In this document: positions 1-64,000 of the stretch, piece after piece | Layout of the letters: every line of letters begins with the position of its first letter | Numbering within the stretch: position 1 is the stretch's first letter | Assembly (NCBI GenBank): GCA_013178225.1 | Contig: JABLXE010000001.1 | Span: forward strand, 124,001 to 188,000 | DNA: 64,000 nucleotides | From: Methanotrichaceae archaeon | Lineage (GTDB): Archaea > Halobacteriota > Methanosarcinia > Methanotrichales > Methanotrichaceae | Direction: 5' to 3' | The notes under the pieces: model-generated | Told to the model about the DNA's origin: nothing | The model's database searches: none | The model's input: only the letters and a program-made list of their open reading frames with translations | Made by a program: the position numbers and the translations under genes

Positions 1-111
1 GGCGATCTGTTCTGATACCGCCTGGACGATATCATCCGCCATCTTGATCCGTTCAGGGTTTTCATCCCACGAGGCTGCATATTTGTCGAAGTCCCTTTTT
101 TCGCTGCTCAT
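1..111 (-). CDS. Class I SAM-dependent methyltransferase, N-terminus only (cut by window edge)
   Basis: Only the first 37 codons lie in the window; the gene runs off its left end. It starts at an ATG whose complement is at 109-111, giving MSSEKRDFDKYAASWDENP and then a helix ending QAVSEQIA. The F-D-K-Y-A-A-S-W-D-x-N-P opening is typical of small class I methyltransferases that precede motif I, but motif I is outside the window. The family call is inference from this opening. The substrate cannot be named. Confidence 0.6.
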   Translation of the reverse strand, partial: MSSEKRDFDKYAASWDENPERIKMADDIVQAVSEQIA

Positions 112-188
112 GAGTTCACTCCGTGCACTTGGCTCCCAATCGATGATCGCTACATCTCGCTTGATTCTCGCGCTGCTTTCCCGGCAGC

Positions 189-638
189 TCAGAGCCTGGA
201 GGATGATCTCATCTTTTTGAGATATTCCTCTTTGGACAGACCCCGGATCTTCTTTAAGTTCTCTTTGACCTCGCGGCTGTGCTCACCCAACCACTCGAAC
301 CTATCGCAGCCGTCCAGATCTTCGCAGGAGCTGCACAGCTCCAGCCCCCTTTCCCGAGCGCAGATTCTGATGGCGCAGTCGGGAGGGCCACCCCCGTTCC
401 GGCATCCTTCACAGCGCGCGTACTTTTGCATCCATTTCAAGCCCCGATCCACAGAATCCCAGTCGATTTTCTCGCCCCCGGCAATTAAGGGAGCCCACAC
501 GGGAATCTGGCAATCGGCAATGTATTTTCGGGTCTGATCGGCGCTCTTGGCCACTTCGCCGTTTCCCAGAGGACATGCGCCGCAGATGACGCCGCACGGA
601 CCGACCTGATTCTCGATGCCAACCCAGGCCTCATTCAT
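189..638 (-). CDS. Cysteine-rich DUF3795-like protein
   Basis: A 149-residue soluble protein with about 12 cysteines. They cluster early (CGVICGACPLGNG, residues 15-27), in the middle (CEGCRNGGGPPDCAIRIC, about 76-93) and late (CSSCEDLDGC). The spacing matches the DUF3795 family, which is common in methanogens and anaerobes and probably binds zinc or an iron-sulfur cluster; its function is unknown. A TATA-like GCATAAATATTTT lies at about 660-672 on this strand, roughly 25 bases before the ATG, so the transcript may be leaderless. The next gene downstream is the cut-off methyltransferase. Confidence 0.7.
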   Translation of the reverse strand: MNEAWVGIENQVGPCGVICGACPLGNGEVAKSADQTRKYIADCQIPVWAPLIAGGEKIDWDSVDRGLKWMQKYARCEGCRNGGGPPDCAIRICARERGLELCSSCEDLDGCDRFEWLGEHSREVKENLKKIRGLSKEEYLKKMRSSSRL

Positions 639-806
639 GAAAGCAGCTAGTCGGTTCCAAAATATTTATGCATTCCTTCGGCCAACGGCGAGAAGTCCGG
701 GAAGAGCAACCCGGCACAGGCCCCGAACCTCAAGCATTGGAATTTTAGTTTGCCGTTGAGCTTTCAAAAACTTAAAAGGAAGAGCCCGTCTGTCGCTTTT
801 AGCCCT

Positions 807-2255
807 TCAATCCAGCTCCAGCATCTGCCAGATGGCCCCCATGTCCAGGTGCTCCTCGACGGTCCTGGCCAGGTCGTCGTATCCCTGGCCGGGCCTTGCG
901 GACTTCCGGGACAAGTTCTTCCGCTGGTAGAGATAATCCAGGAAACTGTTGCAGAAGTTCTGGTTCTCGAAGATCCCGTGCAGATAGGTGCCTATCACCC
1001 GTCCGCTCGCCGCCACTGCACCGTCATCCTCAAAGGCGGCCTCGTCTTTGGGCCAGGTCTTTCCCATGTGGATCTCGTAGCCGGATACCTCCTGGCCTTG
1101 AATCTTCTCCAGAATCGGTCCCCCGCCGGTAACCTTCTTGGTCACCTGAACCGTCCTCTTCTCGTAAAGATCGAAGCGCGTGGTGGCATCCAGAAGCCCC
1201 AGCCCGGGAATCGTGCCCGCGGTATCCTCAACTCCCGAATCCACGATCTCCTTTCCCAGGATCTGATAGCCTCCGCAAATTCCCAGCACCGGCGTGTCCT
1301 TCTGGGCCAGAATCTGGCGGTCCATTCCCTTCTCTCGCATCTCGGCCAGATCCGATACGGTGTTCTTGGTGCCGGGGATGATGATTGCATCCGGCTGGCC
1401 GAGGTCTTCAGACAGCCCCACGTAGCGCACGTGAGCGGATCTCTCCAGCGGCTCGAAGTCGGTGAAGTTGCTGATGCGGGGAAGCTTAATGACCGCGATC
1501 TCCACCAGCGCCTCCTCAGACCGGGACCTCTTGTCTCCCAGGGAGACCGAGTCCTCAGAGGGAATGGCCAGGTCAAGATAGGGAAGAACTCCCAAAACGG
1601 GGATTCCGGTCAGATTCTTCAGGTCTTCCAGGCCTGACTGCAGGATGGCGGGGTCGCCGCGGAACTTGTTTATGACCAATCCCCTGACCAGGGGTCGGAT
1701 ATCCTCCGGCAGGAGCTGAACCGAGCCGAAGAGGCTGGCAAAGACGCCACCGCGCTCGATATCTCCCACCAGGATGATTGGAGCCTGCAGATGCCGGGCC
1801 ACGTAGATGTTGGCGATATCGCGGTCGAAGAGGTTGATCTCTGCCGCTCCACCCGCGCCTTCGACCACGATGTAGTCGTACTCCTTTTCCAGCTCTTTTA
1901 TGGAGCTGTCCACGGCCTCTTTCAGGCTCTCGATGTCCTTGTAGTACTGCTCTGCGGATTTGTCGAACCTGGGCCGGCCGAGGACTATGACCTGTGAAGT
2001 GCGGTCTCCCTTGGGCTTCAGCAGTATGGGGTTCATGAACTCCGTAGGCCGGGTCCGGGCGGCCCAGGCCTGCACCGCCTGGGCGATCCCGATCTCAGAG
2101 CCGTTGTCAGTTACCCAGGAGTTAAGGCTCATGTTCTGCGATTTGAAAGGAGCCACGCGGAGGCCGCGGTTGGATAACATTCGACATAGCGCGGCCACCA
2201 GCGTGCTCTTGCCGGAGTGCGAAGTGGTGCCCAGAACCACGATGAACTTGCTCAA
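807..2255 (-). CDS. cobQ: Cobyric acid synthase (adenosylcobyrate a,c-diamide amidotransferase)
   Basis: Uses glutamine and ATP to amidate four carboxyls of the corrin ring in cobamide synthesis; methanogens need cobamides for methyl transfer. The N-terminal half is a dethiobiotin-synthetase-like P-loop domain (GTTSHSGKST, then KSQNMSLNSWV). The C-terminal half is a class I glutamine amidotransferase with the nucleophile Cys in LGICGGYQILG and the His in YLHGIFEN. I chose TTG at 2255 over an upstream GTG at 2288. It gives the family-like start SKFIVVLGTTSHSGKS and follows an AGGCAGGA sequence, while a TATA-like GTGATATATC at about 2295-2305 lies too close to the GTG. Length, 482 residues, is normal. 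It stands alone, without other cobalamin genes nearby. Confidence 0.93.
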   Translation of the reverse strand: MSKFIVVLGTTSHSGKSTLVAALCRMLSNRGLRVAPFKSQNMSLNSWVTDNGSEIGIAQAVQAWAARTRPTEFMNPILLKPKGDRTSQVIVLGRPRFDKSAEQYYKDIESLKEAVDSSIKELEKEYDYIVVEGAGGAAEINLFDRDIANIYVARHLQAPIILVGDIERGGVFASLFGSVQLLPEDIRPLVRGLVINKFRGDPAILQSGLEDLKNLTGIPVLGVLPYLDLAIPSEDSVSLGDKRSRSEEALVEIAVIKLPRISNFTDFEPLERSAHVRYVGLSEDLGQPDAIIIPGTKNTVSDLAEMREKGMDRQILAQKDTPVLGICGGYQILGKEIVDSGVEDTAGTIPGLGLLDATTRFDLYEKRTVQVTKKVTGGGPILEKIQGQEVSGYEIHMGKTWPKDEAAFEDDGAVAASGRVIGTYLHGIFENQNFCNSFLDYLYQRKNLSRKSARPGQGYDDLARTVEEHLDMGAIWQMLELD

Positions 2256-2362
2256 GTCTATCCTGCCTCGGAAGAGCCTTTCCTGCACGGGCGATATATC
2301 ACTTTCGGAGAGTTAACGCAACTTCAGATGAACTCGGGGAGAGATGAGAGCGAAGGTGGGGA

Positions 2363-2659
2363 TTAGCCGAACATGGCCCCCATTCCGGCCTCTGCCGCCT
2401 CCGCCTCATCGCGGAAGGCCTTCAACAGCTTATCGCTGGACTCGCCTTCGAGCGGCTTGGCCGGAGATTCGGTCAGTAGCACCTTGGCCTCTTCTGCCAC
2501 TTCGTCTCGAGCCTTGATGTACATGCAGAAGCCATCCTGGTCCAGACCCATGTTCCGGCACTCTCTGACCGTCGGTCCCACTCTCTTGAAGAACTCCTCT
2601 TCCAGGAGCTTCTTCATCGCCTTTTCGCTATCAAGGCCGTACGTGTAAACCAGTTCCAT
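2363..2659 (-). CDS. Conserved hypothetical protein, 98 residues
   Basis: A small, soluble, mostly helical and acidic protein (MELVYTYGLDSEKAMKKLL at the start, MGAMFG at the end) with two cysteines (VRECRNMGLDQDGFC). I do not recognise a family. An in-frame start at 2713 would overlap the upstream small gene. The ATG at 2659 is preferred because it lies 14 bases after that gene's stop and follows GGGACGG. It is the last gene of the minus-strand cluster that begins with L18e and is probably co-transcribed with the gene before it. The C-terminal Ala/Glu-rich helix may be a protein-protein contact. Confidence 0.6.
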   Translation of the reverse strand: MELVYTYGLDSEKAMKKLLEEEFFKRVGPTVRECRNMGLDQDGFCMYIKARDEVAEEAKVLLTESPAKPLEGESSDKLLKAFRDEAEAAEAGMGAMFG

Positions 2660-2673
2660 GTAATCGCCCGTCC

Positions 2674-2865
2674 CTAGAGATCCTGCTTGGCTTTCTGCAG
2701 CATCTCGGTACACTTATCCATAAGCTCTGCTGCTTCCTGTATGTCCCGGGCAGCAGCCTCGCTGATCTCCTTGATCTGCAAAGCCCTCTCCCGGAAGGAT
2801 TTACTGTGGCTCTGATTGTGCTCGATCCAGTGCTCCAGCAGGTGTTCCGCCTCGTTTTTCAGCAA
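2674..2865 (-). CDS. Small helical protein with HWxxHNxxH motif
   Basis: A 63-residue, fully helical protein. Near its N-terminus it has HLLEHWIEHNQSHSKSF, four histidines spaced to line one helix face, followed by a charged amphipathic helix (EAAARDIQEAAELMDKC). The histidine pattern suggests a metal or cofactor contact; this is inference. It sits 12 bases after the prenyl synthase gene and 14 before the 98-residue protein, so the three are likely one transcript. No function is assigned. Confidence 0.6.
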   Translation of the reverse strand: MLKNEAEHLLEHWIEHNQSHSKSFRERALQIKEISEAAARDIQEAAELMDKCTEMLQKAKQDL

Positions 2866-2877
2866 ACTAATCCACTC

Positions 2878-3840
2878 CTAATATCTTCGACTGATCATAT
2901 AATCGGCAAGGCTCAGCAAGAATGACCTGGCGGGCGAATCCGGCAGCACCTCAAGAGCGCCCTTTCCGTCTTTTACCAGGTTCAGGGCCCGGGCCCGAGC
3001 GTATTTTATGGACCCGCTCTCCTCCAGGGCGGCAATTCCCTTCTCGATCTCTTCGTCGCTGGCATTGCGGTTTCCAAAAGCGTCTATGGATGCCCCATTC
3101 CCGCGAGCATGGATCATGATCAGGGTCTTCTTCCCCTCCACCAGATCCCCGCCCCGTCTCTTCCCCAGCACCTCCACCGGAGCGGTCAGGTCCAGCACGT
3201 CGTCCTGGATCTGAAATCCCATGCCGGTAAGCCTGCCGAATTTGTCCAGGCCCCGCACGACCTCGGTCGAGGCACCGGCCAGGACCCCACCCATGCTGGC
3301 CGAGGCACCGTAGAGTACACCGGTCTTCTTCTCGATCATCTCCATGTACTCCCCTTCGGCCACGTCTTCCCGGTGCTCGAACTCCAGGTCCAGCCACTGG
3401 CCCTCGCATATCTCGGTGCAGGTCCGCGAGAGGACGTTCATGGCCTTCAGCAGGTGCTGCGGCTGTGCCGGCGTTGTTCCCAGGACCTCAAATGCCTTGG
3501 AGTAGAGCGTGTCTCCCGCCAGTATGGCTCCGGACAGTCCCCACAGCTTGTGTACGGAGGGACGGCCTCTGCGAAGGTCGGCGTTATCCATGATATCGTC
3601 ATGGATCAGGGTGAAGTTGTGAACCAGCTCGATGGATACCGCTGCTGGAACCAGAGCCTTTGCATCTCCGCCCGCGGCCTCCGCCGCCAGGAGCAGCATC
3701 GAGGGCCTGAGCCTCTTTCCCCCGGCATCCACCAGATGCCTGCCGGCTTCGTAAAGCCCTTTGGGGTGATCTATGGGCAGAAGTTCCTCGATGGCCCGGG
3801 AGATCAGGGCGGCACGCTTTCCCAGCTCTTTGTCAATCAT
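2878..3840 (-). CDS. idsA: Polyprenyl diphosphate synthase (geranylgeranyl/farnesyl type)
   Basis: Condenses isopentenyl diphosphate with allylic diphosphates to make the C15-C20 chains of archaeal ether lipids. Both aspartate-rich motifs are present: FARM in LIHDDIMDNADLRRGRP (about residues 80-95) and SARM in GFQIQDDVLD (about 212). The GGKRLRP motif is near residue 40. Length 320 fits the family. It lies directly after RNase J (10-base gap) and downstream of fni, ipk and mvk, so precursor supply and chain elongation share one transcription unit. Chain length cannot be read with certainty. Confidence 0.92.
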   Translation of the reverse strand: MIDKELGKRAALISRAIEELLPIDHPKGLYEAGRHLVDAGGKRLRPSMLLLAAEAAGGDAKALVPAAVSIELVHNFTLIHDDIMDNADLRRGRPSVHKLWGLSGAILAGDTLYSKAFEVLGTTPAQPQHLLKAMNVLSRTCTEICEGQWLDLEFEHREDVAEGEYMEMIEKKTGVLYGASASMGGVLAGASTEVVRGLDKFGRLTGMGFQIQDDVLDLTAPVEVLGKRRGGDLVEGKKTLIMIHARGNGASIDAFGNRNASDEEIEKGIAALEESGSIKYARARALNLVKDGKGALEVLPDSPARSFLLSLADYMISRRY

Positions 3841-3850
3841 AATCTCATCC

Positions 3851-5191
3851 TCAATCGATCAGTAGCTCTTGGCCGTTCCTCACCAGGTGAACGTTGGAGC
3901 CCAGGCTGTAACCTGTCTCCTCGGCAATCATAAGATAGTTTCCGTGAGACACTAAGTTTCCGTGGCTGGGGATTACGTGCTCGGGGTTGATCATGCGCAA
4001 AAGCTCCCAGTGATCCTCGCGGCAGGCATGGCCGGAGACGTGCACGTTGTCGTAGATGCGGGCTCCGCGCATCTTCAGCTTGGTCTCGACTGTTGCCCGG
4101 TTGGACATATTGAGGGGCTGGGGGATGATTCCGGCCGAGAAGACGACCCTATCGCCGGACTCGATGCTGAAGTCGGTCTCCCCGTTGGCCACGCGGCTGA
4201 GAATTGCGCCCGGCTCTCCCTGATGGCCGGTCATGATGGGCAGATACTTGTCCTTGCCTTCAGATATGATCCTCTTCAGGGCCTTGTCGACGGACTTCCT
4301 CCGGCCGAAGACGGCCACATCATCTTTGCAGGCGTAGCCGGCCCGAATGGCGGTGTTCCAGTACTTATCCATGCTCCTTCCCAGAAGAACCGGCTTTCTA
4401 TCCATTTTATGCGCCGCCTCGATGATGGCCTTGATCCTGGCAATGTGAGACGAAAAGGTAGTAACCAGTATGCCCGAACGGCTCTCCTCGGTGCCTATAA
4501 GCGCATCCCAGACCAGATCCTTAGCGATCTGCTCCGATGGAGTCTTTCCCGAGATTCCGGCGTTGGTGGTCTCGGTGATGAGAGCCAGGACACCTTCCCT
4601 TCCCAGAGCCCTCAGCCTGGCGAAATCAGGCGGCTCGCCCAGGGTTGGCGACCGGTCGATCTTGAAGTCGTTGGCATAGAGTATGGTGCCGCGATCGGTG
4701 TGAATGGCGATGAAAACGGCATCCACAATGCTGTGCTGAACGCGTATGAACTCGAGCTCGATCTCCTCGGTCACCCGGAAGCGCCCTCCAGCGGGCATGG
4801 CCCTCACCGGGTTGTTCACGCTGAAGATCCTTTCCGATTTTATCTCCTGGTTGATGAGGTCTGCCGTAAACGGCGTAGCCACAATCGGGGCCCGGTATTT
4901 GTAGGCCAGCTTGGATATGGCTCCGATGTGGTCCAGATGTCCGTGCGTGCAGGCAATAGCCCTCACTTTTCCGTCTATACTCTGCATGATGCTGTCGTTG
5001 GGTATGGCGCCCATGGCGATCAGATCGGAGGCGTGCAGCGACTCGACATCGGTGTCCTCGTGTATTTGCACCCGGTCCAGCCGCACTCCCATGTCCATTA
5101 CTACGATGTCTTTTCCGATCCGGATCGCGGTCATGTTGCGGCCCACTTCGTTGTACCCGCCGACTGCGATGATTGATATATCTCTTGACAT
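3851..5191 (-). CDS. rnj: Archaeal ribonuclease J (beta-CASP metallo-beta-lactamase)
   Basis: A zinc-dependent 5'-to-3' exoribonuclease of the archaeal RNase J group, acting on RNA decay and processing. The metal motif is CTHGHLDHIG (about residue 80). Later metal and beta-CASP signatures include LYANDFKIDRSP, a glutamate after LITETTNAG, GHQGEPGAIL and the C-terminal VSGHACREDH. Length 446 is typical for archaeal RNase J, which lacks the bacterial C-terminal extension. It lies between fni (3-base gap) and the prenyl synthase (10-base gap) in the isoprenoid part of the supercluster, a conserved archaeal arrangement. Confidence 0.93.
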   Translation of the reverse strand: MSRDISIIAVGGYNEVGRNMTAIRIGKDIVVMDMGVRLDRVQIHEDTDVESLHASDLIAMGAIPNDSIMQSIDGKVRAIACTHGHLDHIGAISKLAYKYRAPIVATPFTADLINQEIKSERIFSVNNPVRAMPAGGRFRVTEEIELEFIRVQHSIVDAVFIAIHTDRGTILYANDFKIDRSPTLGEPPDFARLRALGREGVLALITETTNAGISGKTPSEQIAKDLVWDALIGTEESRSGILVTTFSSHIARIKAIIEAAHKMDRKPVLLGRSMDKYWNTAIRAGYACKDDVAVFGRRKSVDKALKRIISEGKDKYLPIMTGHQGEPGAILSRVANGETDFSIESGDRVVFSAGIIPQPLNMSNRATVETKLKMRGARIYDNVHVSGHACREDHWELLRMINPEHVIPSHGNLVSHGNYLMIAEETGYSLGSNVHLVRNGQELLID

Positions 5192-5194
5192 GAT

Positions 5195-6274
5195 TTACTC
5201 TCTATAAGCAGAAAACTTTCTGGTGTCGAAACCGCGCTGTTCAAGCCACTCCCTGGTCTTTCCCAGGATTACGAGAGGCGACTTCTGCAGATCCGGGATA
5301 TTCCGGCACCCGGTGAGAAACATAGCTGTTCTCAGAGCCCGGACGAAGTCCTTTAGGACGGCTACCGTATCCTCTTTGCTTTTGGTGGCAGGATAGAGCA
5401 GCGGAAGCGCAATTCCGGCCATCGATCCGCCCAGTGCCAGGCACCTGGCCACGTCCAGGCCGCTGCGCACTCCACCCGAGCCGATGACCTGAGCCCCTGC
5501 CGATCTGCATTCCACGATGCTGGCGGGGGTTGGAATTCCCCATTCCCAGAAAAGACGCCCCATCCGGGCCGACTCCGTGTCCCCGGCTTCCTCGCCCCGG
5601 TAGGCCTCTACCCCCGACCAGCTGGTCCCGCCAGTTCCAGAGACATCCATTATCTTAACTCCTGCAGAAATCAGATCTTCAGCCGCTTCTCGGGATATTC
5701 CGGCGCCGGTCTCCTTCACGATGATCGGGATGCCGCCATCCGATGCCGATGAAAGGGCCTCTATCACGCCCTTCGCGTCCCGGTCGCCCTCCGGCTGAAC
5801 GCTCTCCTGCAGGAAGTTGAGGTGCACTGCTATGGCATCGGCTTCGATCATCTCCGCCAGCCTTTCCAGCACCTTTGGCCCGGACCTCTGCAGCTGCACA
5901 GCGCCTATGTTTCCGATGATCGGCACGTCTGGGGCTGCGTCTCTTACCAGGGAGAACGTCTCCACCTGTCTCGGATCTTCGAGAGCCGCCCTCTGTGATC
6001 CGACTCCCATGGCCAGGCCCATCTCCTGGGCCGCCCGGGCCAGGTTCAGGTTGATCTCACGGGTGTCGGGATGGCCGCCGGTCATCCCGGTGATGATAAT
6101 TGGTGCCTTTAAGCGATATCCCAGAAACCGGCAGGAGGTTTCGATCTCACCTTCGCAGATCTCGGGCAGAGCCCTGTGGATGAGCAGTACGTCTTCAAAG
6201 GGCCTGGACGAAGCCTCCACCGGCTTTTCCAGACAGATTCTGATGTGATCCAGTTTCCTGCGGGATGTAGTCAT
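5195..6274 (-). CDS. fni: Type 2 isopentenyl-diphosphate delta-isomerase
   Basis: An FMN- and NAD(P)H-dependent enzyme interconverting isopentenyl and dimethylallyl diphosphate. It is a TIM-barrel protein with ITGMTGGHPDTREIN near residue 58, GVGSQRAALEDP near 92, the substrate region NFLQESVQPEGD, and the FMN phosphate site SGGVRSGLD followed by ALGGS. Its 359 residues are normal. The start overlaps the stop of isopentenyl phosphate kinase by 4 bases (ATGA), which points to translational coupling with the enzyme that makes its substrate. Confidence 0.95.
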   Translation of the reverse strand: MTTSRRKLDHIRICLEKPVEASSRPFEDVLLIHRALPEICEGEIETSCRFLGYRLKAPIIITGMTGGHPDTREINLNLARAAQEMGLAMGVGSQRAALEDPRQVETFSLVRDAAPDVPIIGNIGAVQLQRSGPKVLERLAEMIEADAIAVHLNFLQESVQPEGDRDAKGVIEALSSASDGGIPIIVKETGAGISREAAEDLISAGVKIMDVSGTGGTSWSGVEAYRGEEAGDTESARMGRLFWEWGIPTPASIVECRSAGAQVIGSGGVRSGLDVARCLALGGSMAGIALPLLYPATKSKEDTVAVLKDFVRALRTAMFLTGCRNIPDLQKSPLVILGKTREWLEQRGFDTRKFSAYRE

Positions 6275-7023
6275 CTGCTCCTCACCACCCGGGTTCCCAG
6301 TTCCTCTCCACTCAGCGCTCTGGTGATGTTCCCGGCGATTCCGGCATTGAATATTACCGAGGAGGTGCCGGACTCTGCCAGCTCTAAAAGCTCCAGGAGC
6401 TTGCCCCTCATGCCGCCGGTCACATCTATGCCGGAGCCCTTGCCAAGATGCGCGTCTATCCTGGGCAGGTCTTCTCTGCTGATTACCGGCAGGACCTCTC
6501 CCTGAAACAGCACGCCGTCCACGTTGGTTCCTACAGCTATAACTTCGGCCCGAAGAGCCCTGGCCAGATACGGCACCAGCTGATCTCCGGAGACAATTCC
6601 CGCCTGACGCGTTTTGTCCATGGCCACATCTCCGTGCAGCACCGGCAAAAGCCCGTCCTTCACCATTTCTTCGATCGGGGAGACCGGCATCTGCTCAATT
6701 CTTCCCTCCCTCAGGAGGACTCCGGAGAAGGGGTGAACCGGAACGGCGTATAGACCGGCCTCAACCAGAGCCTCCACTACCAGCCGGTTCAGTTTGACCA
6801 CCGATTGATGGGTGACCCTGAGTCCTTCCGGGCTGAACCTATCGGGCAGGCCGTACTTCTTCGCAGGTGCGTGTCCGAAGGACCCGGCTCCATGAACCAG
6901 AACCAGATCGGAGGCCGCAGCTGCGATCTCTCTTGCCAACCGCTCAATCTCATCCATCCGGGCACATTGCGGCCGGGTCTTGTCGGTCAGGATGCTTCCG
7001 CCGATCTTGAGAACACTGGTCAT
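6271..7023 (-). CDS. ipk: Isopentenyl phosphate kinase
   Basis: Phosphorylates isopentenyl monophosphate to the diphosphate, the last step of the archaeal alternative mevalonate route. It is an amino-acid-kinase fold of 250 residues. The N-terminal LKIGGSILTDK carries the catalytic Lys, and LVHGAGSFGHAPAKKYG contains the family-specific His in GAGSFGH. SGDQLVPYLA and TNVDGVLF follow, and DVTGGMRGKLLELLEL is near the C-terminus. It sits 7 bases after mevalonate kinase and overlaps fni by 4 bases, so pathway order and gene order agree. Confidence 0.95.
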   Translation of the reverse strand: MTSVLKIGGSILTDKTRPQCARMDEIERLAREIAAAASDLVLVHGAGSFGHAPAKKYGLPDRFSPEGLRVTHQSVVKLNRLVVEALVEAGLYAVPVHPFSGVLLREGRIEQMPVSPIEEMVKDGLLPVLHGDVAMDKTRQAGIVSGDQLVPYLARALRAEVIAVGTNVDGVLFQGEVLPVISREDLPRIDAHLGKGSGIDVTGGMRGKLLELLELAESGTSSVIFNAGIAGNITRALSGEELGTRVVRSR

Positions 7024-7030
7024 GGGCTTT

Positions 7031-7984
7031 CTAGTCCTCCAGCCTCAAGCCCTGGCAGCCGGTCCTGACCAAAAAGGCCCGGCCTTTGGCCTGCTCTAAG
7101 GCTACAGCCATCGGCGTCCTGCCCTCGGGACCCGGAAGTGCTATCATGCACCCCCCTCCACCGGCACCGGTGATCTTGGCTCCCAGCGCCCGGCCCGGCC
7201 CCCTGGCCGCATACACCAGCTCGGACAGCTCTCTGCTGCCAACGCCTATGGCCTCCAGCAAGCCGTGGTTCACGTTCATCAGCTCTCCCAGAGCCGCAAG
7301 ATCTTGTTCGCGGATCAGCTGAACGGCCCGGGATGATGCGGCCCCGATGGACTGAAAGATGGGGCCGACGATCTCAGGATAAAGAGCGTAAAGCCGCTGG
7401 ACCTTCTGCACCTCGGACCTGGTATCATGTGGTTTCTCGGTGTATCCGATCACCAGCTCCAGTGCCGGCAGGTCAATTGGCCGGGCCGTCTTCGATACCG
7501 TGCAATAGCCGCCGAAGGTGGAGAGCGCAGTATCCATAGGGCTTCCGAGGCCCATTTGCACCGTCTTCTCGATCCGGTGGGCGCAATCGGCGATCTCCTG
7601 CAAGGAGAGGCTCAGGCCCAGGTGTTCGTTTAGGGCTCCGATGGTGGCAACAACCGTTGCCGCGGACGATCCCAGACCGGATGCAAGCGGTATCTCCGAG
7701 CGGACCTCCACCCTGAGATCCTGGGCCTGGAACTCCTCCAGGGCCGCGCGCACGTATCTGGTGGCGAATGCTGCCCGGTCCGAACGGACCCTTCCGGAAT
7801 GAACGTCCAGAGAAAATCCTTGAAGCGTGAGGTTGCCGGCCACGATCTCCAGGCCACCGGCAGAATCGTTCACCAACACCTTCGTGCGCAGGTCAACGGC
7901 CGCGCCGAGGGCGGAAAATCCGGATACAACGGCGTGCTCTCCGAAGAGGATGACCTTGCCGGGAGCTGATGCCGCGGTCAGAAT
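7031..7984 (-). CDS. mvk: Mevalonate kinase, apparently starting at ATT
   Basis: A GHMP kinase that phosphorylates mevalonate. The ATP-binding motif LASGLGSSAATV lies near residue 97, the C-terminal GHMP motif GAKITGAGGGGCMIAL near 270, and the conserved N-terminus reads SAPGKVILFGEHAVV. That N-terminus lies upstream of the first GTG (7879), so a start at 7879 would remove a conserved strand and the substrate site. Between it and the in-frame stop of the preceding gene there is no ATG, GTG or TTG, only ATT (complement 7982-7984) followed by CTG. AAGGGGG lies 6 bases before the ATT. I place the start at ATT (317 residues); CTG at 7981 is the alternative. The gene follows MEMO by 12 bases and precedes ipk. 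Confidence 0.85.
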   Translation of the reverse strand: MLTAASAPGKVILFGEHAVVSGFSALGAAVDLRTKVLVNDSAGGLEIVAGNLTLQGFSLDVHSGRVRSDRAAFATRYVRAALEEFQAQDLRVEVRSEIPLASGLGSSAATVVATIGALNEHLGLSLSLQEIADCAHRIEKTVQMGLGSPMDTALSTFGGYCTVSKTARPIDLPALELVIGYTEKPHDTRSEVQKVQRLYALYPEIVGPIFQSIGAASSRAVQLIREQDLAALGELMNVNHGLLEAIGVGSRELSELVYAARGPGRALGAKITGAGGGGCMIALPGPEGRTPMAVALEQAKGRAFLVRTGCQGLRLED

Positions 7985-7996
7985 GCTCTGCCCCCT

Positions 7997-8791
7997 TCAG
8001 GTGAAGACCATCGCTCCGTAGCCCACCACCTGGCTGTAGTCACCAACTACATCGCCGCTGGTGGCATAACGCAGAAGCTTGCCGCTGGTGGCACCGAGGG
8101 CTTTTGCCGCGCTGATGGTGGCCGCAATTGGACCGTAACCGCATGCTGAGGCATTTAGATTGTAGACGCGAGAGTAGAGCTTGGGAATATCCAGGTTCAG
8201 GATGGCTTCGATCAGCTGAGCATCGATTCTGCGGGCGACGTCCTGAGGCTCATAATGCGTGAAGTCGCTGCTGGCAATGACGATCGCATTCCGGTGCAGA
8301 GTTGAGATCGCCCGTCCCAGCTCGCGTCCCACCTCTTCTGCAGTTTCTTCATCCTGCAGCCCCATGGCTATGGGCAGAATCTTGAAGCTCTCAAGCCTGC
8401 TCTGCAGGAAGGGGATCTGAACCTCTATGGAATGCTCCATCCGGTGGGCGGTCTCGTCGTAATCTATGATCGTCCCTGCCAGAGCGTCTGCCAGCTCCTG
8501 ATCCACCTCAACCGTCCCCAGAGGTGTTCTCCAGGAATCGCGCGACAGTGCTACTGGTGCCCCCAGGCCGTGATGGTTGGGGCCGAGGATCACCACCGTG
8601 TCCCTCTCCGGCAGGCGCGAGTAGACCTCTGCCGCCACCCGGCCGGAGTAAACGTAGCCTGCATGGGGAACCACAGCTCCCAAGATGGGCAGCTCTTCGC
8701 CGTCTGCCTCTCTGAACATCTCTTCCAGCTGGCGGCTCAGCTCCTCTGGCGAACGGGGATAGAACTGACCTGCAACAGCCGGGTTTCGCAT
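7997..8791 (-). CDS. MEMO1 family protein
   Basis: A 264-residue MEMO-family protein, structurally like class III non-heme iron dioxygenases. It shows RNPAVAGQFYP at the N-terminus, VVPHAGYVYSGRVAAEVY, ILGPNHHGLG, MEHSIEVQIPFL and IASSDFTHYE. Members occur in nearly all archaea, often beside AMMECR1 and radical SAM genes or, as here, next to mevalonate-pathway genes. The biochemical role is not established. It lies between S2 (3-base gap) and mevalonate kinase (12-base gap) in one minus-strand unit. Confidence 0.93.
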   Translation of the reverse strand: MRNPAVAGQFYPRSPEELSRQLEEMFREADGEELPILGAVVPHAGYVYSGRVAAEVYSRLPERDTVVILGPNHHGLGAPVALSRDSWRTPLGTVEVDQELADALAGTIIDYDETAHRMEHSIEVQIPFLQSRLESFKILPIAMGLQDEETAEEVGRELGRAISTLHRNAIVIASSDFTHYEPQDVARRIDAQLIEAILNLDIPKLYSRVYNLNASACGYGPIAATISAAKALGATSGKLLRYATSGDVVGDYSQVVGYGAMVFT

Positions 8792-8794
8792 AAA

Positions 8795-9415
8795 TTAGAA
8801 CTCCATCTCGAAGTCCGAGATAGTGTACTTGAACCTGCTCTCTTCTCCTCTTTCTCTTAACACCTGTCTGGCGAGCAGCCAGTAGATCAGCGTCAAGGCT
8901 TTGCGGCCTTTGTTGTTGGTGGGGATTACCAGGTCCACGTTGGAGGTCATGTTGTTGGTATCACACAGGGCGATTACCGGAATGCCTACATCCACCGCTT
9001 CGTTTACGGCCTGAGCATCGCCGGACGGATCAGTCGCCACAAGCACATCGGGCTCTAGGAATCCCTTGAAGTCCGGATTGGTCAGCGTGTTGGGAATGAA
9101 CCTGCCGACATTGGCATAAGCTCCTATGGCCTTGGCGAACATGGTGGCCGGACGCTGTCCGTACTGCCTTGCCGAGACCACCAGTATCTTGGAAGGATCG
9201 TACGCTGCCAGGAACTTGGCGGCCAGCCTGATGCGCTTATCGGTGGACTGAACGTCCAGCACATAAAGCCCGTCGGTCCTAACCCTGTAGATATAGGGCA
9301 TCATGTCATTGGTCTTCTGTTGAGTGCCGATGTGAACACCGGCTGCGAGATACTCGTCAATAGGTATGAGAGTTTCATATTCTCCCTCTACCTTTATCAC
9401 CTCATCTTCTTCCAA
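8795..9415 (-). CDS. rps2: 30S ribosomal protein S2
   Basis: A small-subunit protein. The family signatures are present: [20 protein letters not shown] at about residue 23, [42 protein letters not shown] and the late VIALCDTNN with [11 protein letters not shown]. Length 206 is normal for archaea. It follows rpoK by 11 bases; the enolase gene found between the two in many archaea is absent here. Confidence 0.97.
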
Positions 9416-9426
9416 CTAATTCACCT

Positions 9427-9606
9427 CTATTTGCGGTCGCGTTTAACGGTGATGGGTACGACACCCAGTCTCATCTCTTCTAGCGCTATTTCGAGAGGGT
9501 CGATGGATTTAGTATCGATAAATACCGGGGCGCCCATGAAAATCTGCAAAGCACGTGCTCCGATTATACGCGCACGTTCATATCGTGTATACTTCTCACC
9601 CTTCAA
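9427..9606 (-). CDS. rpoK: DNA-directed RNA polymerase subunit K
   Basis: A 59-residue homologue of the Rpb6/omega C-terminal domain, needed for polymerase assembly. The sequence begins [19 protein letters not shown], with the conserved T[14 protein letters not shown] helix, and ends PITVKRDRK. The start is TTG (complement 9604-9606), 5 bases after a GAGGTG ribosome-binding site; there is no ATG upstream. It lies between tRNA-Pro and S2, the usual archaeal position after rpoN. Confidence 0.95.
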
Positions 9607-9633
9607 ATAGCCACCTCAAAAGGAAGAGCATGA

Positions 9634-9708
9634 TGGGGTTGCTGAGATTCGAACTCAGGTCACGGCGTCCCGAACGCCGTAGGATGGACCAGGCTACCCT
9701 ACAACCCC
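9634..9708 (-). tRNA. tRNA-Pro (anticodon CGG)
   Basis: A complete cloverleaf on the minus strand. The acceptor stem is GGGGTTG with CAACCCC and discriminator A. The D-arm region carries TAGCCTGGTCCATCCTA. The anticodon stem CGGCG/CGCCG closes loop TTCGGGA (anticodon CGG). The T arm is CTGAGTTCGAATCTCAG. No intron is seen and CCA is not encoded. It is embedded between rpoN and rpoK in the same orientation, so it must be excised from the ribosomal-protein transcript or have its own promoter. Confidence 0.95.
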
Positions 9709-9715
9709 CCTTTTC

Positions 9716-9901
9716 TTACTGGTACCGCCGTAGCGTATCCACTATCTCCACATGGGACAGCAGCATGCGCCTGCAACAGTAACTCTCTATTCCAAGATCG
9801 TCCAGGACTTTGCCGGGAGGTTCGGACTTGATCCGCTCCCGGTATTCCTCCCACACGTGGGATATGACCTTCCCGCAGGAAAAGCACCTGACCGGAATCA
9901 A
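9716..9901 (-). CDS. rpoN: DNA-directed RNA polymerase subunit N
   Basis: A 61-residue zinc-binding homologue of Rpb10 that helps assemble the D/L/N/P subcomplex. The signature [13 protein letters not shown] gives the first Cys pair and [15 protein letters not shown] the second. It lies 6 bases after rps9. The tRNA-Pro begins 7 bases downstream. Confidence 0.97.
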
Positions 9902-9907
9902 GCTCCT

Positions 9908-10306
9908 TCACCTGTAGGATTTCTGGTACTTAGCCCTGGCACCCATGCCTCCGAATTTCTTCTCCTCCTTCTGTCTGTGATCGCTGACCAGGAGGTTCCT
10001 GTCGTACTCGGAGTAGGCCTCTTTCAATGCCGTATCCCCAGTCCATTCCACAATTCCCTTAGCCACGGCCGTCCTCACCGCATCGGCCTGGCCCATAAAC
10101 CCGCCACCTTTGACGGTTACGTCAACATCAATGGCCTTGATCAGATCGCCGGCTATCTCTACGGGCTCCTGAATCTTCATGCGCGCGAGCCTGGGCTCAT
10201 AGATCTCCAGGGGCACGTCGTTGATCCTGACTCGGCCCTTTCCTTCCTTTAGAGTAGCTCTGGCAATGGCCGTCTTCTTCTTGCCTGATGAATTGATTAT
10301 TTTCAT
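9908..10306 (-). CDS. rps9: 30S ribosomal protein S9
   Basis: A 132-residue small-subunit protein. The N-terminal [20 protein letters not shown] and the central [19 protein letters not shown] are S9 signatures. The basic tail ends [14 protein letters not shown], which reaches the P-site tRNA. It is spaced 11 bases after L13 and 6 bases before rpoN. Confidence 0.97.
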
Positions 10307-10317
10307 GCCGAATCCTC

Positions 10318-10731
10318 TCAGAAGTTGGAGCCGAGCCTCTTGGATAGTTCGCCCAGCTCAATGTGCCTGACGCCTACATCTCTGGCGCGGGCTCCTTCCG
10401 GCTGCTCAAAGGTCTGTCCTTTCAGCTCTCTCGGAACGCCCACATAGACCCTCAGTCGGGACAGGGCATCTCTTCCGCGCTTCATCTTGTAGGGAAGCAT
10501 TCCCCGCACAGTCCTCTTGAGAATCATGTCAGGCCTCTTGGGGAAGTAGGGACCCTTTTCTTTGGTGCCGCGAGATCTGGTATGGGCGTATTCACCGTAA
10601 ATATTCTCACGCCTGCCGGTGACTATGGCCTTTTCGGCGTTGACGATATGAATCTCCTCGCCGGCCAGAAGCTGCGTGGCGGTCACGCTGGCCAGCCGTC
10701 CCAGGACCAACCCAGTTGCATCTACAATCAT
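10318..10731 (-). CDS. rpl13: 50S ribosomal protein L13
   Basis: A 137-residue large-subunit protein. Signatures are [20 protein letters not shown] at the start, [10 protein letters not shown] near residue 32, and [19 protein letters not shown] near 75. It follows L18e by 4 bases and precedes S9 by 11, the standard archaeal order. Confidence 0.97.
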
Positions 10732-10735
10732 CAGC

Positions 10736-11098
10736 TCACCTCAAAATCTTTATGCCTGTTCCCTGGGGGTGTTCTTTCATGAGCCTTTCAATATTCAGGC
10801 ATTTTCCGCCTGCTGCCAGGATCTTGCTCGCGGCCTGACCGCTGAAGCCTAAGGCAGCAACAGTCACGCTGTGATCGATGTCGCCGGAGGCAAGCACCTT
10901 TCCAGCCACCAAAATAGTGTCGTTTGAGCGGGTGTGTCTGTTGATCTTGCTGAGATTTACAGCGGCATAGTTGCGCCGGGGCTTCTCCAGCCGCTTGGCT
11001 ATGTCTCTCCATAGGGGCGCGCCGCTGCTGCGCGAGGCCGCCTTGAGATCGTCAATTAGGCGGACTAACCTCGGGTTTGTCTTCTCGAGTTTTTTCAT
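10736..11098 (-). CDS. rpl18e: 50S ribosomal protein L18e
   Basis: A large-subunit protein of the L18e/L15 family, 120 residues from the chosen start. KKLEKTNPRLVRLIDDLK opens it; the centre carries APLWRDIAKRLEKPRRNYAAV and VTVAALGFSGQAASKI. The ATG at 11098 follows GGAGGATTACG, a good ribosome-binding site, and is preferred to a start five codons upstream. It is the first gene of the long minus-strand cluster. Confidence 0.95.
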   Translation of the reverse strand: MKKLEKTNPRLVRLIDDLKAASRSSGAPLWRDIAKRLEKPRRNYAAVNLSKINRHTRSNDTILVAGKVLASGDIDHSVTVAALGFSGQAASKILAAGGKCLNIERLMKEHPQGTGIKILR

Positions 11099-11205
11099 CG
11101 TAATCCTCCGCAAGGCCCTATCGATAAGGCCGACTCACGCGGGTTTCCGCGTTCGAACCGAATTTTCGGTTCATGTGCCCAGGGAGAGGACTCCCTGTGC
11201 GGGAT
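11099..11205 (-). ncRNA. Hairpin-rich 5' leader of the L18e operon (candidate regulatory RNA)
   Basis: About 105 bases between the predicted transcription start (near 11205) and the L18e ATG contain four consecutive inverted repeats on the minus strand. They are CAGGGAG/CTCCCTG with loop TCCT, AACCGAA/TTCGGTT with loop AA, ACGCGG/CCGCGT, and GGCC...GGCC just before the ribosome-binding site. CCTATC near the 5' end can also pair with GATAGG near the 3' end, closing a multibranched fold. No ORF and no tRNA cloverleaf fits. A regulatory leader is inference from the pairings and position. Confidence 0.45.
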
Positions 11206-11227
11206 AGGTAGATCGACTCTTCGCCAC

Positions 11228-11235
11228 TATTTAAG
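11228..11235 (-). promoter_or_regulatory. TATA box of the ribosomal-protein/isoprenoid cluster
   Basis: CTTAAATA on the minus strand matches the archaeal TATA consensus and would place transcription start near 11205. It is the only clear promoter seen upstream of L18e. Confidence 0.6.
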
Positions 11236-11359
11236 CGTTTTCCAGACCCGGCCTCCCATCCCATTTGGACCGTCAGAGGAACCGGCCATGATACTTAAAA
11301 TACTAATCAAAAGTAAGATTTTAATATACTGAGAACACTTCTTCTAAATTAGGATAAAG

Positions 11360-12622
11360 ATGGTCGACCTCCTTCTTCCCCTGTGTGTCGCTTCCGGGTT
11401 TCTGCTGGGAATTATAAGCGGCTTAACCCCCGGCCTTCACGTAAATAACTTCGCCGCCATACTGCTGGCCCTGTCTTCCGCCCTGATGGCTGCAGGTCTC
11501 TCTCCCTATCACATGGCCGCCATCATCCTCTCCGCCAGCATATCGCAGACCTTCTTCGACTGCATTCCGGCCATATTTGTGGGAGCACCGGACTCCGATA
11601 CCGCTCTTACCGTCCTTCCGGGACACCGCCTGATGCTGGACGGGAGGGGAATTGAGGCGGTGCGGCTGTCTGCCCTGGGCAGTGCCGGCTCGGTGCTGGT
11701 GGCCCTGGCTCTGGTGCTTCCCCTCTCCCTGGCCTTTTCCAGCTACTACGAACTGGTCATGAAATACGTGGGCGTGCTGCTCCTGGCCATCGCCCTTCTC
11801 ATGGTAAAGACGGAAGAAGGGCCTAGAATCGAGGGCCAGGGCTCGCTGGTGCACTGGAAGTACAAAGCCCTGGCAGCCGGGCTGTTCCTGACCAGCGGGC
11901 TTTTAGGCGTCTTCGCCTTTTCCCGCGAGGATCAGCTCGTATCACCCCTGGGCCTTGAGCCTCAGGTCTTGCTGCCGCTCCTCTCCGGCATATTCGGAGC
12001 CTCGTCACTCCTCCTCAGCCTCTCGGGAGGAGCGGAGCTGCCGGAGCAGAGGGACACGGAGATCAAGGTGCCGTCGATGGACCTGGCCAGGTCGACATTC
12101 TTCGGCGGGCTGGGCGGATCGGTGGTGGCCTGGATACCGGGAGTCTCGCCCTCTGTGGCATCTCTTTGCACCAGGCTTGGCGCTCCCACATCGGCGGAAG
12201 AGTTCCTGGTCTCAATCTCCGGGGTCAATACCGCCAATGCCCTTTTCTCGCTGGTGGCCCTCTACGTCATCGGACGGCCCCGAAGCGGAGCGGCAGCGGC
12301 CATTCAGGAGCTGATGGCCCTCGACCAGAACATCCTGGTCCAGATGATAATGGTGATAATAGCCGTGGCAGTGGCCTCCTACCTGTGTGTCATAGGCACA
12401 GCCAGAGCGACGGCCAAAGCGATATCAAGAGTCAACTACCGGCTTCTATGCTATCTGGTGCTGGCAGTCCTTGCCGCCATGAGCCTGCTCTTTTGCGGAT
12501 GGTTCGGGCTGTTCATCTTCTTCCTGTCCACCCTGGTGGGCTTGATCGCCCCTGTGGCCGGAATACAGAGAACTCACGCCATGGGGGTGCTGATGCTGCC
12601 GCTAATACTGTATTACCTCTAG
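11360..12622 (+). CDS. TctA-like integral membrane permease
   Basis: A 420-residue protein with about 10-12 hydrophobic segments. It resembles the archaeal branch of the TctA permease family. The family-like N-terminal motif GIISGLTPGLHVNNFAAILL is near residue 17, and a second internal-repeat motif GGLGGSVVAWIPGVSPSVAS lies near 251. Bacterial TctA works with TctB and TctC, but no partner or binding protein is present here, so the substrate is unknown. AGGAT lies just before the ATG and an AT-rich TTTTAATATAC at about 11310-11320 may be its TATA box. The stop overlaps the stop of the convergent DUF378 gene within the four bases CTAG. Confidence 0.8.
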   Translation: MVDLLLPLCVASGFLLGIISGLTPGLHVNNFAAILLALSSALMAAGLSPYHMAAIILSASISQTFFDCIPAIFVGAPDSDTALTVLPGHRLMLDGRGIEAVRLSALGSAGSVLVALALVLPLSLAFSSYYELVMKYVGVLLLAIALLMVKTEEGPRIEGQGSLVHWKYKALAAGLFLTSGLLGVFAFSREDQLVSPLGLEPQVLLPLLSGIFGASSLLLSLSGGAELPEQRDTEIKVPSMDLARSTFFGGLGGSVVAWIPGVSPSVASLCTRLGAPTSAEEFLVSISGVNTANALFSLVALYVIGRPRSGAAAAIQELMALDQNILVQMIMVIIAVAVASYLCVIGTARATAKAISRVNYRLLCYLVLAVLAAMSLLFCGWFGLFIFFLSTLVGLIAPVAGIQRTHAMGVLMLPLILYYL

Positions 12623-12888
12623 ACCTTGACGCTTCTACCGCCCTCCGACATCTGCGATCCGCGAGAAGCCGTCAGCGGATAGTGCGACCGGTGCTTGCAT
12701 ACGATCAAGAATACAATGATAGAGACCGATGCCAGGCCAACCAGCATATAGACCAGCCGGGAGAGCTTGCCCTTTCCCAAGAGCGCCTCAACCAGGTTGA
12801 AGTTCAGAAGGCCTACCAGCCCCCAGTTCAAGCCCCCGATCAGGACCAGAGCTGTGGCCCCCAGTAGACATAAGATGCAGTGCTTCAT
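12619..12888 (-). CDS. DUF378 family small membrane protein
   Basis: An 89-residue protein with two hydrophobic segments. The DUF378 signature LIGGLNWGLVGLLNFNLVEA is near residue 16 and a second segment reads VYMLVGLASVSIIVFLIV. The tail is basic and polar. Function is unknown. The ATG at 12888 is preferred over a TTG two codons upstream because AGAGG lies 7 bases before it. It is transcribed toward the TctA-like gene; the two stop codons share CTAG. The 267 bases upstream, to the SDR gene, hold no gene that I can see. Confidence 0.85.
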   Translation of the reverse strand: MKHCILCLLGATALVLIGGLNWGLVGLLNFNLVEALLGKGKLSRLVYMLVGLASVSIIVFLIVCKHRSHYPLTASRGSQMSEGGRSVKV

Positions 12889-13155
12889 GTACAATCCTCT
12901 CCTGAATTAAAATGGAGGCTTAACAAATATAAATTTTGGCAAATATGATAAAGGTGCTAGCCCTGACTGGGCAGTCCTTTAAGATGTATAGAGATGGTAG
13001 TCTAATTAGAAAATTTCATAGAGATTTTCAGGGCAGGCTCTGAATGGAGCTTATGTCCGCCAGTCCCACATCCCCGATTGCCCGTCCCCGTTTCGACGAT
13101 GCAGGGCTTCCCGGAGAACATTGGATAGAATATTGGATGATAGAACGTTGGATGA

Positions 13156-14013
13156 TCATTCTATCTTGAATGGAGGTATCTGCCGCCCATCTATGTCCGT
13201 GAAGCCGTACTCCTGAGCCAGATCTCCCACCGTCAGCACCCGGCCAGACTTCAGCATGACCTGGGGATCTGCTGCCAGGAAGGCCACTGCCCTGCCGATG
13301 TACTCCGGGGACTCGGTATGGTCCAGGGGAAAGGGAGAGATCGCATGCACCGCCATCACCCGCTCGGTCCTCATAAATCCCGGTGCCAACGCCAGGCAGG
13401 AGATGCCGTGTGGCCGAAGCTCTCGGGCCATCCCGAAGGCCATGCGGCTGACGGCCGCCTTGGCCACATCGTAGAACAGATTTCCCAGGTACAGATCGCG
13501 ATCCCAGGCCGTGGTGTTGATGATCAGTCCCTGGTTTCGGGGAAGCATCAGCGGGACCGCTAAACGGCTGGCCAGCAGATGAGACCGCACCCCTGACTGG
13601 AACATGCCCTCCCAGTATGACATCGGCAGCTCCCAGAATGGCGCAGTAAAGAGCTGGTAATCATAGTGCTCGTAGCCACCCCAGGCGTTGTTCACCAGCA
13701 GGTCAAGGCGACCCTGTTCCTGGCTCACCCGGCAGAACAGATCTTTAACATCCTGCTCAGAGGTGTGGTCGCATCGGACCGCGATTCCCTGACCGCCTCG
13801 CGCGCTCACCATCTCAGCCGTCTCCCCGATGGACCCCGGAAGGCCTTCGGTGCTGCAGCCCCCTGTGCTCCTGCCGGTCACATAAACCGTGGCCCTGGCC
13901 TGGCCCAGGACCAGAGCGATGCCCTTTCCTGCTCCGCGAGTGCTTCCGGTGACAACCGCCACTTCGCCCTTCAAATCTGGAACTGGATTCATGTCTGTGC
14001 CGGCCGGGGCCAA
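13156..14013 (-). CDS. Short-chain dehydrogenase/reductase
   Basis: An NAD(P)-dependent oxidoreductase with a Rossmann fold. The nucleotide motif is TGSTRGAGKGIA near residue 22, the structural motif VNNAWGG near 107, and the active site YDVAKAAVSR near 180. The position 13 residues before the active-site Tyr is Thr (INTTAWD) rather than the usual Ser. Overall it resembles the DHRS1-like group. The start is TTG at 14013 or ATG at 13992; neither has a strong ribosome-binding site. It follows the metallo-beta-lactamase gene by 7 bases. The substrate is unknown. Confidence 0.85.
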   Translation of the reverse strand: MAPAGTDMNPVPDLKGEVAVVTGSTRGAGKGIALVLGQARATVYVTGRSTGGCSTEGLPGSIGETAEMVSARGGQGIAVRCDHTSEQDVKDLFCRVSQEQGRLDLLVNNAWGGYEHYDYQLFTAPFWELPMSYWEGMFQSGVRSHLLASRLAVPLMLPRNQGLIINTTAWDRDLYLGNLFYDVAKAAVSRMAFGMARELRPHGISCLALAPGFMRTERVMAVHAISPFPLDHTESPEYIGRAVAFLAADPQVMLKSGRVLTVGDLAQEYGFTDIDGRQIPPFKIE

Positions 14014-14020
14014 AAATTCT

Positions 14021-14977
14021 TCAGAGCAGGCGCTTTTCGATCATTTCCAGCGAAGCGGTCTCCATTCCGCACTGCTGGAGGTGGTGGGAAAGAAGGCTCG
14101 CGCGCTCGCCCTGTGGATGATAAACCAGCACCTGGCTTGGATTGACGTGCTCCATCATGCGCATCAGCCCCCGGAAATCGAGGTGATCGCTCAGGCGGAT
14201 GGTGGGAAAGCCGGAGTCCCTTCTGCCGGTCAGGACGTACTTGTTCCTGCCCGGCGCTTTGTACAGGTTCCAGGGTGAGACCACGTTGTTTCCGCCCCCC
14301 TGGATCTCCGTCAGCGGTCCGGCGTTTTGCATCAGCTCCCGGGTCAAGGCCAGGCTCTGCTCGTCCATGCCGATTTCGTCCTTGTAGCCCATTCCCCTCA
14401 TCAGCGCCACCGCCCGCTGAGCTTTTCCGAAGGCATAGGCCCCAAAGGTGGCTCCTGATTCCAGAGCCTCAGAGAAGCCGGCGATATCGTCCTCAAAGAC
14501 GCAGGAAGGGTCCCAGGGGTCTCCGTAGTTGGCCTCTGAGACCAGGAGATCACAGCGGGGCAGGGAGCGGTAGTCCTTGACGTCTCCTGTCACCAGGACC
14601 CGGCCGCCCACTTCCGTCTCCCAGCCAAAGGCTGAGGATCCGATGGTGTGCCCGGTAGGGTAAGTCTTGACCTCGACATCCCCGATCATTATGCTCTCGC
14701 CAACCTTGAAGGTCCGGCCGCGGTATTGGTGCTGGTAGCGTATCTCCAGGGCGCGTGCAGTCTGTTCCGAAGCTACAGCGCGCTCCGAGAGCATGGCCGA
14801 TTTGCCGTAGTGGTCGCTGTGGGCATGAGTTATGAGATAGGCATCGGGCTGCAGGCAGGATTTTGGAGAACGGGTGGTGTCAATGGAGAAGAGATGAGAG
14901 TCGAAAGAAAGGGAGAGATGGGGAGTGTCGCCTCCACGGTTGTTGATTCGCCTTATCGGCTCTATACCTAGGTCCAC
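14021..14977 (-). CDS. SNM1/CPSF-like metallo-beta-lactamase exonuclease family protein
   Basis: A 318-residue beta-lactamase-fold nuclease-like protein. The metal motif is THAHSDHYG near residue 52, and further metal positions lie in TYPTGHTIGSSAF and VTGDVKDY. The C-terminal half has LSDHLDFRGLMRM and VYHPQGERA, as in archaeal proteins called mRNA 3'-end processing or exonuclease-like. Function is inferred as nucleic acid processing only. It is upstream of, and probably co-transcribed with, the SDR, an unexpected pairing. Confidence 0.75.
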   Translation of the reverse strand: MDLGIEPIRRINNRGGDTPHLSLSFDSHLFSIDTTRSPKSCLQPDAYLITHAHSDHYGKSAMLSERAVASEQTARALEIRYQHQYRGRTFKVGESIMIGDVEVKTYPTGHTIGSSAFGWETEVGGRVLVTGDVKDYRSLPRCDLLVSEANYGDPWDPSCVFEDDIAGFSEALESGATFGAYAFGKAQRAVALMRGMGYKDEIGMDEQSLALTRELMQNAGPLTEIQGGGNNVVSPWNLYKAPGRNKYVLTGRRDSGFPTIRLSDHLDFRGLMRMMEHVNPSQVLVYHPQGERASLLSHHLQQCGMETASLEMIEKRLL

Positions 14978-15006
14978 CCCTCCCTCAACTCCCTCTCGTT
15001 CAAATT

Positions 15007-15279
15007 TTACTTCAAAGCATCATTCAGGGCTTTGGTCAGCTCTTCTTTGGAGGTGACACCCATCCACTTGCACAGCTCTTTGCCGTCTTTTTCCAGAATT
15101 ATGGTTGGTACTACAAATATGGCCTTTTCTGCAGCCAGGTCACCCTCTTTGTCGACGTTGATCTTCTTGAATTCCACTTTATCAGCGAAGTCTTTCTCCA
15201 GATCTTCGAAGATCGGACCCTGCATGCGGCAGGGGCCGCACCAGTCCGCATAAAAGTCCATGAGCACAGGCTTTGCCAA
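15007..15279 (-). CDS. trx: Thioredoxin
   Basis: A 90-residue thioredoxin fold with active site DFYADWCGPCRMQGPIFEDL and the cis-Pro in VVPTIILEKDGKE. It reduces protein disulfides in the cytoplasm. The start is TTG at 15279 with GAGGTGA 7 bases upstream; the second in-frame Met is too deep to be the start. It stands alone with AT-rich flanks. Confidence 0.95.
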   Translation of the reverse strand: MAKPVLMDFYADWCGPCRMQGPIFEDLEKDFADKVEFKKINVDKEGDLAAEKAIFVVPTIILEKDGKELCKWMGVTSKEELTKALNDALK

Positions 15280-15344
15280 TTTTTTTCACCTCACAAAATC
15301 CAGGCTTCAAGCGATATTAACCATTCCCTCTTCTTTTGAAGGTC

Positions 15345-15797
15345 TCAGATTATATCGAATTTGACGCCGATCTTGAATATCCTTTTGGTCGGCAGCACCA
15401 GTTGCGGCTTTTCCGTCTTGGCCGAGATCTCCTGCAGGATCTCCCGAATCCTCTCCTCAGGAGCCGAGATCGTGAACCACAGGTTGTAGCCGCTGGGATC
15501 TGGCCGCAGGTAATTGTGAGACACTTCTTTGTACTGATCGACCACCTGAGCCGCCTGATCAGCCTCTTCTGCATCAACCTTCAGAGCAACCAGGACGCCG
15601 CTACATCCGAGCTTCCTCATGTCCAGTATGGGACCAATTCGCCTCACCAGCCCCTCGCCCTTCAGGCGCTCCAGCCTGGCGATCACCTCATCCTCCGGTA
15701 GAGAGAACAGGTCTCCCAGAGCCCGGAAGGGGCGGCTGGTTATGGGAAAGCCCTCTTGCACGGCGGCAAGCAGCTGGCGATCGATCTCGTCCGTCAA
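15345..15797 (-). CDS. ahbB: Siroheme decarboxylase subunit (AhbA/AhbB type, Lrp-like)
   Basis: A 150-residue Lrp/AsnC-like protein whose family removes two carboxyls from siroheme in the alternative heme pathway. An N-terminal helix-turn-helix-like region (RPFRALGDLFSLPEDEVIAR, RRIGPILDMRKLG) precedes the catalytic ferredoxin-like domain with the characteristic VSHNYLRPDPSGYNLWFTIS. The start is TTG at 15797, 5 bases after GGAGGT. The upstream radical SAM gene ends inside this start (TTGA). Only one of the usual pair (A and B) is in the window. Telling AhbA from AhbB would need alignment. Confidence 0.82.
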   Translation of the reverse strand: MTDEIDRQLLAAVQEGFPITSRPFRALGDLFSLPEDEVIARLERLKGEGLVRRIGPILDMRKLGCSGVLVALKVDAEEADQAAQVVDQYKEVSHNYLRPDPSGYNLWFTISAPEERIREILQEISAKTEKPQLVLPTKRIFKIGVKFDII

Positions 15798-16768
15798 ACA
15801 ACCTCCAGATTGCAGAACGGGTCTTCGCCCAGGACGTCTCCCGTCTCGGCATAGGCCCTGGCGCGGCAGCCTCCGCAGGTCCGAAGGAAGCTGCAGTCCC
15901 CGCACTTTCCTTTGAGCTTGCGCTCTCTGAGAGCTGAGAGCAGAGGTGAGGTGGTCCAGATCTCTATAAAATTCTTTTTCCTGATGTTTCCTGCCGCAAG
16001 GGGCAGGTAGCCGCAGGGAAATACTTCGCCACTGCGGGAGACGAACACAAACCCTGAGCCAGCGAGGCATCCTCCGCTCCTTCTCCGGCCTTCTCGCGGG
16101 CGGGCGATTCTGGCATACTGGGGAGCACAGGTCACATGAACCTCCAGAGGCCGGCAGTCGCTCTCCTGATCTATCATCCGCAGCAGCTGCTCCTGCTTCT
16201 CGACCGATATCAGATCCTCGTCTCTTCCCCTCCCGGTGGGCACCAGGAAGAAGATATGCAGGGCTTTGGCCCCCAGGTTTTCCGCCAGGTCGAAGGCCGA
16301 TAAAACCTCGGACTCGTTCCTGCGGCTGACGGTGAAGTTGATCTGAAAGTCGACCTTTCCCGATAGGCTCTCGATGCCCATCAGGGCCCGGGCAAAGGAC
16401 CCTTTTCCCCGACAGGCATCATGCGTCTCTTGCATGACCCCGTCCAGGCTGATGCTTACCCGGCTGATGCCGGAGGCCGCGATCTTATCTGCTGACACAG
16501 AGTTCAGCAGCGTGCCGTTGGTGGCCAGGGAGACGCGCAGCCCCTTGGAGACTGCATATCCGGCCAGCTGAAAGATATCCGGGCGGAGCAGCGGCTCGCC
16601 GCCGCTCAGGATGATCATGGGATTAAGAGGCACTACCTGGTCGATGAAGTCCAGGGCCTCCGCGGTGCTGAGCTCATGCTCCGACGGAGTGGCCGTGGCC
16701 TCGGCCCGGCAGTAGCTGCAGGCCAGATTGCAGGCGGAAGTTGTCTCCCAGGCTATGATCAGCATCAC
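15794..16768 (-). CDS. ahbD: Radical SAM heme synthase-like protein (AhbD type)
   Basis: A radical SAM enzyme with [12 protein letters not shown] (Cx3Cx2C) near residue 13 and GGEPLLRPD near 56. The SPASM-like C-terminal cluster region contains [33 protein letters not shown] and a final Cys. These C-terminal motifs and the [10 protein letters not shown] opening resemble AhbD, which oxidatively decarboxylates iron-coproporphyrin to heme; AhbC (deacetylase) is the other possibility. It overlaps asd by 4 bases upstream and ahbB by 4 bases downstream, so the three are tightly coupled. Confidence 0.78.
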
Positions 16769-17799
16769 AGCAGGCCTTTCTTGACCATAAGCTCAGCATT
16801 GAGAATGCTGGCTCCTGCCGCACCGCGCACGGTGTTATGACCCATGCAGATGAACCTGATGCCGGATCTGATCCTGCCCACCGAAATGGACATGCCGTTT
16901 CCGCGGTTCCGGTCCAGCCTCGGCTGGGGTCGGTCCGGCTCGTCCTTGACGATCAAAGCCTTCTTGGGCGATGTGGGCAGGTCCCCCAGGCCCGGATCAA
17001 AGCTCAGCATGGCCTTCTTGACCTCTTCAGGTGTCGGGTCCTCAGCCATGCACACCCACAGCGCTTCGGTGTGGCCGTCCATGACCGGCACCCGGTGGCA
17101 GCTGGCGGAGACTGTGAAGTCTGCGTCTATGATCTTCTGGCCATCGAAGGTTCCCAGGATCTTCTGGGGCTCAGTCTCGACCTTCTCCTCCTCTCCGCCG
17201 ATGTAGGGTATGATGTTTCCGAGAATGGCCATGGAAGGAACGCCCTCGTATCCAGCGCCGCTCACAGCCTGCATGGAGGCTACCTGAACGCTTTTTATGC
17301 CGAACTTCATGAGGGGCTTCAAGGCCAGGGTGAACATGATGGTGGTGCAGTTGGGGTTGGTGGTCAGGAAGCCGCCCGTGCTCCAGCCCCTCTTCTCCTG
17401 CTGTATCTTGACTATCTCCAGATGCTCCTGATTGCACTCGGGGATCAGCAGGGGCACATCAGCCGCCATGCGGTAAGCGCCGGCATTGCTGGCCACGGCG
17501 AACCCGGCTGCTGCGAAATCCAGCTCGACCCGCTTGGCCTCATCTGATGGCAATGCTGAGAAGACCACGTCAGCATCTACCTCTTTGGGATTTACATTGA
17601 CCACGGTCATGTCGGCGGCATTTTCGGGCATCTCGCTCTCCAGACGCCATCTGGCGGCCTCGCTGTACTTCTTGCCTGCGCTCCTCTCCGAAGCTGCCAG
17701 GCTGGTAAGCTCGAACCAGGGATGGTCTTTTAATCCCTCAATGAAACGCTGTCCCACTGCTCCCGTCGCTCCGAGAACGCCTGCTTTGATCTTGGCCAT
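16765..17799 (-). CDS. asd: Aspartate-semialdehyde dehydrogenase
   Basis: Reduces aspartyl phosphate to the semialdehyde for lysine, threonine and methionine synthesis. The NADP motif [13 protein letters not shown] opens the protein, the catalytic Cys lies in [13 protein letters not shown] near residue 148, [10 protein letters not shown] follows, and [15 protein letters not shown] carries the active-site His. Length 344 fits the archaeal/fungal-type enzyme. It is the first gene of the asd-ahbD-ahbB set and overlaps ahbD by 4 bases. Confidence 0.95.
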
Positions 17800-17898
17800 T
17801 TACAATCACCTAAGTAGGGGGCCATAAGGCAGGGGTTATATATTACTTCTCCGGGCGAAAAGAATGGATTGCCGGCAGATAAAAAGAGAGAAGCTCAG

Positions 17899-18465
17899 CT
17901 ATAAGTTGCACATCTTGCTCTTTATTCTGTAGCCGCTGGCAAACTCCAGGTTCACCTTGACCACTTCATCGTTGAAATGCTTGAGGTTATCCGGTATCGG
18001 ACCCAGGGAATCTGCCTTTTCCTGGGTATCCACCAGCGTCCCCGGCGGAACGAACTTTCCGTCTGAGAGCTTGACTCCGATCACAATTCCGCCGTGGGCG
18101 ACAAAGCACTTCCGGCCAAGGGTCGAGGCGTGCACCACGGCGTTAAAGCCGACGAAGCTCTCATCTCCGATCTTCATGGGTCCGTGGATTACGGCACCGT
18201 GGGCGATGGATACGCGCTTCCCCAGCTCTATTAAGCTGCCCTCGAGCCCGTGAAAGACCACTCCGTCCTGGATGTTACATTCATCTCCGATGATTATGGG
18301 CGTTGCTTCATCAGCTCTGAGGGATACACAGGGTGCGACGTAGACCTGCTCACCAATTCGTACATCGCCTATGACGACTGCGGAGTCGTCCACGAAGGCA
18401 GTTGAGGAGACTGTAGGCATGCTTTCAGTTTCATTCCACGAGGTCTTTGGATTGCCCAACAACAT
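17899..18465 (-). CDS. Gamma-class carbonic anhydrase (CamH-like)
   Basis: A left-handed beta-helix hexapeptide-repeat protein. The conserved Arg is in SLRADEATP, Gln and Asp in NIQDGVVFHG, and the metal histidines in VVFHG and IAHGAVIHGP. The acidic loop with the proton-shuttle Glu of Methanosarcina Cam is missing: the helix goes straight from VVFHGLEGS to LIELGKRVS. The protein therefore belongs with CamH rather than Cam. There is no signal peptide, so it is cytoplasmic. GGAGGTGA lies 6 bases before the ATG. Carbonic anhydrases help acetate-users handle CO2; that role is inference. Confidence 0.85.
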   Translation of the reverse strand: MLLGNPKTSWNETESMPTVSSTAFVDDSAVVIGDVRIGEQVYVAPCVSLRADEATPIIIGDECNIQDGVVFHGLEGSLIELGKRVSIAHGAVIHGPMKIGDESFVGFNAVVHASTLGRKCFVAHGGIVIGVKLSDGKFVPPGTLVDTQEKADSLGPIPDNLKHFNDEVVKVNLEFASGYRIKSKMCNL

Positions 18466-18920
18466 CTGACATCACCTCCCAGCTATTTTCGCATCATCCT
18501 TAAAAGAGATTACCATCAATTATGATTTGTAAATATGTCCATTCCATATTATCGATGGATAAGAATTTGGGATCTTTTTCTTCGATTTATTTTGTTTAAT
18601 GACCTGGTTGATACATGTATATTTCGTTGCGGAGACAATCTAAAATCGGGATATATGCAATATTATAATGTATAATTCAGATAATTAGCGCCAAATTTAA
18701 ATAGGTGAGCAGCAAGAATAGAACCCATCCATCGGATAACCTTTAGAATGTGATGGAGGGGAACCAAGGAGGGATTAAAAAGAGACAAGGTTGGTGAAAC
18801 TTTTCCTGATCTCATTGATGATATCAATTGCTGGTGATGATATCGATTGTATGTATTGAATAAAATTGCTAACTAAAGGCGTTTGATGGAACAGCACTTA
18901 AATAGGAGGGTGTTAAGCTT
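18466..18920 (-). other. AT-rich intergenic region between divergent genes
   Basis: About 455 bases without a credible gene. It holds AATTTAAATAGG near 18695-18705, a possible TATA box for the plus-strand transporter, two near-identical copies of GATGATATCRATTG at 18817-18830 and 18836-18849 (19-base period), and the transporter's ribosome-binding site AGGAGGG near 18905. The repeat could be a regulator site; that is inference. Confidence 0.4.
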
Positions 18921-20165
18921 ATGGCTGAAAAGCAGCCGCCTGGCGGGCGATGGTTGTATGTAATTCTGGGAACCATCATCATGCTCTGCCTGGGCAGCGT
19001 TTATTCATGGTCAGTATTCGTAAAGCCGCTGACCGATTACTTTACCGCAATGGGGCAGACGGTCTCTGCCAACGACGTACTGCTCCCATTCTCGATATTC
19101 CTGGCCACGTTCTCCGTCGCCATGGTCTTTACGGGAAAATACATTGAGAAGTTTGGCCCGCGAAAAGTGGCCATGGCCGGAGGAGTAATTTGCGGTCTGG
19201 GCTGGCTCCTGGCCTCCACTGCCAGCTCGGTACAGATGCTCATTCCCACTTATGGAATCATCGGCGGCCTGGGCGTGGGAATCGCCTATGGTTGCCCTGT
19301 TGCGGTTTCTGCCAGATGGTTCCCGGACAAGCGCGGGCTGGCAGTAGGCCTGACCGTTCTCGGCTTCGGATTCTCGGCATTTATCACCGCAAACATTGCC
19401 ACTTATCTCATAGGGGCATATGGCGTGATGAATACGTTCCGCTTCTTCGGACTCGCCTTTATCGTGCTGATTGTGCTGATGGCCCTGCCACTGACTTTCC
19501 CGCCAGCAGGCTACAAGCCGGCCGGCTGGTCGCCGCCTGCACCAAAGGCGGGTACACATGTAACCGTTGACTTCCGGCGTGAGCAGATGCTGAAGTCGAT
19601 GACCTTCTACGGCCTGTGGCTCTGCTACTTCATCGGATGCACAGCAGGTCTGATGGCTATCGGTATTTCGAAGCCCGTCGGCCAGGAGGTAATTATGATT
19701 GAATCCGCCCTGGCCTCAGCGCTGGTCGGCTTCTTTGCGGTATTCAACGGTGGCGGAAGGCCCATATTCGGGACGCTGACCGACAAGCTCACTCCCAGAA
19801 ACGCGGCCGTTGTCTCCTTTGTCCTGATCGCACTGGCCTCGGTTATAATGTGGCAGATGGCTGCACCGGGAGCAACGACTCTGTACATCGTGGCGTTCGC
19901 CATTCTCTGGATGTGTCTGGGCGGCTGGCTGGCCATAGCGCCTACAGCCACAGCAAGCTTCTTCGGCACTGCGGACTATCCAAGAAACTACGGCATGGTG
20001 TTCCTGGCCTATGGTGCCGGTGCTATAGTCGGGCCTCAGCTGGCAGGCGCTATAAAGACAGCTTCCGGAAGCTACATGGGAGTCTTCCCCTATGTGGCTG
20101 GTCTGGCTGTGATTGGGATCGTGATAGCCTTCATAATGCTGAAGCCTCCAAAGCCCCCAGTATAA
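18921..20165 (+). CDS. OFA-family major facilitator transporter
   Basis: A 414-residue MFS protein with 12 predicted membrane segments. It opens WLYVILGTIIMLCLGSVYSW, the OFA (oxalate/formate antiporter) family start. The cytoplasmic loop motif GKYIEKFGPRKVAM is near residue 75, GGLGVGIAYGCPVAVSARWF near 120, and the second-half motif NGGGRPIFGTLTDKL near 275. The substrate is unknown; anion exchange is the family expectation. It has a strong AGGAGGGTG site 8 bases before the ATG and stands alone, with a U-rich terminator behind it. Confidence 0.88.
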   Translation: MAEKQPPGGRWLYVILGTIIMLCLGSVYSWSVFVKPLTDYFTAMGQTVSANDVLLPFSIFLATFSVAMVFTGKYIEKFGPRKVAMAGGVICGLGWLLASTASSVQMLIPTYGIIGGLGVGIAYGCPVAVSARWFPDKRGLAVGLTVLGFGFSAFITANIATYLIGAYGVMNTFRFFGLAFIVLIVLMALPLTFPPAGYKPAGWSPPAPKAGTHVTVDFRREQMLKSMTFYGLWLCYFIGCTAGLMAIGISKPVGQEVIMIESALASALVGFFAVFNGGGRPIFGTLTDKLTPRNAAVVSFVLIALASVIMWQMAAPGATTLYIVAFAILWMCLGGWLAIAPTATASFFGTADYPRNYGMVFLAYGAGAIVGPQLAGAIKTASGSYMGVFPYVAGLAVIGIVIAFIMLKPPKPPV

Positions 20166-20200
20166 TATTTTTTATTTTTTTTAATTATTTATTTTTGAAT
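20166..20200 (+). terminator. T-rich terminator after the OFA transporter
   Basis: The stop codon is followed by long T runs (ATATTTTTTATTTTTTTTAA), the intrinsic type of archaeal terminator that needs no hairpin. Nothing is coded between here and the convergent purF end at 20343. Confidence 0.6.
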
Positions 20201-20342
20201 ATTCGAATATAAAGTTCCGGTACAGCCAGTTGCCTGAGCTTTGACCCCATGTCAAATACCTGCAAGGATGCAATTCAAAAAGTTGCGCGTACGAAAATGA
20301 TTGTTTTAAAGTGACGCCGGGACCAAAAAAAGTCCAAATTAT

Positions 20343-21752
20343 TCAGCACACGTATTCAGCCAGGGTCATCTGTGCCGCAGCGCACTTCTCGCCGGGAATA
20401 TCCAGCGGGTAAATTCCCGTGAGACAGCCCATGCACAAGTTGCGCTCGGGAATGCCGATGGCCTCCACCAGACCTTTGTGGCTTACATATCCGAGAGAGT
20501 CGGCTTCAAGCACGGTTTGCACGCCGGAGATGGTCTTGTAGGCAGCGATCAGCTCCTCACGGCTGGGCATGTCGATTCCCAGATAGCATGGGGCCATAAT
20601 CGGCGGGCTGCCGATTCTCACATGGACCTCTTTTGCGCCGGCATTCTTTACCATGTTAACAATTCTGCGGCTGGTGGTGCCACGAACTATGGAGTCGTCC
20701 ACCAGTATCAGCCTTTGGCCCTGGATATTGGGCCTGATGGTGTTCATCTTCAGCCGGACCGCGGTCTCCCGCATGTTCTGGTCGGGCATGATGAAGGTCC
20801 GCCCTATGTACCGGTTCTTCATCAGACATTCGCGATAATTTATGCCTGAACGTTGATGGTACCCCACCGCCAGGGTGATCCCCGAGTCCGGAATGGGCGT
20901 CACCGTATCAGCGTTTGCCGGATGTTCATCGGCCAGCTTGGCCCCGATATTTACTCTCACATCGTAGATCAGCCGGCCGTCCATTATGCTGTCCGGGCGG
21001 GCAAAATAGATGTATTCAAAGACGCAGTGGGCAGCACAGGGAAGACGTGAGAGCTGATGGCTGAATAGCTCTCCGTTTCTGATTATCACCATCTCTCCCG
21101 GACGCACATCGCGGAGAAGGCGGCCGTTAAGAGTATCGATGGCCACGCTCTCTGAGGCCACCATCATGCCCGACTCTACCTCTCCGATGCAGAGCGGCTT
21201 GATACCCAGTGGATCCCTAACTGCTAAAACGATATCACCTAAAATAAAAACCAGGGAATAGGAACCCACGATCTTTCGCATCAGGGCCCTGACCGCATCC
21301 GGCAGATCGTGCCGGAGCAGTTCCCGTACCAGGATGTGAGCTATAACCTCGGTGTCCGAGGTGGTGTGGAAGATATCGCCCGATTGCTCCAGCTGCTCTC
21401 TCAGCTGGTTTGAATTGACCAGGTTCCCGTTGTGAGCTACGGCCACCGCGCCGTCTTTGTACTTGACCAGCAGCGGCTGGCTGTTCTCGATGCACGATCT
21501 GCCGGTGGTTGGATACCTGACATGGCCGATCCCCACCACGCCCCGCAGCAATGCGATCTGAGCGTCGTTGAAGACTTCGGAGACCAAACCCATTCCACGG
21601 TGGGTTCGAATGGTCTTTCCGTCATAAACCGATATCCCTGCCGCTTCCTGCCCGCGGTGTTGCAGAGCGTAGAGGGCATAGTAGATTGACTTGGCCACGT
21701 TGTTGCCGTTCTCCCGGAGGGAGATTCCGACTACGCCGCAGGCATCGTGCAC
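20343..21752 (-). CDS. purF: Amidophosphoribosyltransferase
   Basis: First committed step of purine synthesis: transfers glutamine amide nitrogen to PRPP. After a four-residue propeptide the nucleophile Cys starts CGVVGISLRENGN; RGQEAAGIS and VGIGHVRYPTTG complete the glutaminase. The PRPP loop is LILVDDSIVRGTTSRRIV. Four cysteines (PCAAHC region, APCYLG, CMGCLTG) fit the iron-sulfur form of the Bacillus type. L37e and the Sm protein lie just upstream on the same strand, a 9-base gap from L37e, so purF is probably the last gene of that unit. Confidence 0.96.
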   Translation of the reverse strand: MHDACGVVGISLRENGNNVAKSIYYALYALQHRGQEAAGISVYDGKTIRTHRGMGLVSEVFNDAQIALLRGVVGIGHVRYPTTGRSCIENSQPLLVKYKDGAVAVAHNGNLVNSNQLREQLEQSGDIFHTTSDTEVIAHILVRELLRHDLPDAVRALMRKIVGSYSLVFILGDIVLAVRDPLGIKPLCIGEVESGMMVASESVAIDTLNGRLLRDVRPGEMVIIRNGELFSHQLSRLPCAAHCVFEYIYFARPDSIMDGRLIYDVRVNIGAKLADEHPANADTVTPIPDSGITLAVGYHQRSGINYRECLMKNRYIGRTFIMPDQNMRETAVRLKMNTIRPNIQGQRLILVDDSIVRGTTSRRIVNMVKNAGAKEVHVRIGSPPIMAPCYLGIDMPSREELIAAYKTISGVQTVLEADSLGYVSHKGLVEAIGIPERNLCMGCLTGIYPLDIPGEKCAAAQMTLAEYVC

Positions 21753-21761
21753 TTGGGATCC

Positions 21762-21929
21762 CTAATAACCGGCCTTTCTCATCCACTTGTAGCTTCGAGT
21801 TTTGGGCGTCCTGCCGAAACCACATGAGACACAGACCTTTCTCTTGAAGTTAAACGAAATGCTGCCACAGCGTCTGCATCTAATGTGACTTCTCTTTTGG
21901 CGCTTGCCCATAGAAGGAGTACCTTTCAT
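21762..21929 (-). CDS. rpl37e: 50S ribosomal protein L37e
   Basis: A 55-residue zinc-ribbon ribosomal protein. It shows [20 protein letters not shown] near the start, then [17 protein letters not shown], giving the two CxxC pairs. It has an ATG start at 21929 and lies 12 bases after the Sm-like gene, the standard archaeal pairing. It is shorter than 60 residues and easily missed. Confidence 0.96.
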
Positions 21930-21941
21930 CTGAAAATCACC

Positions 21942-22196
<255 letters not shown>

Positions 22197-22218
22197 TCAA
22201 ATTCAAACTTGCACGTTG

Positions 22219-22230
22219 CATATTTAAACC
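22219..22230. promoter_or_regulatory. Shared TATA-like element between the Sm and PUA genes
   Basis: TATTTAAA on the plus strand (22221-22228) reads TTTAAATA on the minus strand, so one near-palindromic element can serve both divergent genes. On the plus side it places transcription start at about 22251, exactly at the PUA gene's ATG. Confidence 0.5.
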
Positions 22231-22250
22231 TATCGGGATACCTTAAGGCC

Positions 22251-22733
22251 ATGAAGATAAAATCCAGGCATCACCTCAAGGGGAGCGAGGCCAGACGGAT
22301 TATTGCGGACCTGGAGCCTTTCTTGGAAGATGCCTCAGTTCTGCGAAGGGCCTCTCTTGAGCGAGGGGTGACCGATGAGGATATCGACCTGATCTTCGTG
22401 AACGGCAAAGCCCTTATTATGAAGGTCGGAGACCATCACTTCTTCACGGTCCTGGGAGCCATTGAGCTGTCTCCTAACAAGAACCTGGTGGTGGTGGACT
22501 CAGGAGCGGTGCGGTTCATAGTTAACGGAGCCGATGTGATGAAACCGGGAATCGTCTCAGCAGATCCGGATATCCAGCCCGGTGACCTGGTAATTATCGC
22601 CGAGGAGAGATACAAGAAGCCGCTTGCCATCGGCAGGGCTCTGATCTCCGGCCAGGAGATGAAAGGGGAGGGAAAAGCCGTGAAATCGCTGCATCACGTT
22701 GGCGATCAGATATGGAAGGGACTTGAGGAGTGA
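22251..22733 (+). CDS. PUA-domain RNA-binding protein (MCT-1/Tma20-like)
   Basis: A 160-residue archaeal protein. The N-terminal domain reads KIKSRHHLKGSEARRIIADL and the C-terminal PUA domain carries NLVVVDSGAVRFIVNGADVM and the glycine-rich PGIVSADPDIQPGDLVII. Homologues of this architecture act in translation or tRNA/rRNA handling; the exact role here is unknown. The TATA element lies about 25 bases before the ATG and no ribosome-binding site is seen, so the mRNA is probably leaderless. A membrane protein gene follows 7 bases later. Confidence 0.85.
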   Translation: MKIKSRHHLKGSEARRIIADLEPFLEDASVLRRASLERGVTDEDIDLIFVNGKALIMKVGDHHFFTVLGAIELSPNKNLVVVDSGAVRFIVNGADVMKPGIVSADPDIQPGDLVIIAEERYKKPLAIGRALISGQEMKGEGKAVKSLHHVGDQIWKGLEE

Positions 22734-22740
22734 TATACGG

Positions 22741-23601
22741 ATGGAAGAGATGGGAGAGCTGATCGGCAAGGGATTTGAAACCTGGAGGAACAACCTCAAC
22801 CTCTGTCTCCCCTTTGTGCTCAATCTGCTGGCATCGATACTGGTGTTGGTGCCGCTGGCAGCTATGGCGCTAACTGCCCTTGGGCCAATTGAGGATTTAG
22901 AGATTCAATCCCCGGAGGAGCTTCTGAATCGGGCAGAGGAGTCGGCGGCCCTTCTGGCAGGCCTGGCCATCCTGGCAGCCCTGATGCTGACTCTTGTGAG
23001 CTCATTTTTCACGGCCAGCTCGATTGGCATGGCCAGGCAGGCGCTGGAGACGGGCAGGTCAACCACCGCGGTCATGTGGGAATCGGGAAGACGGCACCTT
23101 TGGAATATGTTCCTGGTCTCGGTTCTGATCTGGGCGCTGACCGTGCTCGGTGCGGTTTTCATGCTGCCCGGGGCCTGGATGCTCTATCCCCAGTACCAGA
23201 ACCCCGAGACCCAGAGCTTGGCCGTCCTGGTGGGAGGCATGATGCTGACCGTGATTTATGCCCTCATCCTGTCCCTGGTGCTGGCGGTAGCCCCTTACGC
23301 CCTGGTGATTGAGAGCTTAGGTCCAGTCAAGTCCCTGAAGGAGAGCATGGCCTTTTTCCGCTACAACAAGTTCGACGTCTTCCTGCTGTGGCTGATCGTG
23401 CTGGCCATATCCATCGGCCTGCAGATGATCGGGGGCTCTTACTCTGCCAGTGCCGATTCTCTGAGCTATCAGCCTCTTTCGGCACTAACAGGCCTCATCA
23501 ATCTGCTGGTTTTGTCTCCACTGGCCACGGTATGGTGGGCGAGACTGTACATGAGCCGGAAGGGCAAGCTCTCGGACCTGGTGGTGAATGACCCATGGTA
23601 A
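22741..23601 (+). CDS. Multi-pass membrane protein of unknown function
   Basis: A 286-residue protein with about six hydrophobic segments, including LPFVLNLLASILVLVPLAAM, LLAGLAILAALMLTLVSSFF and MFLVSVLIWALTVLGAVFML. It has an amphipathic N-terminus (MEEMGELIGKGFETWRNN), and the C-terminal tail is cytoplasmic and basic. The arrangement is like archaeal proteins described only as stable-protein or DUF membrane families. It starts 7 bases after the PUA gene and overlaps the next small membrane gene by 7 bases, suggesting a coupled pair. Confidence 0.65.
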   Translation: MEEMGELIGKGFETWRNNLNLCLPFVLNLLASILVLVPLAAMALTALGPIEDLEIQSPEELLNRAEESAALLAGLAILAALMLTLVSSFFTASSIGMARQALETGRSTTAVMWESGRRHLWNMFLVSVLIWALTVLGAVFMLPGAWMLYPQYQNPETQSLAVLVGGMMLTVIYALILSLVLAVAPYALVIESLGPVKSLKESMAFFRYNKFDVFLLWLIVLAISIGLQMIGGSYSASADSLSYQPLSALTGLINLLVLSPLATVWWARLYMSRKGKLSDLVVNDPW

Positions 23602-23876
23602 CCACCGAACGTTCGAGGTTTTCCAGTCTGTTGATAGAGTTTCGCAGAAGGGCTCCCTGGCAGCAAGCAGCGATCGTCGGATCAGCCTTCTTCATCTTCT
23701 ACCTGGGCTACTCGTATTTCCTGCTGCGCTTCCCGGTGCTCGAATCGTTCTATGCCGCGGTGACCGCGAGCGTCCTGTTCGCATCGGTCTATTTCCTGAC
23801 CTCGCTTTTGATCATGCGCATGGAATCCAAAGTGCAGAGGCAAAACCAAGGGCCGAAGAAGGGGAAGAGAAAGTGA
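23595..23876 (+). CDS. Small two-segment membrane protein
   Basis: A 93-residue protein with hydrophobic segments AAIVGSAFFIFYLGYSYFLL and FYAAVTASVLFASVYFLTSL, a basic N-terminus and a strongly basic tail ending GPKKGKRK. It overlaps the preceding membrane gene by 7 bases, so the two products probably work together. No family is recognised. Confidence 0.6.
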   Translation: MVTTERSRFSSLLIEFRRRAPWQQAAIVGSAFFIFYLGYSYFLLRFPVLESFYAAVTASVLFASVYFLTSLLIMRMESKVQRQNQGPKKGKRK

Positions 23877-23939
23877 AGAAGGGATTTCGGCAAAACTATA
23901 TCTCCTTTCTGCCATAAAAAGAGGCGTTGAGGCATAAAC

Positions 23940-24422
23940 GTGGAGCTTAAAGTCGTGGATATGAAAGTTCCCGAGGGCGCGAACATAGTTCTGGGACAGA
24001 GCCATTTCATCAAGACCGCTGAAGACCTGTACGAGGCCATGGTGGGCTCAGTTCCCGGTGCCAAGTTCGGCATCGCCTTTTCGGAGGCCAGCGGCGATTG
24101 CCTGATCCGGCTGGAGGGAAATGATCCCGAGCTGGTGAAGGCCGCCGGCGAGAACTCGGGGGCCCTTTCCTGCGGCCATACCTTCGTGGTGCTGATGAAG
24201 GGCGCTTTTCCGATAAACGTGCTCCGCGCCATCAAGGACGTTCAGGAGGTTTGCAGCATCTTCTGTGCCACCGCCAACCCCCTGCAGGTTGTGGTGCTAC
24301 AGACGGAGGCTGGCCGAGGGATTATGGGCGTAATCGATGGCCTGCCGCCCAAGGGCGTGGAGACCCAGGCCAATGTGGAGGAGCGGCGGGGGCTGCTTAG
24401 GAAGTTTGGCTATAAGCTGTGA
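23940..24422 (+). CDS. Adenosine-specific kinase family protein
   Basis: A 160-residue protein of the compact alpha/beta family called adenosine-specific kinase. It shows VPEGANIVLGQSHFIKTAED near the start, GIAFSEASGDCLIRLEGND near residue 42, AGENSGALSCGHTFVVLMKG near 68, and VFCATANP-like VCSIFCATANPLQVV, then GVIDGLPPKGVE. The start is GTG at 23940. The family name rests on structural and binding data for homologues; nucleoside handling fits the adjacent pyrimidine gene. Its end overlaps the predicted pyrC start by 17 bases. Confidence 0.85.
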   Translation: MELKVVDMKVPEGANIVLGQSHFIKTAEDLYEAMVGSVPGAKFGIAFSEASGDCLIRLEGNDPELVKAAGENSGALSCGHTFVVLMKGAFPINVLRAIKDVQEVCSIFCATANPLQVVVLQTEAGRGIMGVIDGLPPKGVETQANVEERRGLLRKFGYKL

Positions 24423-25686
24423 TCTGGTGGTGAAGAACGGGCGGGTTTTCACCTCCTCGGGCCTGTCGTCCATCGACCTGTGGATCAGGGACGGCCGGGT
24501 GGCGGCTCTGGGAGGCCCCAACCGTGCCGAAGAGGCGATAGATGCCCGTGGATTGATAGTTCTTCCCGGAGCCCTGGACGTTCACGTTCACTTCCGGGAC
24601 CCGGGATTCACCCACAAGGAAGACTGGGAATCCGGCTCCATTTCTGCCGCGGCCGGCGGGGTGACCACGGTTGTAGACCAGCCCAACACCCTGCCGCGGG
24701 TCTCAGACCGCCGCACCTTTCAGCAGAAGCTTGACCTGGCACGGCGGCACTCGGTGGTGGATTTCGGCTTAAACGGCGGTCCGGGAAGAATCGAGGAGCA
24801 GGCAGCGGCCGGAGCCGCAGCCATCGGTGAGATCTTCACCTACGAGCACACCGATTCAGCTCTGGTTAAGATTCTGCAGGAGACGGAGGCAGCAGGGCTT
24901 TTAGCCACCGTTCATGCCGAAGATGGGGGCGTGATTGAGGAGGGCACATCCTCCTGCCGGAGCATGCACGAGCCTTCTGCATACTCTCGCGCAAGGCCAG
25001 CCCTGGCAGAGGAAGTGGCATTGAGAAAGGCCCTCTCCAGCTCCGGCCGCCTGCACATCTGTCACCTCAGCACCGCCTCCGGCCTGAACCTGATCCGCCA
25101 GGCCAAGAGCCGGGGAAGAGAAGTGAGCTGCGAGGTGGCGCCGCATCACCTGCTCTTCAATGTGAAGGACTACGGCCGGCAGGGCTCGTTCCTGAAGATG
25201 AACCCTCCGCTGCGCACTCAGGAGGACAACGACGCGCTCTGGGCCGGGCTGCGAGAGGGCTCAATCGCCATCCTGGCCTCGGATCACGCTCCTCACCTGC
25301 CCGAAGAGAAGAAAGACGACATTTGGGAGGCTCCTCCGGGCGTCCCGGGCGTCGAGACCATGCTGCCGTTGATGCTGATGGCGGTCAAGAAGAACATGGT
25401 GGCCCTGGAGAGGGTCGTGGACGCTTTATCGGAAAAGCCTGCCGAGATATTCGGCTTTCCCTCCAAAGGAAGGATAGAAGTTGGCCGGGACGCAGACCTG
25501 GTATTGATCGACCCTAAAGCCATCAGCAAAATCCGCGCCGACCGGCTGCACAGCCGGGCAGAGTGGACGCCCTACGAGGGAAAAGAGGCCATATTCCCAA
25601 AGATGACCGTACTACGGGGCCAGGTGATCTTTGAGGACGGCCTAGAGGTCCGCCCCGGCTTCGGAAAGTTTCTCGCCAGGGCCTGA
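24406..25686 (+). CDS. pyrC: Dihydroorotase
   Basis: Closes carbamoyl aspartate to dihydroorotate in pyrimidine synthesis. The metal site is LDVHVHFRDPGFTHKEDWES near residue 50; a conserved HAEDGGV and the later CHLSTASGLN give further metal histidines, and ILASDHAPH carries the catalytic Asp. Length from the TTG at 24406 is 426 residues, normal for the family, and gives the typical opening AISCDLVVKNGRVF. There is no ATG nearby; GTG at the VVKNG position is the alternative. It overlaps the preceding gene by 17 bases. Confidence 0.92.
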   Translation: MAISCDLVVKNGRVFTSSGLSSIDLWIRDGRVAALGGPNRAEEAIDARGLIVLPGALDVHVHFRDPGFTHKEDWESGSISAAAGGVTTVVDQPNTLPRVSDRRTFQQKLDLARRHSVVDFGLNGGPGRIEEQAAAGAAAIGEIFTYEHTDSALVKILQETEAAGLLATVHAEDGGVIEEGTSSCRSMHEPSAYSRARPALAEEVALRKALSSSGRLHICHLSTASGLNLIRQAKSRGREVSCEVAPHHLLFNVKDYGRQGSFLKMNPPLRTQEDNDALWAGLREGSIAILASDHAPHLPEEKKDDIWEAPPGVPGVETMLPLMLMAVKKNMVALERVVDALSEKPAEIFGFPSKGRIEVGRDADLVLIDPKAISKIRADRLHSRAEWTPYEGKEAIFPKMTVLRGQVIFEDGLEVRPGFGKFLARA

Positions 25687-25726
25687 TGGGAAAGGATATT
25701 TATCGAAACAGTGCTTTAAAACAACT

Positions 25727-26185
25727 ATGAAATCTGATTCTGAAGGCACCAGCGACCTGGAGAGGATGATAGGCAAGGCCGCGGTGGAGGCCGCCAAGAT
25801 GTCAAGCCAGGCCAGCCAGGCGGCAAAAAAGCTCTTTTCCGATATGAGCAGCGAGATGACAGAGTCCAAGGGATACGACGTTCCGGCGGTGGACCTAATC
25901 GACACTGAAGATGAGATAATCGCCTTGGTGGCACTTCCGGGCGTATCCAAGGATCGGATCGATCTGAGGGTAACCGAAGACGGCATCGCCGTTCAGGCCC
26001 AGCCCCTGGCCAGAGAGGGCAAGTACCTGCGCCGGGAGAGAAGCGCTCTTGGATTCAAGAGAGAGCTGAAGCTGCCGGTGGAGATCAAGCCGGAGCAGGT
26101 TAAGGCCAGCTTTGAGAACTGCATTCTCGAGGTTCACCTTCCCAAGCTGGTGGTTGTCAACGCGCAGAAAGTCTGGGTAGATTAG
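25727..26185 (+). CDS. hsp20: Hsp20/alpha-crystallin small heat-shock protein
   Basis: A 152-residue chaperone. An N-terminal helical region (GKAAVEAAKMSSQASQAAKK) precedes the alpha-crystallin domain: YDVPAVDLIDTEDEIIALVA, LPGVSKDRIDLRV, FKRELKLPVEI and the closing FENCILEVHLPK. The I-x-I/V tail is weak (VVVNAQKVWVD). GATATTTAT at 25695-25703 is a TATA box about 27 bases before the ATG, so the mRNA is probably leaderless. It is followed by a strong hairpin terminator. Confidence 0.88.
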   Translation: MKSDSEGTSDLERMIGKAAVEAAKMSSQASQAAKKLFSDMSSEMTESKGYDVPAVDLIDTEDEIIALVALPGVSKDRIDLRVTEDGIAVQAQPLAREGKYLRRERSALGFKRELKLPVEIKPEQVKASFENCILEVHLPKLVVVNAQKVWVD

Positions 26186-26215
26186 AGACCGATTAGAGAA
26201 AGGGTCAGAAAAATT

Positions 26216-26240
26216 GGGGCCGCTGGCGGCCCCTCCTATT
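26216..26240. terminator. GC hairpin terminator between hsp20 and the DUF4139 gene
   Basis: GGGGCCGC, a TG loop and GCGGCCCC form a perfect 8-bp hairpin at 26216-26233, followed by TCCTATTTT. It lies between two convergent genes and overlaps the end of the minus-strand one. Confidence 0.6.
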
Positions 26241-27465
26241 TTAAGATGTTTACAGGCTCAGTGCGGACCACCTGATAGACGTAATCGATGGCCGTCTTTT
26301 TGCGCGGCTCCAGTGACAGCTTCCACTTCATGGACGTGGCCGTGGTCTCTGACGGCTCGGGGCTTGACGAGATCATCCTGGCCTCTTTGGGACGGATGTC
26401 GTTTACCTCGACCGTAGCATTGCGGTCCAGATGGCTCTCCAGGGTGAGATGGTAGCGCCAGGTTTCAGTGGTCTCCTTGGCCGCTCCGGTCCGGTTCTCT
26501 GCCGAAATCTGCTGGATCCGCTCGGTGATGTTGTAGTCCTGTAGCTTTTTCTCCACCTTCAGGTCGGCCGAGGGACCGACATTGATCGAGGCATTGGTCC
26601 CGGCGGGAGTGTAGGGCATGGTGATGGTGGAGACGTATTCGTCATCGCGATAAACGAGTGCCTTTCCCGAGGGCCAGGGGTTGGCCATGGTGTTGTTGGC
26701 CCGGATCTCTTCCTCTGCCGGGCCGCTCTCCTTTCGATACGCATCCCAGACATAGATCCTTTCCAGGGGCACAACTCCTTCGAACAGCGGCAGGCCGGTG
26801 TCCTTGTCCATATCCAGATCCTTTCTTCCTTCTAGCTCGAAGATGTAAAGCGTCTCCAGCTCACCCGTGACCGGTGCAGACTCAGAGGGAGCGGCCTCCA
26901 GAGCGGCTTCGTCGGCAAAGGCCAGCTTAATCCTGCTGGCCGCACCCCTGGCGAGATAGGGCTCGATTTCTGGCTCAGGTCCTGCTACCAGCTTCAACCT
27001 TATATCTTTCAGGTCCTCCTCGCCGCTGTTGGTCACCCGAGCAACGGCTGATACCAGCATGGACGAATCGTCCAGGAAAAGGTCGTAAAGCGGCTCCCAG
27101 TAGCCTGAATTGTACATCAGATAGCTCAACAGGAATTCCTGGCTGCCGGCAGACGAGACGTTCAAGGTGTAGACCGGCGATCCCTCGTAGACCACCTTCT
27201 CTATGCTGGCATTGGTCACTCTCAGCAATATGGAGTCCCGGTCGGCTGATCCCGGCACATCGATTGCGAACTGGTGGCCTCCTTCAGTCAGTTCCATATC
27301 CCCCATTCTCTTCGCCGCCACCAGGCCGTCCGGGTAGATGGTCACGGAATCAACAGGCAGCTTTAGGGCCGTGATGGCCTCGACCTCCGAACTTGCACCT
27401 GATAAGACAAGCGCCATGACAGAGGTCAGAAGCATCGCAAAGGCAAGACTGTTCTTCATACGCAC
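26236..27465 (-). CDS. Exported DUF4139-like protein
   Basis: A 409-residue protein with an N-terminal signal (MKNSLAFAMLLTSVMALVLS) and mostly beta structure. VDSVTIYPDGLVAAKRMGD near residue 38, LLSYLMYNSGYWEPLYDLFL near 113 and the late YHLTLESHLDRNATVEVNDI match the DUF4139 family (related to mucoidy inhibitor A), whose role is unknown. It has no C-terminal anchor. It is convergent with hsp20 and divergent from argS. Confidence 0.75.
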   Translation of the reverse strand: MRMKNSLAFAMLLTSVMALVLSGASSEVEAITALKLPVDSVTIYPDGLVAAKRMGDMELTEGGHQFAIDVPGSADRDSILLRVTNASIEKVVYEGSPVYTLNVSSAGSQEFLLSYLMYNSGYWEPLYDLFLDDSSMLVSAVARVTNSGEEDLKDIRLKLVAGPEPEIEPYLARGAASRIKLAFADEAALEAAPSESAPVTGELETLYIFELEGRKDLDMDKDTGLPLFEGVVPLERIYVWDAYRKESGPAEEEIRANNTMANPWPSGKALVYRDDEYVSTITMPYTPAGTNASINVGPSADLKVEKKLQDYNITERIQQISAENRTGAAKETTETWRYHLTLESHLDRNATVEVNDIRPKEARMISSSPEPSETTATSMKWKLSLEPRKKTAIDYVYQVVRTEPVNILK

Positions 27466-27587
27466 TCCTCCTTCTGCTAATTTGTCCGCCAGGACTATAT
27501 ATCTTCCCGAAAGCCGGAGGGAGTCCGGACATAACGCAAACGCTTATATGGTCCCTTCCTGTTGAGGATGATATCTGCCTGATAACG

Positions 27588-29282
27588 GTGTTCCACATGT
27601 TTCTCGATTTTATGGTTGAAGTCGAAGGCCTGCTTGACGCCGCTCTTAAGAGCTGCGGCTTTCAGGTCCCGGAAGGAGAGGTAAACAAGCTGGCATTGGA
27701 CCTCAGCCCCCATGCCGATCTCGCATCCTCCGTCTCCTTCCGTCTGGCCCCCGTCCTGCGCAGGAGCCCGGCCTCCATCGCCGCAGACATTCACAAGGCT
27801 CTCCCTGCCGAACGCAGCTACGTGGACCGGGCCGAGCTGGTGGGGCCTTACATCAACTTCTTCATGAACCGGGCCTTCCTGGCCGAGGTCCTGAGGAGGG
27901 CGCTGGCCGACGACTGCTGGACCGGCCGCATGTCTCAGAGCGCAATTGTGGAGCACACCTCCGCCAACCCCGACGGCCCCCTGCACGTAGGCCACATCAG
28001 GAACTCGGTAATCGGGGACACTTTGGTGCGCATACTGAGGCGGGCGGGCTGCAAGGTGGAGGCCCAGTACTATGTGAACGACATGGGCCGGCAGGAGGCC
28101 ATGGTGGTGTGGGGAAGGTCCCATTTCCCCATGGAAGAGATTAAGGCCGACCATGCCACCGCCCGGGTTTATATCGCCGCCCACAAGACCATGGGCGAGA
28201 GGCCTGAGGTCAAGGAAGAGGCCGACCGGATCATCCAGGGCTACGAGGCAGGAGACCCGAAGATCTCGGCCGAGATAAAGGCGGCCGTGGACTATGCCAT
28301 ATCCGGCATTGAGGAGACTCTTTTCCGCATGAACATTCATCACGACAGCTACCGCTGGGAGTCGGAGTTCGTGCGGGACGGCTCGGTCGGGGAGATCATC
28401 CAGGGCCTGGAGAAGACCGGGCTTACCCAGTGGGAGGAGGGTGCCTTCCAGCTGGACCTCTCTGAGTTCGGATTTGAGAAGAAGATGGTTTTGCGGAGGG
28501 GCGACGGAACATCGCTTTACATCACCCGGGACCTGGCTTACCACCGCTGGAAGGCCGAGAACTTCGACCGCACCGTGGATATCCTGGGGGCGGACCACAA
28601 GCTGGTCTCCTCGCAGCTGAGAACCGCGCTGCGGCTTTTGGGCATTCGAGAGCCGGAGGTGGTGATATTCGAGTTCGTCTCCCTTCCCACCGGCTCCATG
28701 TCCACCAGGAAGGGCAAGTTCATCTCCGCCGATGAGCTGCTGGACCAGGTGGAGAACCAGGCCCTGGAAGAGGTTCGCCTGCGCCGGCCGGAGGAGAGCG
28801 ACGAGTTTCGGCGGGAGGTGGCAAGGCACGTGGCTGTGGGGGCGGTTCGATACGATGTGGTCCGGGTCTCTGCCGACAAGGCCACAACCTTCGACTGGAA
28901 GGCGGCCCTGGATTTCGATAAGCTCTCCGCACCATTCATTCAGTACTCGCACGCCCGGGCCTGCAGCATCCTGCGCCGGTCCGCCGTTCCGGAGACGTTC
29001 GATCCCTCGCTCCTGACCGCCGAAAACGAGGTGGCTCTGATCAAGAAGATCACCGAGTTCGAGCTGGTGATAGACCGGGCGGCGCGGGAGCTGAAGCCGC
29101 ACCATCTGGCCACCTATGCCCGGGAACTGGCCGAGGTCTTCAACCTGTTCTACCGCTTCAGCCCGGTGCTGGACGCACCTGACGATCTGAAAGCGGCCAG
29201 GCTGGCCCTGGTCCAGGCCGCCAGGAATGCGCTCAAAGTATCGCTGGAGACTCTGGGAATTGCGGCTTTGGAGAGCATGTGA
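27588..29282 (+). CDS. argS: Arginyl-tRNA synthetase
   Basis: A class Ia synthetase that charges tRNA-Arg. The signature SANPDGPLHVGHIRNSVIGD near residue 127 holds the HIGH-type HVGH; SMSTRKGKFISADELL near 370 is the KMSKS equivalent, and the DALR anticodon-binding domain is at the C-terminus (YSHARACSILRR, FYRFSPVL). Length 564 is normal. The start is GTG at 27588 or ATG at 27597; CTTATATG at 27543-27550 is a TATA box. Confidence 0.96.
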   Translation: MFHMFLDFMVEVEGLLDAALKSCGFQVPEGEVNKLALDLSPHADLASSVSFRLAPVLRRSPASIAADIHKALPAERSYVDRAELVGPYINFFMNRAFLAEVLRRALADDCWTGRMSQSAIVEHTSANPDGPLHVGHIRNSVIGDTLVRILRRAGCKVEAQYYVNDMGRQEAMVVWGRSHFPMEEIKADHATARVYIAAHKTMGERPEVKEEADRIIQGYEAGDPKISAEIKAAVDYAISGIEETLFRMNIHHDSYRWESEFVRDGSVGEIIQGLEKTGLTQWEEGAFQLDLSEFGFEKKMVLRRGDGTSLYITRDLAYHRWKAENFDRTVDILGADHKLVSSQLRTALRLLGIREPEVVIFEFVSLPTGSMSTRKGKFISADELLDQVENQALEEVRLRRPEESDEFRREVARHVAVGAVRYDVVRVSADKATTFDWKAALDFDKLSAPFIQYSHARACSILRRSAVPETFDPSLLTAENEVALIKKITEFELVIDRAARELKPHHLATYARELAEVFNLFYRFSPVLDAPDDLKAARLALVQAARNALKVSLETLGIAALESM

Positions 29283-29375
29283 AGAGACCGGCCAAGCCTC
29301 CTTATTTTTCGCTCAATTCGCTTTGCACAGGGGATGCGACAGGATCTTAGACCGGTAGGTTGTTGGTTCGAAATC

Positions 29376-30161
29376 ATGAGAGCATTCGCTATCTTGATTG
29401 TCGCATTGGCGGCATCGTTTTTTCCGGGCTTAGGCGACTCCGGAACATCTGCCCCAGCCGAGGATAATGCGTCCCTGCTGGCTCTGCCGGACTCCGGCCT
29501 CCTTCCCTTCAACCTGACCGGACAAGAGCCCGTGGAGGTAATGGTGGGAGATCAGGCCGTGCCATTCGAGCAATACCTCTCCCGCAACCGCTCAAATGAG
29601 ATATGGGTGCAGGAGAAAACGAAATGGGCTCAGGCGGTCTCAGCCCGGCAGGGCGGTCAGGCAGAGATCCTGGCCTATTCTCCCTCAGGGGGCCACGCCG
29701 ATCTCTATCTGATCTCCTACGGCAGCAGTTCAATCTCTCATCGTGGATACGATCTCCTGCCCGGCTACTACATCCTCAATCTATCGCTTCCGGAGACGGG
29801 CAGGGTAATGATGATCCTGGCTGTGAAAGGCCAGCCGGCCAATGCCCTGATTATCGACGTGCTGCCCGCGGGGGCCGGAATGCAGATCGAGCCGGCTGAT
29901 GTGACCCGCTTTTCTCCGGCCAGGGCAAAAGTGACCATCGAGTCGAAAGAGGTGAAGGGCTACGATGTCTACGTTGATGGCACCTTCTATGCCAGCGATC
30001 TCATGGACGGGATCCTGGATGGTGTTGCCAGCTTCGAGGTATCCGGAGGACGCGATCGTACGATAAAGATCGTCAAGAAAGGAGAGATGGGGGCGCCCGA
30101 TTACCAGAGCGAGCACCGCAGGAGCTTCGAGCCAGGACTTTCTTACACACTCAGCACCTGA
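29376..30161 (+). CDS. Exported protein, paralogue A of an adjacent pair
   Basis: A 261-residue protein with signal MRAFAILIVALAASFFPGLG and then a low-complexity linker. A first beta domain (EIWVQEKTKWAQAVSARQGG, ILAYSPSGGHADLYLISYGS) is followed by LSLPETGRVMMILAVKGQPA and a C-terminal beta domain with VKGYDVYVDGTFYASDLMDG. The next gene has the same layout and motifs, so these are tandem paralogues. ATG 29376 fits the signal better than an in-frame start 14 codons earlier. No known family is recognised. Confidence 0.65.
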   Translation: MRAFAILIVALAASFFPGLGDSGTSAPAEDNASLLALPDSGLLPFNLTGQEPVEVMVGDQAVPFEQYLSRNRSNEIWVQEKTKWAQAVSARQGGQAEILAYSPSGGHADLYLISYGSSSISHRGYDLLPGYYILNLSLPETGRVMMILAVKGQPANALIIDVLPAGAGMQIEPADVTRFSPARAKVTIESKEVKGYDVYVDGTFYASDLMDGILDGVASFEVSGGRDRTIKIVKKGEMGAPDYQSEHRRSFEPGLSYTLST

Positions 30162-30274
30162 AACCCCAAGACACAGGCTCCTACTCAATTTTTGAGGCCC
30201 TCATCTGCAGAGCCCCAGATCTGGCCAAAAAATATTACTAATAATAATGCCTAAGAATACCAGGGGTGTTTTCT

Positions 30275-31114
30275 TTGAGATCAATAGTTTTGATGCTATG
30301 CCTGATTACGGCATTTATGGCGGCCCCGTCTTTAGCTCAGCAGGTTACAGGGACCTGGAGCGAAGATTTGGCAGAATCAAGCGATTTATTGAGACAGACT
30401 TCTCCGGGCATATCGCAAACCTCCTTTCAGTATTCACAATATTTCCAGATAGAACCCGGCGACCAGACGGCAGAAGCTGAGCAGTTCAGCATCTCCGGCC
30501 GGGAGCCAAGGATGCTCTACGTAGGCCCGGACCAGAAGTCCATCTCGTACTCGCAGTACCAGACCTACGCCACCGCCACCGGGGGAAATTCGCTGTGGAT
30601 TCAGGGAACCAGCAGCTGGACACAGTATGCCCAGGTCCCCATGGGCTCCAGCCTGTCTCTGATTGCCAGCACGCCTTCCGGGGGCAGCGGATACCTGTAT
30701 GAGATCTATCCTTCCGGAGTGCTGGACAAGAACTACTACTATTTCTATCCCTACACCCGGATCAACTTCTACGCCGACACGATAGGCCAGCACATCCTGC
30801 TGTTCGTGGTCAATAACCAGCCCAGCAACGCGGTGATAATAGACGTCGTCGGATACTATCCGAGCCCGGGCCCAGGGCCCTCCTATGGAACCGCCAGGGT
30901 CAATATAGTGTCCAGCTGGCTTACGGGATATGAAGTGTACGTCGACGACGTCTACCAGTTCACCGAAGGACAGGGCGGCGTGCCCGATGGATACTGCAGC
31001 TTCACAGTTTCCGGAAACGCCAACCACAAGATCACCATCAGGAAAGGAGGCTACTACTACTCTCAGACCAGATACTTCGCCTCCGGTGGAGAGTATACCT
31101 TGAGGATCAACTGA
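30275..31114 (+). CDS. Exported protein, paralogue B of an adjacent pair
   Basis: A 279-residue secreted protein. The signal (RSIVLMLCLITAFMAAPSLA) precedes a Gln/Ser/Tyr-rich stretch and a beta domain with SLWIQGTSSWTQYAQVPMGS and ASTPSGGSGYLYEIYPSG. A second domain has LLFVVNNQPSNAVIIDVVGY and LTGYEVYVDDVYQFTEGQGG. It shares order and motifs with the preceding gene (W-x-Q, S-P/T-S-G-G, G-Y-x-V-Y-V-D). The start is best placed at TTG 30275, six bases after AGGGGTG; GTG 30266 lies within that site. A hairpin terminator follows. Confidence 0.65.
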   Translation: MRSIVLMLCLITAFMAAPSLAQQVTGTWSEDLAESSDLLRQTSPGISQTSFQYSQYFQIEPGDQTAEAEQFSISGREPRMLYVGPDQKSISYSQYQTYATATGGNSLWIQGTSSWTQYAQVPMGSSLSLIASTPSGGSGYLYEIYPSGVLDKNYYYFYPYTRINFYADTIGQHILLFVVNNQPSNAVIIDVVGYYPSPGPGPSYGTARVNIVSSWLTGYEVYVDDVYQFTEGQGGVPDGYCSFTVSGNANHKITIRKGGYYYSQTRYFASGGEYTLRIN

Positions 31115-31153
31115 GAAAATAGGACCGGTTGATGACTAAAAAAATCCTTGAAA

Positions 31154-31180
31154 GGGGCTCTTTTGCCCCCTCAGCTATTT
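31154..31180. terminator. Hairpin terminator between convergent genes
   Basis: GGGGC, loop TCTTTT and GCCCC at 31154-31169, then CTCAGCTATTTTT. It separates paralogue B from the convergent lamin-tail gene. Confidence 0.55.
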
Positions 31181-31660
31181 TTACAATCTGATCGATCCGC
31201 TGCCGTTGGACCGGCCCTTGCTGCCCATAAAGTAGGCGAAGTCTGCTCTGGTGTCGGTGTCCTTTCCGTCAGGAATTCTGGACCAGGTGAAATCATTTTG
31301 GGCGCTGTCTGACAGCTCATAGGTCCGGTCTATCAGGTTTCCTGCGCTGTCGTAGAGATACACGGTGGCGTTAATGCCCGGCGTCCATCTGGGATCGCCC
31401 TCAGCAACGACGAAGCCCGACGGCCCGATCTGGCCGGATAGCTCGATTGGTCCGGCCCAGGGACCGTCCACTATCTTGACCATCCAGCCGGTCAGGTCCA
31501 CGGGCTCGGTGCCGGAATTATAGATCTCGGCCCAGATTGACGCATTGTTGGGCGCGGAGAGCTCTATCTCATTGATGACCACATTTCCCAAGGCCAGGCC
31601 GCAGGCGGCAGCAATGCAGCACAGGGCCAGGCAGGCTTTAAGTGCAGTTCGCGCATTCAT
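31181..31660 (-). CDS. Exported lamin-tail-domain protein 1
   Basis: A 159-residue protein: signal NARTALKACLALCCIAAACG, then one lamin tail domain (beta sandwich) with NVVINEIELSAPN, IWAEIYNSGTEPVDLTGWMV and DFTWSRIPDGKDTDTRADF. The ATG at 31660 fits the signal and follows GGGGTG; the longer frame start is less likely. Two relatives lie at 31778-32233 and 33412-33870. Lamin tail domains in exported prokaryotic proteins are thought to bind surface or nucleic acid ligands; nothing specific is known here. Confidence 0.75.
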   Translation of the reverse strand: MNARTALKACLALCCIAAACGLALGNVVINEIELSAPNNASIWAEIYNSGTEPVDLTGWMVKIVDGPWAGPIELSGQIGPSGFVVAEGDPRWTPGINATVYLYDSAGNLIDRTYELSDSAQNDFTWSRIPDGKDTDTRADFAYFMGSKGRSNGSGSIRL

Positions 31661-31777
31661 GTGATGAAACACCCCTCTCTCTTGTGAAGCTCTGATCGAA
31701 ATTTTTCTCTTCAATCAGGTTCAATTTATCTTATTTTGATTGACCTTTCTTCATCCCGGTTCAGTCCGGAAGGACGG

Positions 31778-32233
31778 TCACAGCCCATTGGACCGGCCCT
31801 TGGTGGCGTAAGCATAGCCCCAGTCACCATCGGTATTGGTGTCGTGGCCGTCGGGATGCCGACCCCAGGTGAAGTCATTGTCCAGGCCGTCCTCTCTGAA
31901 GGCGGTCTCGTCAACTTTCAGGCCAGATTCGGTGTAGAGGGCCGCAAAACCTCCGTCCTGGTGAGTCCATCTGGAGTCGCCGACAAGGACGTAGAATCCT
32001 TGCGCGGAGATTATGGTTCCGGCAGGGACCTCCATCTTGCCTACCCACCCACCATCGGTGATGGTGGCCGTCCATCCGCTTATGTCCACGGTCTCGTTTC
32101 CGCTGTTGTAAAGCTCGATCCAGTCAGACCCACCCTCGGGCGGGTTGACCTCCATCTCATTGATGACCACACTGGCTGCCGCACACAGGCTCAGAGCCAT
32201 CAGGGCGGCACAGATCAACAGAGCAATCTTCAT
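31778..32233 (-). CDS. Exported lamin-tail-domain protein 2
   Basis: A 151-residue protein with signal KIALLICAALMALSLCAAA and a lamin tail domain: SVVINEMEVNPPEGGSDWIE, LYNSGNETVDISGWTATITD and DFTWGRHPDGHDTNTDGDW. It ends ATKGRSNGL, as its neighbour ends GSKGRSNGSGSIRL. The ATG at 32233 has GGAGG 9 bases upstream. It is probably a duplicate of the neighbouring gene on the same strand. Confidence 0.75.
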   Translation of the reverse strand: MKIALLICAALMALSLCAAASVVINEMEVNPPEGGSDWIELYNSGNETVDISGWTATITDGGWVGKMEVPAGTIISAQGFYVLVGDSRWTHQDGGFAALYTESGLKVDETAFREDGLDNDFTWGRHPDGHDTNTDGDWGYAYATKGRSNGL

Positions 32234-32466
32234 GTCATAACCTCCACCATCTTGCCCCATCTTTGTTTAATTTCCCCAAACAGTATTCGAATATATTACG
32301 ATAACGGGACCTGGCCGACAACCCCCTGCCAGGCGGATCATGAGAGTCACCTCCCACCCAGGAAACTGATTTATAATTGAGCGCCATCTAACAAGAGATT
32401 CTCAAAGTTATGCTCGCTCTAAAACGCGACCTTAGAATGGGGATTAACAAATTAACGAGGATCCAT

Positions 32467-33333
32467 ATGACCGTCAAAAGGTATGAATGCTTCAGGCCTT
32501 CGAGCCTAGCGGCCAGGACCATATTGCTGGGCTTTGCGCTTTTAATCTGCGCTACTTTCATCTCTTCGGCATCGGCACAGGAGACCAATCTTTTCTGCCA
32601 GGGCTTTGAGATGGGCCCCTACGCAGCCGTCAGCTTCTGTCTGCCGTCTTTTATCCCGCTAGAAGCGGGAATTTTGACCGAAGGAAACTACTCACAGGGG
32701 CGCGCCCTTACCATGCCCTTCACGCTCAACGGCAGCCTGGTAGCAGTTTCGCTGCTCTATCCTTGTGCATCAACTGGAGAGTTGGACCTCTCACAGGTCA
32801 AGGCAGAGATGGAGGCCTTTGATCCTGAGATGCAGGCGGCCCTTTACAGCACCGCTTCCATGAACATTAGCGGACGCCCGTCTCTGCTGGGAATGGTTGG
32901 CAGTCAGGTCTTTGCCGCATATTCGCCTTCTTCGGGCACGGCAGCCCTGCTGGTATTCGGAGAGGGCATGCCCGAGTCAACGGTGCAGGCAGTGCTTGCT
33001 TCGACGTATATCCTGGTCAACAGGACGATCTGGCCTGTGATGTACTGTGCTCCGGCTCAGCCGCTACTGACCATAACCATTCCGGACACTAGCGCGACCC
33101 AGTACCAGGCAGGCGACGTCACCAATCACGGGACCGAGGCTGAACAGCGACTGCAAAGAATAGCAGAGTCCCAGGAACAACTGCTCGAGGATACGGAGTC
33201 CGCCAGGGAGCGGCTGGGCGAGGCCAAGGAAGGCCTGCTGGAAGATATGGAATCGAGCGCAGAACGGCTGGCGGAGACCAAAGAGACTCTCATGGGGTTC
33301 GGATCAATCTCACTTCCGAGCTTCGGACGCTAA
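32467..33333 (+). CDS. Exported protein with C-terminal coiled coil
   Basis: A 288-residue protein. The signal (ILLGFALLICATFISSASA) precedes a soluble domain with three cysteines (LFCQGFEMGPYAAVSFC; LLYPCAS). The C-terminal 60 residues form a coiled coil with an imperfect 18-residue repeat (LLEDTESARERLGEAKEG, then LLEDMESSAERLAETKET). The ATG at 32467 has GAGG 8 bases upstream. The repeat suggests oligomerisation at the cell surface; that is inference. No family is recognised. Confidence 0.65.
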   Translation: MTVKRYECFRPSSLAARTILLGFALLICATFISSASAQETNLFCQGFEMGPYAAVSFCLPSFIPLEAGILTEGNYSQGRALTMPFTLNGSLVAVSLLYPCASTGELDLSQVKAEMEAFDPEMQAALYSTASMNISGRPSLLGMVGSQVFAAYSPSSGTAALLVFGEGMPESTVQAVLASTYILVNRTIWPVMYCAPAQPLLTITIPDTSATQYQAGDVTNHGTEAEQRLQRIAESQEQLLEDTESARERLGEAKEGLLEDMESSAERLAETKETLMGFGSISLPSFGR

Positions 33334-33411
33334 CTTTTTCGGAGGCCTGGACCTTTCGGGCAGAATATTTTTGTCGTTTCCAGTTTAACCGTCATACAGG
33401 GTGTTAAATTC

Positions 33412-33870
33412 ATGAAAACGCTACTCAAGGTTTTGCTGGCGGTCTTCCTGGTGGCCTCTTCGGGAGCGCCAGCACTGGGAAGCATAGTGATCAATGAGGT
33501 GGAGCTGAATTCACCCGGCGACGAGGACTTCACCAGGACCTACGCCTGGATTGAGCTTTACAATTCGGGGAGCGCGAGCCTGGACATAAGCGGGTGGAAG
33601 ATCGTCAGCTCGGAGAACGCAACTGCAGTGATTCCGGACGGAACGGTGATTCCCGCCATCGGATACTACGGCCTGACCAAGACCCTGGACTGGCTGCCAC
33701 ATGAGAACGTGGTCCTGGTGCTGGTCAGTCCCAATGGAACGGAGGTGGATAGAACTCCCGCCCTATCCGATACGGAGGACAACGAGCTGTCATGGACCCG
33801 AGACCCCGATGGAAGAGATACCGACAGCATCGACGACTGGAAGTTCCTGGTATCCAGCAACGGATTTTGA
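33412..33870 (+). CDS. Exported lamin-tail-domain protein 3
   Basis: A 152-residue protein with signal KTLLKVLLAVFLVASSGAPA and a lamin tail domain: SIVINEVELNSPGDEDF, WIELYNSGSASLDISGWKIV and ELSWTRDPDGRDTDSIDDW. The last motif (W-x-R-x-P-D-G-x-D-T-D) is common to all three proteins. This copy is on the opposite strand to the other two. It ends FLVSSNGF, like the GRSNG tails of the others. Confidence 0.75.
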   Translation: MKTLLKVLLAVFLVASSGAPALGSIVINEVELNSPGDEDFTRTYAWIELYNSGSASLDISGWKIVSSENATAVIPDGTVIPAIGYYGLTKTLDWLPHENVVLVLVSPNGTEVDRTPALSDTEDNELSWTRDPDGRDTDSIDDWKFLVSSNGF

Positions 33871-33908
33871 ACCGGCTTTGAATTCGCCCTTTTTTGGTCT
33901 ACAACTTT

Positions 33909-34111
33909 TTAGTGCGCCAGAACTTCATCCACGTAGATCAGGGCGATCCTTCCGGACTGCGGTCTCCCAAGATAGTATCACGCACTTTCCTATGGCACTC
34001 GGCACCCCATAGCCATAGACCTTCCTTCGAACCGGCATCCTTTAGGGGATAGACGTAACTCCCGCATCTTTTCAGCGCCTGGTCCAGGGTAGGTACGATA
34101 CCGTTCGTGAT
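33909..34111 (-). pseudogene. Possible gene remnant (frameshifted C-terminal fragment)
   Basis: On the minus strand a 57-codon frame (34111 to 33938) reads GIVPTLDQALKRCGSYVYPL and KEGLWLWGAECHRKVRDTIL with no start codon. Near its end, continuing in another frame gives GRIALIYVDEVLAH and a stop at 33909. The two parts join sensibly at GDRSP/EGRIAL, which suggests a decayed gene end. No family is recognised. The rest of the gap (33871-34300) shows no gene; GAGGTTTAACCTC at about 34267 is a perfect palindrome. Confidence 0.3.
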
Positions 34112-34300
34112 TCACAGCCGCAGTATCCAGCAACCATTGACATTGCAACATCATTCCAGCAAATTATACTATCACAATTTGTAAAATTTTTTGTGAGTGC
34201 CGAGCTTTGCGATCCGGCGTATCGACTTGACCCGAGTGAGCAAAAGCATAGATTCTTATCTTTGCTGAGGTTTAACCTCTCTTGCATGGGGGAATAATTT

Positions 34301-35500
34301 ATTATAAAATTTTTTGCAGGTATAATACTGATATCGCTGTTGCTGAGTTCGTCCGGAACGGCTCAAAATGAGAGCGCCGACTACGGACCGAGCTGGGAGG
34401 CAGCAGAAAGGGAAGGATTTTATCTCGGAGATTCTCCGAATACGACCTTCGGAGATCCCTTTGAGTACTACGGCTACAGTTCCACAGGAGGCGAAGCCTA
34501 TACGGAGCCGCTTACTCTGGCCTTCGTGGTTCCAGACATGGACGGCGATTCCGGCTCAGACATCCTGGCCGAGAATATCACCACCGATCCCGAGACCGGG
34601 GCCGTCTCCTCGGAGATCTTTGCCCTATCGGGAAGAGACGGATCTCTCCTGTGGAGGTGCGAATATCCCGATGCTCTGGCCTATGCCGCATCCTCCGGTG
34701 ACCTGAACGGCGACGGCAAAAATGACGTGCTGGTCACAGTGGTCCTGTCAAGTTCCAGCTTTATACCCTACAGCGGCGTAGTGGCGTTAAACGGCGAGAC
34801 CGGAGCCGAGATCTGGAGCCGGTCGGAGATGCTGGCGGCAACCCTCGCCTATCCCCTGCAGGATCTCAACGGAGACTCGGCCACCGATATGGTGGTTCAC
34901 CTCTTCGGCATAGACAGCCTGAACAACTCCCTGGTCACCAGAATATCCACCGTTGACGGTGCCAGCGGTTCCGATCTGGAATCTCGCATCTTTGCCAGAG
35001 CCCTGGCGGTAGAATATCCGGCCGGCAACCTGACTTCGGATCAGGCAGAAGACAGCGTCAGATGCATCTTCCGCCTGTCCGATTCGCCGGACAGTACGAC
35101 CACCACAATTGCCGCCGTCAACGGCAGCGGCCGCTCTGATCTGTGGGCCCGGTCCTTTAACGGCACCATAGCCCTGGCAATTCCCTGTCCGGACCTCTCC
35201 GGAAACGGCACAGATGACCTGCTGGCATATCTCTTGAGCTTTGAGGGCCAAGCTGGTAGCCTGAAGCTGGCGCTTCTGCAGGGAAACGACGGCGCAGTCT
35301 TGTGGGAGAGGAACTACGGAGACCGTCTGGCCCTGGCCTTTGCAGGACCGGATCTGAGCGGCGAGGGGCTTCCCGATCTGATGGTGTATAAGATTGGCAG
35401 CGGTTATGGAGGAGAAGACGAGATAAATGTCGAAGCCGTAAAAGGAGATGACGGAAGCCTGTTGTGGAGCAGGAACTCCACTCTCCTCTTCCCTTCCTGA
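34301..35500 (+). CDS. Exported FG-GAP/PQQ-like beta-propeller protein, possible ATT start
   Basis: A 399-residue secreted protein. Repeats such as VPDMDGDSGSDILAENI, SGDLNGDGKNDVLVTVV and DLSGNGTDDLLAYLL have the D-x-N/D-G-D/N-x-x-D-L calcium-loop pattern of FG-GAP propellers, alternating with PQQ-like blades (ALNGETGAEIWSR, ALSGRDGSLLWR). A complete signal peptide, IKFFAGIILISLLLLSSSGT, is encoded upstream of the first TTG (34340). It can only begin at ATT 34301 or ATA 34304, as TAA lies two codons earlier. GGGGG at 34287-34292 is suitably spaced. A start at TTG 34340 would delete most of the signal. Confidence 0.7.
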   Translation: MIKFFAGIILISLLLSSSGTAQNESADYGPSWEAAEREGFYLGDSPNTTFGDPFEYYGYSSTGGEAYTEPLTLAFVVPDMDGDSGSDILAENITTDPETGAVSSEIFALSGRDGSLLWRCEYPDALAYAASSGDLNGDGKNDVLVTVVLSSSSFIPYSGVVALNGETGAEIWSRSEMLAATLAYPLQDLNGDSATDMVVHLFGIDSLNNSLVTRISTVDGASGSDLESRIFARALAVEYPAGNLTSDQAEDSVRCIFRLSDSPDSTTTTIAAVNGSGRSDLWARSFNGTIALAIPCPDLSGNGTDDLLAYLLSFEGQAGSLKLALLQGNDGAVLWERNYGDRLALAFAGPDLSGEGLPDLMVYKIGSGYGGEDEINVEAVKGDDGSLLWSRNSTLLFPS

Positions 35501-35598
35501 TGGACGCCTTCACAAAATATACCTCCCTTTTTAAAATTTAGCTGTCTCTCTCCAAGGTTTTTATATTTCATTGCCCAATTAGCGGTAAGGGTCTGATC

Positions 35599-37110
35599 AT
35601 GGTCAAGCATTTTGAAGTGAAACGTCTAATGGCGGCGGCACTGGCCTTGTTTATCCTGGCAGGGTGGTCGGAGGCTGCCACTCTGGTGGTGGGTCCGAAC
35701 TTTGAATACCAGAGCATTCAGGCAGCAGTCGACGCGGCCCTGCCGGGGGATGAGATTGAGATTCATAGCGGCACCTATTACGAACATCTCAACCTCACCA
35801 AACCCCTGCGGCTGATAGGGATCGACAGCGGCCAGGGGCGGCCGGTGGTCGATGCCGGAGGGCAGGGATCTCCAATTGCCCTGAAATCCGACGGCACGAC
35901 TGTCGATGGACTGATCATAAAGGGGTCGGGCGCAAAGGAGCCGGGAATAGCAGTTCTCTCCAGCGGAAACACCATCTCCAACAACGAGATCTGCCATCAG
36001 GGAAAGGACGGCCTTCTGCTGCAGCGCTCCAGCAATAATTTGATCGCCGGCAACCTTCTGGCCTACAACGGCAGAAACGGCATCTATCTGCAGCAGTGCA
36101 ACAACAACATCCTGAGCGATAACACCGCCAGCTACAACTCCAATGCTGGAATTGTCCTGGAGGAGTCGTCCAGCAACAGGCTGGAGAGAAATGCCGCCTC
36201 CAAGAACAAGGACGGGATTCTGCTCGATCGTTCCGGAAACAATCTGCTGCAGCAGAACCTGCTGATGAGCAACTCCAGGGACGGAATCGCCCTGCAGGAG
36301 TCACATGCCAACCGCCTGATAAAAAACAACGCCAGCTACGACTACAACGGCGTGCGGCTGACGAACTCTGCCGAGAACCGGCTGCAGGAGAACTTTGCCG
36401 GCTTCTGCCATCAGAACGGCATCCGTCTGGTCTCGTCGTCGGGAAACGTCCTGTGGCAGAACGTGCTGCAGAGCAATGGCCGCGACGCTTATGACGACGA
36501 GAACGACAATCTATGGTACGATTCAGAGCAAAGGGCAGGTAACTACTACTCTGAGCTTATGAACTGCAGCGATGGAAATGGAGACGGGTTCTGCGACGAG
36601 CCCTATTCAATTGCCGGAGGCCGGGGGATAGACCGCTATCCTCAGGCGGCAATAAGGCCGCAGGGATTGCTGTTCATAGAGATGTGGACCCGCGAAGAGG
36701 GAACGCTGGAAGAAGGCACAACCGGGCGGATGATGATCGACTTTCCCATGTACAGAGTTGACGGCCCGAACCTGCGACCGGTCCACGCGCTCGATTTGCC
36801 GGCAGATACCCTGGCCCTCGCCGGCTCCGGCCTGTGCCTGGCCGGGGACCTGGGCGGCGGAGCCACAAGCAGCCTGTATCCGGTAACCGAGCTGCCGTAT
36901 CGGCTGGAAAATGCGACCATCCTCAATCTGCAGGGTGATTCGGCAACTATTGCCTTCAAAGGTCAGCAGAAGACGCTTGTTCCGGGAGAGTCGTGGCAGG
37001 AAGAGTCGGAGGAGATTCGGGTCGTGGGAGATGCCAGGATGAAGGTGGTGGTCACCACAACCATCACAAACCATGGACGAATGGCCCAGGTGCAGAGCGG
37101 AACTGCCTGA
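35599..37110 (+). CDS. Exported NosD-like right-handed beta-helix protein
   Basis: A 503-residue protein with signal VKRLMAAALALFILAGWSEA. A CASH/NosD-type parallel beta-helix covers about residues 35-300 with 22-24-residue turns (NTISNNEICHQGKDGLLLQR, NNILSDNTASYNSNAGIVLE, NRLIKNNASYDYNGVRLTNS). A C-terminal beta domain follows and ends at residue 503 with no anchor. TTTTTATAT at about 35559-35567 is a TATA box and GGGTCTGATC precedes the ATG. Such proteins bind or modify surface polysaccharide; the ligand is unknown. Confidence 0.8.
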   Translation: MVKHFEVKRLMAAALALFILAGWSEAATLVVGPNFEYQSIQAAVDAALPGDEIEIHSGTYYEHLNLTKPLRLIGIDSGQGRPVVDAGGQGSPIALKSDGTTVDGLIIKGSGAKEPGIAVLSSGNTISNNEICHQGKDGLLLQRSSNNLIAGNLLAYNGRNGIYLQQCNNNILSDNTASYNSNAGIVLEESSSNRLERNAASKNKDGILLDRSGNNLLQQNLLMSNSRDGIALQESHANRLIKNNASYDYNGVRLTNSAENRLQENFAGFCHQNGIRLVSSSGNVLWQNVLQSNGRDAYDDENDNLWYDSEQRAGNYYSELMNCSDGNGDGFCDEPYSIAGGRGIDRYPQAAIRPQGLLFIEMWTREEGTLEEGTTGRMMIDFPMYRVDGPNLRPVHALDLPADTLALAGSGLCLAGDLGGGATSSLYPVTELPYRLENATILNLQGDSATIAFKGQQKTLVPGESWQEESEEIRVVGDARMKVVVTTTITNHGRMAQVQSGTA

Positions 37111-37272
37111 CGCGAAAGCGCTCTTCTTCCCGGCTCTTTTTAGCACATTATATCGATTTGTGCAAGCTCCAGACGATTTTTCAATGTTTTTCAGAATGAA
37201 CCCTAAAACGTTTAAATCATGACTTCCAACGTAAGAAAGTTACCTGTGCTAAATGACGCAGGAGGTCATTGC

Positions 37273-37584
37273 ATGCAGTATAACAACATAAGCGAATTGC
37301 CGAAAAGTGTGCGAAACCTCCCCAGGCCTGCCAAGAACCTGTACCTAAAAGCCTTCAACGGCAACTGGGAAGAGCTAGCAGATGAGATCTCGGACGAGCA
37401 GTCCCGTGAAAAGTCCGCGCACGATGCCGCCTGGGCTGCGGTGAAGCGCGAGTACACCAAGGACGAGGACTCGGGCGAGTGGGTAAAGATTGGCGAATAC
37501 GACGGAAAGCACTCCCGCCATGCCTTACGTTACCGTAGGAGCAGATCGGGTGGGTCCGCTTCGCAAGAGAGGGCACATGCATAA
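37273..37584 (+). CDS. chaB: ChaB family protein
   Basis: A 103-residue protein. ELPKSVRNLPRPAKNLYLKA and the central DAAWAAVKREYTKDEDSGEW match ChaB, a small helical protein named as a cation transport regulator in E. coli; the molecular role is unclear. AGGAGG lies 8 bases before ATG 37273. The tail after WVKIGEYDG (about 27 Arg/Ser/His-rich residues) is longer than in most ChaB proteins and may read into non-conserved DNA, as the next 640 bases show decay. Confidence 0.75.
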   Translation: MQYNNISELPKSVRNLPRPAKNLYLKAFNGNWEELADEISDEQSREKSAHDAAWAAVKREYTKDEDSGEWVKIGEYDGKHSRHALRYRRSRSGGSASQERAHA

Positions 37585-38227
37585 GTGCACATCCTATGAA
37601 TGAATGCTGTTGAGGATCTCGGCCGGGAATTGACTCGGGCGTCCCTCTTCAGCCATCTCATTAACGAGTAGCTTTTCTAACAGGTTCTGCGGTTTCAAAG
37701 CAGCTTTTGACAACCTCAATTCGACAGTCCAATTGTCTGGCCCTTTTCAGTTCTTGCAGGTTTTATAGACGGGGGACATCCCCCCTCAGAAGATCGATAT
37801 CAATATTGAGCCTGCCCTTATCTTAGAAATGACCCGCATAACCCCGGCATCGTGCGAGGAGGATGGTCGCTTGGCAGGAGGAGAGCCGGGATGAACGGGG
37901 TGGGAGGTCTCCATGGCGATGGTGGGCAGGGACCTCCCAGGAGGGATGTCAAAACGGCCAGCTTGGTTGGCCTGAATGTATTGATGCGAAAAGCAGCTAT
38001 AAAGATGTTTGAGAGCGTTTATGAAGGATTAAGAGTACAAAGAATTTTAGGATTTCACAAATTAACAGACCTCAACCTCAACTGAATCAAGATAACTGAA
38101 TCAAGATATGCCTGGAACCGCCTAACCATCAAGCTGCGTCTGTCAGACCAGGCGCGGAATGAATATTAGCCCATTCATATCGGTTTACACCTTTTCTCGC
38201 ATCAGTTTTCAGAGCCGCGTTCAAGAG
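37585..38227. other. Decayed region without an intact gene
   Basis: About 640 bases. On the minus strand near 37604-37760 a start-less frame reads NWTVELRLSKAALKPQ, then EGRPSQFPAEILNSIHS and a stop, which looks like a gene end that lost its front. GGGGGGATGTCCCCC is a short hairpin near 37775-37790. The plus-strand frame 37852-38085 has Gly/Arg-rich composition and no ribosome-binding site. I see no transposase, terminal repeat or RNA gene. Confidence 0.35.
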
Positions 38228-38933
38228 ATGGGGACGATCGATGATGTTCGTGATTTCTTCGATCGATGGGCGCTTTACAGGAAGATCGTGGACGGGAACT
38301 ATCTGTTTCATCATGAGGTCTACGCCCGCCTGAGGGAGTTCGTGGACCTGAACTTTAAAACGCCCCTTTTCCTTCCTGGACCTGGGCTGCGGCGATGCCT
38401 CCTTTGTCCCTGAAGCACTGAACGCACCTCCTCGGGCCAGTTACACGGGCGTGGACATCTCGGCCGTGGCCCTGAGGCCAGCAGAGGAGAACCTGTAAGG
38501 CCCTCCGTTGCTGCAAGTATCAAGCAGCAAGACCTGTTGACGTTCCTGGAGGATTCTCGCGAGCATGCGGACCTGATCTGGTCAGGGCTGGCAGTTCATC
38601 ACCTTTTGCGGTCCCAGAAGGAGCGCTTCTTCGGCCGCTGTGGAGAGATATTGGATCCATCAGGATATCTGCTGTTGTTTGATCCGGTGAGACGGGAGGG
38701 CGAAGGACGGCAAGAGCACTGCCTTAGATGGCGGAAATTGTGCGAGTGCAAGTGGATGGCCCTCAGCACCCTGGAAAAAAGACGGATCGCGGAGCATGTG
38801 TTTTTGCTCGGACTATCCTGAGAGCCTCAGCGTAATTGCATCAGGTGGCAAGGATAGCGCATTTCGGAGGATCGGGACTTTATACTCAGACCCCTGCGAA
38901 ATTTACAGTATGATTTGCTTTCAAAAGCTGTAG
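38228..38933 (+). pseudogene. Frameshifted class I SAM methyltransferase
   Basis: Four pieces of one protein lie in order across three frame changes. ATG 38228 starts GTIDDVRDFFDRWALYRKIV to about 38365. A shift then gives motif I, FLDLGCGDASFVPEAL, to TAA near 38498. The first frame resumes with DLLTFLEDSREHADLIWSGL (from about 38510), running through GYLLLFDPVRREGEG to RRIAEHV. A last shift near 38800 gives CSDYPESLSVIASGG and ends YSMICFQKL at 38933. The whole equals about 235 codons, the expected length of a complete methyltransferase. Each break is a small indel, so this is a recently dead gene or a sequencing problem. Confidence 0.8.
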
Positions 38934-39032
38934 CGTTTTAATATTAGCGTTTTAATGTTTCCCGATATCATCCGCTGGGTCAGCTTTATCCGTGAGTGAG
39001 GCCATGCCAAAGACTGAGAGGTGCTATCAATA

Positions 39033-39263
39033 ATGACTAAAGACACCGCCAAGGACGAGGCTCTGACGGAGATTTCAGAGAAGCTGGAAGAGATCAGCGA
39101 CAGCATGGCTAACATCAACGAGGCGCTTGACGATATCAACATGTCCTTCAAGATGCTGATCTTCTTTAAGCTGGTGGAGTTGCGGCCGGATATGAAAGAG
39201 AAGCTCGGTCCATTGGTCAACGACATGGTCGAGTCCATGGACTTCGCCATGCCGGAAGACTGA
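39033..39263 (+). CDS. Small coiled-coil protein
   Basis: A 76-residue acidic, helical protein. TEISEKLEEISDSMANINEA has heptad spacing, then FKMLIFFKLVELRPDMKEKL and ESMDFAMPED. It is similar in feel to small DUF1641-like proteins, but I do not assign it. ATG 39033 is preferred to an upstream in-frame start because no ribosome-binding site supports the latter. It stands alone between decayed DNA and a non-coding stretch. Confidence 0.5.
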   Translation: MTKDTAKDEALTEISEKLEEISDSMANINEALDDINMSFKMLIFFKLVELRPDMKEKLGPLVNDMVESMDFAMPED

Positions 39264-39758
39264 GGCAGATGGGGGAGCAAGGCCGGGCTCCCAGGTCTGC
39301 AGGCCAGGCCAAGGCAGACGCTCGATCTTTCGTCCCGCCTTTCTGGCCGCAGAAAACCGGAAAACTGGTGTCGATAGACCCCATTTTGGAATAAAATTTA
39401 GAATAAGAAATAAGATGATAGCGTCCCGGGCCTTTTGACGAGAAGCCCGATGGGGCAGGAAGAGGAGGATTTCGGCCGGGGCAGCTATCTCGGCAGCCCG
39501 CAAGGAGGAGAACGGGCTCGATGTTGGCGGGAGGTTTCCCCTGAGATGGGGCTAATACGGAAATTACAGGGATTGATTGATAAATGTGTTTGAGACTTGA
39601 CCTGACGCTTTATGAAAAATTATGAGCGATAGCAGCAGCACACTTAATGCACATGTTGATCTACGGGAGATCATAGTTCCGACGCTGCCGATGAAAAAAC
39701 CCCGGCACCAAGCTGCAAAACCCGCACAGACGTTCCGCATTGCCGCTCAGAAACGGAG
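39264..39758 (+). other. Gap before the SWIM gene, with a possible 47-codon ORF
   Basis: Mostly non-coding. A small plus-strand frame at 39622-39765 (SDSSSTLNAHVDLREIIVPT, ending RIAAQKRRW) runs into the SWIM gene's start with a 7-base overlap. It has no ribosome-binding site, so I leave it as possible only. GGAGG just before 39759 serves the SWIM gene. Confidence 0.3.
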
Positions 39759-41423
39759 GTGGTAAGATTCAAGTTCGATCGCAGTTGGATAAAGACGCTC
39801 TGCACAGAGTCATCCTTTGAGAGGGGGAAGAGATATTTCGAAGAGGAAAGAGTGACGATCAAGAGCGCCACTCCTGCCAGGGTGACGGCAACTGTTTCAG
39901 GAACCAGGGACTACAGAGTTGAGATCGATCTAAGGGCCGAAAAAATGATCTATGCCACCTGTACCTGTCCCTACGATTGGGGAGGCCACTGCAAGCATAT
40001 CGTGGCTACACTTCTGGCAATAAATGATGATGATGGTGAAGTCGAGCGTCTGGTGCAATCAAGCAGTATCAAGCGGCAGAGCCTCGAAGGACTGCTGAAT
40101 AGCGTGCAGGTCGAGGAACTGAGACGATTCCTCGAACAGGAGATAGAGCGTACTCCCGAGATGGGAGAGCGCTTTCGAGCCTATTTTTCAAAGGCCGATG
40201 ACGGACGGCCCTTAGCTGAATACAAAGCCGAGGTAGAATCCCTCTTCGACCAGGCATATGATCACGGATTCATTCCCTATGGCGAAGAACTCGATTTCGA
40301 GCCCCTTATAGATATGGCAGGGATCTACTTTCAGAAGGGGAACTTCATGGAGGCGGCCAAGGTCTATCGGGCCATCTTCGAGACAATAGATGAACGGCTG
40401 GAGGACGTGGACGATTCAGACGAAAATTACAGCATGGAGTTCACCTTTTGCCTGGAGTCTTTCCTGGGCAGCATAGTCCAGGCCGGGATTAGAGGCGATA
40501 ATAAGAGAGCGTACATCGAATATCTTTTTGCGAGATATCGGGAGTCTGAATATTTCGCAGACGAATTCCGCGATGCATTAGATAAGTTCTGCACGTCGGA
40601 TGAGGATTTTGAATGCTGGAGAGAATTGCTCAAGCCCCAGATCCAAAAGCAAGTTTCCGGAGAGGAGGATTTTCACAAACGGTATCATGCACAGGAACTG
40701 ATCTCAATGCAAATTCATGTGCTCTCCAGATTGAAGGAGGCGCATGCGGAGTTGTATGCATTGCTGGAACAATTCTACCGGTTTGACGATAAGATCGGTC
40801 TCATGTATGCACGCCAGCTTCTGAAAGACGGTGACCGCAAAAGGGCAATGGAAGTGGCTGAAGAGTGCCTGACGCTTTTTCCTGATTATGCCTTAAGAGA
40901 TGTGTGGGAGTTCTTATGTGAGATTTTCCGGCAGGAGCACCCGCAAAAATATAAAGATGCTCTTCTTTCGCTCTTCTTCCAGAGCCGTGACTGGAAGTAT
41001 TACCAGCAGCTGAAGGCGGTTTGCTCCCAAGACGATTGGAGCGGCTTCCTCCAGCAGATGCTGGATCACTTTGCTCGAACAGGGCATGACAATGATACAG
41101 TGGTCGATATTTATTTGAGCGATCAGATGTATGAAGAGGCCTTGCAAGAAGTCCTGGGCCAAGAGAGCCTCTACTGTCTGCGCCGCTATCACTATAAGCT
41201 GGCATCGCTGTATCCGAAGCAGTATTTCAAGGCTTATCAAGAGCTGATCTTTCCTTTTGCCGGAAAAGAGACGGGACGGCGGCACTACCGAGAGGTAGTA
41301 TCCTGCCTTCAGCGGATGAAGGAGATCGAGGGCTTTGAAAGAGAGTTCAGGGAGATCCTGAAGATGCTAAGGGAGAAACATAAAAGACAACCGGCGTTCA
41401 TTGATGAGATGAAGAATTTATAA
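39759..41423 (+). CDS. SWIM zinc-finger protein
   Basis: A 554-residue soluble protein. The SWIM motif (CxCx-n-CxH) is ATCTCPYDWGGHCKHIVATL near residue 68, preceded by the usual N-terminal beta region (RGKRYFEEERVTIKSATPAR). The remaining 450 residues are helical and repeat-like (TPR-like stretches such as MAGIYFQKGNFMEAAKVYRA and ALRDVWEFLCEIFRQEHPQK). SWIM proteins often sit with SNF2-type helicases, but none is present here. The start is GTG at 39759 after GGAGG. Confidence 0.8.
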   Translation: MVRFKFDRSWIKTLCTESSFERGKRYFEEERVTIKSATPARVTATVSGTRDYRVEIDLRAEKMIYATCTCPYDWGGHCKHIVATLLAINDDDGEVERLVQSSSIKRQSLEGLLNSVQVEELRRFLEQEIERTPEMGERFRAYFSKADDGRPLAEYKAEVESLFDQAYDHGFIPYGEELDFEPLIDMAGIYFQKGNFMEAAKVYRAIFETIDERLEDVDDSDENYSMEFTFCLESFLGSIVQAGIRGDNKRAYIEYLFARYRESEYFADEFRDALDKFCTSDEDFECWRELLKPQIQKQVSGEEDFHKRYHAQELISMQIHVLSRLKEAHAELYALLEQFYRFDDKIGLMYARQLLKDGDRKRAMEVAEECLTLFPDYALRDVWEFLCEIFRQEHPQKYKDALLSLFFQSRDWKYYQQLKAVCSQDDWSGFLQQMLDHFARTGHDNDTVVDIYLSDQMYEEALQEVLGQESLYCLRRYHYKLASLYPKQYFKAYQELIFPFAGKETGRRHYREVVSCLQRMKEIEGFEREFREILKMLREKHKRQPAFIDEMKNL

Positions 41424-41510
41424 ACCAGGGGCGTGCAGGTGCCTGAATCTCTTTTCCGGTCCGCACAATTAGGCAAAAATAATTCAGTAGCCATCGAACA
41501 TTTTAAAAAT

Positions 41511-42326
41511 CTATGTCAGCTTGCTTTTCACCTTCTGATAAAATCCGTCCCGGCCGACCTTCACGAACCTGGCCGGAGTATCCGCCCGGCCCATCGCCAG
41601 CAAATCATTCTGCGAGATGGTGGCCATGTTCTGGCCGTCGATCACCACCAATGCGTCTTTGTCCGGCAGCTTGAGCTTTATCTCAATAGTGCTCTTTCCG
41701 GGCAACACCCAGGGCCGGGAGGAGAGCTTGAAGGGAGCCATGGGCACCAGAACCAGGGCATCGACTCGCGGATCGACTATGGGCCCGCCAGCCGACATGG
41801 CATAGGCAGTGGAGCCTGTGGCGGTGGCGACGATCACCCCATCGGCGCGAAAGTCCTCCATCAGCGATCCGTCTACCAGGATCTCGAACTCGATCATCTT
41901 GGCCGGGCTGGCGGCGATCAGCGCCACCTCGTTGGTGGCCGGAGGAAGGCTGCGCCGGTTTAAAAGCACCTTCAACCGGGGCCGCTCGTCCACTTCGAAC
42001 CCGGAGAGCAGGCTTTCAATCCTGTCGGCAGCATCCTCCGGCTCGAGATCTACCAGAAAGCCCAGCGTCCCCATATTTACCCCCAGTATGGGAAGCGGAT
42101 CGGCCATCTTGTGGATGGTTCGAAGAATCGTGCCGTCGCCCCCCACAGATACGATGAAATCGACCTTGAGGTCGGCCATCTCCAGGACCGACGTTGCCCG
42201 GCCTCCCAGCTTGTGAGCCAGATCCGGCTCCAGGAATATCTCGGCCAGTGGGGACAGCCGCTTTAGCAAGAACTTCACCAGCTGCACCGACTCGTCCTCG
42301 GGCCGGGAGACGAAGCCGATCCTAAT
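41511..42326 (-). CDS. nadK: NAD kinase, apparently starting at ATT
   Basis: Phosphorylates NAD to NADP. It shows VSVGGDGTILRTIH near residue 58 (GGDG motif), VNMGTLGFLVDLEPED near 86, and ADGVIVATATGSTAYAMSAG near 158. The canonical N-terminal strand IRIGFVSRPEDESVQLV lies upstream of the first GTG (42287). It has no ATG, GTG or TTG; it begins at ATT (complement 42324-42326) with GGAGG 8 bases upstream. The ATT shares one base with the stop of the preceding phosphatase gene, a coupled arrangement. Full length from ATT is 271 residues; from 42287 it is 258 and lacks the first strand. Confidence 0.88.
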   Translation of the reverse strand: MRIGFVSRPEDESVQLVKFLLKRLSPLAEIFLEPDLAHKLGGRATSVLEMADLKVDFIVSVGGDGTILRTIHKMADPLPILGVNMGTLGFLVDLEPEDAADRIESLLSGFEVDERPRLKVLLNRRSLPPATNEVALIAASPAKMIEFEILVDGSLMEDFRADGVIVATATGSTAYAMSAGGPIVDPRVDALVLVPMAPFKLSSRPWVLPGKSTIEIKLKLPDKDALVVIDGQNMATISQNDLLAMGRADTPARFVKVGRDGFYQKVKSKLT

Positions 42327-43140
42327 GGCTGATTCCTCCGATAAGCTCGAGCAGCTCCTGATGAAGCTGCCGGTTAGATCCTATCAGGTCCGTTCTCTGC
42401 CACATGTTCCCGTCCAGGTGAAGCTCCTTTCCGGCGGCATCGGTGATTAAGCCTCCCGCCTCCTCTAAGATGAGCTTTCCTGCCGCTACATCGACTACCC
42501 GGAGCATTCCTCGCAGGTCAACAAAGGCATCCAGGCGACCTTCGGCCACCAGAGACATCTCCAGTGAGGTGCTGCCTAGAGTCCTGATCCGCCTCACCCG
42601 GTCCCCAACGGCGACTATTCTGGCGGTATGGGGCCGGACGGTGTAAGCGGAGATGCTGTAGTCCCGGAAATCCGAGGTCTTGGAGACGGAAAGCCTTCCG
42701 CCGGGCTCTTTAAAGGCACCTCTTCCCTTTTCGGCATAATACTTGGCTCCGCTGGCCAGGTCGCAGATATAGGCCAGGCTGAAGCCATCCCGGCTCAGGT
42801 AAATGGAGACCGAATAGAAGGGGATGGCATGAACGGCATTGAAGGTCCCGTCCAGAGGGTCCAGATTTATGAAGTACTGAGGATCGTCTCCGACCAGGAT
42901 ATCTCCGACCTCCTCGCTCAGCACCCGAAAGCCGGTTCCGGAGCGCTCCAGTTCCGAGATGATAGCGTTTTCTGCCGCCTTGTCTATGCTCTTGGTGGGA
43001 GTTCCGTCCGCCCCCATCTCCAGCATGAGCCCGCTTTCCGGAGAACCGACCATTCCGGCAATGGCCAGCGATGCCGCAGCTGCCGCCCGATCGCACAGGC
43101 TCATGAGACGCCGCCCCTCTTCTGATAGTCGCTCGCTCAT
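42322..43140 (-). CDS. suhB: Bifunctional inositol monophosphatase / fructose-1,6-bisphosphatase
   Basis: A 272-residue Mg-dependent, lithium-sensitive phosphatase. Motifs are LSEEVGDILVGDD near residue 75, INLDPLDGTFNAVHAIPFY (the D-P-x-D-G-T/S metal site) and the late VVDVAAGKLILEEAGGLITD. Archaeal members dephosphorylate both inositol-1-phosphate and fructose bisphosphate. TTTATATC at about 43163-43171 on this strand lies 25 bases before ATG 43140, which supports a leaderless start there rather than at longer in-frame ATGs. The NAD kinase start overlaps its stop. Confidence 0.9.
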   Translation of the reverse strand: MSERLSEEGRRLMSLCDRAAAAASLAIAGMVGSPESGLMLEMGADGTPTKSIDKAAENAIISELERSGTGFRVLSEEVGDILVGDDPQYFINLDPLDGTFNAVHAIPFYSVSIYLSRDGFSLAYICDLASGAKYYAEKGRGAFKEPGGRLSVSKTSDFRDYSISAYTVRPHTARIVAVGDRVRRIRTLGSTSLEMSLVAEGRLDAFVDLRGMLRVVDVAAGKLILEEAGGLITDAAGKELHLDGNMWQRTDLIGSNRQLHQELLELIGGISH

Positions 43141-43279
43141 CCTCTGAAATTGAGAGGGCATGATATAAAAGCCCCTCCAGGGGACCTTCATGGAAAATCC
43201 GGGAGGAAATCCCTCGGAGGGAGAGCTTTTATATGCTACCTTGGATCATGCTATCACGTTACATGAAGGAGGGACGCTG

Positions 43280-43372
43280 TTGATTGGATTGCCCACGGAA
43301 ACCTTTGTGGCCATTATCATGGTGCCGTTGATCGTATCGCTGCTACTGCTGTTCTGGGCTTTGAGGTGGTGA
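43280..43372 (+). CDS. Symporter small accessory peptide
   Basis: A 30-residue single-span membrane peptide: IGLPTETFVAIIMVPLIVSL, then LLLFWALRW. The start is TTG at 43280, 8 bases after the strong site AAGGAGGG; a TATA box (CTTTTATATG) lies at about 43227. Its stop overlaps the symporter's start. Methanogen genomes carry similar tiny peptides in front of sodium/solute symporters, where they are named symporter small accessory proteins; a helper role is inferred. It is shorter than normal annotation limits. Confidence 0.75.
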   Translation: MIGLPTETFVAIIMVPLIVSLLLLFWALRW

Positions 43373-44910
43373 AGCCGCCTATGGATTTTGTCACCCTAAT
43401 AATAGTAGTCGTTTACCTGGTCGGGCTGGTGGGAATCGGTGCCCTGGCCTCGAAAAAAATAAAGACATCGCAGGATTTCCTGGTTGCCGGAAGGAACCTG
43501 GGATTTTGGACCTTCACCCTGCTGGTCGTGGCCAGCATCTGCAGCGGCATGACCATCCTGGGAGTAGCGGGCCTCGGATACGTGACCGGATGGCCCAGCA
43601 TCTGGGAGCAGATCTTTGTTCCCCTCTCAGCCGCGATCTGCATCCTGTTCTTCGGAACAAAGATTCACACTGTAGCCTCGAAGACCGGCTACGTTACGGT
43701 GCAGGACTATCTGGCCCACAGGTTCGATAGCCCGAGAGGCATTCGCGGAACCTCTGCGCTTATTGGAATAATCATCTCGCTCATCTACCTGGTCGGCCAG
43801 TACATCTCCATCAGCATGGTCTTGAGCTGGCTTTTCAAGATACCATATTCCACCGCGCTGGTGATTGGTGCGGTGATCGTGATGGGCTACACCATCATGG
43901 GAGGCCTTTATGCAATCGGCATGGCCTCGCTGGTCCAGGGAATTATGATACTGCTGGGTGCCCTGGTGGTGGGGCCGGCGGTGATTCACGGGGCTGGCGG
44001 ACTGACTCATATCAATACCGTTCTGGCCGAAATCGACGTCAACATGACTCATCTCTGGTACCCCCAGATGCATCCTCCCTATGCCGGTTATGCCTTCCTC
44101 ACCCCGGAGTACCTGTTCTCCTTCTTCTTCCTCCTGGCCTTCGGGCTGGGTGCTGCGCCCCATGTGGTCAACAACGTGCTGGCGGCCAGAGACATCAAGT
44201 ACTTCAAGTGGGCGCCTCTGGCGGCCTTTGTGATCTATGTGGTGATAATGTACCTCACCAAGATCACCGGCTTTGCGGCCCGGTCCATGGTTCATGACGG
44301 GCTAATAACTCTGCCAACAGGTGTTTCCAACCCCTCGGATTACTCCTTCATAGCGGCATCAGAGTACATCTTTCCCAGCATCTTCGCGCCGCTGGTGGCG
44401 GTAATTGTGCTCTCGGCGGTTATGTCGACCACAGACCGGCTGATGCTGACCATCGGGAGCTACGTGAGCTGGGACATTTACAAGCAGTTCGTGAACAAGC
44501 AGGCCTCTGAGGCCGCCATCACCGCACTCAGCAGGGCTGCCATCCTGGTGGCAACGGTTGTTACTCTGTACCTGGCCTGGTCCAATCCGCCGGACCTTCT
44601 GGCCTGGCTGATCTGGATGGCCATCGGAGTGATGCTGGCCTGCTTCGTAGCACCGCTCTTCGCAGGTCTGTACTGGAGACGGGCAACCAGAGAGGGAGCT
44701 CTCGCCTCCATGATAGTAGGGCTGGTGGCGGTGAGCGCTTTCAGCTACTATGCCAAGTTTGTCTCGTCTCTGCCCATGCATCCGAGCATATACGGCTTCG
44801 CTATCTCGGTGGCTACTTTGATTGTGGTCAGCCTCCTCACCAAGAAAACCCCGGAGAAGATACTGGATGAGACCATGACCGGCCTTTACATCAGAAAGCG
44901 TGACCATTGA
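43366..44910 (+). CDS. Sodium:solute symporter family protein
   Basis: A 514-residue SSS transporter with about 13 membrane segments. It shows the start DFVTLIIVVVYLVGLVGIGA, KKIKTSQDFLVAGRNLGFWT near residue 30, the conserved GTSALIGIIISLIYLVGQYI and the sodium-site helix FAPLVAVIVLSAVMSTTDRL. The solute is unknown; acetate or amino acids would fit the family. The start is GTG 43366/43369 or ATG 43381; GAGGTGG precedes all. It overlaps its 30-residue partner by a few bases, so the two are translated together. Confidence 0.92.
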   Translation: MVKPPMDFVTLIIVVVYLVGLVGIGALASKKIKTSQDFLVAGRNLGFWTFTLLVVASICSGMTILGVAGLGYVTGWPSIWEQIFVPLSAAICILFFGTKIHTVASKTGYVTVQDYLAHRFDSPRGIRGTSALIGIIISLIYLVGQYISISMVLSWLFKIPYSTALVIGAVIVMGYTIMGGLYAIGMASLVQGIMILLGALVVGPAVIHGAGGLTHINTVLAEIDVNMTHLWYPQMHPPYAGYAFLTPEYLFSFFFLLAFGLGAAPHVVNNVLAARDIKYFKWAPLAAFVIYVVIMYLTKITGFAARSMVHDGLITLPTGVSNPSDYSFIAASEYIFPSIFAPLVAVIVLSAVMSTTDRLMLTIGSYVSWDIYKQFVNKQASEAAITALSRAAILVATVVTLYLAWSNPPDLLAWLIWMAIGVMLACFVAPLFAGLYWRRATREGALASMIVGLVAVSAFSYYAKFVSSLPMHPSIYGFAISVATLIVVSLLTKKTPEKILDETMTGLYIRKRDH

Positions 44911-45067
44911 CGCTTTCCGGATAAAGGCTGCAGTTTTCTTTTTTGGCTCATGGAAAACTCCGAAGGATATCGAGATACCCTATCGAGATGCCCAGTTCAA
45001 TACCATGGCACCTTTGGGCATCTAAGCGATAAGATCTAATATCACGAGGAAATAGTGGGAAGCGGCA

Positions 45068-45141
45068 GGGCCCGTGGTCTAGCTGGTTATGACATCGCCC
45101 TTACACGGCGGGGATCACGCGTTCGAATCGCGTCGGGCCCA
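45068..45141 (+). tRNA. tRNA-Val (anticodon TAC)
   Basis: A cloverleaf with acceptor GGGCCCG/CGGGCCC and discriminator A, D arm GTCTAGCTGGTTATGAC, anticodon loop CTTACAC (TAC), and T arm CGCGTTCGAATCGCG. CCA is not encoded and no intron is seen. It is a single gene between the symporter and the MgtC-like gene. Confidence 0.95.
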
Positions 45142-45234
45142 TTTTCTGAGAGCCTTTTTATAAATGCGCAATTCAATGCTCGATTTAATAATATGGAGCT
45201 CTAGCCCATGCAGCTTTCATATAGCTCATACAGC

Positions 45235-46491
45235 TCATACTACGGCCATTATGAGGAGGCCTGCTGCGATCATGGGCAGAAATATCACCGCTATTTTGTT
45301 GCCGAAAATTCTGTTGCCCAGGATATAGGCGATGCTGAGCTTTACCAGGGTGTTGGTCATGGCGGCCAGGGTAATAGCATTGGCCGCAACCTCCAGGGAG
45401 AGGCTGGTCTTGGCCAGTGTGGCCATGGAGAGGGTGATGGCATCTACATCGGCCAGCCCGGCGATCATGCTGGCGACATAGGCTCCGGCGTCGCCGAAGT
45501 AGGTGCTGGCCAGGTGAGAGGCCAGGAGCACGAAGGCGAAGAAGATCCCGAACTTGAGCGCGGGCACTATCCGGAATGGGTCCTTCACCTTCACGTCCTT
45601 GCCGATGGGCTTGCTCTGCCTGAGGAACAGAAAAGCCAGGGCCAGCCCCACGATGGTCATTATGCCGAGCTGGGGAAGAAGGGGAAAGAAGAGGTCCCGG
45701 TTGATCAGCAGCACTATTACCAGCATTCTGGGAAACATGGTGCAGCTGGCGACGGTAGCCGCGAAGACGGCTGAAGGAATTATGTCCGCGTGCTCCTTGG
45801 CCTCGGAGGCCATGGCGGTGGTAACCGCGGTGCTGGAGACCAGACCGCCCAGAACTCCGGTGAGCCCAAGTCCCCTCTCAGCGCCAAGAACTCTTATGAG
45901 CACGTATCCGATGTAGCCGATCAGGCTCACCAGGACCACCATCAGCCAGATCTCCTGCAGGCTGACCACGCCAAAGGGGTCGATCGGCGTGTCGGGGAGC
46001 ATGGGATAGATGACCAGGGCGATGATCGCCATCTTGAGGGTGTCCAAAATGTCGGTCTCGCTCAGAGCCTCAACGTACCTGTGGCTGATGTTTCTGGTGG
46101 CCAGTATCCAGGTGGTGATGACCGCCAGGGCCACGGCTAAAGGTATGCTCTCCTCGAAGCTGGCCAGCATCCCCAGGGCAAAGGTCACCACCGCAGCGAC
46201 GGCAGCCGTAAAATCCAGTCGGCCCAGGACGTTCACCGATGCCGCATAGCCTATCCCCACCAGGATCATGAAACCCGCCAGGGCCACCACTGCGAACAGC
46301 TGGCCGTATTGCTCAGCCAGGGTCGCGGAGAGCGCTCCTAGGAGGGAGATCAATATGAAGGTGCGAAGGCCGGCTACTCCACGGACTTTGTCCTCCGCAA
46401 GCCTCCTCTGGCGCTCTGTTCCGATGAGAGCGCCAATTAATAGGGCTACCAGGAAGGGATAGACATTCGCAAATTCCATCACTATTTTCAC
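45235..46491 (-). CDS. MgtC/DUF4010 family membrane protein
   Basis: A 418-residue protein with about 12 membrane segments. The MgtC/SapB-like N-terminal third has LLIGALIGTERQRRLAED, GLRTFILISLLGAL and FTAAVAAVVTFALGML. The DUF4010 remainder has LTGVLGGLVSSTAVTTAMAS, SIVGLA-like IAGLADVDAITLSMATLA and SLEVAANAITLAAMTNTLVK. Magnesium or other divalent-ion handling is proposed for the family but is not established. The start is GTG 46491 or ATG 46479. It is divergent from endonuclease III. Confidence 0.85.
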   Translation of the reverse strand: MKIVMEFANVYPFLVALLIGALIGTERQRRLAEDKVRGVAGLRTFILISLLGALSATLAEQYGQLFAVVALAGFMILVGIGYAASVNVLGRLDFTAAVAAVVTFALGMLASFEESIPLAVALAVITTWILATRNISHRYVEALSETDILDTLKMAIIALVIYPMLPDTPIDPFGVVSLQEIWLMVVLVSLIGYIGYVLIRVLGAERGLGLTGVLGGLVSSTAVTTAMASEAKEHADIIPSAVFAATVASCTMFPRMLVIVLLINRDLFFPLLPQLGIMTIVGLALAFLFLRQSKPIGKDVKVKDPFRIVPALKFGIFFAFVLLASHLASTYFGDAGAYVASMIAGLADVDAITLSMATLAKTSLSLEVAANAITLAAMTNTLVKLSIAYILGNRIFGNKIAVIFLPMIAAGLLIMAVV

Positions 46492-46556
46492 GGTCTCTGA
46501 GCTATTAACGTTGCTGGCCCAATCTTTTTTAGGCAGGATATTCGTGGCTATGGCAG

Positions 46557-47219
46557 ATGAACTCGCACAAAGTGAAGAGATGTATCGAGATCCTGGAGCG
46601 CCTTTACGGAACCCCGGAGCCTGAGGAGCAGGACCCCCTGGATCTCCTGATCCTGACCATCTTATCGCAGAACACCACCGACGTGAACAGCCTGCGCGCC
46701 TTCCGCCTGCTGAAGTCGGCCTACCCCAGGTATCAGGACTTAACCGACGCGCCCTTGAAAGACGTCGAGGAGAAGATCCGGGTGGGCGGCCTCGCGGAGA
46801 TCAAGTCACAGCGGATCGCGGAGGTGCTGAGGAAGGTTCAGGAGGATAGCGGGGCCTTCGACCTGCGTTTCCTGGCCGGCATGACCAAGGAGGACGCTGA
46901 CCGGTATCTGCAGTCGCTTCCGGGAGTGGGGCCCAAGACCTCGTCGGTGGTGCTGCTGTTCTCCTTCGGCTTTGCCGCGCTGCCGGTTGACACTCACGTC
47001 TTTCGCGTCTCCCGGCGGCTGGGCCTGGTGCCGGAGGAGGCAGGCATCGCCGAGGTTCAGCGCATTCTGGAAGCCATCACGCCGCGGGAGAAGTACTTCT
47101 CGCTGCACCTGAACCTCATAAGACACGGACGGCGAGTCTGCCGGGCCAGAGGTCCTCTGCACCAGCAGTGCGAGCTGCGGGAGATCTGCGACCACTACCT
47201 CCAGGGCCGCAATCCTTAA
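46557..47219 (+). CDS. nth: Endonuclease III-like DNA glycosylase with altered cluster ligand
   Basis: A 220-residue base-excision glycosylase/lyase. The helix-hairpin-helix LPGVGPKTSSVVLLF near residue 122 supplies the catalytic Lys, and LPVDTHVFRVSRRLGL the catalytic Asp. The C-terminal iron-sulfur site normally is C-x6-C-x2-C-x5-C. Here it is CRARGPLHQQCELREIC, with His in place of the second Cys. A His ligand, a three-Cys site or loss of the cluster are all possible. ATG 46557 gives the family-like start SHKVKRCIEILERLYG. tRNA-Glu follows 28 bases later. Confidence 0.9.
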   Translation: MNSHKVKRCIEILERLYGTPEPEEQDPLDLLILTILSQNTTDVNSLRAFRLLKSAYPRYQDLTDAPLKDVEEKIRVGGLAEIKSQRIAEVLRKVQEDSGAFDLRFLAGMTKEDADRYLQSLPGVGPKTSSVVLLFSFGFAALPVDTHVFRVSRRLGLVPEEAGIAEVQRILEAITPREKYFSLHLNLIRHGRRVCRARGPLHQQCELREICDHYLQGRNP

Positions 47220-47247
47220 ATGATAGTAGCTGATACTGAGGATGCGC

Positions 47248-47322
47248 GCTCCGGTAGTGTAGCTCGGCCAATCATGAAGGACTCTCACTCCTTCGACTTG
47301 GGTTCAAATCCCAACCGGAGCA
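47248..47322 (+). tRNA. tRNA-Glu (anticodon CTC)
   Basis: A cloverleaf with acceptor GCTCCGG/CCGGAGC and discriminator A, D arm GTGTAGCTCGGCCAATCAT, anticodon stem AAGGA/TCCTT with loop CTCTCAC (CTC), and T arm TTGGGTTCAAATCCCAA. CCA is not encoded. Confidence 0.95.
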
Positions 47323-47356
47323 CTATTTTACCAAGTCAATTTTTGCTAAGTCGAAC

Positions 47357-47836
47357 TCACCCTGTGCACGTCACACAATTTGTCATGAAGAAGGCCTTGT
47401 AGAGAGTTTCATGGTCACGCTCTCCTAGAAGCAATCCACTCCAATCCCTATCTAACCAGACCCCAATATCGATATTATACCAACAGTTCGTCGGTGCATT
47501 GCTTGGAAACTCTAAGGTCAGCGTGGCCGTATAGGATTGCCCCCTACCAAGTATTGGTGTTCGTATCGGTGGTACATCCAGCCATTGAACTCCATTAAAA
47601 GGCCTTGCGGAATAGCCCATCCAAAATGAGCGTGCACTGTCCCCGGTGTTTGTTATGGTATATGTCACAGGAATCTGAGCAGGCCAGCTCCCACAGTATC
47701 CGTCACAAGTTGGATACAGGAAATACCCGCGCAGCTGTATGTTTGATATTGTAGCGCTGTCATCAGCTACTGCGGATTGCATAATCATGAGTATAAATAA
47801 AGTTACGAGAAGGGCAGTTTTCACTATCAATTTCAT
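47357..47836 (-). CDS. Exported protein of unknown function
   Basis: A 159-residue protein with signal KLIVKTALLVTLFILMIMQS, then a beta-rich domain: ISNIQLRGYFLYPTCDGYCG, IPVTYTITNTGDSARSFWMG and SYTATLTLEFPSNAPTNCWY. It ends with a Cys pair (TNCVTCTG). The I-T-N-T-G core resembles CARDB-like adhesive domains of archaeal surface proteins, but I do not assign it. ATG 47836 has GGAGG 8 bases upstream. Base use is more AT-rich than the housekeeping genes nearby. Confidence 0.6.
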   Translation of the reverse strand: MKLIVKTALLVTLFILMIMQSAVADDSATISNIQLRGYFLYPTCDGYCGSWPAQIPVTYTITNTGDSARSFWMGYSARPFNGVQWLDVPPIRTPILGRGQSYTATLTLEFPSNAPTNCWYNIDIGVWLDRDWSGLLLGERDHETLYKAFFMTNCVTCTG

Positions 47837-48196
47837 GAGTTTGGCCTCCCAACCATTATATATCATGTAAAGTATTTAGCTCTTTCCAACTCTTCGATAT
47901 AATTCCACATGAATTGTGCATCAGGTTTGCTTATTGTTATATTCAGCATTCTCCTTTCAAACCTAAATCGAGCCTAGTCTTCCTATTTGTCCAGATACCC
48001 AAATATATTAGTGTACAATAAGGATAACCTGGAATCCTAAATCGAATAATCATGCAGAGTCGAAAATTGAGCCCAAGCATTAAAGATCCAGCAAAAATTG
48101 TAAATTGTATTATGTTCATTCGCTTTGCATTCGGAGCTATATCGAGCAAGGCTTAAGATCAGGATAGAAGGAGGTAACGGTTGAGGAGAATAGTTC
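47837..48196 (+). other. AT-rich gap with a possible 7-codon leader ORF
   Basis: About 360 bases with no gene of normal size. Near the right end AAGGAGGT (48168-48175) lies 5 bases before TTG 48181, which opens a 7-codon frame (RRIVHA after the start) ending in TGA at 48202-48204. That frame overlaps the ATG of the next gene at 48197. Confidence 0.4.
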
Positions 48197-48742
48197 ATGC
48201 CTGATCCGTTTAACGATGCCATCGCCAGCTGGGCGAACTTTTACATGCTGGCAGGCTCTGTTGCAGCCACGCTCGTAGGGCTCATTTTCGTCTCAGTCTC
48301 CCTTCACATAGATTTCCTGGCCAAAGCGAAAAGGGACAGCGAACTGCATACCACAGCCAGGCATACCTTCGGCAACTTCTTGATCATTCTGTCTTTCGCC
48401 TTCATATTCATGGTGCCCTCAGATTCGACAATGGGCCTGGGAATTCCCCTATTGATCCTGGGACTGCTGATGCTTCTGCGAACCGGTCAGCTCTGGCTGA
48501 AGTTCGCGAAGAGAAGAGCCGAAGAGCAGGCATTCACCTCCAACCAGATGCTTTGGGAGCTGTTGATTCCCAACACCGTCTGCTATCTGGTGGTGGTCTA
48601 TTTGGCCGTGCAGATCATAGAGGGGATCACCAGCAATCTGGATTGGATGGTGATGGTGATAATCTGGCTGATTATATCTGCCACCAAGAACGCCTGGGAC
48701 CTCATGCTGCAGGTAGCGGAGATGAAAAACGCAAAGCAGTAG
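48197..48742 (+). CDS. Four- to five-span membrane protein of unknown function
   Basis: A 181-residue protein. Segments are FYMLAGSVAATLVGLIFVSV, FGNFLIILSFAFIFMVPSDS, MGLGIPLLILGLLMLLRTGQ, LLIPNTVCYLVVVYLAVQII and MVMVIIWLIISATKNAWDLM. It is similar in layout to small uncharacterised membrane proteins annotated only as hypothetical. AGGAG lies 9 bases before the ATG, inside the possible leader ORF. Confidence 0.65.
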   Translation: MPDPFNDAIASWANFYMLAGSVAATLVGLIFVSVSLHIDFLAKAKRDSELHTTARHTFGNFLIILSFAFIFMVPSDSTMGLGIPLLILGLLMLLRTGQLWLKFAKRRAEEQAFTSNQMLWELLIPNTVCYLVVVYLAVQIIEGITSNLDWMVMVIIWLIISATKNAWDLMLQVAEMKNAKQ

Positions 48743-49367
48743 CAGGAATCCCGCAGAACACGCTGCAAAAGGGTGTTCTCTGAAGACGCGGGACTTGAGA
48801 ACCTGAGGCCCAAGAACACTATTTTTAAATGATGGATATATTTTGAAGTTAATGACTTAGCATATATTTTATTAGATGCATTTGTCATTAGTAATAAATC
48901 CATAAGTATTTATTCAGGGCGCTATCAAGAACGTAGTAGTTAGCTTTTATTCAAAGAAAAAGCGTGAATCGTATGTCCAGTGATAATTGCTTTGCTAAAT
49001 GTTTGCAGTTACTCCTAAGAGCGTTCATACTTGCTTGTATCACTAAGGGGGACGGATCAAATTTCAATTTTTGATGCAAATTTTATAAGCCTCAATAGCG
49101 AGAGCTACATCTTCCTCGAAATTGTGGGCAGCATAATAATCACATGTCTTGCTTTATACATAGTTATAGAAATATTAAGAAGATTCAATAAAGAGAAAAA
49201 TTGATATCCTATGTTGCCATAATCTACCACAGCCGAAATCCGGATAGCGGCCCCAAGTCCTCGCGACAATCACGTTAGAAATATAAAAGGCCTATTCGCA
49301 GCCAAATGGTGAGCATTTATAGTTGCGGGCAGGATGGATGCCAACAACTTGAGAACTGGTATCGACT
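48743..49367. other. AT-rich gap
   Basis: About 620 bases with low coding signal. It contains the possible small membrane peptide listed at 49031-49204 and otherwise no RNA gene, repeat or mobile-element end that I can recognise. Confidence 0.3.
49031..49204 (+). CDS. Possible single-span membrane peptide (57 residues)
   Basis: From TTG 49031 the frame reads LVSLRGTDQISIFDANFISL, then the hydrophobic stretch FLEIVGSIIITCLALYIVIE, and a basic tail ILRRFNKEKN before TGA. The one clear membrane segment with a positive-inside tail speaks for a real peptide. There is no ribosome-binding site before the TTG, so confidence is low. Confidence 0.3.
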   Translation: MLVSLRGTDQISIFDANFISLNSESYIFLEIVGSIIITCLALYIVIEILRRFNKEKN

Positions 49368-49541
49368 CTATTGCCCTTTTCTGTATCCCTTTTTGTACCG
49401 TTCCTTTTCATCATCCGTCATATCAGCATAGCCGTCGTCTCTGGGACTTCCTCCTTTTCCTTTCTTGTAACCTTCAGCCCTCTTCTTTCCTTTCTCTTCA
49501 GCTTCATCCTGCCTCTTTTTGGTTTCAGACCTTAACTCCAT
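49368..49541 (-). CDS. Small highly charged protein
   Basis: A 57-residue hydrophilic protein rich in Lys, Glu, Arg and Gly: ELRSETKKRQDEAEEKGKKR, then GYKKGKGGSPRDDGYADMTD and DEKERYKKGYRKGQ. GGAGG lies 8 bases before ATG 49541, which supports the shorter of two possible starts. The two K-K-G-x-x-K/G stretches look like a degenerate internal repeat. No family is recognised; a stress or nucleic-acid-binding role would be speculation. Confidence 0.45.
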   Translation of the reverse strand: MELRSETKKRQDEAEEKGKKRAEGYKKGKGGSPRDDGYADMTDDEKERYKKGYRKGQ

Positions 49542-50059
49542 TTGATTTGCCTCCGTTCTAATCTTTCTAATATAGGTCAAATCGGTCAAATTTGTCAATC
49601 CAGTTTTTCGTCTCAATACGGATTACCATCCGTCCCGCTCCCATCCGTCTGGCCGGACGACCCTCCTCAAGTAGAGGGAGCCTGTTTACCAGAAGTTGAT
49701 TATTTTTATGCTCGTTAATAAACAATATTGGCCCAGACCGCGCCGAAACATTCCGCATTTCGGATTCTGCACAATCTTGGGCCTGCCGGGGGCAGTTTAC
49801 GTCTACGAGATCTACATCGACATGGTTGCTTAGTTAGCGCAAAGATATATAACTATTATGCTGAATAATTCAAAGGTTCGAGTCAGTCTCAATTATGCAC
49901 CTCAAAGATTTCATGTGGCTACAACCCGCATCTTCGAGGTGGGTTTTCCCATAGATTCAAGAGATCGCATTCCAGCTCTTCTTTGCTCCAGCCGTCATTT
50001 CGAATTGCCATCGAGAACTATTCAAATTCCACAAACGTATCGGGCTCTGAGATAATGAG

Positions 50060-50190
50060 ATGAAGAAGAGGCTAGGTGTTCCGGCCCCATTCCCGTTTAG
50101 CCTAGCTCTGGCCAGAACACCACTTAATGGCAGACCTGAGATAACAGGTCAGACCCAGAGCTTGCGTGAGCAACAGCGGCTCCGGGCAAT
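50060..50190 (+). ncRNA. Candidate structured RNA in an AT-rich gap
   Basis: A GC-rich island in the 49.5-50.5 kb gap. GGTGTTCCGGCC (50075-50086) pairs with GGCCAGAACACC (50110-50121) at 11 of 12 positions. AGAG(G)CTA (50067-50074) pairs with TAGCTCT (50103-50109), and GACCTG (50133-50138) with CAGGTC (50145-50150). CCCAGAGC (50154-50161) pairs with GCTCCGGG (50179-50186) around a TTGC-GTGA-GCAA hairpin. No protein frame is convincing. It has no match to the RNase P, SRP or tRNA cores that I can see. Strand is assumed. Confidence 0.35.
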
Positions 50191-50496
50191 TGCGATCATT
50201 AGCTGGAAATCGGCTCACCAACTTCATAGAGATCTTATTTGGTAATAAGCTTTTTGGTTGTAGTGTTACAAATGCGGGCGAGATTTCATACGCCCGTCAT
50301 TTTCGGCAGCGGGATACGGAGATGATATGCGAGGCGTCCGAAATGATATAGCGAACATCAGCAGTTTAGGTTTATCTTTTCAAGGAACGTCAGAACGAGA
50401 ACCTGCAAAGAGCATAGCAGGCGCTGATGATGATTAAAGCCCCCAAGCACAAGATATATTTATCTAAGTGACCAAATTAAGGTCTGGTTAGATTAA

Positions 50497-50631
50497 ATGA
50501 AAAAACACGATGTTCTGGTTGCCAAATCGGAAGAAACCAAAACGAAGGGCCTTACCCCGGAGCAACGCAAGCATCTTGAAGATAGCATGCGTGAGAATGA
50601 CGAGCTGATGAAGTGCCTAGCCAAGATGTGA
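50497..50631 (+). CDS. 44-residue protein next to a Doc-type gene
   Basis: MKKHDVLVAKSEETKTKGL, then TPEQRKHLEDSMRENDELMK and a short end CLAKM. It is charged and helical, with the composition of a small antitoxin or adaptor. A TATA-like GATATATTTATC at about 50453-50464 lies 33-40 bases upstream; no strong ribosome-binding site is seen. It ends 3 bases from the end of the convergent Doc-type gene. An antitoxin role is speculation, since antitoxins normally lie upstream of and parallel to the toxin. Confidence 0.4.
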   Translation: MKKHDVLVAKSEETKTKGLTPEQRKHLEDSMRENDELMKCLAKM

Positions 50632-50634
50632 GAG

Positions 50635-51024
50635 TCAAACCACCTTGACATTTTTCTTGAGCCAGAGCTCTATTCCTTCGATAGTACAACGGTATTCTGC
50701 AATTTTGCGCAAAAGGTCGCAGATATCCTCTTTGCGAGCCGATATGCAAAGTCCGTCCATCCTGAGAATATTATCTGCCACTTGAAATCCCGTTCTTTTC
50801 TGTCCATCATTAAAAGGATGAAGGGCGATCAGATGCAAAGCTAAAGCTGCCTTCTTGATTGTGTCAGGCTCTTCATTGATTCTAGCAACGAGATAATCAA
50901 CGGTACCAACGCATAATGCGCCAGGCAACCCTCCATATCTAGCGATAATAGTATCGTGAATCTCTACGATCATCTCAGAGGTAAGCTCGACCACGCGATT
51001 GGCTCCAGTAATCCGTTGGGACAC
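50635..51024 (-). CDS. doc: Death-on-curing (Doc)/Fic-family protein
   Basis: A 129-residue compact Fic fold. The active-site loop is ALHPFNDGQKRTGFQVADNI near residue 74, the HPFxDGNKR motif with Gln in place of the usual Asn. Before it come ELTSEMIVEIHDTIIARYGG and the Doc-like LPGALCVGTVDYLVARI. Doc proteins phosphorylate EF-Tu and Fic proteins transfer AMP; which applies is not known. The start is GTG at 51024. No Phd-like antitoxin is found directly upstream, only a short start-less frame. Confidence 0.8.
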   Translation of the reverse strand: MSQRITGANRVVELTSEMIVEIHDTIIARYGGLPGALCVGTVDYLVARINEEPDTIKKAALALHLIALHPFNDGQKRTGFQVADNILRMDGLCISARKEDICDLLRKIAEYRCTIEGIELWLKKNVKVV

Positions 51025-51567
51025 ATTACTTGCTTTTTATTGGCCTTGGGTCTAGCTTTCCTGAGGTAATAAAAATATTCTTCTGCTTCTGGGGCGAATT
51101 ATGGTGGAGGTTACAAGAAGCAATAGATGACGGGATTATGATTTAAGACCTGACAGCGATCCCACCATAGATGGCTACGATCCTAGTTCCTACAAGGCCT
51201 TAGAATGCGCAGAATAATGAAAATTGATTGAGGGATTTACGGAAAGCGTCTCAACTCTATTGGCAAAGAGGCACAATAGCAGGCGACAATCTTTCAAATG
51301 AATTTAATGATCATGGGTAGGCCCACTCAGATATATCGCCCCCCATTCTTCATCTGAGTCCTCCGAAATATCAGTGCTGAATTTATAGAATATTAAAACA
51401 TCTTGAGTTGGCTTACCCAAAAAATATAAAAATAATAACTATTTTAGATAGCGTTCGAGTGCATACTTCCAGGAAGACTCCGGAATACCTCTAAACACGC
51501 TTGCATAGCTTTAAAAAAGTAAAAAGCATTATCTAAGTACGGACTCTCGGCAAGAGCATTATGCCAC
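51025..51567. other. AT-rich gap upstream of the Doc gene
   Basis: About 540 bases. On the minus strand just upstream of the Doc start, a start-less frame reads PEAEEYFYYLRKARPKANKK and runs past the GTG to a stop; it might be an antitoxin remnant. Otherwise no gene, RNA or repeat is recognised. Confidence 0.3.
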
Positions 51568-53169
51568 TTATCTCTTTTTCCTCTTCATCGCCTCTACAAA
51601 CGCCAGGAACGGCGGCGATGGCCTGCCAGGACGGGACTTCATCTCCGGATGGAACTGCGATCCGAAGAAGAACGGATGGTCCGGTATCTCGCAGATCTCC
51701 ATCAGGTCGTCGTTGGTGCCGGAAAATAGCATTCCCCGGTCCTGGATCTGCATGATGTAGCTGGGGTTGACCTCGTAGCGGTGCCGGTGCCGCTCCACGA
51801 TGTTGGTGGTGCCGTAGATCCGGTGGGCAAGACTTCCCTCTTTCAGGTGCGCCGGGTAGTTTCCGAGCCTCATGGTAGCCCCCATCTGTCTGATCTTCTC
51901 CTGCTCCGGCAGGATGGCTATCACCGGGTGAGGCGTGGGCCCGAACTCGGTTGACGATGCGTTCTCCAGGCCGCAGACGTTTCGGGCAAACTCAATTACC
52001 GCCAGCTGCATGCCGAAGCATATCCCCAGGTAGGGAACGCCATGCTCCCGGGCGTACTGCACCGCCCGCATCTTTCCTTCCGTTCCCCGCGATCCGAAGC
52101 CGCCCGGAACCAGTATGCCGTCGGCCTCCTTCAGTATCAGGTCCGGCGAGCCCCTCTCCAGCTCCTCGGCATCCACCCACAGGACCTCAGGCCGCACCCC
52201 TGACTCGATTCCGGCGTGCTTCAGGGACTCGCGGATGGACAGGTAGGCATCCTCCATGGGGTCGGCGCACTGCGAGCCCACGGTGTACTTGCCGACGATT
52301 GCCACCTTCACCGTGTCCTTCGTCGACTCCATCTTCCGCACGAACTCGTCCCAGTCTTTGCGCTCCTCCAGCGGGAACAGCCTCATGGCCTTCATCAGGT
52401 ACTTGGTCAGCCCTTCCGCCTCCATCTGCAGCGGCACCTTGTAGATGTCCTCGGCATTGTGGGCGCTGATCACCGCCTCCACCGGCACGTCGCAGAAGTG
52501 GGCTATCTTGTGCTTGGTCTCGTCTAAGAGCGGCTTCTCACACCGCACCACGATCATGTCCGGCTGCAGCCCCAGCTCACGCATCTCCTTCACGCTGTGC
52601 TGGGTAGGCTTGGTCTTCTGCTCGCCGTCTATGGTGGAGGGAGCAAGGGTCACGTGCACAAAGAAGATGTTCCCCGATTCCTCGTACTTGAGCTGCCGCA
52701 TGGCCTCCAGGAAGGGCATGGACTCTATGTCGCCCACGGTTCCACCCACCTCGACCAGACAGATCTCACAGCCGCCATCGCGGGAAACCTGGCGGATCCG
52801 CCTCTTGATCTCCTCGGTGATGTGGGGGATTATCTGCACCGTCTTTCCCAGGTACTCTCCCCGGCGCTCCTTCTCGATCACCGTGGAGTAGACCTTGCCG
52901 GTGGTGATGTTGTGGTCGCGGGTCAGCTCGACATCCAGGAACCGCTCGTAGTTGCCCAGGTCCAGGTCCACCTCCCCACCGTCCTTCAGCACGAAGACCT
53001 CTCCGTGCTGGAAGGGGCTCATCAGCCCGGCATCGATGTTAATGTACGGGTCGATCTTTATGGCCGTGACTCTGTATCCCCGATTCATGAGCAGTCTGCC
53101 AATGGATGCGGCAGTGATTCCCTTGCCAAGACCGCTCATCACTCCGCCTGTGACCACGATATATCTCAT
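51568..53169 (-). CDS. pyrG: CTP synthase
   Basis: Aminates UTP to CTP with ATP and glutamine. The N-terminal synthase domain has [20 protein letters not shown] and [20 protein letters not shown]. The glutaminase domain has the nucleophile in [18 protein letters not shown] and the late [20 protein letters not shown]. Length 533 from the ATG (535 from the upstream TTG) is normal. It is preceded directly by the acidic membrane protein gene on the same strand. Confidence 0.97.
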
Positions 53170-53171
53170 AT

Positions 53172-54137
53172 TCAAGCCTTCAGAAGGGTTGCCGCCCCGT
53201 ATATGATAAGGGTTACGATCAGTATCGAGGAGGCCAGCGCGCCCGGAAATTCGGGTATTTTTTCTGCATAAAAAGTAAGAACTAAAAGCGCCGAGATGGC
53301 GATCAGCATCAGGCCGGGAATTATCTGCATGGTCTCCAGCTCACCCAGGGAGAAGATGCCCCCACCCCGCTCTGAGGGGTAATCTGCCGGCCCGTACTCC
53401 TCCTCGGCCGCGTTGCTCTCAGGCGCAGCGGGCTCGCTTTGGTAGCCCTCATAGCTCGGTCTGCTCTGGACCTCCGGATCCCGGACCGGCTCTGCCCTCC
53501 ACTCCTCCTGATAGCTGCGAGGTTGCTCCTGGTATGCGAGATCAGCCTCAACCTGACGGCCATTTTGACTGCCATCCTGGCGGCCAAAGGACGCCCGGTA
53601 GCTCTGAACGTCTCTCTCCTTGGAAAAACGTATCCTGCGGGTGCCATCGTCTGCACCGTCATCTACAGTCTCCGCCTCGTAATCCCCGTAATCCCCTTCA
53701 TCCGCCGTCTCAGAGTAGTCCTCTTGATCCTCTGACGGGTCCACTATCTCTTCCTCATCCGGGTCCTCAAAGCCTTCCCTGAACTCCTCGGGCCGGTCAT
53801 CCTCCACCGGATCGCTGGAGAGGGAGATAGGAACCCTGATGTTACCCCCTTTACTGGTCAAAAGAATCTCTCCTTCAATCTTTCCCCTGCCTTCAGGCAT
53901 CACGGCCAGGACGGGGATGTCCTCTTCTAAAACCACGTAATGACTGGCCTTTTTCAGCCGCAGAACACCGCAAAGAGAGCCGCTGGGATGCAGAACGAGG
54001 TTGGTTGGCTCCCCGTGGTTTTCCACTTTGAGGTGAAACGAGGTCTCTTTTCCCGGAGCCAGGCTGAGAGCGACGGGCTCCGCCTCCCGCAAGCCGTTGT
54101 TGATGTGCACCACACTGGTCCAATCACTAACCCCCAT
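53172..54137 (-). CDS. Membrane-anchored protein with acidic linker
   Basis: A 321-residue protein without a signal peptide. The N-terminal 110 residues are a beta domain ([40 protein letters not shown]). About 150 acidic, disordered Asp/Glu/Tyr/Gln-rich residues follow ([20 protein letters not shown]). Two C-terminal membrane segments end it ([20 protein letters not shown] and [20 protein letters not shown]). Similar proteins occur in other Methanosarcinales; function is unknown. It ends 2 bases before the pyrG ATG, so the two are probably co-transcribed. Confidence 0.65.
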
Positions 54138-54189
54138 CCTTTAAAAGGATACCATAATATTGTATAAATATTTCGCCTGTTCGGCGCCC

Positions 54190-54372
54190 TCAATCCCTGA
54201 GGTCCGGAGGAAGCATATTTGGTATTCCCTCTTCGATGGGATAGCATTCCTGGCAGGCCCTGCAACAGAGCTTGCCGGTGACGATCTCCTTCTCGTTCTC
54301 CTCGAAGACCTCCAGAGTCAGATCGCCCTTGCAGAGGGGACAGGCCAGTATGTCCATGAGATCCCTTTTCAT
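54190..54372 (-). CDS. Trm112-like methyltransferase activator / zinc-ribbon protein
   Basis: A 60-residue protein: MKRDLMDILACPLCKGDLTL, then KLCCRACQECYPIEEGIPNM and LPPDLRD. The two Cys pairs and the Y-P-I-x-x-G-I-P-x-M/L-L-P ending are the Trm112/UPF0434 pattern. In archaea Trm112 activates several RNA and protein methyltransferases. ATG 54372 is chosen because upstream in-frame codons overlap the neighbouring gene without conservation. Confidence 0.88.
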   Translation of the reverse strand: MKRDLMDILACPLCKGDLTLEVFEENEKEIVTGKLCCRACQECYPIEEGIPNMLPPDLRD

Positions 54373-54431
54373 GCCTTCAGACAAGCATTGCCGGGAAGTA
54401 TAAAGCTTTGGATCAACCAAAAAATTTCGCC

Positions 54432-55259
54432 TCACCTGAGAAGCCGGTGGGCGTTCTTCCACAGCATGGCCTCCGCCTCTTCGCCGGAGACGTCCAGACC
54501 CTGGATGATCCGGGCCGCTCTTCCCGGGTCCTCCCAGGGGTAGTCGCTCCCGAACAGTATCCGGTCCGGGCCTATCTCAGCTATCAGATCCGCCATCTCC
54601 TTTCCGGGAAGATAGAAGGAGACGTAAGCGGTGTCGAATAGGACCCGGCCCCCGGAGGGAATCAGGAACTTCCGCACCTGGTCCCACATGCCGAGGCCTC
54701 CCAAGTGAGCCAGGACCATTGTCAGGTCCGGGTAACGCTCAATTACCCGGGCGAAGCGGTCCGGAGTGCCGAAGACCTCGCCCCTGGGCATGGGGTCGCA
54801 GCCGGCGTGGGTTACCAGGATCATGTTCCTGGCAATCAAGGCCTCATAGAGCCGGGAGCAGCGGGGATCATCGGGATAGAACTGCTGCAAGAGCGGCATC
54901 ATCTTCACTCCCCGGCAGCCCGCCCTCTGCAGCCGGTCCAGCTCTGATTCCAGGTCGTCCATGAAGGGGTGAACCGCCCCAAAAGGCACGAGGCCGTGGC
55001 CGCAGACGGATTTGACCCAGCCGTTCAGAGAGCGCACGTCGTCCTTTCCCCTGGCCAGGGGAAGGATCACGCAGCTCTCAATTCCCGAGCGCCTGATCTG
55101 GAACCTCAGATCTTCAGGCGCTCCGCTGCCGAATACCTCCACCTTCAGCTTCTCCCTGGCTGCGGGAAAGATCTTGGCTGCCACCTCCTGCGGGTAGATG
55201 TGGCAGTGAAAGTCAATTATCAAGCCCTGTGTTCCTTTTCCATTTTCCGAGGTCCTCAA
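54432..55259 (-). CDS. Amidohydrolase family (TIM-barrel) metal-dependent hydrolase
   Basis: A 275-residue protein. The metal motif is IIDFHCHIYPQEVA near the start; VTHAGCDPMPRGEV near residue 178 and MVLAHLGGLGMWDQV near 205 supply metal histidines; ILFGSDYPWEDPGRAARI carries the catalytic Asp. This matches the amidohydrolase-2 (ACMSD-like) group. The substrate is unknown. The start may be TTG two codons before IDFHCHIY rather than the ATG at 55259. It lies 5 bases after top6A. Confidence 0.85.
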   Translation of the reverse strand: MRTSENGKGTQGLIIDFHCHIYPQEVAAKIFPAAREKLKVEVFGSGAPEDLRFQIRRSGIESCVILPLARGKDDVRSLNGWVKSVCGHGLVPFGAVHPFMDDLESELDRLQRAGCRGVKMMPLLQQFYPDDPRCSRLYEALIARNMILVTHAGCDPMPRGEVFGTPDRFARVIERYPDLTMVLAHLGGLGMWDQVRKFLIPSGGRVLFDTAYVSFYLPGKEMADLIAEIGPDRILFGSDYPWEDPGRAARIIQGLDVSGEEAEAMLWKNAHRLLR

Positions 55260-55264
55260 ATTTT

Positions 55265-56347
55265 TCAGATTAAGCCCATCTCCGAGAGCCTCTCCGGCAA
55301 ATAGGTCTTGGTCACGTAATCCAGGCCCTTGCCGGCAAAGGCCTGCTGCTCCGCCTTCCTCTTCAGGTCCAGCTGCAGCTTGATCTGCTTTTCCCAGTAG
55401 GCGGTGTTGAACCTGGGGTCGGACAGCTCGCTTCGCAGGGCGTGCATGTCTTTGTCGGTCAGCTTGTCGGTGGAGAGGTTGTAGTCCACTATATCGCTGG
55501 GCTGAACTCCCAGGAAGTGAGCAGTCGGCGTGACCAGGTGCTCGGAGAGGTGGGCGCTCTTAATCGCCCCGTAGGCGATGCTGGCAAAGATGCGGTAGGA
55601 CCAGGGATCGCCATCGGTAAAGACCACCACCGGCAGGTTCAGCTCAGCGTTGAGCCGCTTGATTATCCTGCGGGTGGAGCGGGCCGGCTGGCCCTTGAGG
55701 TGCACCAGCACCGCGCCGAACTCCTCGTCAAACCCGTTCTCGATCAGGCGGGCGTACATTCCGCCGGTCTCGATGGCCATGACCATCTTGGCGTCGTGCT
55801 CCAGGAACTGCACCGTCTCCACGTTGAAGGGGATCTGGTATCCGGCCTCGCCCACGTCCTCCTGACAGTGCATCTCCCTCGACCCCCTGCGGGTCTCCTC
55901 CCGCAGCCGCAGCGGTCCGAAGACGGCGGCACCGTCCTCCTCCGGCCGCACGTGGAAGTCCTCTCTCTGCAGGCTGGTGACGATCTCCAGGTCCTCTATC
56001 AGGCGGTCGCTCTCGGCCTGCTCGTGGAACTTGGCCAGGTCCCAGTTCTCGGAGATGTAGTAGATCTCTCTCAGGGTGGAGCCCCGGTTGTTTTTCAGAT
56101 GCTCTTTTATCAGCAGCTCGGCCAGATGGACGGTCTTGAGGAGGGTCTTGGCTCCCCGGACCGTTTTGACCGAGCGGAGGGTCTCCTGGTCGCCGTAGAC
56201 CCACACGTCGCTCTTGGAGCTGTACTCGATGTTGTTCTTGGTACGGGAAGGAAGGGCAATGTGCGGCACCACTCCCTCCTGAAACTGGCGGTAGAGGCCA
56301 AGCGCCAGATCGAGCAGCCTCTCCTGCGCGGCCTCGGATTTGATCAT
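55265..56347 (-). CDS. top6A: DNA topoisomerase VI subunit A
   Basis: The Spo11-like cleavage subunit of the type IIB topoisomerase. The catalytic Tyr is in [18 protein letters not shown] near residue 103. The Toprim Glu is in [17 protein letters not shown] and the D-x-D in [17 protein letters not shown]. Length 360 is normal. Its ATG overlaps the stop of top6B by one base (TGATG), so the subunits are translated in tandem. Confidence 0.97.
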
Positions 56348-58179
56348 CAGATCACCTTTGCTCCGGTCACGATCTCCTCCTCCACGCCCTCCACCACCGG
56401 CTGCAAAAGCCGGGCCTCCGACGGCATCTGGTAGCAGAGCGTGACCCTCTCGCCGGGTGCCATAGACATCTTCCAGTGGTGGTCGTAGGCATCGCCTATG
56501 GGGATCACCTTGGGCAGCGGGTCAGCCGATTCAGCCCGGCAGGACAGCACCTCGTGCAGCTTGAAGCGGCGGTGCAGATCGCTGTGGTTCTCCACGTCGA
56601 TCCTGACCGAGGCCAGTCCGTTCTCCTGGGTGATCGCTCTTTTCACCAGCAGGTTCCCCATGATCTTGGCTACCACCGGCCCGATGTCCGGCTCCTCCTT
56701 TTCTAGCACCTCTGAAAGCTTCCTGGCGATCCTGGGCAGGATTTTCTTGATGATCTCCTCCTTCTCCCGCCGCTCCTTCAAGAGGCTCTGCCGGGAGAGG
56801 TAACGCCGCAGCTTTCTGCCCACCTCCTTTAATCCCAGATCGATCTCGGCCAGGATCTCGGGCACATCGGCTATGGCATCTTTGCTTTCAGAGGTGAAGG
56901 GGATGTTGGTGGAGGCCAGGTGCACCAGGAGCACCGCCGGACCCACGGGAATGCCGCCCCCAGCGGGCGATGAGAGCGAGTAGCTCTTCCAGGAGATGTT
57001 CTCTAGGGCGTGGGTCACAGCGCAGGCCCCCTGCTGGTAGATCAGAGGCACCCGGTTGGCGAAGCGCAATATCTCCACCCGTCCCTCTCTCTCCAGCTCT
57101 CCGCCGTATCCCAGCCCCACCTCCACCAGGAACGGATTTCCGGAATAGACAGACACCGGCCGGCTGCAGGTGGCGATAAAGTCCAGCCGGTACTCCTTCT
57201 CCAGACCGGCCTTGACCAGCTCTTCGCCAATCGGCGACAGACAGTCCACCGGCGGCGACTTGACCTTTATCTGTTTGAAGGCGGAGAGCAGTTTCTTTGC
57301 TTCCTCGTGGTTGAGGCTGCCCGGAGCCCTTTCGGGGTCCTGGCCCGACAGGCTGCACAGCTCCTGGGCGGTGATGGCCCCGATGCTGGAAAAAGTCTCT
57401 TTCAGAAAAACTCTCAGCTTCTTCTTCTCGGTGTAGCGTAAAAGCTTGATCAGCTCTCCCAGCTCGATTCCTGCCGGGTGGGGCTGGATGGCATAGGCCT
57501 TCTTGGGCAGGGCGTCTGTGGCCCTCTCGAAGACCTCAACGTTTCCATCCGGCTCCACCAGGGTTATCCGGGCGTGCGGATTGACGATCGCCGCGCTCTT
57601 GAGCGAGCCGTAAACCGATTGCCTGCGGCTTCGCACGTAGGAGCCCTCCATCTCCAGCTCCACCCTGGTCCCCCGGGGCCTCTCCCATTCGATCTCCTCT
57701 GCCTTCAGGATCTCCGGCTCGTTCTGAGAGGTGTTGATGGTAAGCTCGAAGTAGTAGGCGGGATGGCCGGGGCCGATCTTGGATACGACTCGGGTAGGCT
57801 TGCCGCTGGTAAGCTGGGAGTAGAGAACTCCCGCTGATATTCCGATCCCCTGCTGGCCGCGGCTCTGCCGCAGGGTATGAAACCGGCTCCCATAAAGCAG
57901 CTTGGCAAAGACCCTCGGAATCTCCGCGGAAACGATTCCCGGCCCGTTGTCCTCCACGATCGCCTGGTAGTAGTCGCCATCGCGCTTGATCTGGACGAAG
58001 ATGTCTGGAAGGATCCCGGCCTCCTCGCAGGCATCGAGCGAGTTGTCCACCGCTTCCTTGACCACCGTAATCAGGGCCCGCGGTGCCGAATCGAATCCCA
58101 GGATCTGGCGGTTCTTCTCGAAAAACTCGGCTACTGAAATGGCCTTCTGCTGCCGGGCCAGCTCCTCTGCAATCTCCAT
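56347..58179 (-). CDS. top6B: DNA topoisomerase VI subunit B
   Basis: The ATPase subunit. The GHKL motifs are [19 protein letters not shown] near residue 45, VEDNGPGIV near 75 and [18 protein letters not shown] near 105. A helix-two-turns-helix and transducer domain follow. Length 610 is normal. ATG 58179 ([19 protein letters not shown]) fits the family start; longer frames add unlikely residues. It lies 19 bases after the stand-alone RAM-domain gene. Confidence 0.97.
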
Positions 58180-58198
58180 AAAAATAAAAAAGTGTGAT

Positions 58199-58429
58199 CT
58201 AGAGCTCGGCTCCAACCACGGTCTGGGTTGCAGTGACGTTGTCTATCTCACGGATGGTGTCTACCAGCCGGTTGAGGGTGCTCAAGCCCTCCACTTCGAT
58301 GATCACCACGAAGTCGTACTCGCCGAAGACGTGATAGACATCCTTGATGCCCTCGATCTCCTGCAGCGAGTTGTAGGCTGATTTCTCCTGTCCCGGCACC
58401 ACCTTCACCATAGTTACTCCAATCACCAT
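58199..58429 (-). CDS. Stand-alone Lrp/AsnC ligand-binding (RAM) domain protein
   Basis: A 76-residue ferredoxin-like domain without a helix-turn-helix: [40 protein letters not shown] and [18 protein letters not shown]. Such single-domain proteins form Lrp-like oligomers and may sense amino acids or modulate true Lrp regulators. It lies directly upstream of the topoisomerase VI genes on the same strand. Confidence 0.88.
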
Positions 58430-58476
58430 GTTATCTCACCCCATGCAATGATTTTCAGCACATTATATAAAACTTT

Positions 58477-59301
58477 TCAGCTCTTCTTGCTCAGGTTGAA
58501 TACTTCCACTTCATCCTTGTCTTCATTCGGCCAGCCGGATAAGGTATTGCCCTTGGGTTTGGCCCTGGCTCCTCCTTCAGCCTTGCCCTTGGAGCTATCC
58601 GGTTTCTTCTCGGAGGGGCCGGCCTCAGGCGCAAATTGAGGTTCCGATCTCACCTCTCCGGCCGGGCGGCCCAGGTCCTGCTTCAGGCTCAGCAGCGCGC
58701 CGATCACCATCTGCCGGAAATGTTCGATGTCGGTGTGATAGTGATCGAGAGCCCTCTCCGCGTCCATGGCCGGCGAGGCCGGTTGGGCCTGATCGGCAGT
58801 GGAAAAACCTTCCGATACCGGAGCCGGGCCGGTCGTGGACAGCACCTTCAGCCGCTCCTGGGTCCTCCTGGCGGCATCCAGGATCCACTGATTGCGAGTG
58901 GTCTCGTCCACCTCCTGGATGGCCTCAGCCCGCACCGAGATGATGACATTGCCGTCATCGGTCTGATACAGATTGGGCTTTCCCACAACGGCCACGAAGG
59001 CCGGAGGCTCGATGTTGGCCAGAATCTGCGCTGCCTCGGGCTGGTACTGCCCGGCATAGATCAGCACACTTCCGGTGGGGTCCACGATCCTCCCCCGCCA
59101 GTATTCTGTATCTCCGCCGATGTCGTCCCTCTCGGTCAGGGTCCCCACCAGGAAGACGCGGTTGCACCTGGCTCCGGTAGGCGTGAGCAGGTACTGCGGC
59201 GCGTACTGGTGCTGCGGATCTCCGTCTCTGAAGGCGTAGTTGGAGCTCTTCAGCTCTCCGGCAAAGACCCGCCGTGACACCTCCCGGGAAAATCCGGCCA
59301 T
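58477..59301 (-). CDS. RPA-associated OB-fold protein
   Basis: A 274-residue protein of the family found beside archaeal RPA. The N-terminal part has REVSRRVFAGELKSSNYAFR and RCNRVFLVGTLTERDDIGGD. The OB fold has RGRIVDPTGSVLIYAGQYQP and AFVAVVGKPNLYQTDDGNVI. The C-terminal part is Pro/Ala/Lys-rich and disordered with a basic patch (PSEKKPDSSKGKAEGGARAK). It most likely forms a single-strand DNA-binding complex with the RPA gene that ends 1 base before its ATG. Confidence 0.85.
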   Translation of the reverse strand: MAGFSREVSRRVFAGELKSSNYAFRDGDPQHQYAPQYLLTPTGARCNRVFLVGTLTERDDIGGDTEYWRGRIVDPTGSVLIYAGQYQPEAAQILANIEPPAFVAVVGKPNLYQTDDGNVIISVRAEAIQEVDETTRNQWILDAARRTQERLKVLSTTGPAPVSEGFSTADQAQPASPAMDAERALDHYHTDIEHFRQMVIGALLSLKQDLGRPAGEVRSEPQFAPEAGPSEKKPDSSKGKAEGGARAKPKGNTLSGWPNEDKDEVEVFNLSKKS

Positions 59302-59302
59302 C

Positions 59303-60541
59303 TCAGATCGCCTCCACGGCATGCATAATGTCGTCAACGTCTCCCTCAGCGATCGGCGCCATCTCCTCTATCGCCTCCACCAGGATGTAGCGGTCCACCC
59401 TCGGCCCTTTAACCGAGAAGTATCGGCCCAGCAGCTTGTTCTCGATGCTGCTTCGCACAATCTCGTGATCCAGGGCCTCCATGGCCATCTGCTTGGCCTC
59501 CTCCAGAGTCATATCCACCAAATGCTCCGTGGTCTCGCGGTTGAGCAGGATGTCCTGGACCCTTCTGCCGTCGTCCAGAACGGCCTTGATGCGCAGGTCG
59601 TAGGTTCCCTCCACCTTTCCGTGCTCGCCGCAGATTCCCTTAGAAAGCGACCTCTTACAGGTGGGACAGCGCTTGATGAGGCCCGAGCCCTTCTGAATGT
59701 CCACCAGAGCGCCGGAAAATTCCACCGACTGAGATCCGACCTCGATATCCTCCTCCAGTTCCTGGATGTGGCTGGTGCGGTTCAGCTTGACGCTGAACCG
59801 GCCCTGGAATTCGTCGGTCGCCACGTTGTTAAGCAGGTAGCTCTTCCCCTCGGCCAGGTCGGGCAGCTCGGCCCGGGCCCACTTCACGAACTTGATCGAG
59901 CCGGTCTCGTCCCCGATCAGTCCGGCCTGGGAGATGCTGTCCGAGCTGGAATCCCATAGCTGGACCACTTTTACCCGCAGGTCTATCCAGCGACCGGGTT
60001 CTTCGATCTCCACCACCTTCAGCTCTTTGGTCGGCTGAAATCCAGCTCCGGCTGCCTGCGCCTCCACTTCAGTCTCCAGAGGCTCGATGCGGCTGGTGCG
60101 GTTCAACTTGACGCTGAACCGACCGTTATATTCGTCGGTCACCACGTTCTTGAGGAGGTAGCTTTTGCCGGCCTCCAGGTTCGGAAGCCCGGCCCGGGTC
60201 CACTTCACGAACTTGATCGAGCCGCTGCCATCGCCGATCAGCCCGGTCTGGGATATGGAATCGTTGGCCGGCTCCCACAGGTCCAGGACCTTGGCCTCCA
60301 GGTCCACCCACCTTCCGGCAGAGGTGATCTCAGATATCTTCACCTTCTCAGTGGAGGATCTGGCAGTCGGGACCACGCCGTGTTCCTTTAGAAAATAGTT
60401 CAGAACCGATCGTCTGGCCTCGCCCTCAGGCACGCGAAACTTCTCTATCAGCATCCCGAGGCGGGCCGAAATTTCCTCCTCAGGAACATCGATATTCTGC
60501 TCCTTGAGGCGAGATCTTATCTGATCAACTGCTTCTTTCAT
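59303..60541 (-). CDS. rpa: Replication protein A (single-strand DNA-binding), two near-identical OB folds
   Basis: A 412-residue RPA with a helical N-terminus (RLKEQNIDVPEEEISARLGM), two OB folds and a C-terminal zinc-binding domain. The OB folds (about residues 65-155 and 165-265) share long runs such as GSIKFVKW and GRFSVKLNRTS. The zinc domain has RCPTCKRSLSKGICGEHGKV. It binds single-stranded DNA in replication and repair. The partner gene follows directly. It is divergent from the NOP5 gene. Confidence 0.92.
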   Translation of the reverse strand: MKEAVDQIRSRLKEQNIDVPEEEISARLGMLIEKFRVPEGEARRSVLNYFLKEHGVVPTARSSTEKVKISEITSAGRWVDLEAKVLDLWEPANDSISQTGLIGDGSGSIKFVKWTRAGLPNLEAGKSYLLKNVVTDEYNGRFSVKLNRTSRIEPLETEVEAQAAGAGFQPTKELKVVEIEEPGRWIDLRVKVVQLWDSSSDSISQAGLIGDETGSIKFVKWARAELPDLAEGKSYLLNNVATDEFQGRFSVKLNRTSHIQELEEDIEVGSQSVEFSGALVDIQKGSGLIKRCPTCKRSLSKGICGEHGKVEGTYDLRIKAVLDDGRRVQDILLNRETTEHLVDMTLEEAKQMAMEALDHEIVRSSIENKLLGRYFSVKGPRVDRYILVEAIEEMAPIAEGDVDDIMHAVEAI

Positions 60542-60662
60542 AACTTCTGCCCCTGTTTTTTTATTGAGAGGTACATTCAGATACGATCAGATGGTATTTA
60601 AACTAGTGCAGAGTGAAGCGAAAGTATTGTCTTTGCCGTATCGCATCAGATGAGGCCTTGAA

Positions 60663-61523
60663 ATGGAGATCGTTACCTGGCTTGGAAGAATGGATCCAGA
60701 AATAGGCTGCAAGCTCTCAGATGTCAGCCCCGGGGAGATGATCAGGCTGCTGCAAAAGCCGCCACAGGACACCTCCCCACAGCAGCCCGGTATGCAACCC
60801 GATCTGCGCGCTCTGGCCAAAAGTTGCGGCCTTCTGGAGAGCGACCAGGAATACAACTCCCGGCTGAGGGAAGTCGCAATCGACCTGGTGAAGAGACAGC
60901 TGGAGGAGACGGCCGGCGAAGAGCAGGATCTTCTGCAGGCGGTGGAGGCTTTGGACGACTTCAATGAGGCCATTAACCTGCTGGATGAGAGGCTCTACGA
61001 GTGGTCACGCCTTCGCCGGGACGAGGTGGTGCACGGCCGGAATCTGGCAGAAAGCCTGGCCCTGGACCCGGCAGCAGGCGAGCTGGCGCGGGCGCTTCTC
61101 TCCCTGCGAGAGTCCCGAAAGAAAATGGAGGATAACGTCTCTCTGACGGCCGAGAAGCTGGCACCCAGCCTGTCGTCGCTAGCCGGGCCGCTCCTGGCGG
61201 CAAGGCTGATCTCCCGTGCAGGCTCGCTGAAACGCCTCTCCGAGCTTCCATCCAGTGCCTTGCAGCTGATGGGGGCCGAAAAAGCCCTCTTCAAGCACCT
61301 GCGGGGCCGCGCTCCCTCCCCCAAGCACGGGCTCATCTACCGCCACCCCGCAATCTCGGGCGCTCCAAAGAGGCTGAGAGGGCGGGTCTCCCGGGCCTTG
61401 GCCGGAAAGCTCGCCATCGCCGCCAGGATGGATTATTTCGGGGCGGACCTCTCTCCCGATCTGAAAGAGGCCCTGGACCGGCGCTTGAGGGAGATCAGGC
61501 GCTCCGGCAGGCGCAAGGGATGA
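60663..61523 (+). CDS. nop5: NOP5/NOP56-related protein
   Basis: A 286-residue protein carrying the Nop domain: LAPSLSSLAGPLLAARLISR near residue 170, then KRLSELPSSALQLMGAEKAL, GLIYRHPAISGAPKRLRGRV and RALAGKLAIAARMDYFGADL. This is the scaffold of archaeal C/D-box methylation RNPs. It is about 100 residues shorter than usual, with a reduced N-terminal domain, and fibrillarin, its usual neighbour, is not in the window. It may be a divergent paralogue or the organism's only NOP5. Confidence 0.85.
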   Translation: MEIVTWLGRMDPEIGCKLSDVSPGEMIRLLQKPPQDTSPQQPGMQPDLRALAKSCGLLESDQEYNSRLREVAIDLVKRQLEETAGEEQDLLQAVEALDDFNEAINLLDERLYEWSRLRRDEVVHGRNLAESLALDPAAGELARALLSLRESRKKMEDNVSLTAEKLAPSLSSLAGPLLAARLISRAGSLKRLSELPSSALQLMGAEKALFKHLRGRAPSPKHGLIYRHPAISGAPKRLRGRVSRALAGKLAIAARMDYFGADLSPDLKEALDRRLREIRRSGRRKG

Positions 61524-61584
61524 GGATCAAATTTATATTCAAAGCAGGCAAGGTAAAAAACGAAAAAGGAAAGTGGTGTTTGAA

Positions 61585-62196
61585 ATGAGATGGTTGCTTT
61601 TGCTCGGATTGCTGACGATCTCCACGCTATTCATAATCTCTCATGCAAATGCCACTACTCAGAACCTCACCGAGCACTCCTGGATCTATAACCAGGGCTA
61701 CATGGACGACATGAGGATCTATCAGACCGATTACGGATTTAAGGGCCAGAAGCTGGTTACCGGTACCCGTGGAAGCGGCACCGTCTCCCGCACCATAGAT
61801 GCTCGGGTCTACGGGGGCTTTGAGGCCGGCTATGACCAGCTGTCGGTACGGGAATGGGGCGTCTTCCAGTACAAGCCCTACAGCCCCTCCCTCACCCAGA
61901 GCGATCTCAAGAACGCCCTCTGCGCCAAGAACTATGAAGTAGGCTCAGTGATGTCCGAGAGCTACTCAGAGATACGGGATCTGGTCAAGGACACCACCAC
62001 CATTCAGGACGATAGCGTATCGGTGTATGAGATTCATAGCGAGATCACCGGAACGGCCAAGATCGGATCGAGGGTGCAGAGGAAGTCGACAAGCGTTCCT
62101 GCTTACGTGATGGGTGGAACCTACATGGGATACACCAACATGTACATAGACCTCGAAACCGGCGATGCCTCCATCCTGACCCTGACCTGCCCGTAG
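61585..62196 (+). CDS. Exported protein of unknown function
   Basis: A 203-residue protein with signal RWLLLLGLLTISTLFIISHA. The mature part is beta-rich (GYMDDMRIYQTDYGFKGQKL, VSRTIDARVYGGFEAGYDQL, EVGSVMSESYSEIRDLVKDT) and ends STSVPAYVMGGTYMGYTNMY, then a Cys near the C-terminus. ATG 61585 (MRWLLLL) is preferred to GTGs four codons earlier. I recognise no family; related exported proteins seem to be lineage-specific. Confidence 0.6.
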   Translation: MRWLLLLGLLTISTLFIISHANATTQNLTEHSWIYNQGYMDDMRIYQTDYGFKGQKLVTGTRGSGTVSRTIDARVYGGFEAGYDQLSVREWGVFQYKPYSPSLTQSDLKNALCAKNYEVGSVMSESYSEIRDLVKDTTTIQDDSVSVYEIHSEITGTAKIGSRVQRKSTSVPAYVMGGTYMGYTNMYIDLETGDASILTLTCP

Positions 62197-62219
62197 AGCA
62201 GAACAAAATATTTTAGCCG

Positions 62220-63065
62220 CTAGACCAGAGGTCGCGGCTGTTTGTGCGGCGGTAAGACCGGAAGCGGCATGGTGTTGATCAGCAGCGGCTGATCCACCTC
62301 TTTGGCCCTCTCGACCAGCAGTTCCTTTCCCCATTTGGTCAGAGCAAAAAGCGGCACTGCCGTGCCCACCTGTACCAGCGGACTCACCTGTTCTCTGATG
62401 GCCCGGGAGGCGCAGCTGGTCACAATATCGGCGACTGCCAGGATCCTTCTGGCCTCATCGTCCCCGATGCCGGTCAGATGCGCTCCGATGATCATTATCC
62501 GGACGCCGGACTCCGCCTCCAGCTGACGCAGCTTCTCTGCCGTTCCGTGATCGGCCACCGTGACCGCAAATCTGGAAAAGCCGTGCTCTATTGCCCACCT
62601 GGCACCTTCAAGCTGATCGATGCGGGCATCCTCAGGGGACAGCACATGGCCCTGCCGGGAGGCAATTCCCTCCAGAACCTGATCGATCGGCTCGGTCTGG
62701 GTGAGCCCCGAGATCCAGCCCCCCATGCCCTGAATGAGCTGAGGGTTATCGGTGATCACCGTTCCCGCGCCGTCGCATACCGTGACCGCGGCATCGATGA
62801 CGCCGTGAGAGACCCCGGTCATCATGGATTCTGAGGCTCCAAACCCGACGAAGGTTCCCATCTCCAGCTTCCGCCGGGCCGAGAACATGCCGTGCTGCTC
62901 TATGCGGAACTCCATGTTGCCGGCAGCCTCCTCGGAGGTGATCCTCTTGATCCCCCGCACCTTGTCGAAGAGCGGGCACCACTCAATTAACGGCTCTCCC
63001 GTCTCCACCACTTTCTCGTCTTCCACCTTCACCCGGGTCTTCCCGAGCAGCTCCATCTCGTGCAT
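62220..63065 (-). CDS. Methanogenesis marker 8 protein (DUF2099)
   Basis: A 281-residue protein of a family found in essentially all methanogens. It shows GEPLIEWCPLFDKVRGIKRI near residue 22, GNMEFRIEQHGMFSARR near 48, VGFGASESMMTGVSHGVIDA near 73 and VTVCDGAGTVITDNPQLIQG near 95. The role is unknown but tied to methanogenesis. It ends IADIVTSCASRAIREQVSP-like with an Ala/Pro-rich tail. The stop of AlaX lies 3 bases before its start region, so the two are adjacent on one strand. Confidence 0.92.
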   Translation of the reverse strand: MHEMELLGKTRVKVEDEKVVETGEPLIEWCPLFDKVRGIKRITSEEAAGNMEFRIEQHGMFSARRKLEMGTFVGFGASESMMTGVSHGVIDAAVTVCDGAGTVITDNPQLIQGMGGWISGLTQTEPIDQVLEGIASRQGHVLSPEDARIDQLEGARWAIEHGFSRFAVTVADHGTAEKLRQLEAESGVRIMIIGAHLTGIGDDEARRILAVADIVTSCASRAIREQVSPLVQVGTAVPLFALTKWGKELLVERAKEVDQPLLINTMPLPVLPPHKQPRPLV

Positions 63066-63068
63066 CTC

Positions 63069-63767
63069 TTAATCCTCCAGGGTGAAGTAGACCCGCCGGT
63101 TGGACTTGCCCTTGTTCTCGGCCTTGAGCATCTTGATTTTCCCGATCTCGCCCGTCCTCTCTACGTGGGTTCCGCCGCAGGCCTGCCGGTCCACTCCTTC
63201 TATCTCCACCACCCGGATCTCCTCTCTATCCGGAACGTCCATCGCCAGCCGCACCAGGTCCGGGATTTCCAGAGCTTCACTTCGGGGAAGAATCCGAGTT
63301 GTGACCGGCCGGTCCTCTCGTACGATGCAGTTAGCCTTTTCGACATACTCGGACATCCGGGCCTTGTCAAAGCTCTCCAGGCTGAAGTCCACCCTGGACC
63401 GGGCGGCATCTATCTGGTTGCCGGTTATCTTGGCGCCCGTCTCCTGGAAGATGACGGCACTCAGCACGTGACAGGCGCTGTGGCAGCGCATGAAGCGATA
63501 GCGTCTCTCCCAGTCTATCTTTCCGGAAACGGCCTCGCCGGGAACAAGTCCGTCTCTGTCCAGAACATGTATGATTTCCCCTTCGGCCTCGACCTGCTCT
63601 ACCTTGAACTCCTCATCTCCTCTAAAAAGCGAACCCAGATCGTCGGGCTGTCCTCCGGAGCGGGGATAAAATGCGGTCCGATCCAGAGTGATCCGGTTTC
63701 CGCTTGCAGAAACTACGGTTGCTTCAAAGCTCTGCATGTAGCTGTCCAACAGATACAAAGCATTCAT
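63069..63767 (-). CDS. alaX: Alanyl-tRNA editing protein AlaX
   Basis: A 232-residue trans-editing enzyme that removes Ser or Gly from mischarged tRNA-Ala. The zinc site is built from RCHSACHVLSAVIF (HxxxH) near residue 100 and QACGGTHVERTGEIG (CxxxH) near 200. The N-terminal part resembles the AlaRS linker (RTAFYPRSGGQPDDLGSLF). Length fits the AlaX-M type. Confidence 0.94.
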   Translation of the reverse strand: MNALYLLDSYMQSFEATVVSASGNRITLDRTAFYPRSGGQPDDLGSLFRGDEEFKVEQVEAEGEIIHVLDRDGLVPGEAVSGKIDWERRYRFMRCHSACHVLSAVIFQETGAKITGNQIDAARSRVDFSLESFDKARMSEYVEKANCIVREDRPVTTRILPRSEALEIPDLVRLAMDVPDREEIRVVEIEGVDRQACGGTHVERTGEIGKIKMLKAENKGKSNRRVYFTLED

Positions 63768-63932
63768 AGAAACGATGTTGCGAACATTTCAGCTATCATC
63801 CTTGCGGGCAGAACCGATTTTCTTCGAAATGAAAAATAATTTTAAAGAGAATGCGAATTTTCGAGCCCCCGGAATTGTTTTCAACGAAACTTATATATAT
63901 GTAACGGGGCGTTATGCGCCTGGTGAACCGCG

Positions 63933-64000
63933 TTGAATAAAGCTGCTGCCCCGGACCTCAGAATTGAGCGAGACGAGTTCGCATCAATATTGATGAAAAT
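63933..64000 (+). CDS. Start of an unidentified gene (cut by window edge)
   Basis: Only 22 codons are visible: TTG, then NKAAAPDLRIERDEFASIL and MK. CTTATATATATG at about 63890-63901 is a strong TATA box and GGTGA precedes the TTG. The product cannot be identified. The frame is open to the end of the window. Confidence 0.4.
   Translation, partial: MNKAAAPDLRIERDEFASILMK

Follow-up and report, generated by a model that had tools for sequence, protein, structure and literature searches.

Translation initiation at codons other than ATG, GTG and TTG is already known as such, the AUU of infC and the GTC of sigR being described examples. In Escherichia coli, infC starts at AUU (cited in PMC5472188). 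The annotated GTG of Streptomyces sigR lies inside the AGGAGGTG binding site, and the proven real start is a GTC or GTT that follows it (PMC5472188). Coupling of translation at overlapping stop and start codons is documented in archaea and bacteria (PMC6728339). On the protein level, the fused NADP phosphatase/NAD kinase PRK14076 unites a phosphatase and an NAD kinase in one polypeptide.

Here we describe the NAD kinase gene of a methane-making archaeon of the Methanotrichaceae, located in a window of 64,000 nucleotides (the whole stretch of DNA that was analysed). Judged from sequence comparison, this gene most likely begins at AUU. It shares with infC the AUU start of an essential gene; the infC AUU, however, serves IF3 autoregulation, a link which the NAD kinase does not have. 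The likeness to sigR consists in a canonical GTG inside an extensive AGGAGGTG and a non-canonical codon after it, and in sigR GTC and GTT are interchanged between species. In contrast to the NAD kinase, whose ATT is archaeal, overlaps a stop and is known from sequence, sigR is bacterial, subject to IF3-controlled fidelity and experimentally proven. As in the termination-reinitiation pairs, start and stop share bases and the Shine-Dalgarno sequence (SD) lies in the upstream gene. The described overlaps are ATGA and TGATG (PMC6728339), whereas here ATTAG or ATTAA is found, with the start before the stop and a single shared base, an arrangement barred to NTG codons. Finally, the two protein families of PRK14076 are adjacent and in the same order, although they are encoded here by two genes in different frames and not fused.

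The probable start site of the NAD kinase gene

Read from ATT, the NAD kinase matches PRK03708 from residue 2 (E 6e-79, model positions 2-270), and both of its domains score above the gathering threshold (PF01513, 60.1 bits vs 25.5; PF20143, 130 bits vs 23.7). Solved NAD kinase structures match the sequence from residue 15 at best and leave the first strand uninformed. The phosphatase encoded upstream also matches the phosphatase half of PRK14076, and the two genes together correspond to the two halves of this fused protein.

On the reverse strand, the 5' end of the gene reads CGGAGGAATCAGCC ATT AGG ATC GGC TTC GTC TCC CGG CCC, and the tail of the phosphatase gene carries GGAGGAATCAGCCATTAGG. 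The two genes overlap by the 5 nt ATTAG. ATG, GTG and TTG are absent from the NAD kinase frame between the upstream TAG and codon 14, a stretch which includes 18 open codons upstream of ATT, and the conserved N-terminus is thus preceded by no in-frame canonical codon. The spacer between SD and ATT is normal, the SD spacing of this genome peaking at 7-9 nt. Its hybridisation energy of -9.5 kcal/mol is stronger than that of 87% of the clear ATG starts of the genome; 2.6% of internal sites are at least as strong. The initial annotation had named this ATT, overlapping the upstream stop, as the start of the gene, and it remains the best start: no canonical codon is available upstream, GGAGG stands 8 bases upstream and ATT prevails among the relatives.

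A standard gene finder would choose the GTG at 42287, which is canonical, has a weak GAGG in front of it and would give a protein 13 residues shorter. It had been called the only GTG; it is the first canonical codon in frame, not the sole GTG. We consider this start very improbable. Across 46 genomes the amino acids at positions 2-8 are retained while their codons vary synonymously, and residue 2 is where the matches to NAD kinase models set in.

Table 1. Location of the genes and sequence elements discussed. Plain coordinates are positions in the window; those with a contig label refer to the window's genome (G000).
Feature	Position	Strand	Basis or remark
NAD kinase, 271 aa read from ATT	41511..42326	(-)	PRK03708 (NCBIfam), PF01513, PF20143
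Inositol monophosphatase / fructose-1,6-bisphosphatase family gene, upstream of NAD kinase	42322..43191	(-)	PRK12676, 289 bits, cut-off 264
ATT, proposed NAD kinase start codon	42324..42326	(-)	no canonical codon upstream; family comparison
Shine-Dalgarno GGAGG within the phosphatase gene end, 8 nt before ATT	42335..42339	(-)	same register in relatives
TAG, phosphatase stop; T shared with the end of ATT	42322..42324	(-)	register kept in relatives
In-frame TAG bounding the NAD kinase frame on its 5' side	42381..42383	(-)	19 codons before ATT
GTG, codon 14, first canonical start in the NAD kinase frame	42285..42287	(-)	start here drops conserved I-R-I-G-F-V-S-R
Mevalonate kinase, candidate ATT (7984), then CTG (7981)	7031..7984	(-)	both after AAGGGGG
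Ferredoxin-like gene, candidate ATT start	C22:258681-259115	(+)	AGGAGG, 8 nt, ATT CGG GTT TAT GTG GAC
cobS, candidate CTG overlapping the upstream stop as CTGA	C1:74775-75536	(+)	relatives' frames
cbiG, AGGAGGT, 8 nt, candidate ATA	C28:64460-65338	(-)	no canonical start before residue 40

Codon 1 in the Methanotrichaceae

The window's genome (2.98 Mb, 28 contigs) is the sole member of its genus in the set. Its named relatives are Methanothrix/Methanosaeta, which places it in the Methanotrichaceae. For the comparison, the order-level set adds no genome to the 50 of the family set, and 46 family genomes have the end of the gene from which codons were counted. Codon 1 is ATT in 35 of them, GTT in five, TTT in five and TTG in one. 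The rank of the SD energy together with the retention of ATT in the majority of the genomes makes the site more than a chance occurrence. Protein-level conservation, as read from the aligned sequences, begins at codon 1: codons -1 and -2 vary freely and encode many amino acids, while codons 4-6 encode Gly-Phe-Val throughout and differ at the third position. About 37 of the 46 genomes carry an in-frame stop five or six codons before codon 1 (codon -5 or -6), which confines the start to codons -4 onward and makes a longer protein impossible there. The register of the phosphatase stop is unchanged in nearly all genomes in which the script placed it; for some loci of genera g8 and g5 the automatic call put the stop far upstream, yet the sequence reads the same ATTAA. 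The NAD kinase of one relative (G009, L068) contains an in-frame TAA.

An error of assembly or sequencing at the start has next to no probability and is regarded as refuted for the NAD kinase, given that 35 genomes, as independent assemblies, show ATT with the same overlap. One-base indels nevertheless seem to be present elsewhere in the assembly. The start of a TPR gene (C10:15748-16623, minus strand) apparently lies in another frame (ATGACCGATAAC...), which suggests a one-base indel in the gene or in the assembly.

Several features of the comparison bear on whether codon 1 is a start or an ordinary isoleucine. ATT is the only spelling of isoleucine possible at codon 1 given the overlapping stop, codon 3 shows a similar pattern of isoleucine conservation, and the GTT and TTT codons, limited to two genera (g7 and g11), are odd as starts. 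ATG is found at codon 3 in all five TTT loci (L029, L061, L063, L067, L069) and in none of the five GTT loci. In 37 of the 46 genomes an in-frame GTG lies three codons upstream, and in these relatives the ATT could be plain isoleucine. The ancestral start might accordingly have been this GTG, with the ATT an internal isoleucine codon; the window's genome would then have lost the GTG and would use ATT or another makeshift. The outgroup families of the class fit such a history in that their NAD kinases start at codons -3 to -1 with ATG, GTG or TTG, at about the same distance, and in three of 20 the stop of the phosphatase gene falls into an identical register.

We nevertheless hold this history to be unlikely. 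The GTG falls inside the SD itself (GGAGGTG, GGGGGTG), and its own SD energy (median -3.0 kcal/mol) equals the internal background of the genome, compared with a median of -10.1 kcal/mol for codon 1, which has the stronger SD in 37/37 genomes. Moreover, the GTG has been lost in several lineages with no replacement at that site: the window's genome and two relatives (G024, G027) have neither this GTG nor any canonical start there, and in another (G032) a TTG at codon -5 is the only upstream canonical codon. An association in the family genomes between loss of the T in GGTG and a purine in GGRGG was not significant (p 0.17) and was dropped. A relative with TTG at codon 1 (G047) has no GTG and no other upstream start, and its canonical start is therefore exactly at the ATT position; among the 46 genomes it is the only one with a canonical start there. 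Accepting the GTG would still leave the window's genome dependent on ATT.

Candidate non-canonical starts elsewhere in the genome

The initial annotation had extended AUU initiation to a repeated use in the lineage and had proposed that ATT should be in excess after ribosome-binding sites genome-wide. A scan of 2.43 of the 2.98 Mb, directed at genes in which the coding signal sets in before any canonical codon, did not bear out this expectation: among in-frame sites at SD spacing that precede the earliest canonical start, ATT was not enriched (14/280, 5.0%, vs 537/11388, 4.7%; p 0.45), at low power. Genome-wide tests have little force here, since true starts of this kind amount to a handful among about 2,280 gene calls and the edges of coding regions are poorly defined. 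When SDs were tallied by codon, ACG was nominally high (12/98, p 0.002) and not significant after correction for 61 codons. A constrained start model gave a scattered list of codons with no near-cognate excess, and a free EM estimate of the start codons drifted away towards codons merely marking the end of coding bias; both were too weak to use. CTGA accounted for 42 of the 230 gene pairs in the four-base overlap register, hardly above what non-start pairs lead one to expect.

A ferredoxin-like gene appears to support ATT as a start independently. In 20 relatives, collected by family pattern searches, its codon 1 is ATG 19 times and TTG once, clearly a canonical start at the same position, and ATT (ATH) occurs there in the window's genome only. 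In the closest genus (g2) the start reads ATG CGG GTC TAC GTA GAT. The gene lies about 57 nt after its upstream neighbour, so that coupling is not needed there. This ATT might reflect a one-base sequencing error.

Other codons are candidates in further genes. For hemC, 30 family loci (L212-L241) were compared, the window's genome contributing the locus at C24:128378. In 30/30 loci a spacer of exactly 7 nt separates GGAGG from codon 1, and hemC nucleotide 17 is the first base of the hemL stop. About ten loci from four genera, the window's genome included, have no ATG, GTG or TTG before codon 15; four loci have no canonical codon in the first 30, and in several a stop codon immediately precedes codon 1. 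Some have GTG at codon 8. Throughout the family the conserved start site itself is free of ATG, GTG and TTG. It reads GTC or GTT followed by AAA in eight loci from seven genera, GUC AAA being the form of most genera, and nnC CTG in all loci of genus g8. The hemC start is therefore non-canonical; GUC is plausible for the GTC/GTT loci and CUG for g8. The cobS gene probably uses CUG; in two relatives its open frame is no longer than the match from the CTG residue. The cbiG gene probably uses AUA. For mevalonate kinase, which had been counted as an ATT case, the ATT is suitably spaced from the SD, but the adjoining CTG is equally so, and the assignment is ambiguous.

Additional observations were made on three genes of the window's genome. 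In C2:7217-8539 (minus strand) and C24:163940-164785 (plus strand) the coding signal reaches as far as a CTGA overlap and a canonical start is absent; the former gene has AGGAGG 7 nt before the CTG. In a metallophosphoesterase gene (C22:296537-297496, minus strand) the conserved N-terminus ISDTHFG precedes the first canonical start, and ATA after GGGGG is the candidate.

What can be defended is that non-canonical starts of several kinds, ATT among them, are used by a small number of genes. Of the repeated use of AUU there remains the ferredoxin-like gene, while a habit specific to AUU is not supported, the other cases being CUG, AUA and GUC. With these the assertion holds that the lineage has further genes whose true start escapes a gene finder restricted to three codons. 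To our knowledge, archaea lack IF3. Tentatively, and with more reservation than for the NAD kinase itself, nadK, hemC, cobS, cbiG and the ferredoxin-like gene may be cited for a relaxed start stringency as a clade-level trait of the IF3-less Methanotrichaceae. Conserved GUC, CUG, AUA and AUU starts would be tolerated where a strong SD or a terminating ribosome positions initiation, possibly setting a low expression relative to the upstream partner.

Proposed coupling to the phosphatase gene and implications

We think it quite probable that the NAD kinase is translated from AUU by coupled reinitiation and near-cognate initiation at a strong SD, yielding a Met-Arg-Ile-Gly N-terminus. Stop and start overlap and the SD lies within the phosphatase gene, as in coupled pairs. 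The SD in the last codons of the phosphatase gene would set ribosomes on codon 1 of the NAD kinase, and ribosomes fresh from termination at the overlapping UAG or UAA would provide a local supply. The ordinary initiator tRNA(CAU) would then initiate at the near-cognate AUU, so that the protein begins with methionine; among the tRNAs of the scanned part of the genome, only this ordinary CAU initiator and no unusual initiator was seen. We infer the coupling of phosphatase and kinase, methionine as the first residue and any effect on the ratio of kinase to phosphatase. By analogy with sigR-rsrA, the arrangement may plausibly serve to keep the output of kinase below that of phosphatase.

The kinase frame is +1 relative to that of the phosphatase and both halves match the fused family, so a +1 frameshift at the phosphatase stop could in principle produce a phosphatase-NAD kinase fusion as in PRK14076. 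This is very improbable. All NAT codons are seen as the last sense codon before the stop, with no fixed slippery site, and an SD is instead kept at initiation spacing. No canonical start can form the observed overlap: the stop begins with U, a start sharing this one base must be NNU, and every NTG is thereby excluded.

No report of non-canonical starts in Methanothrix was found in the open-licence literature. New, as far as this literature goes, are the family-wide conservation of such starts in archaeal metabolic genes and the geometry of the stop/start overlap. Ordinary gene finders would misplace the starts of the NAD kinase and of a few other genes. If this reading is true, standard annotation overlooks the start codons of essential metabolic genes in a major methanogen group, and the N-termini of these genes in the databases would therefore be wrong. 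The stop/start overlap would represent a geometry unattainable with canonical starts, and archaea, lacking IF3, would offer a set of conserved non-canonical starts for testing how start codons are selected.
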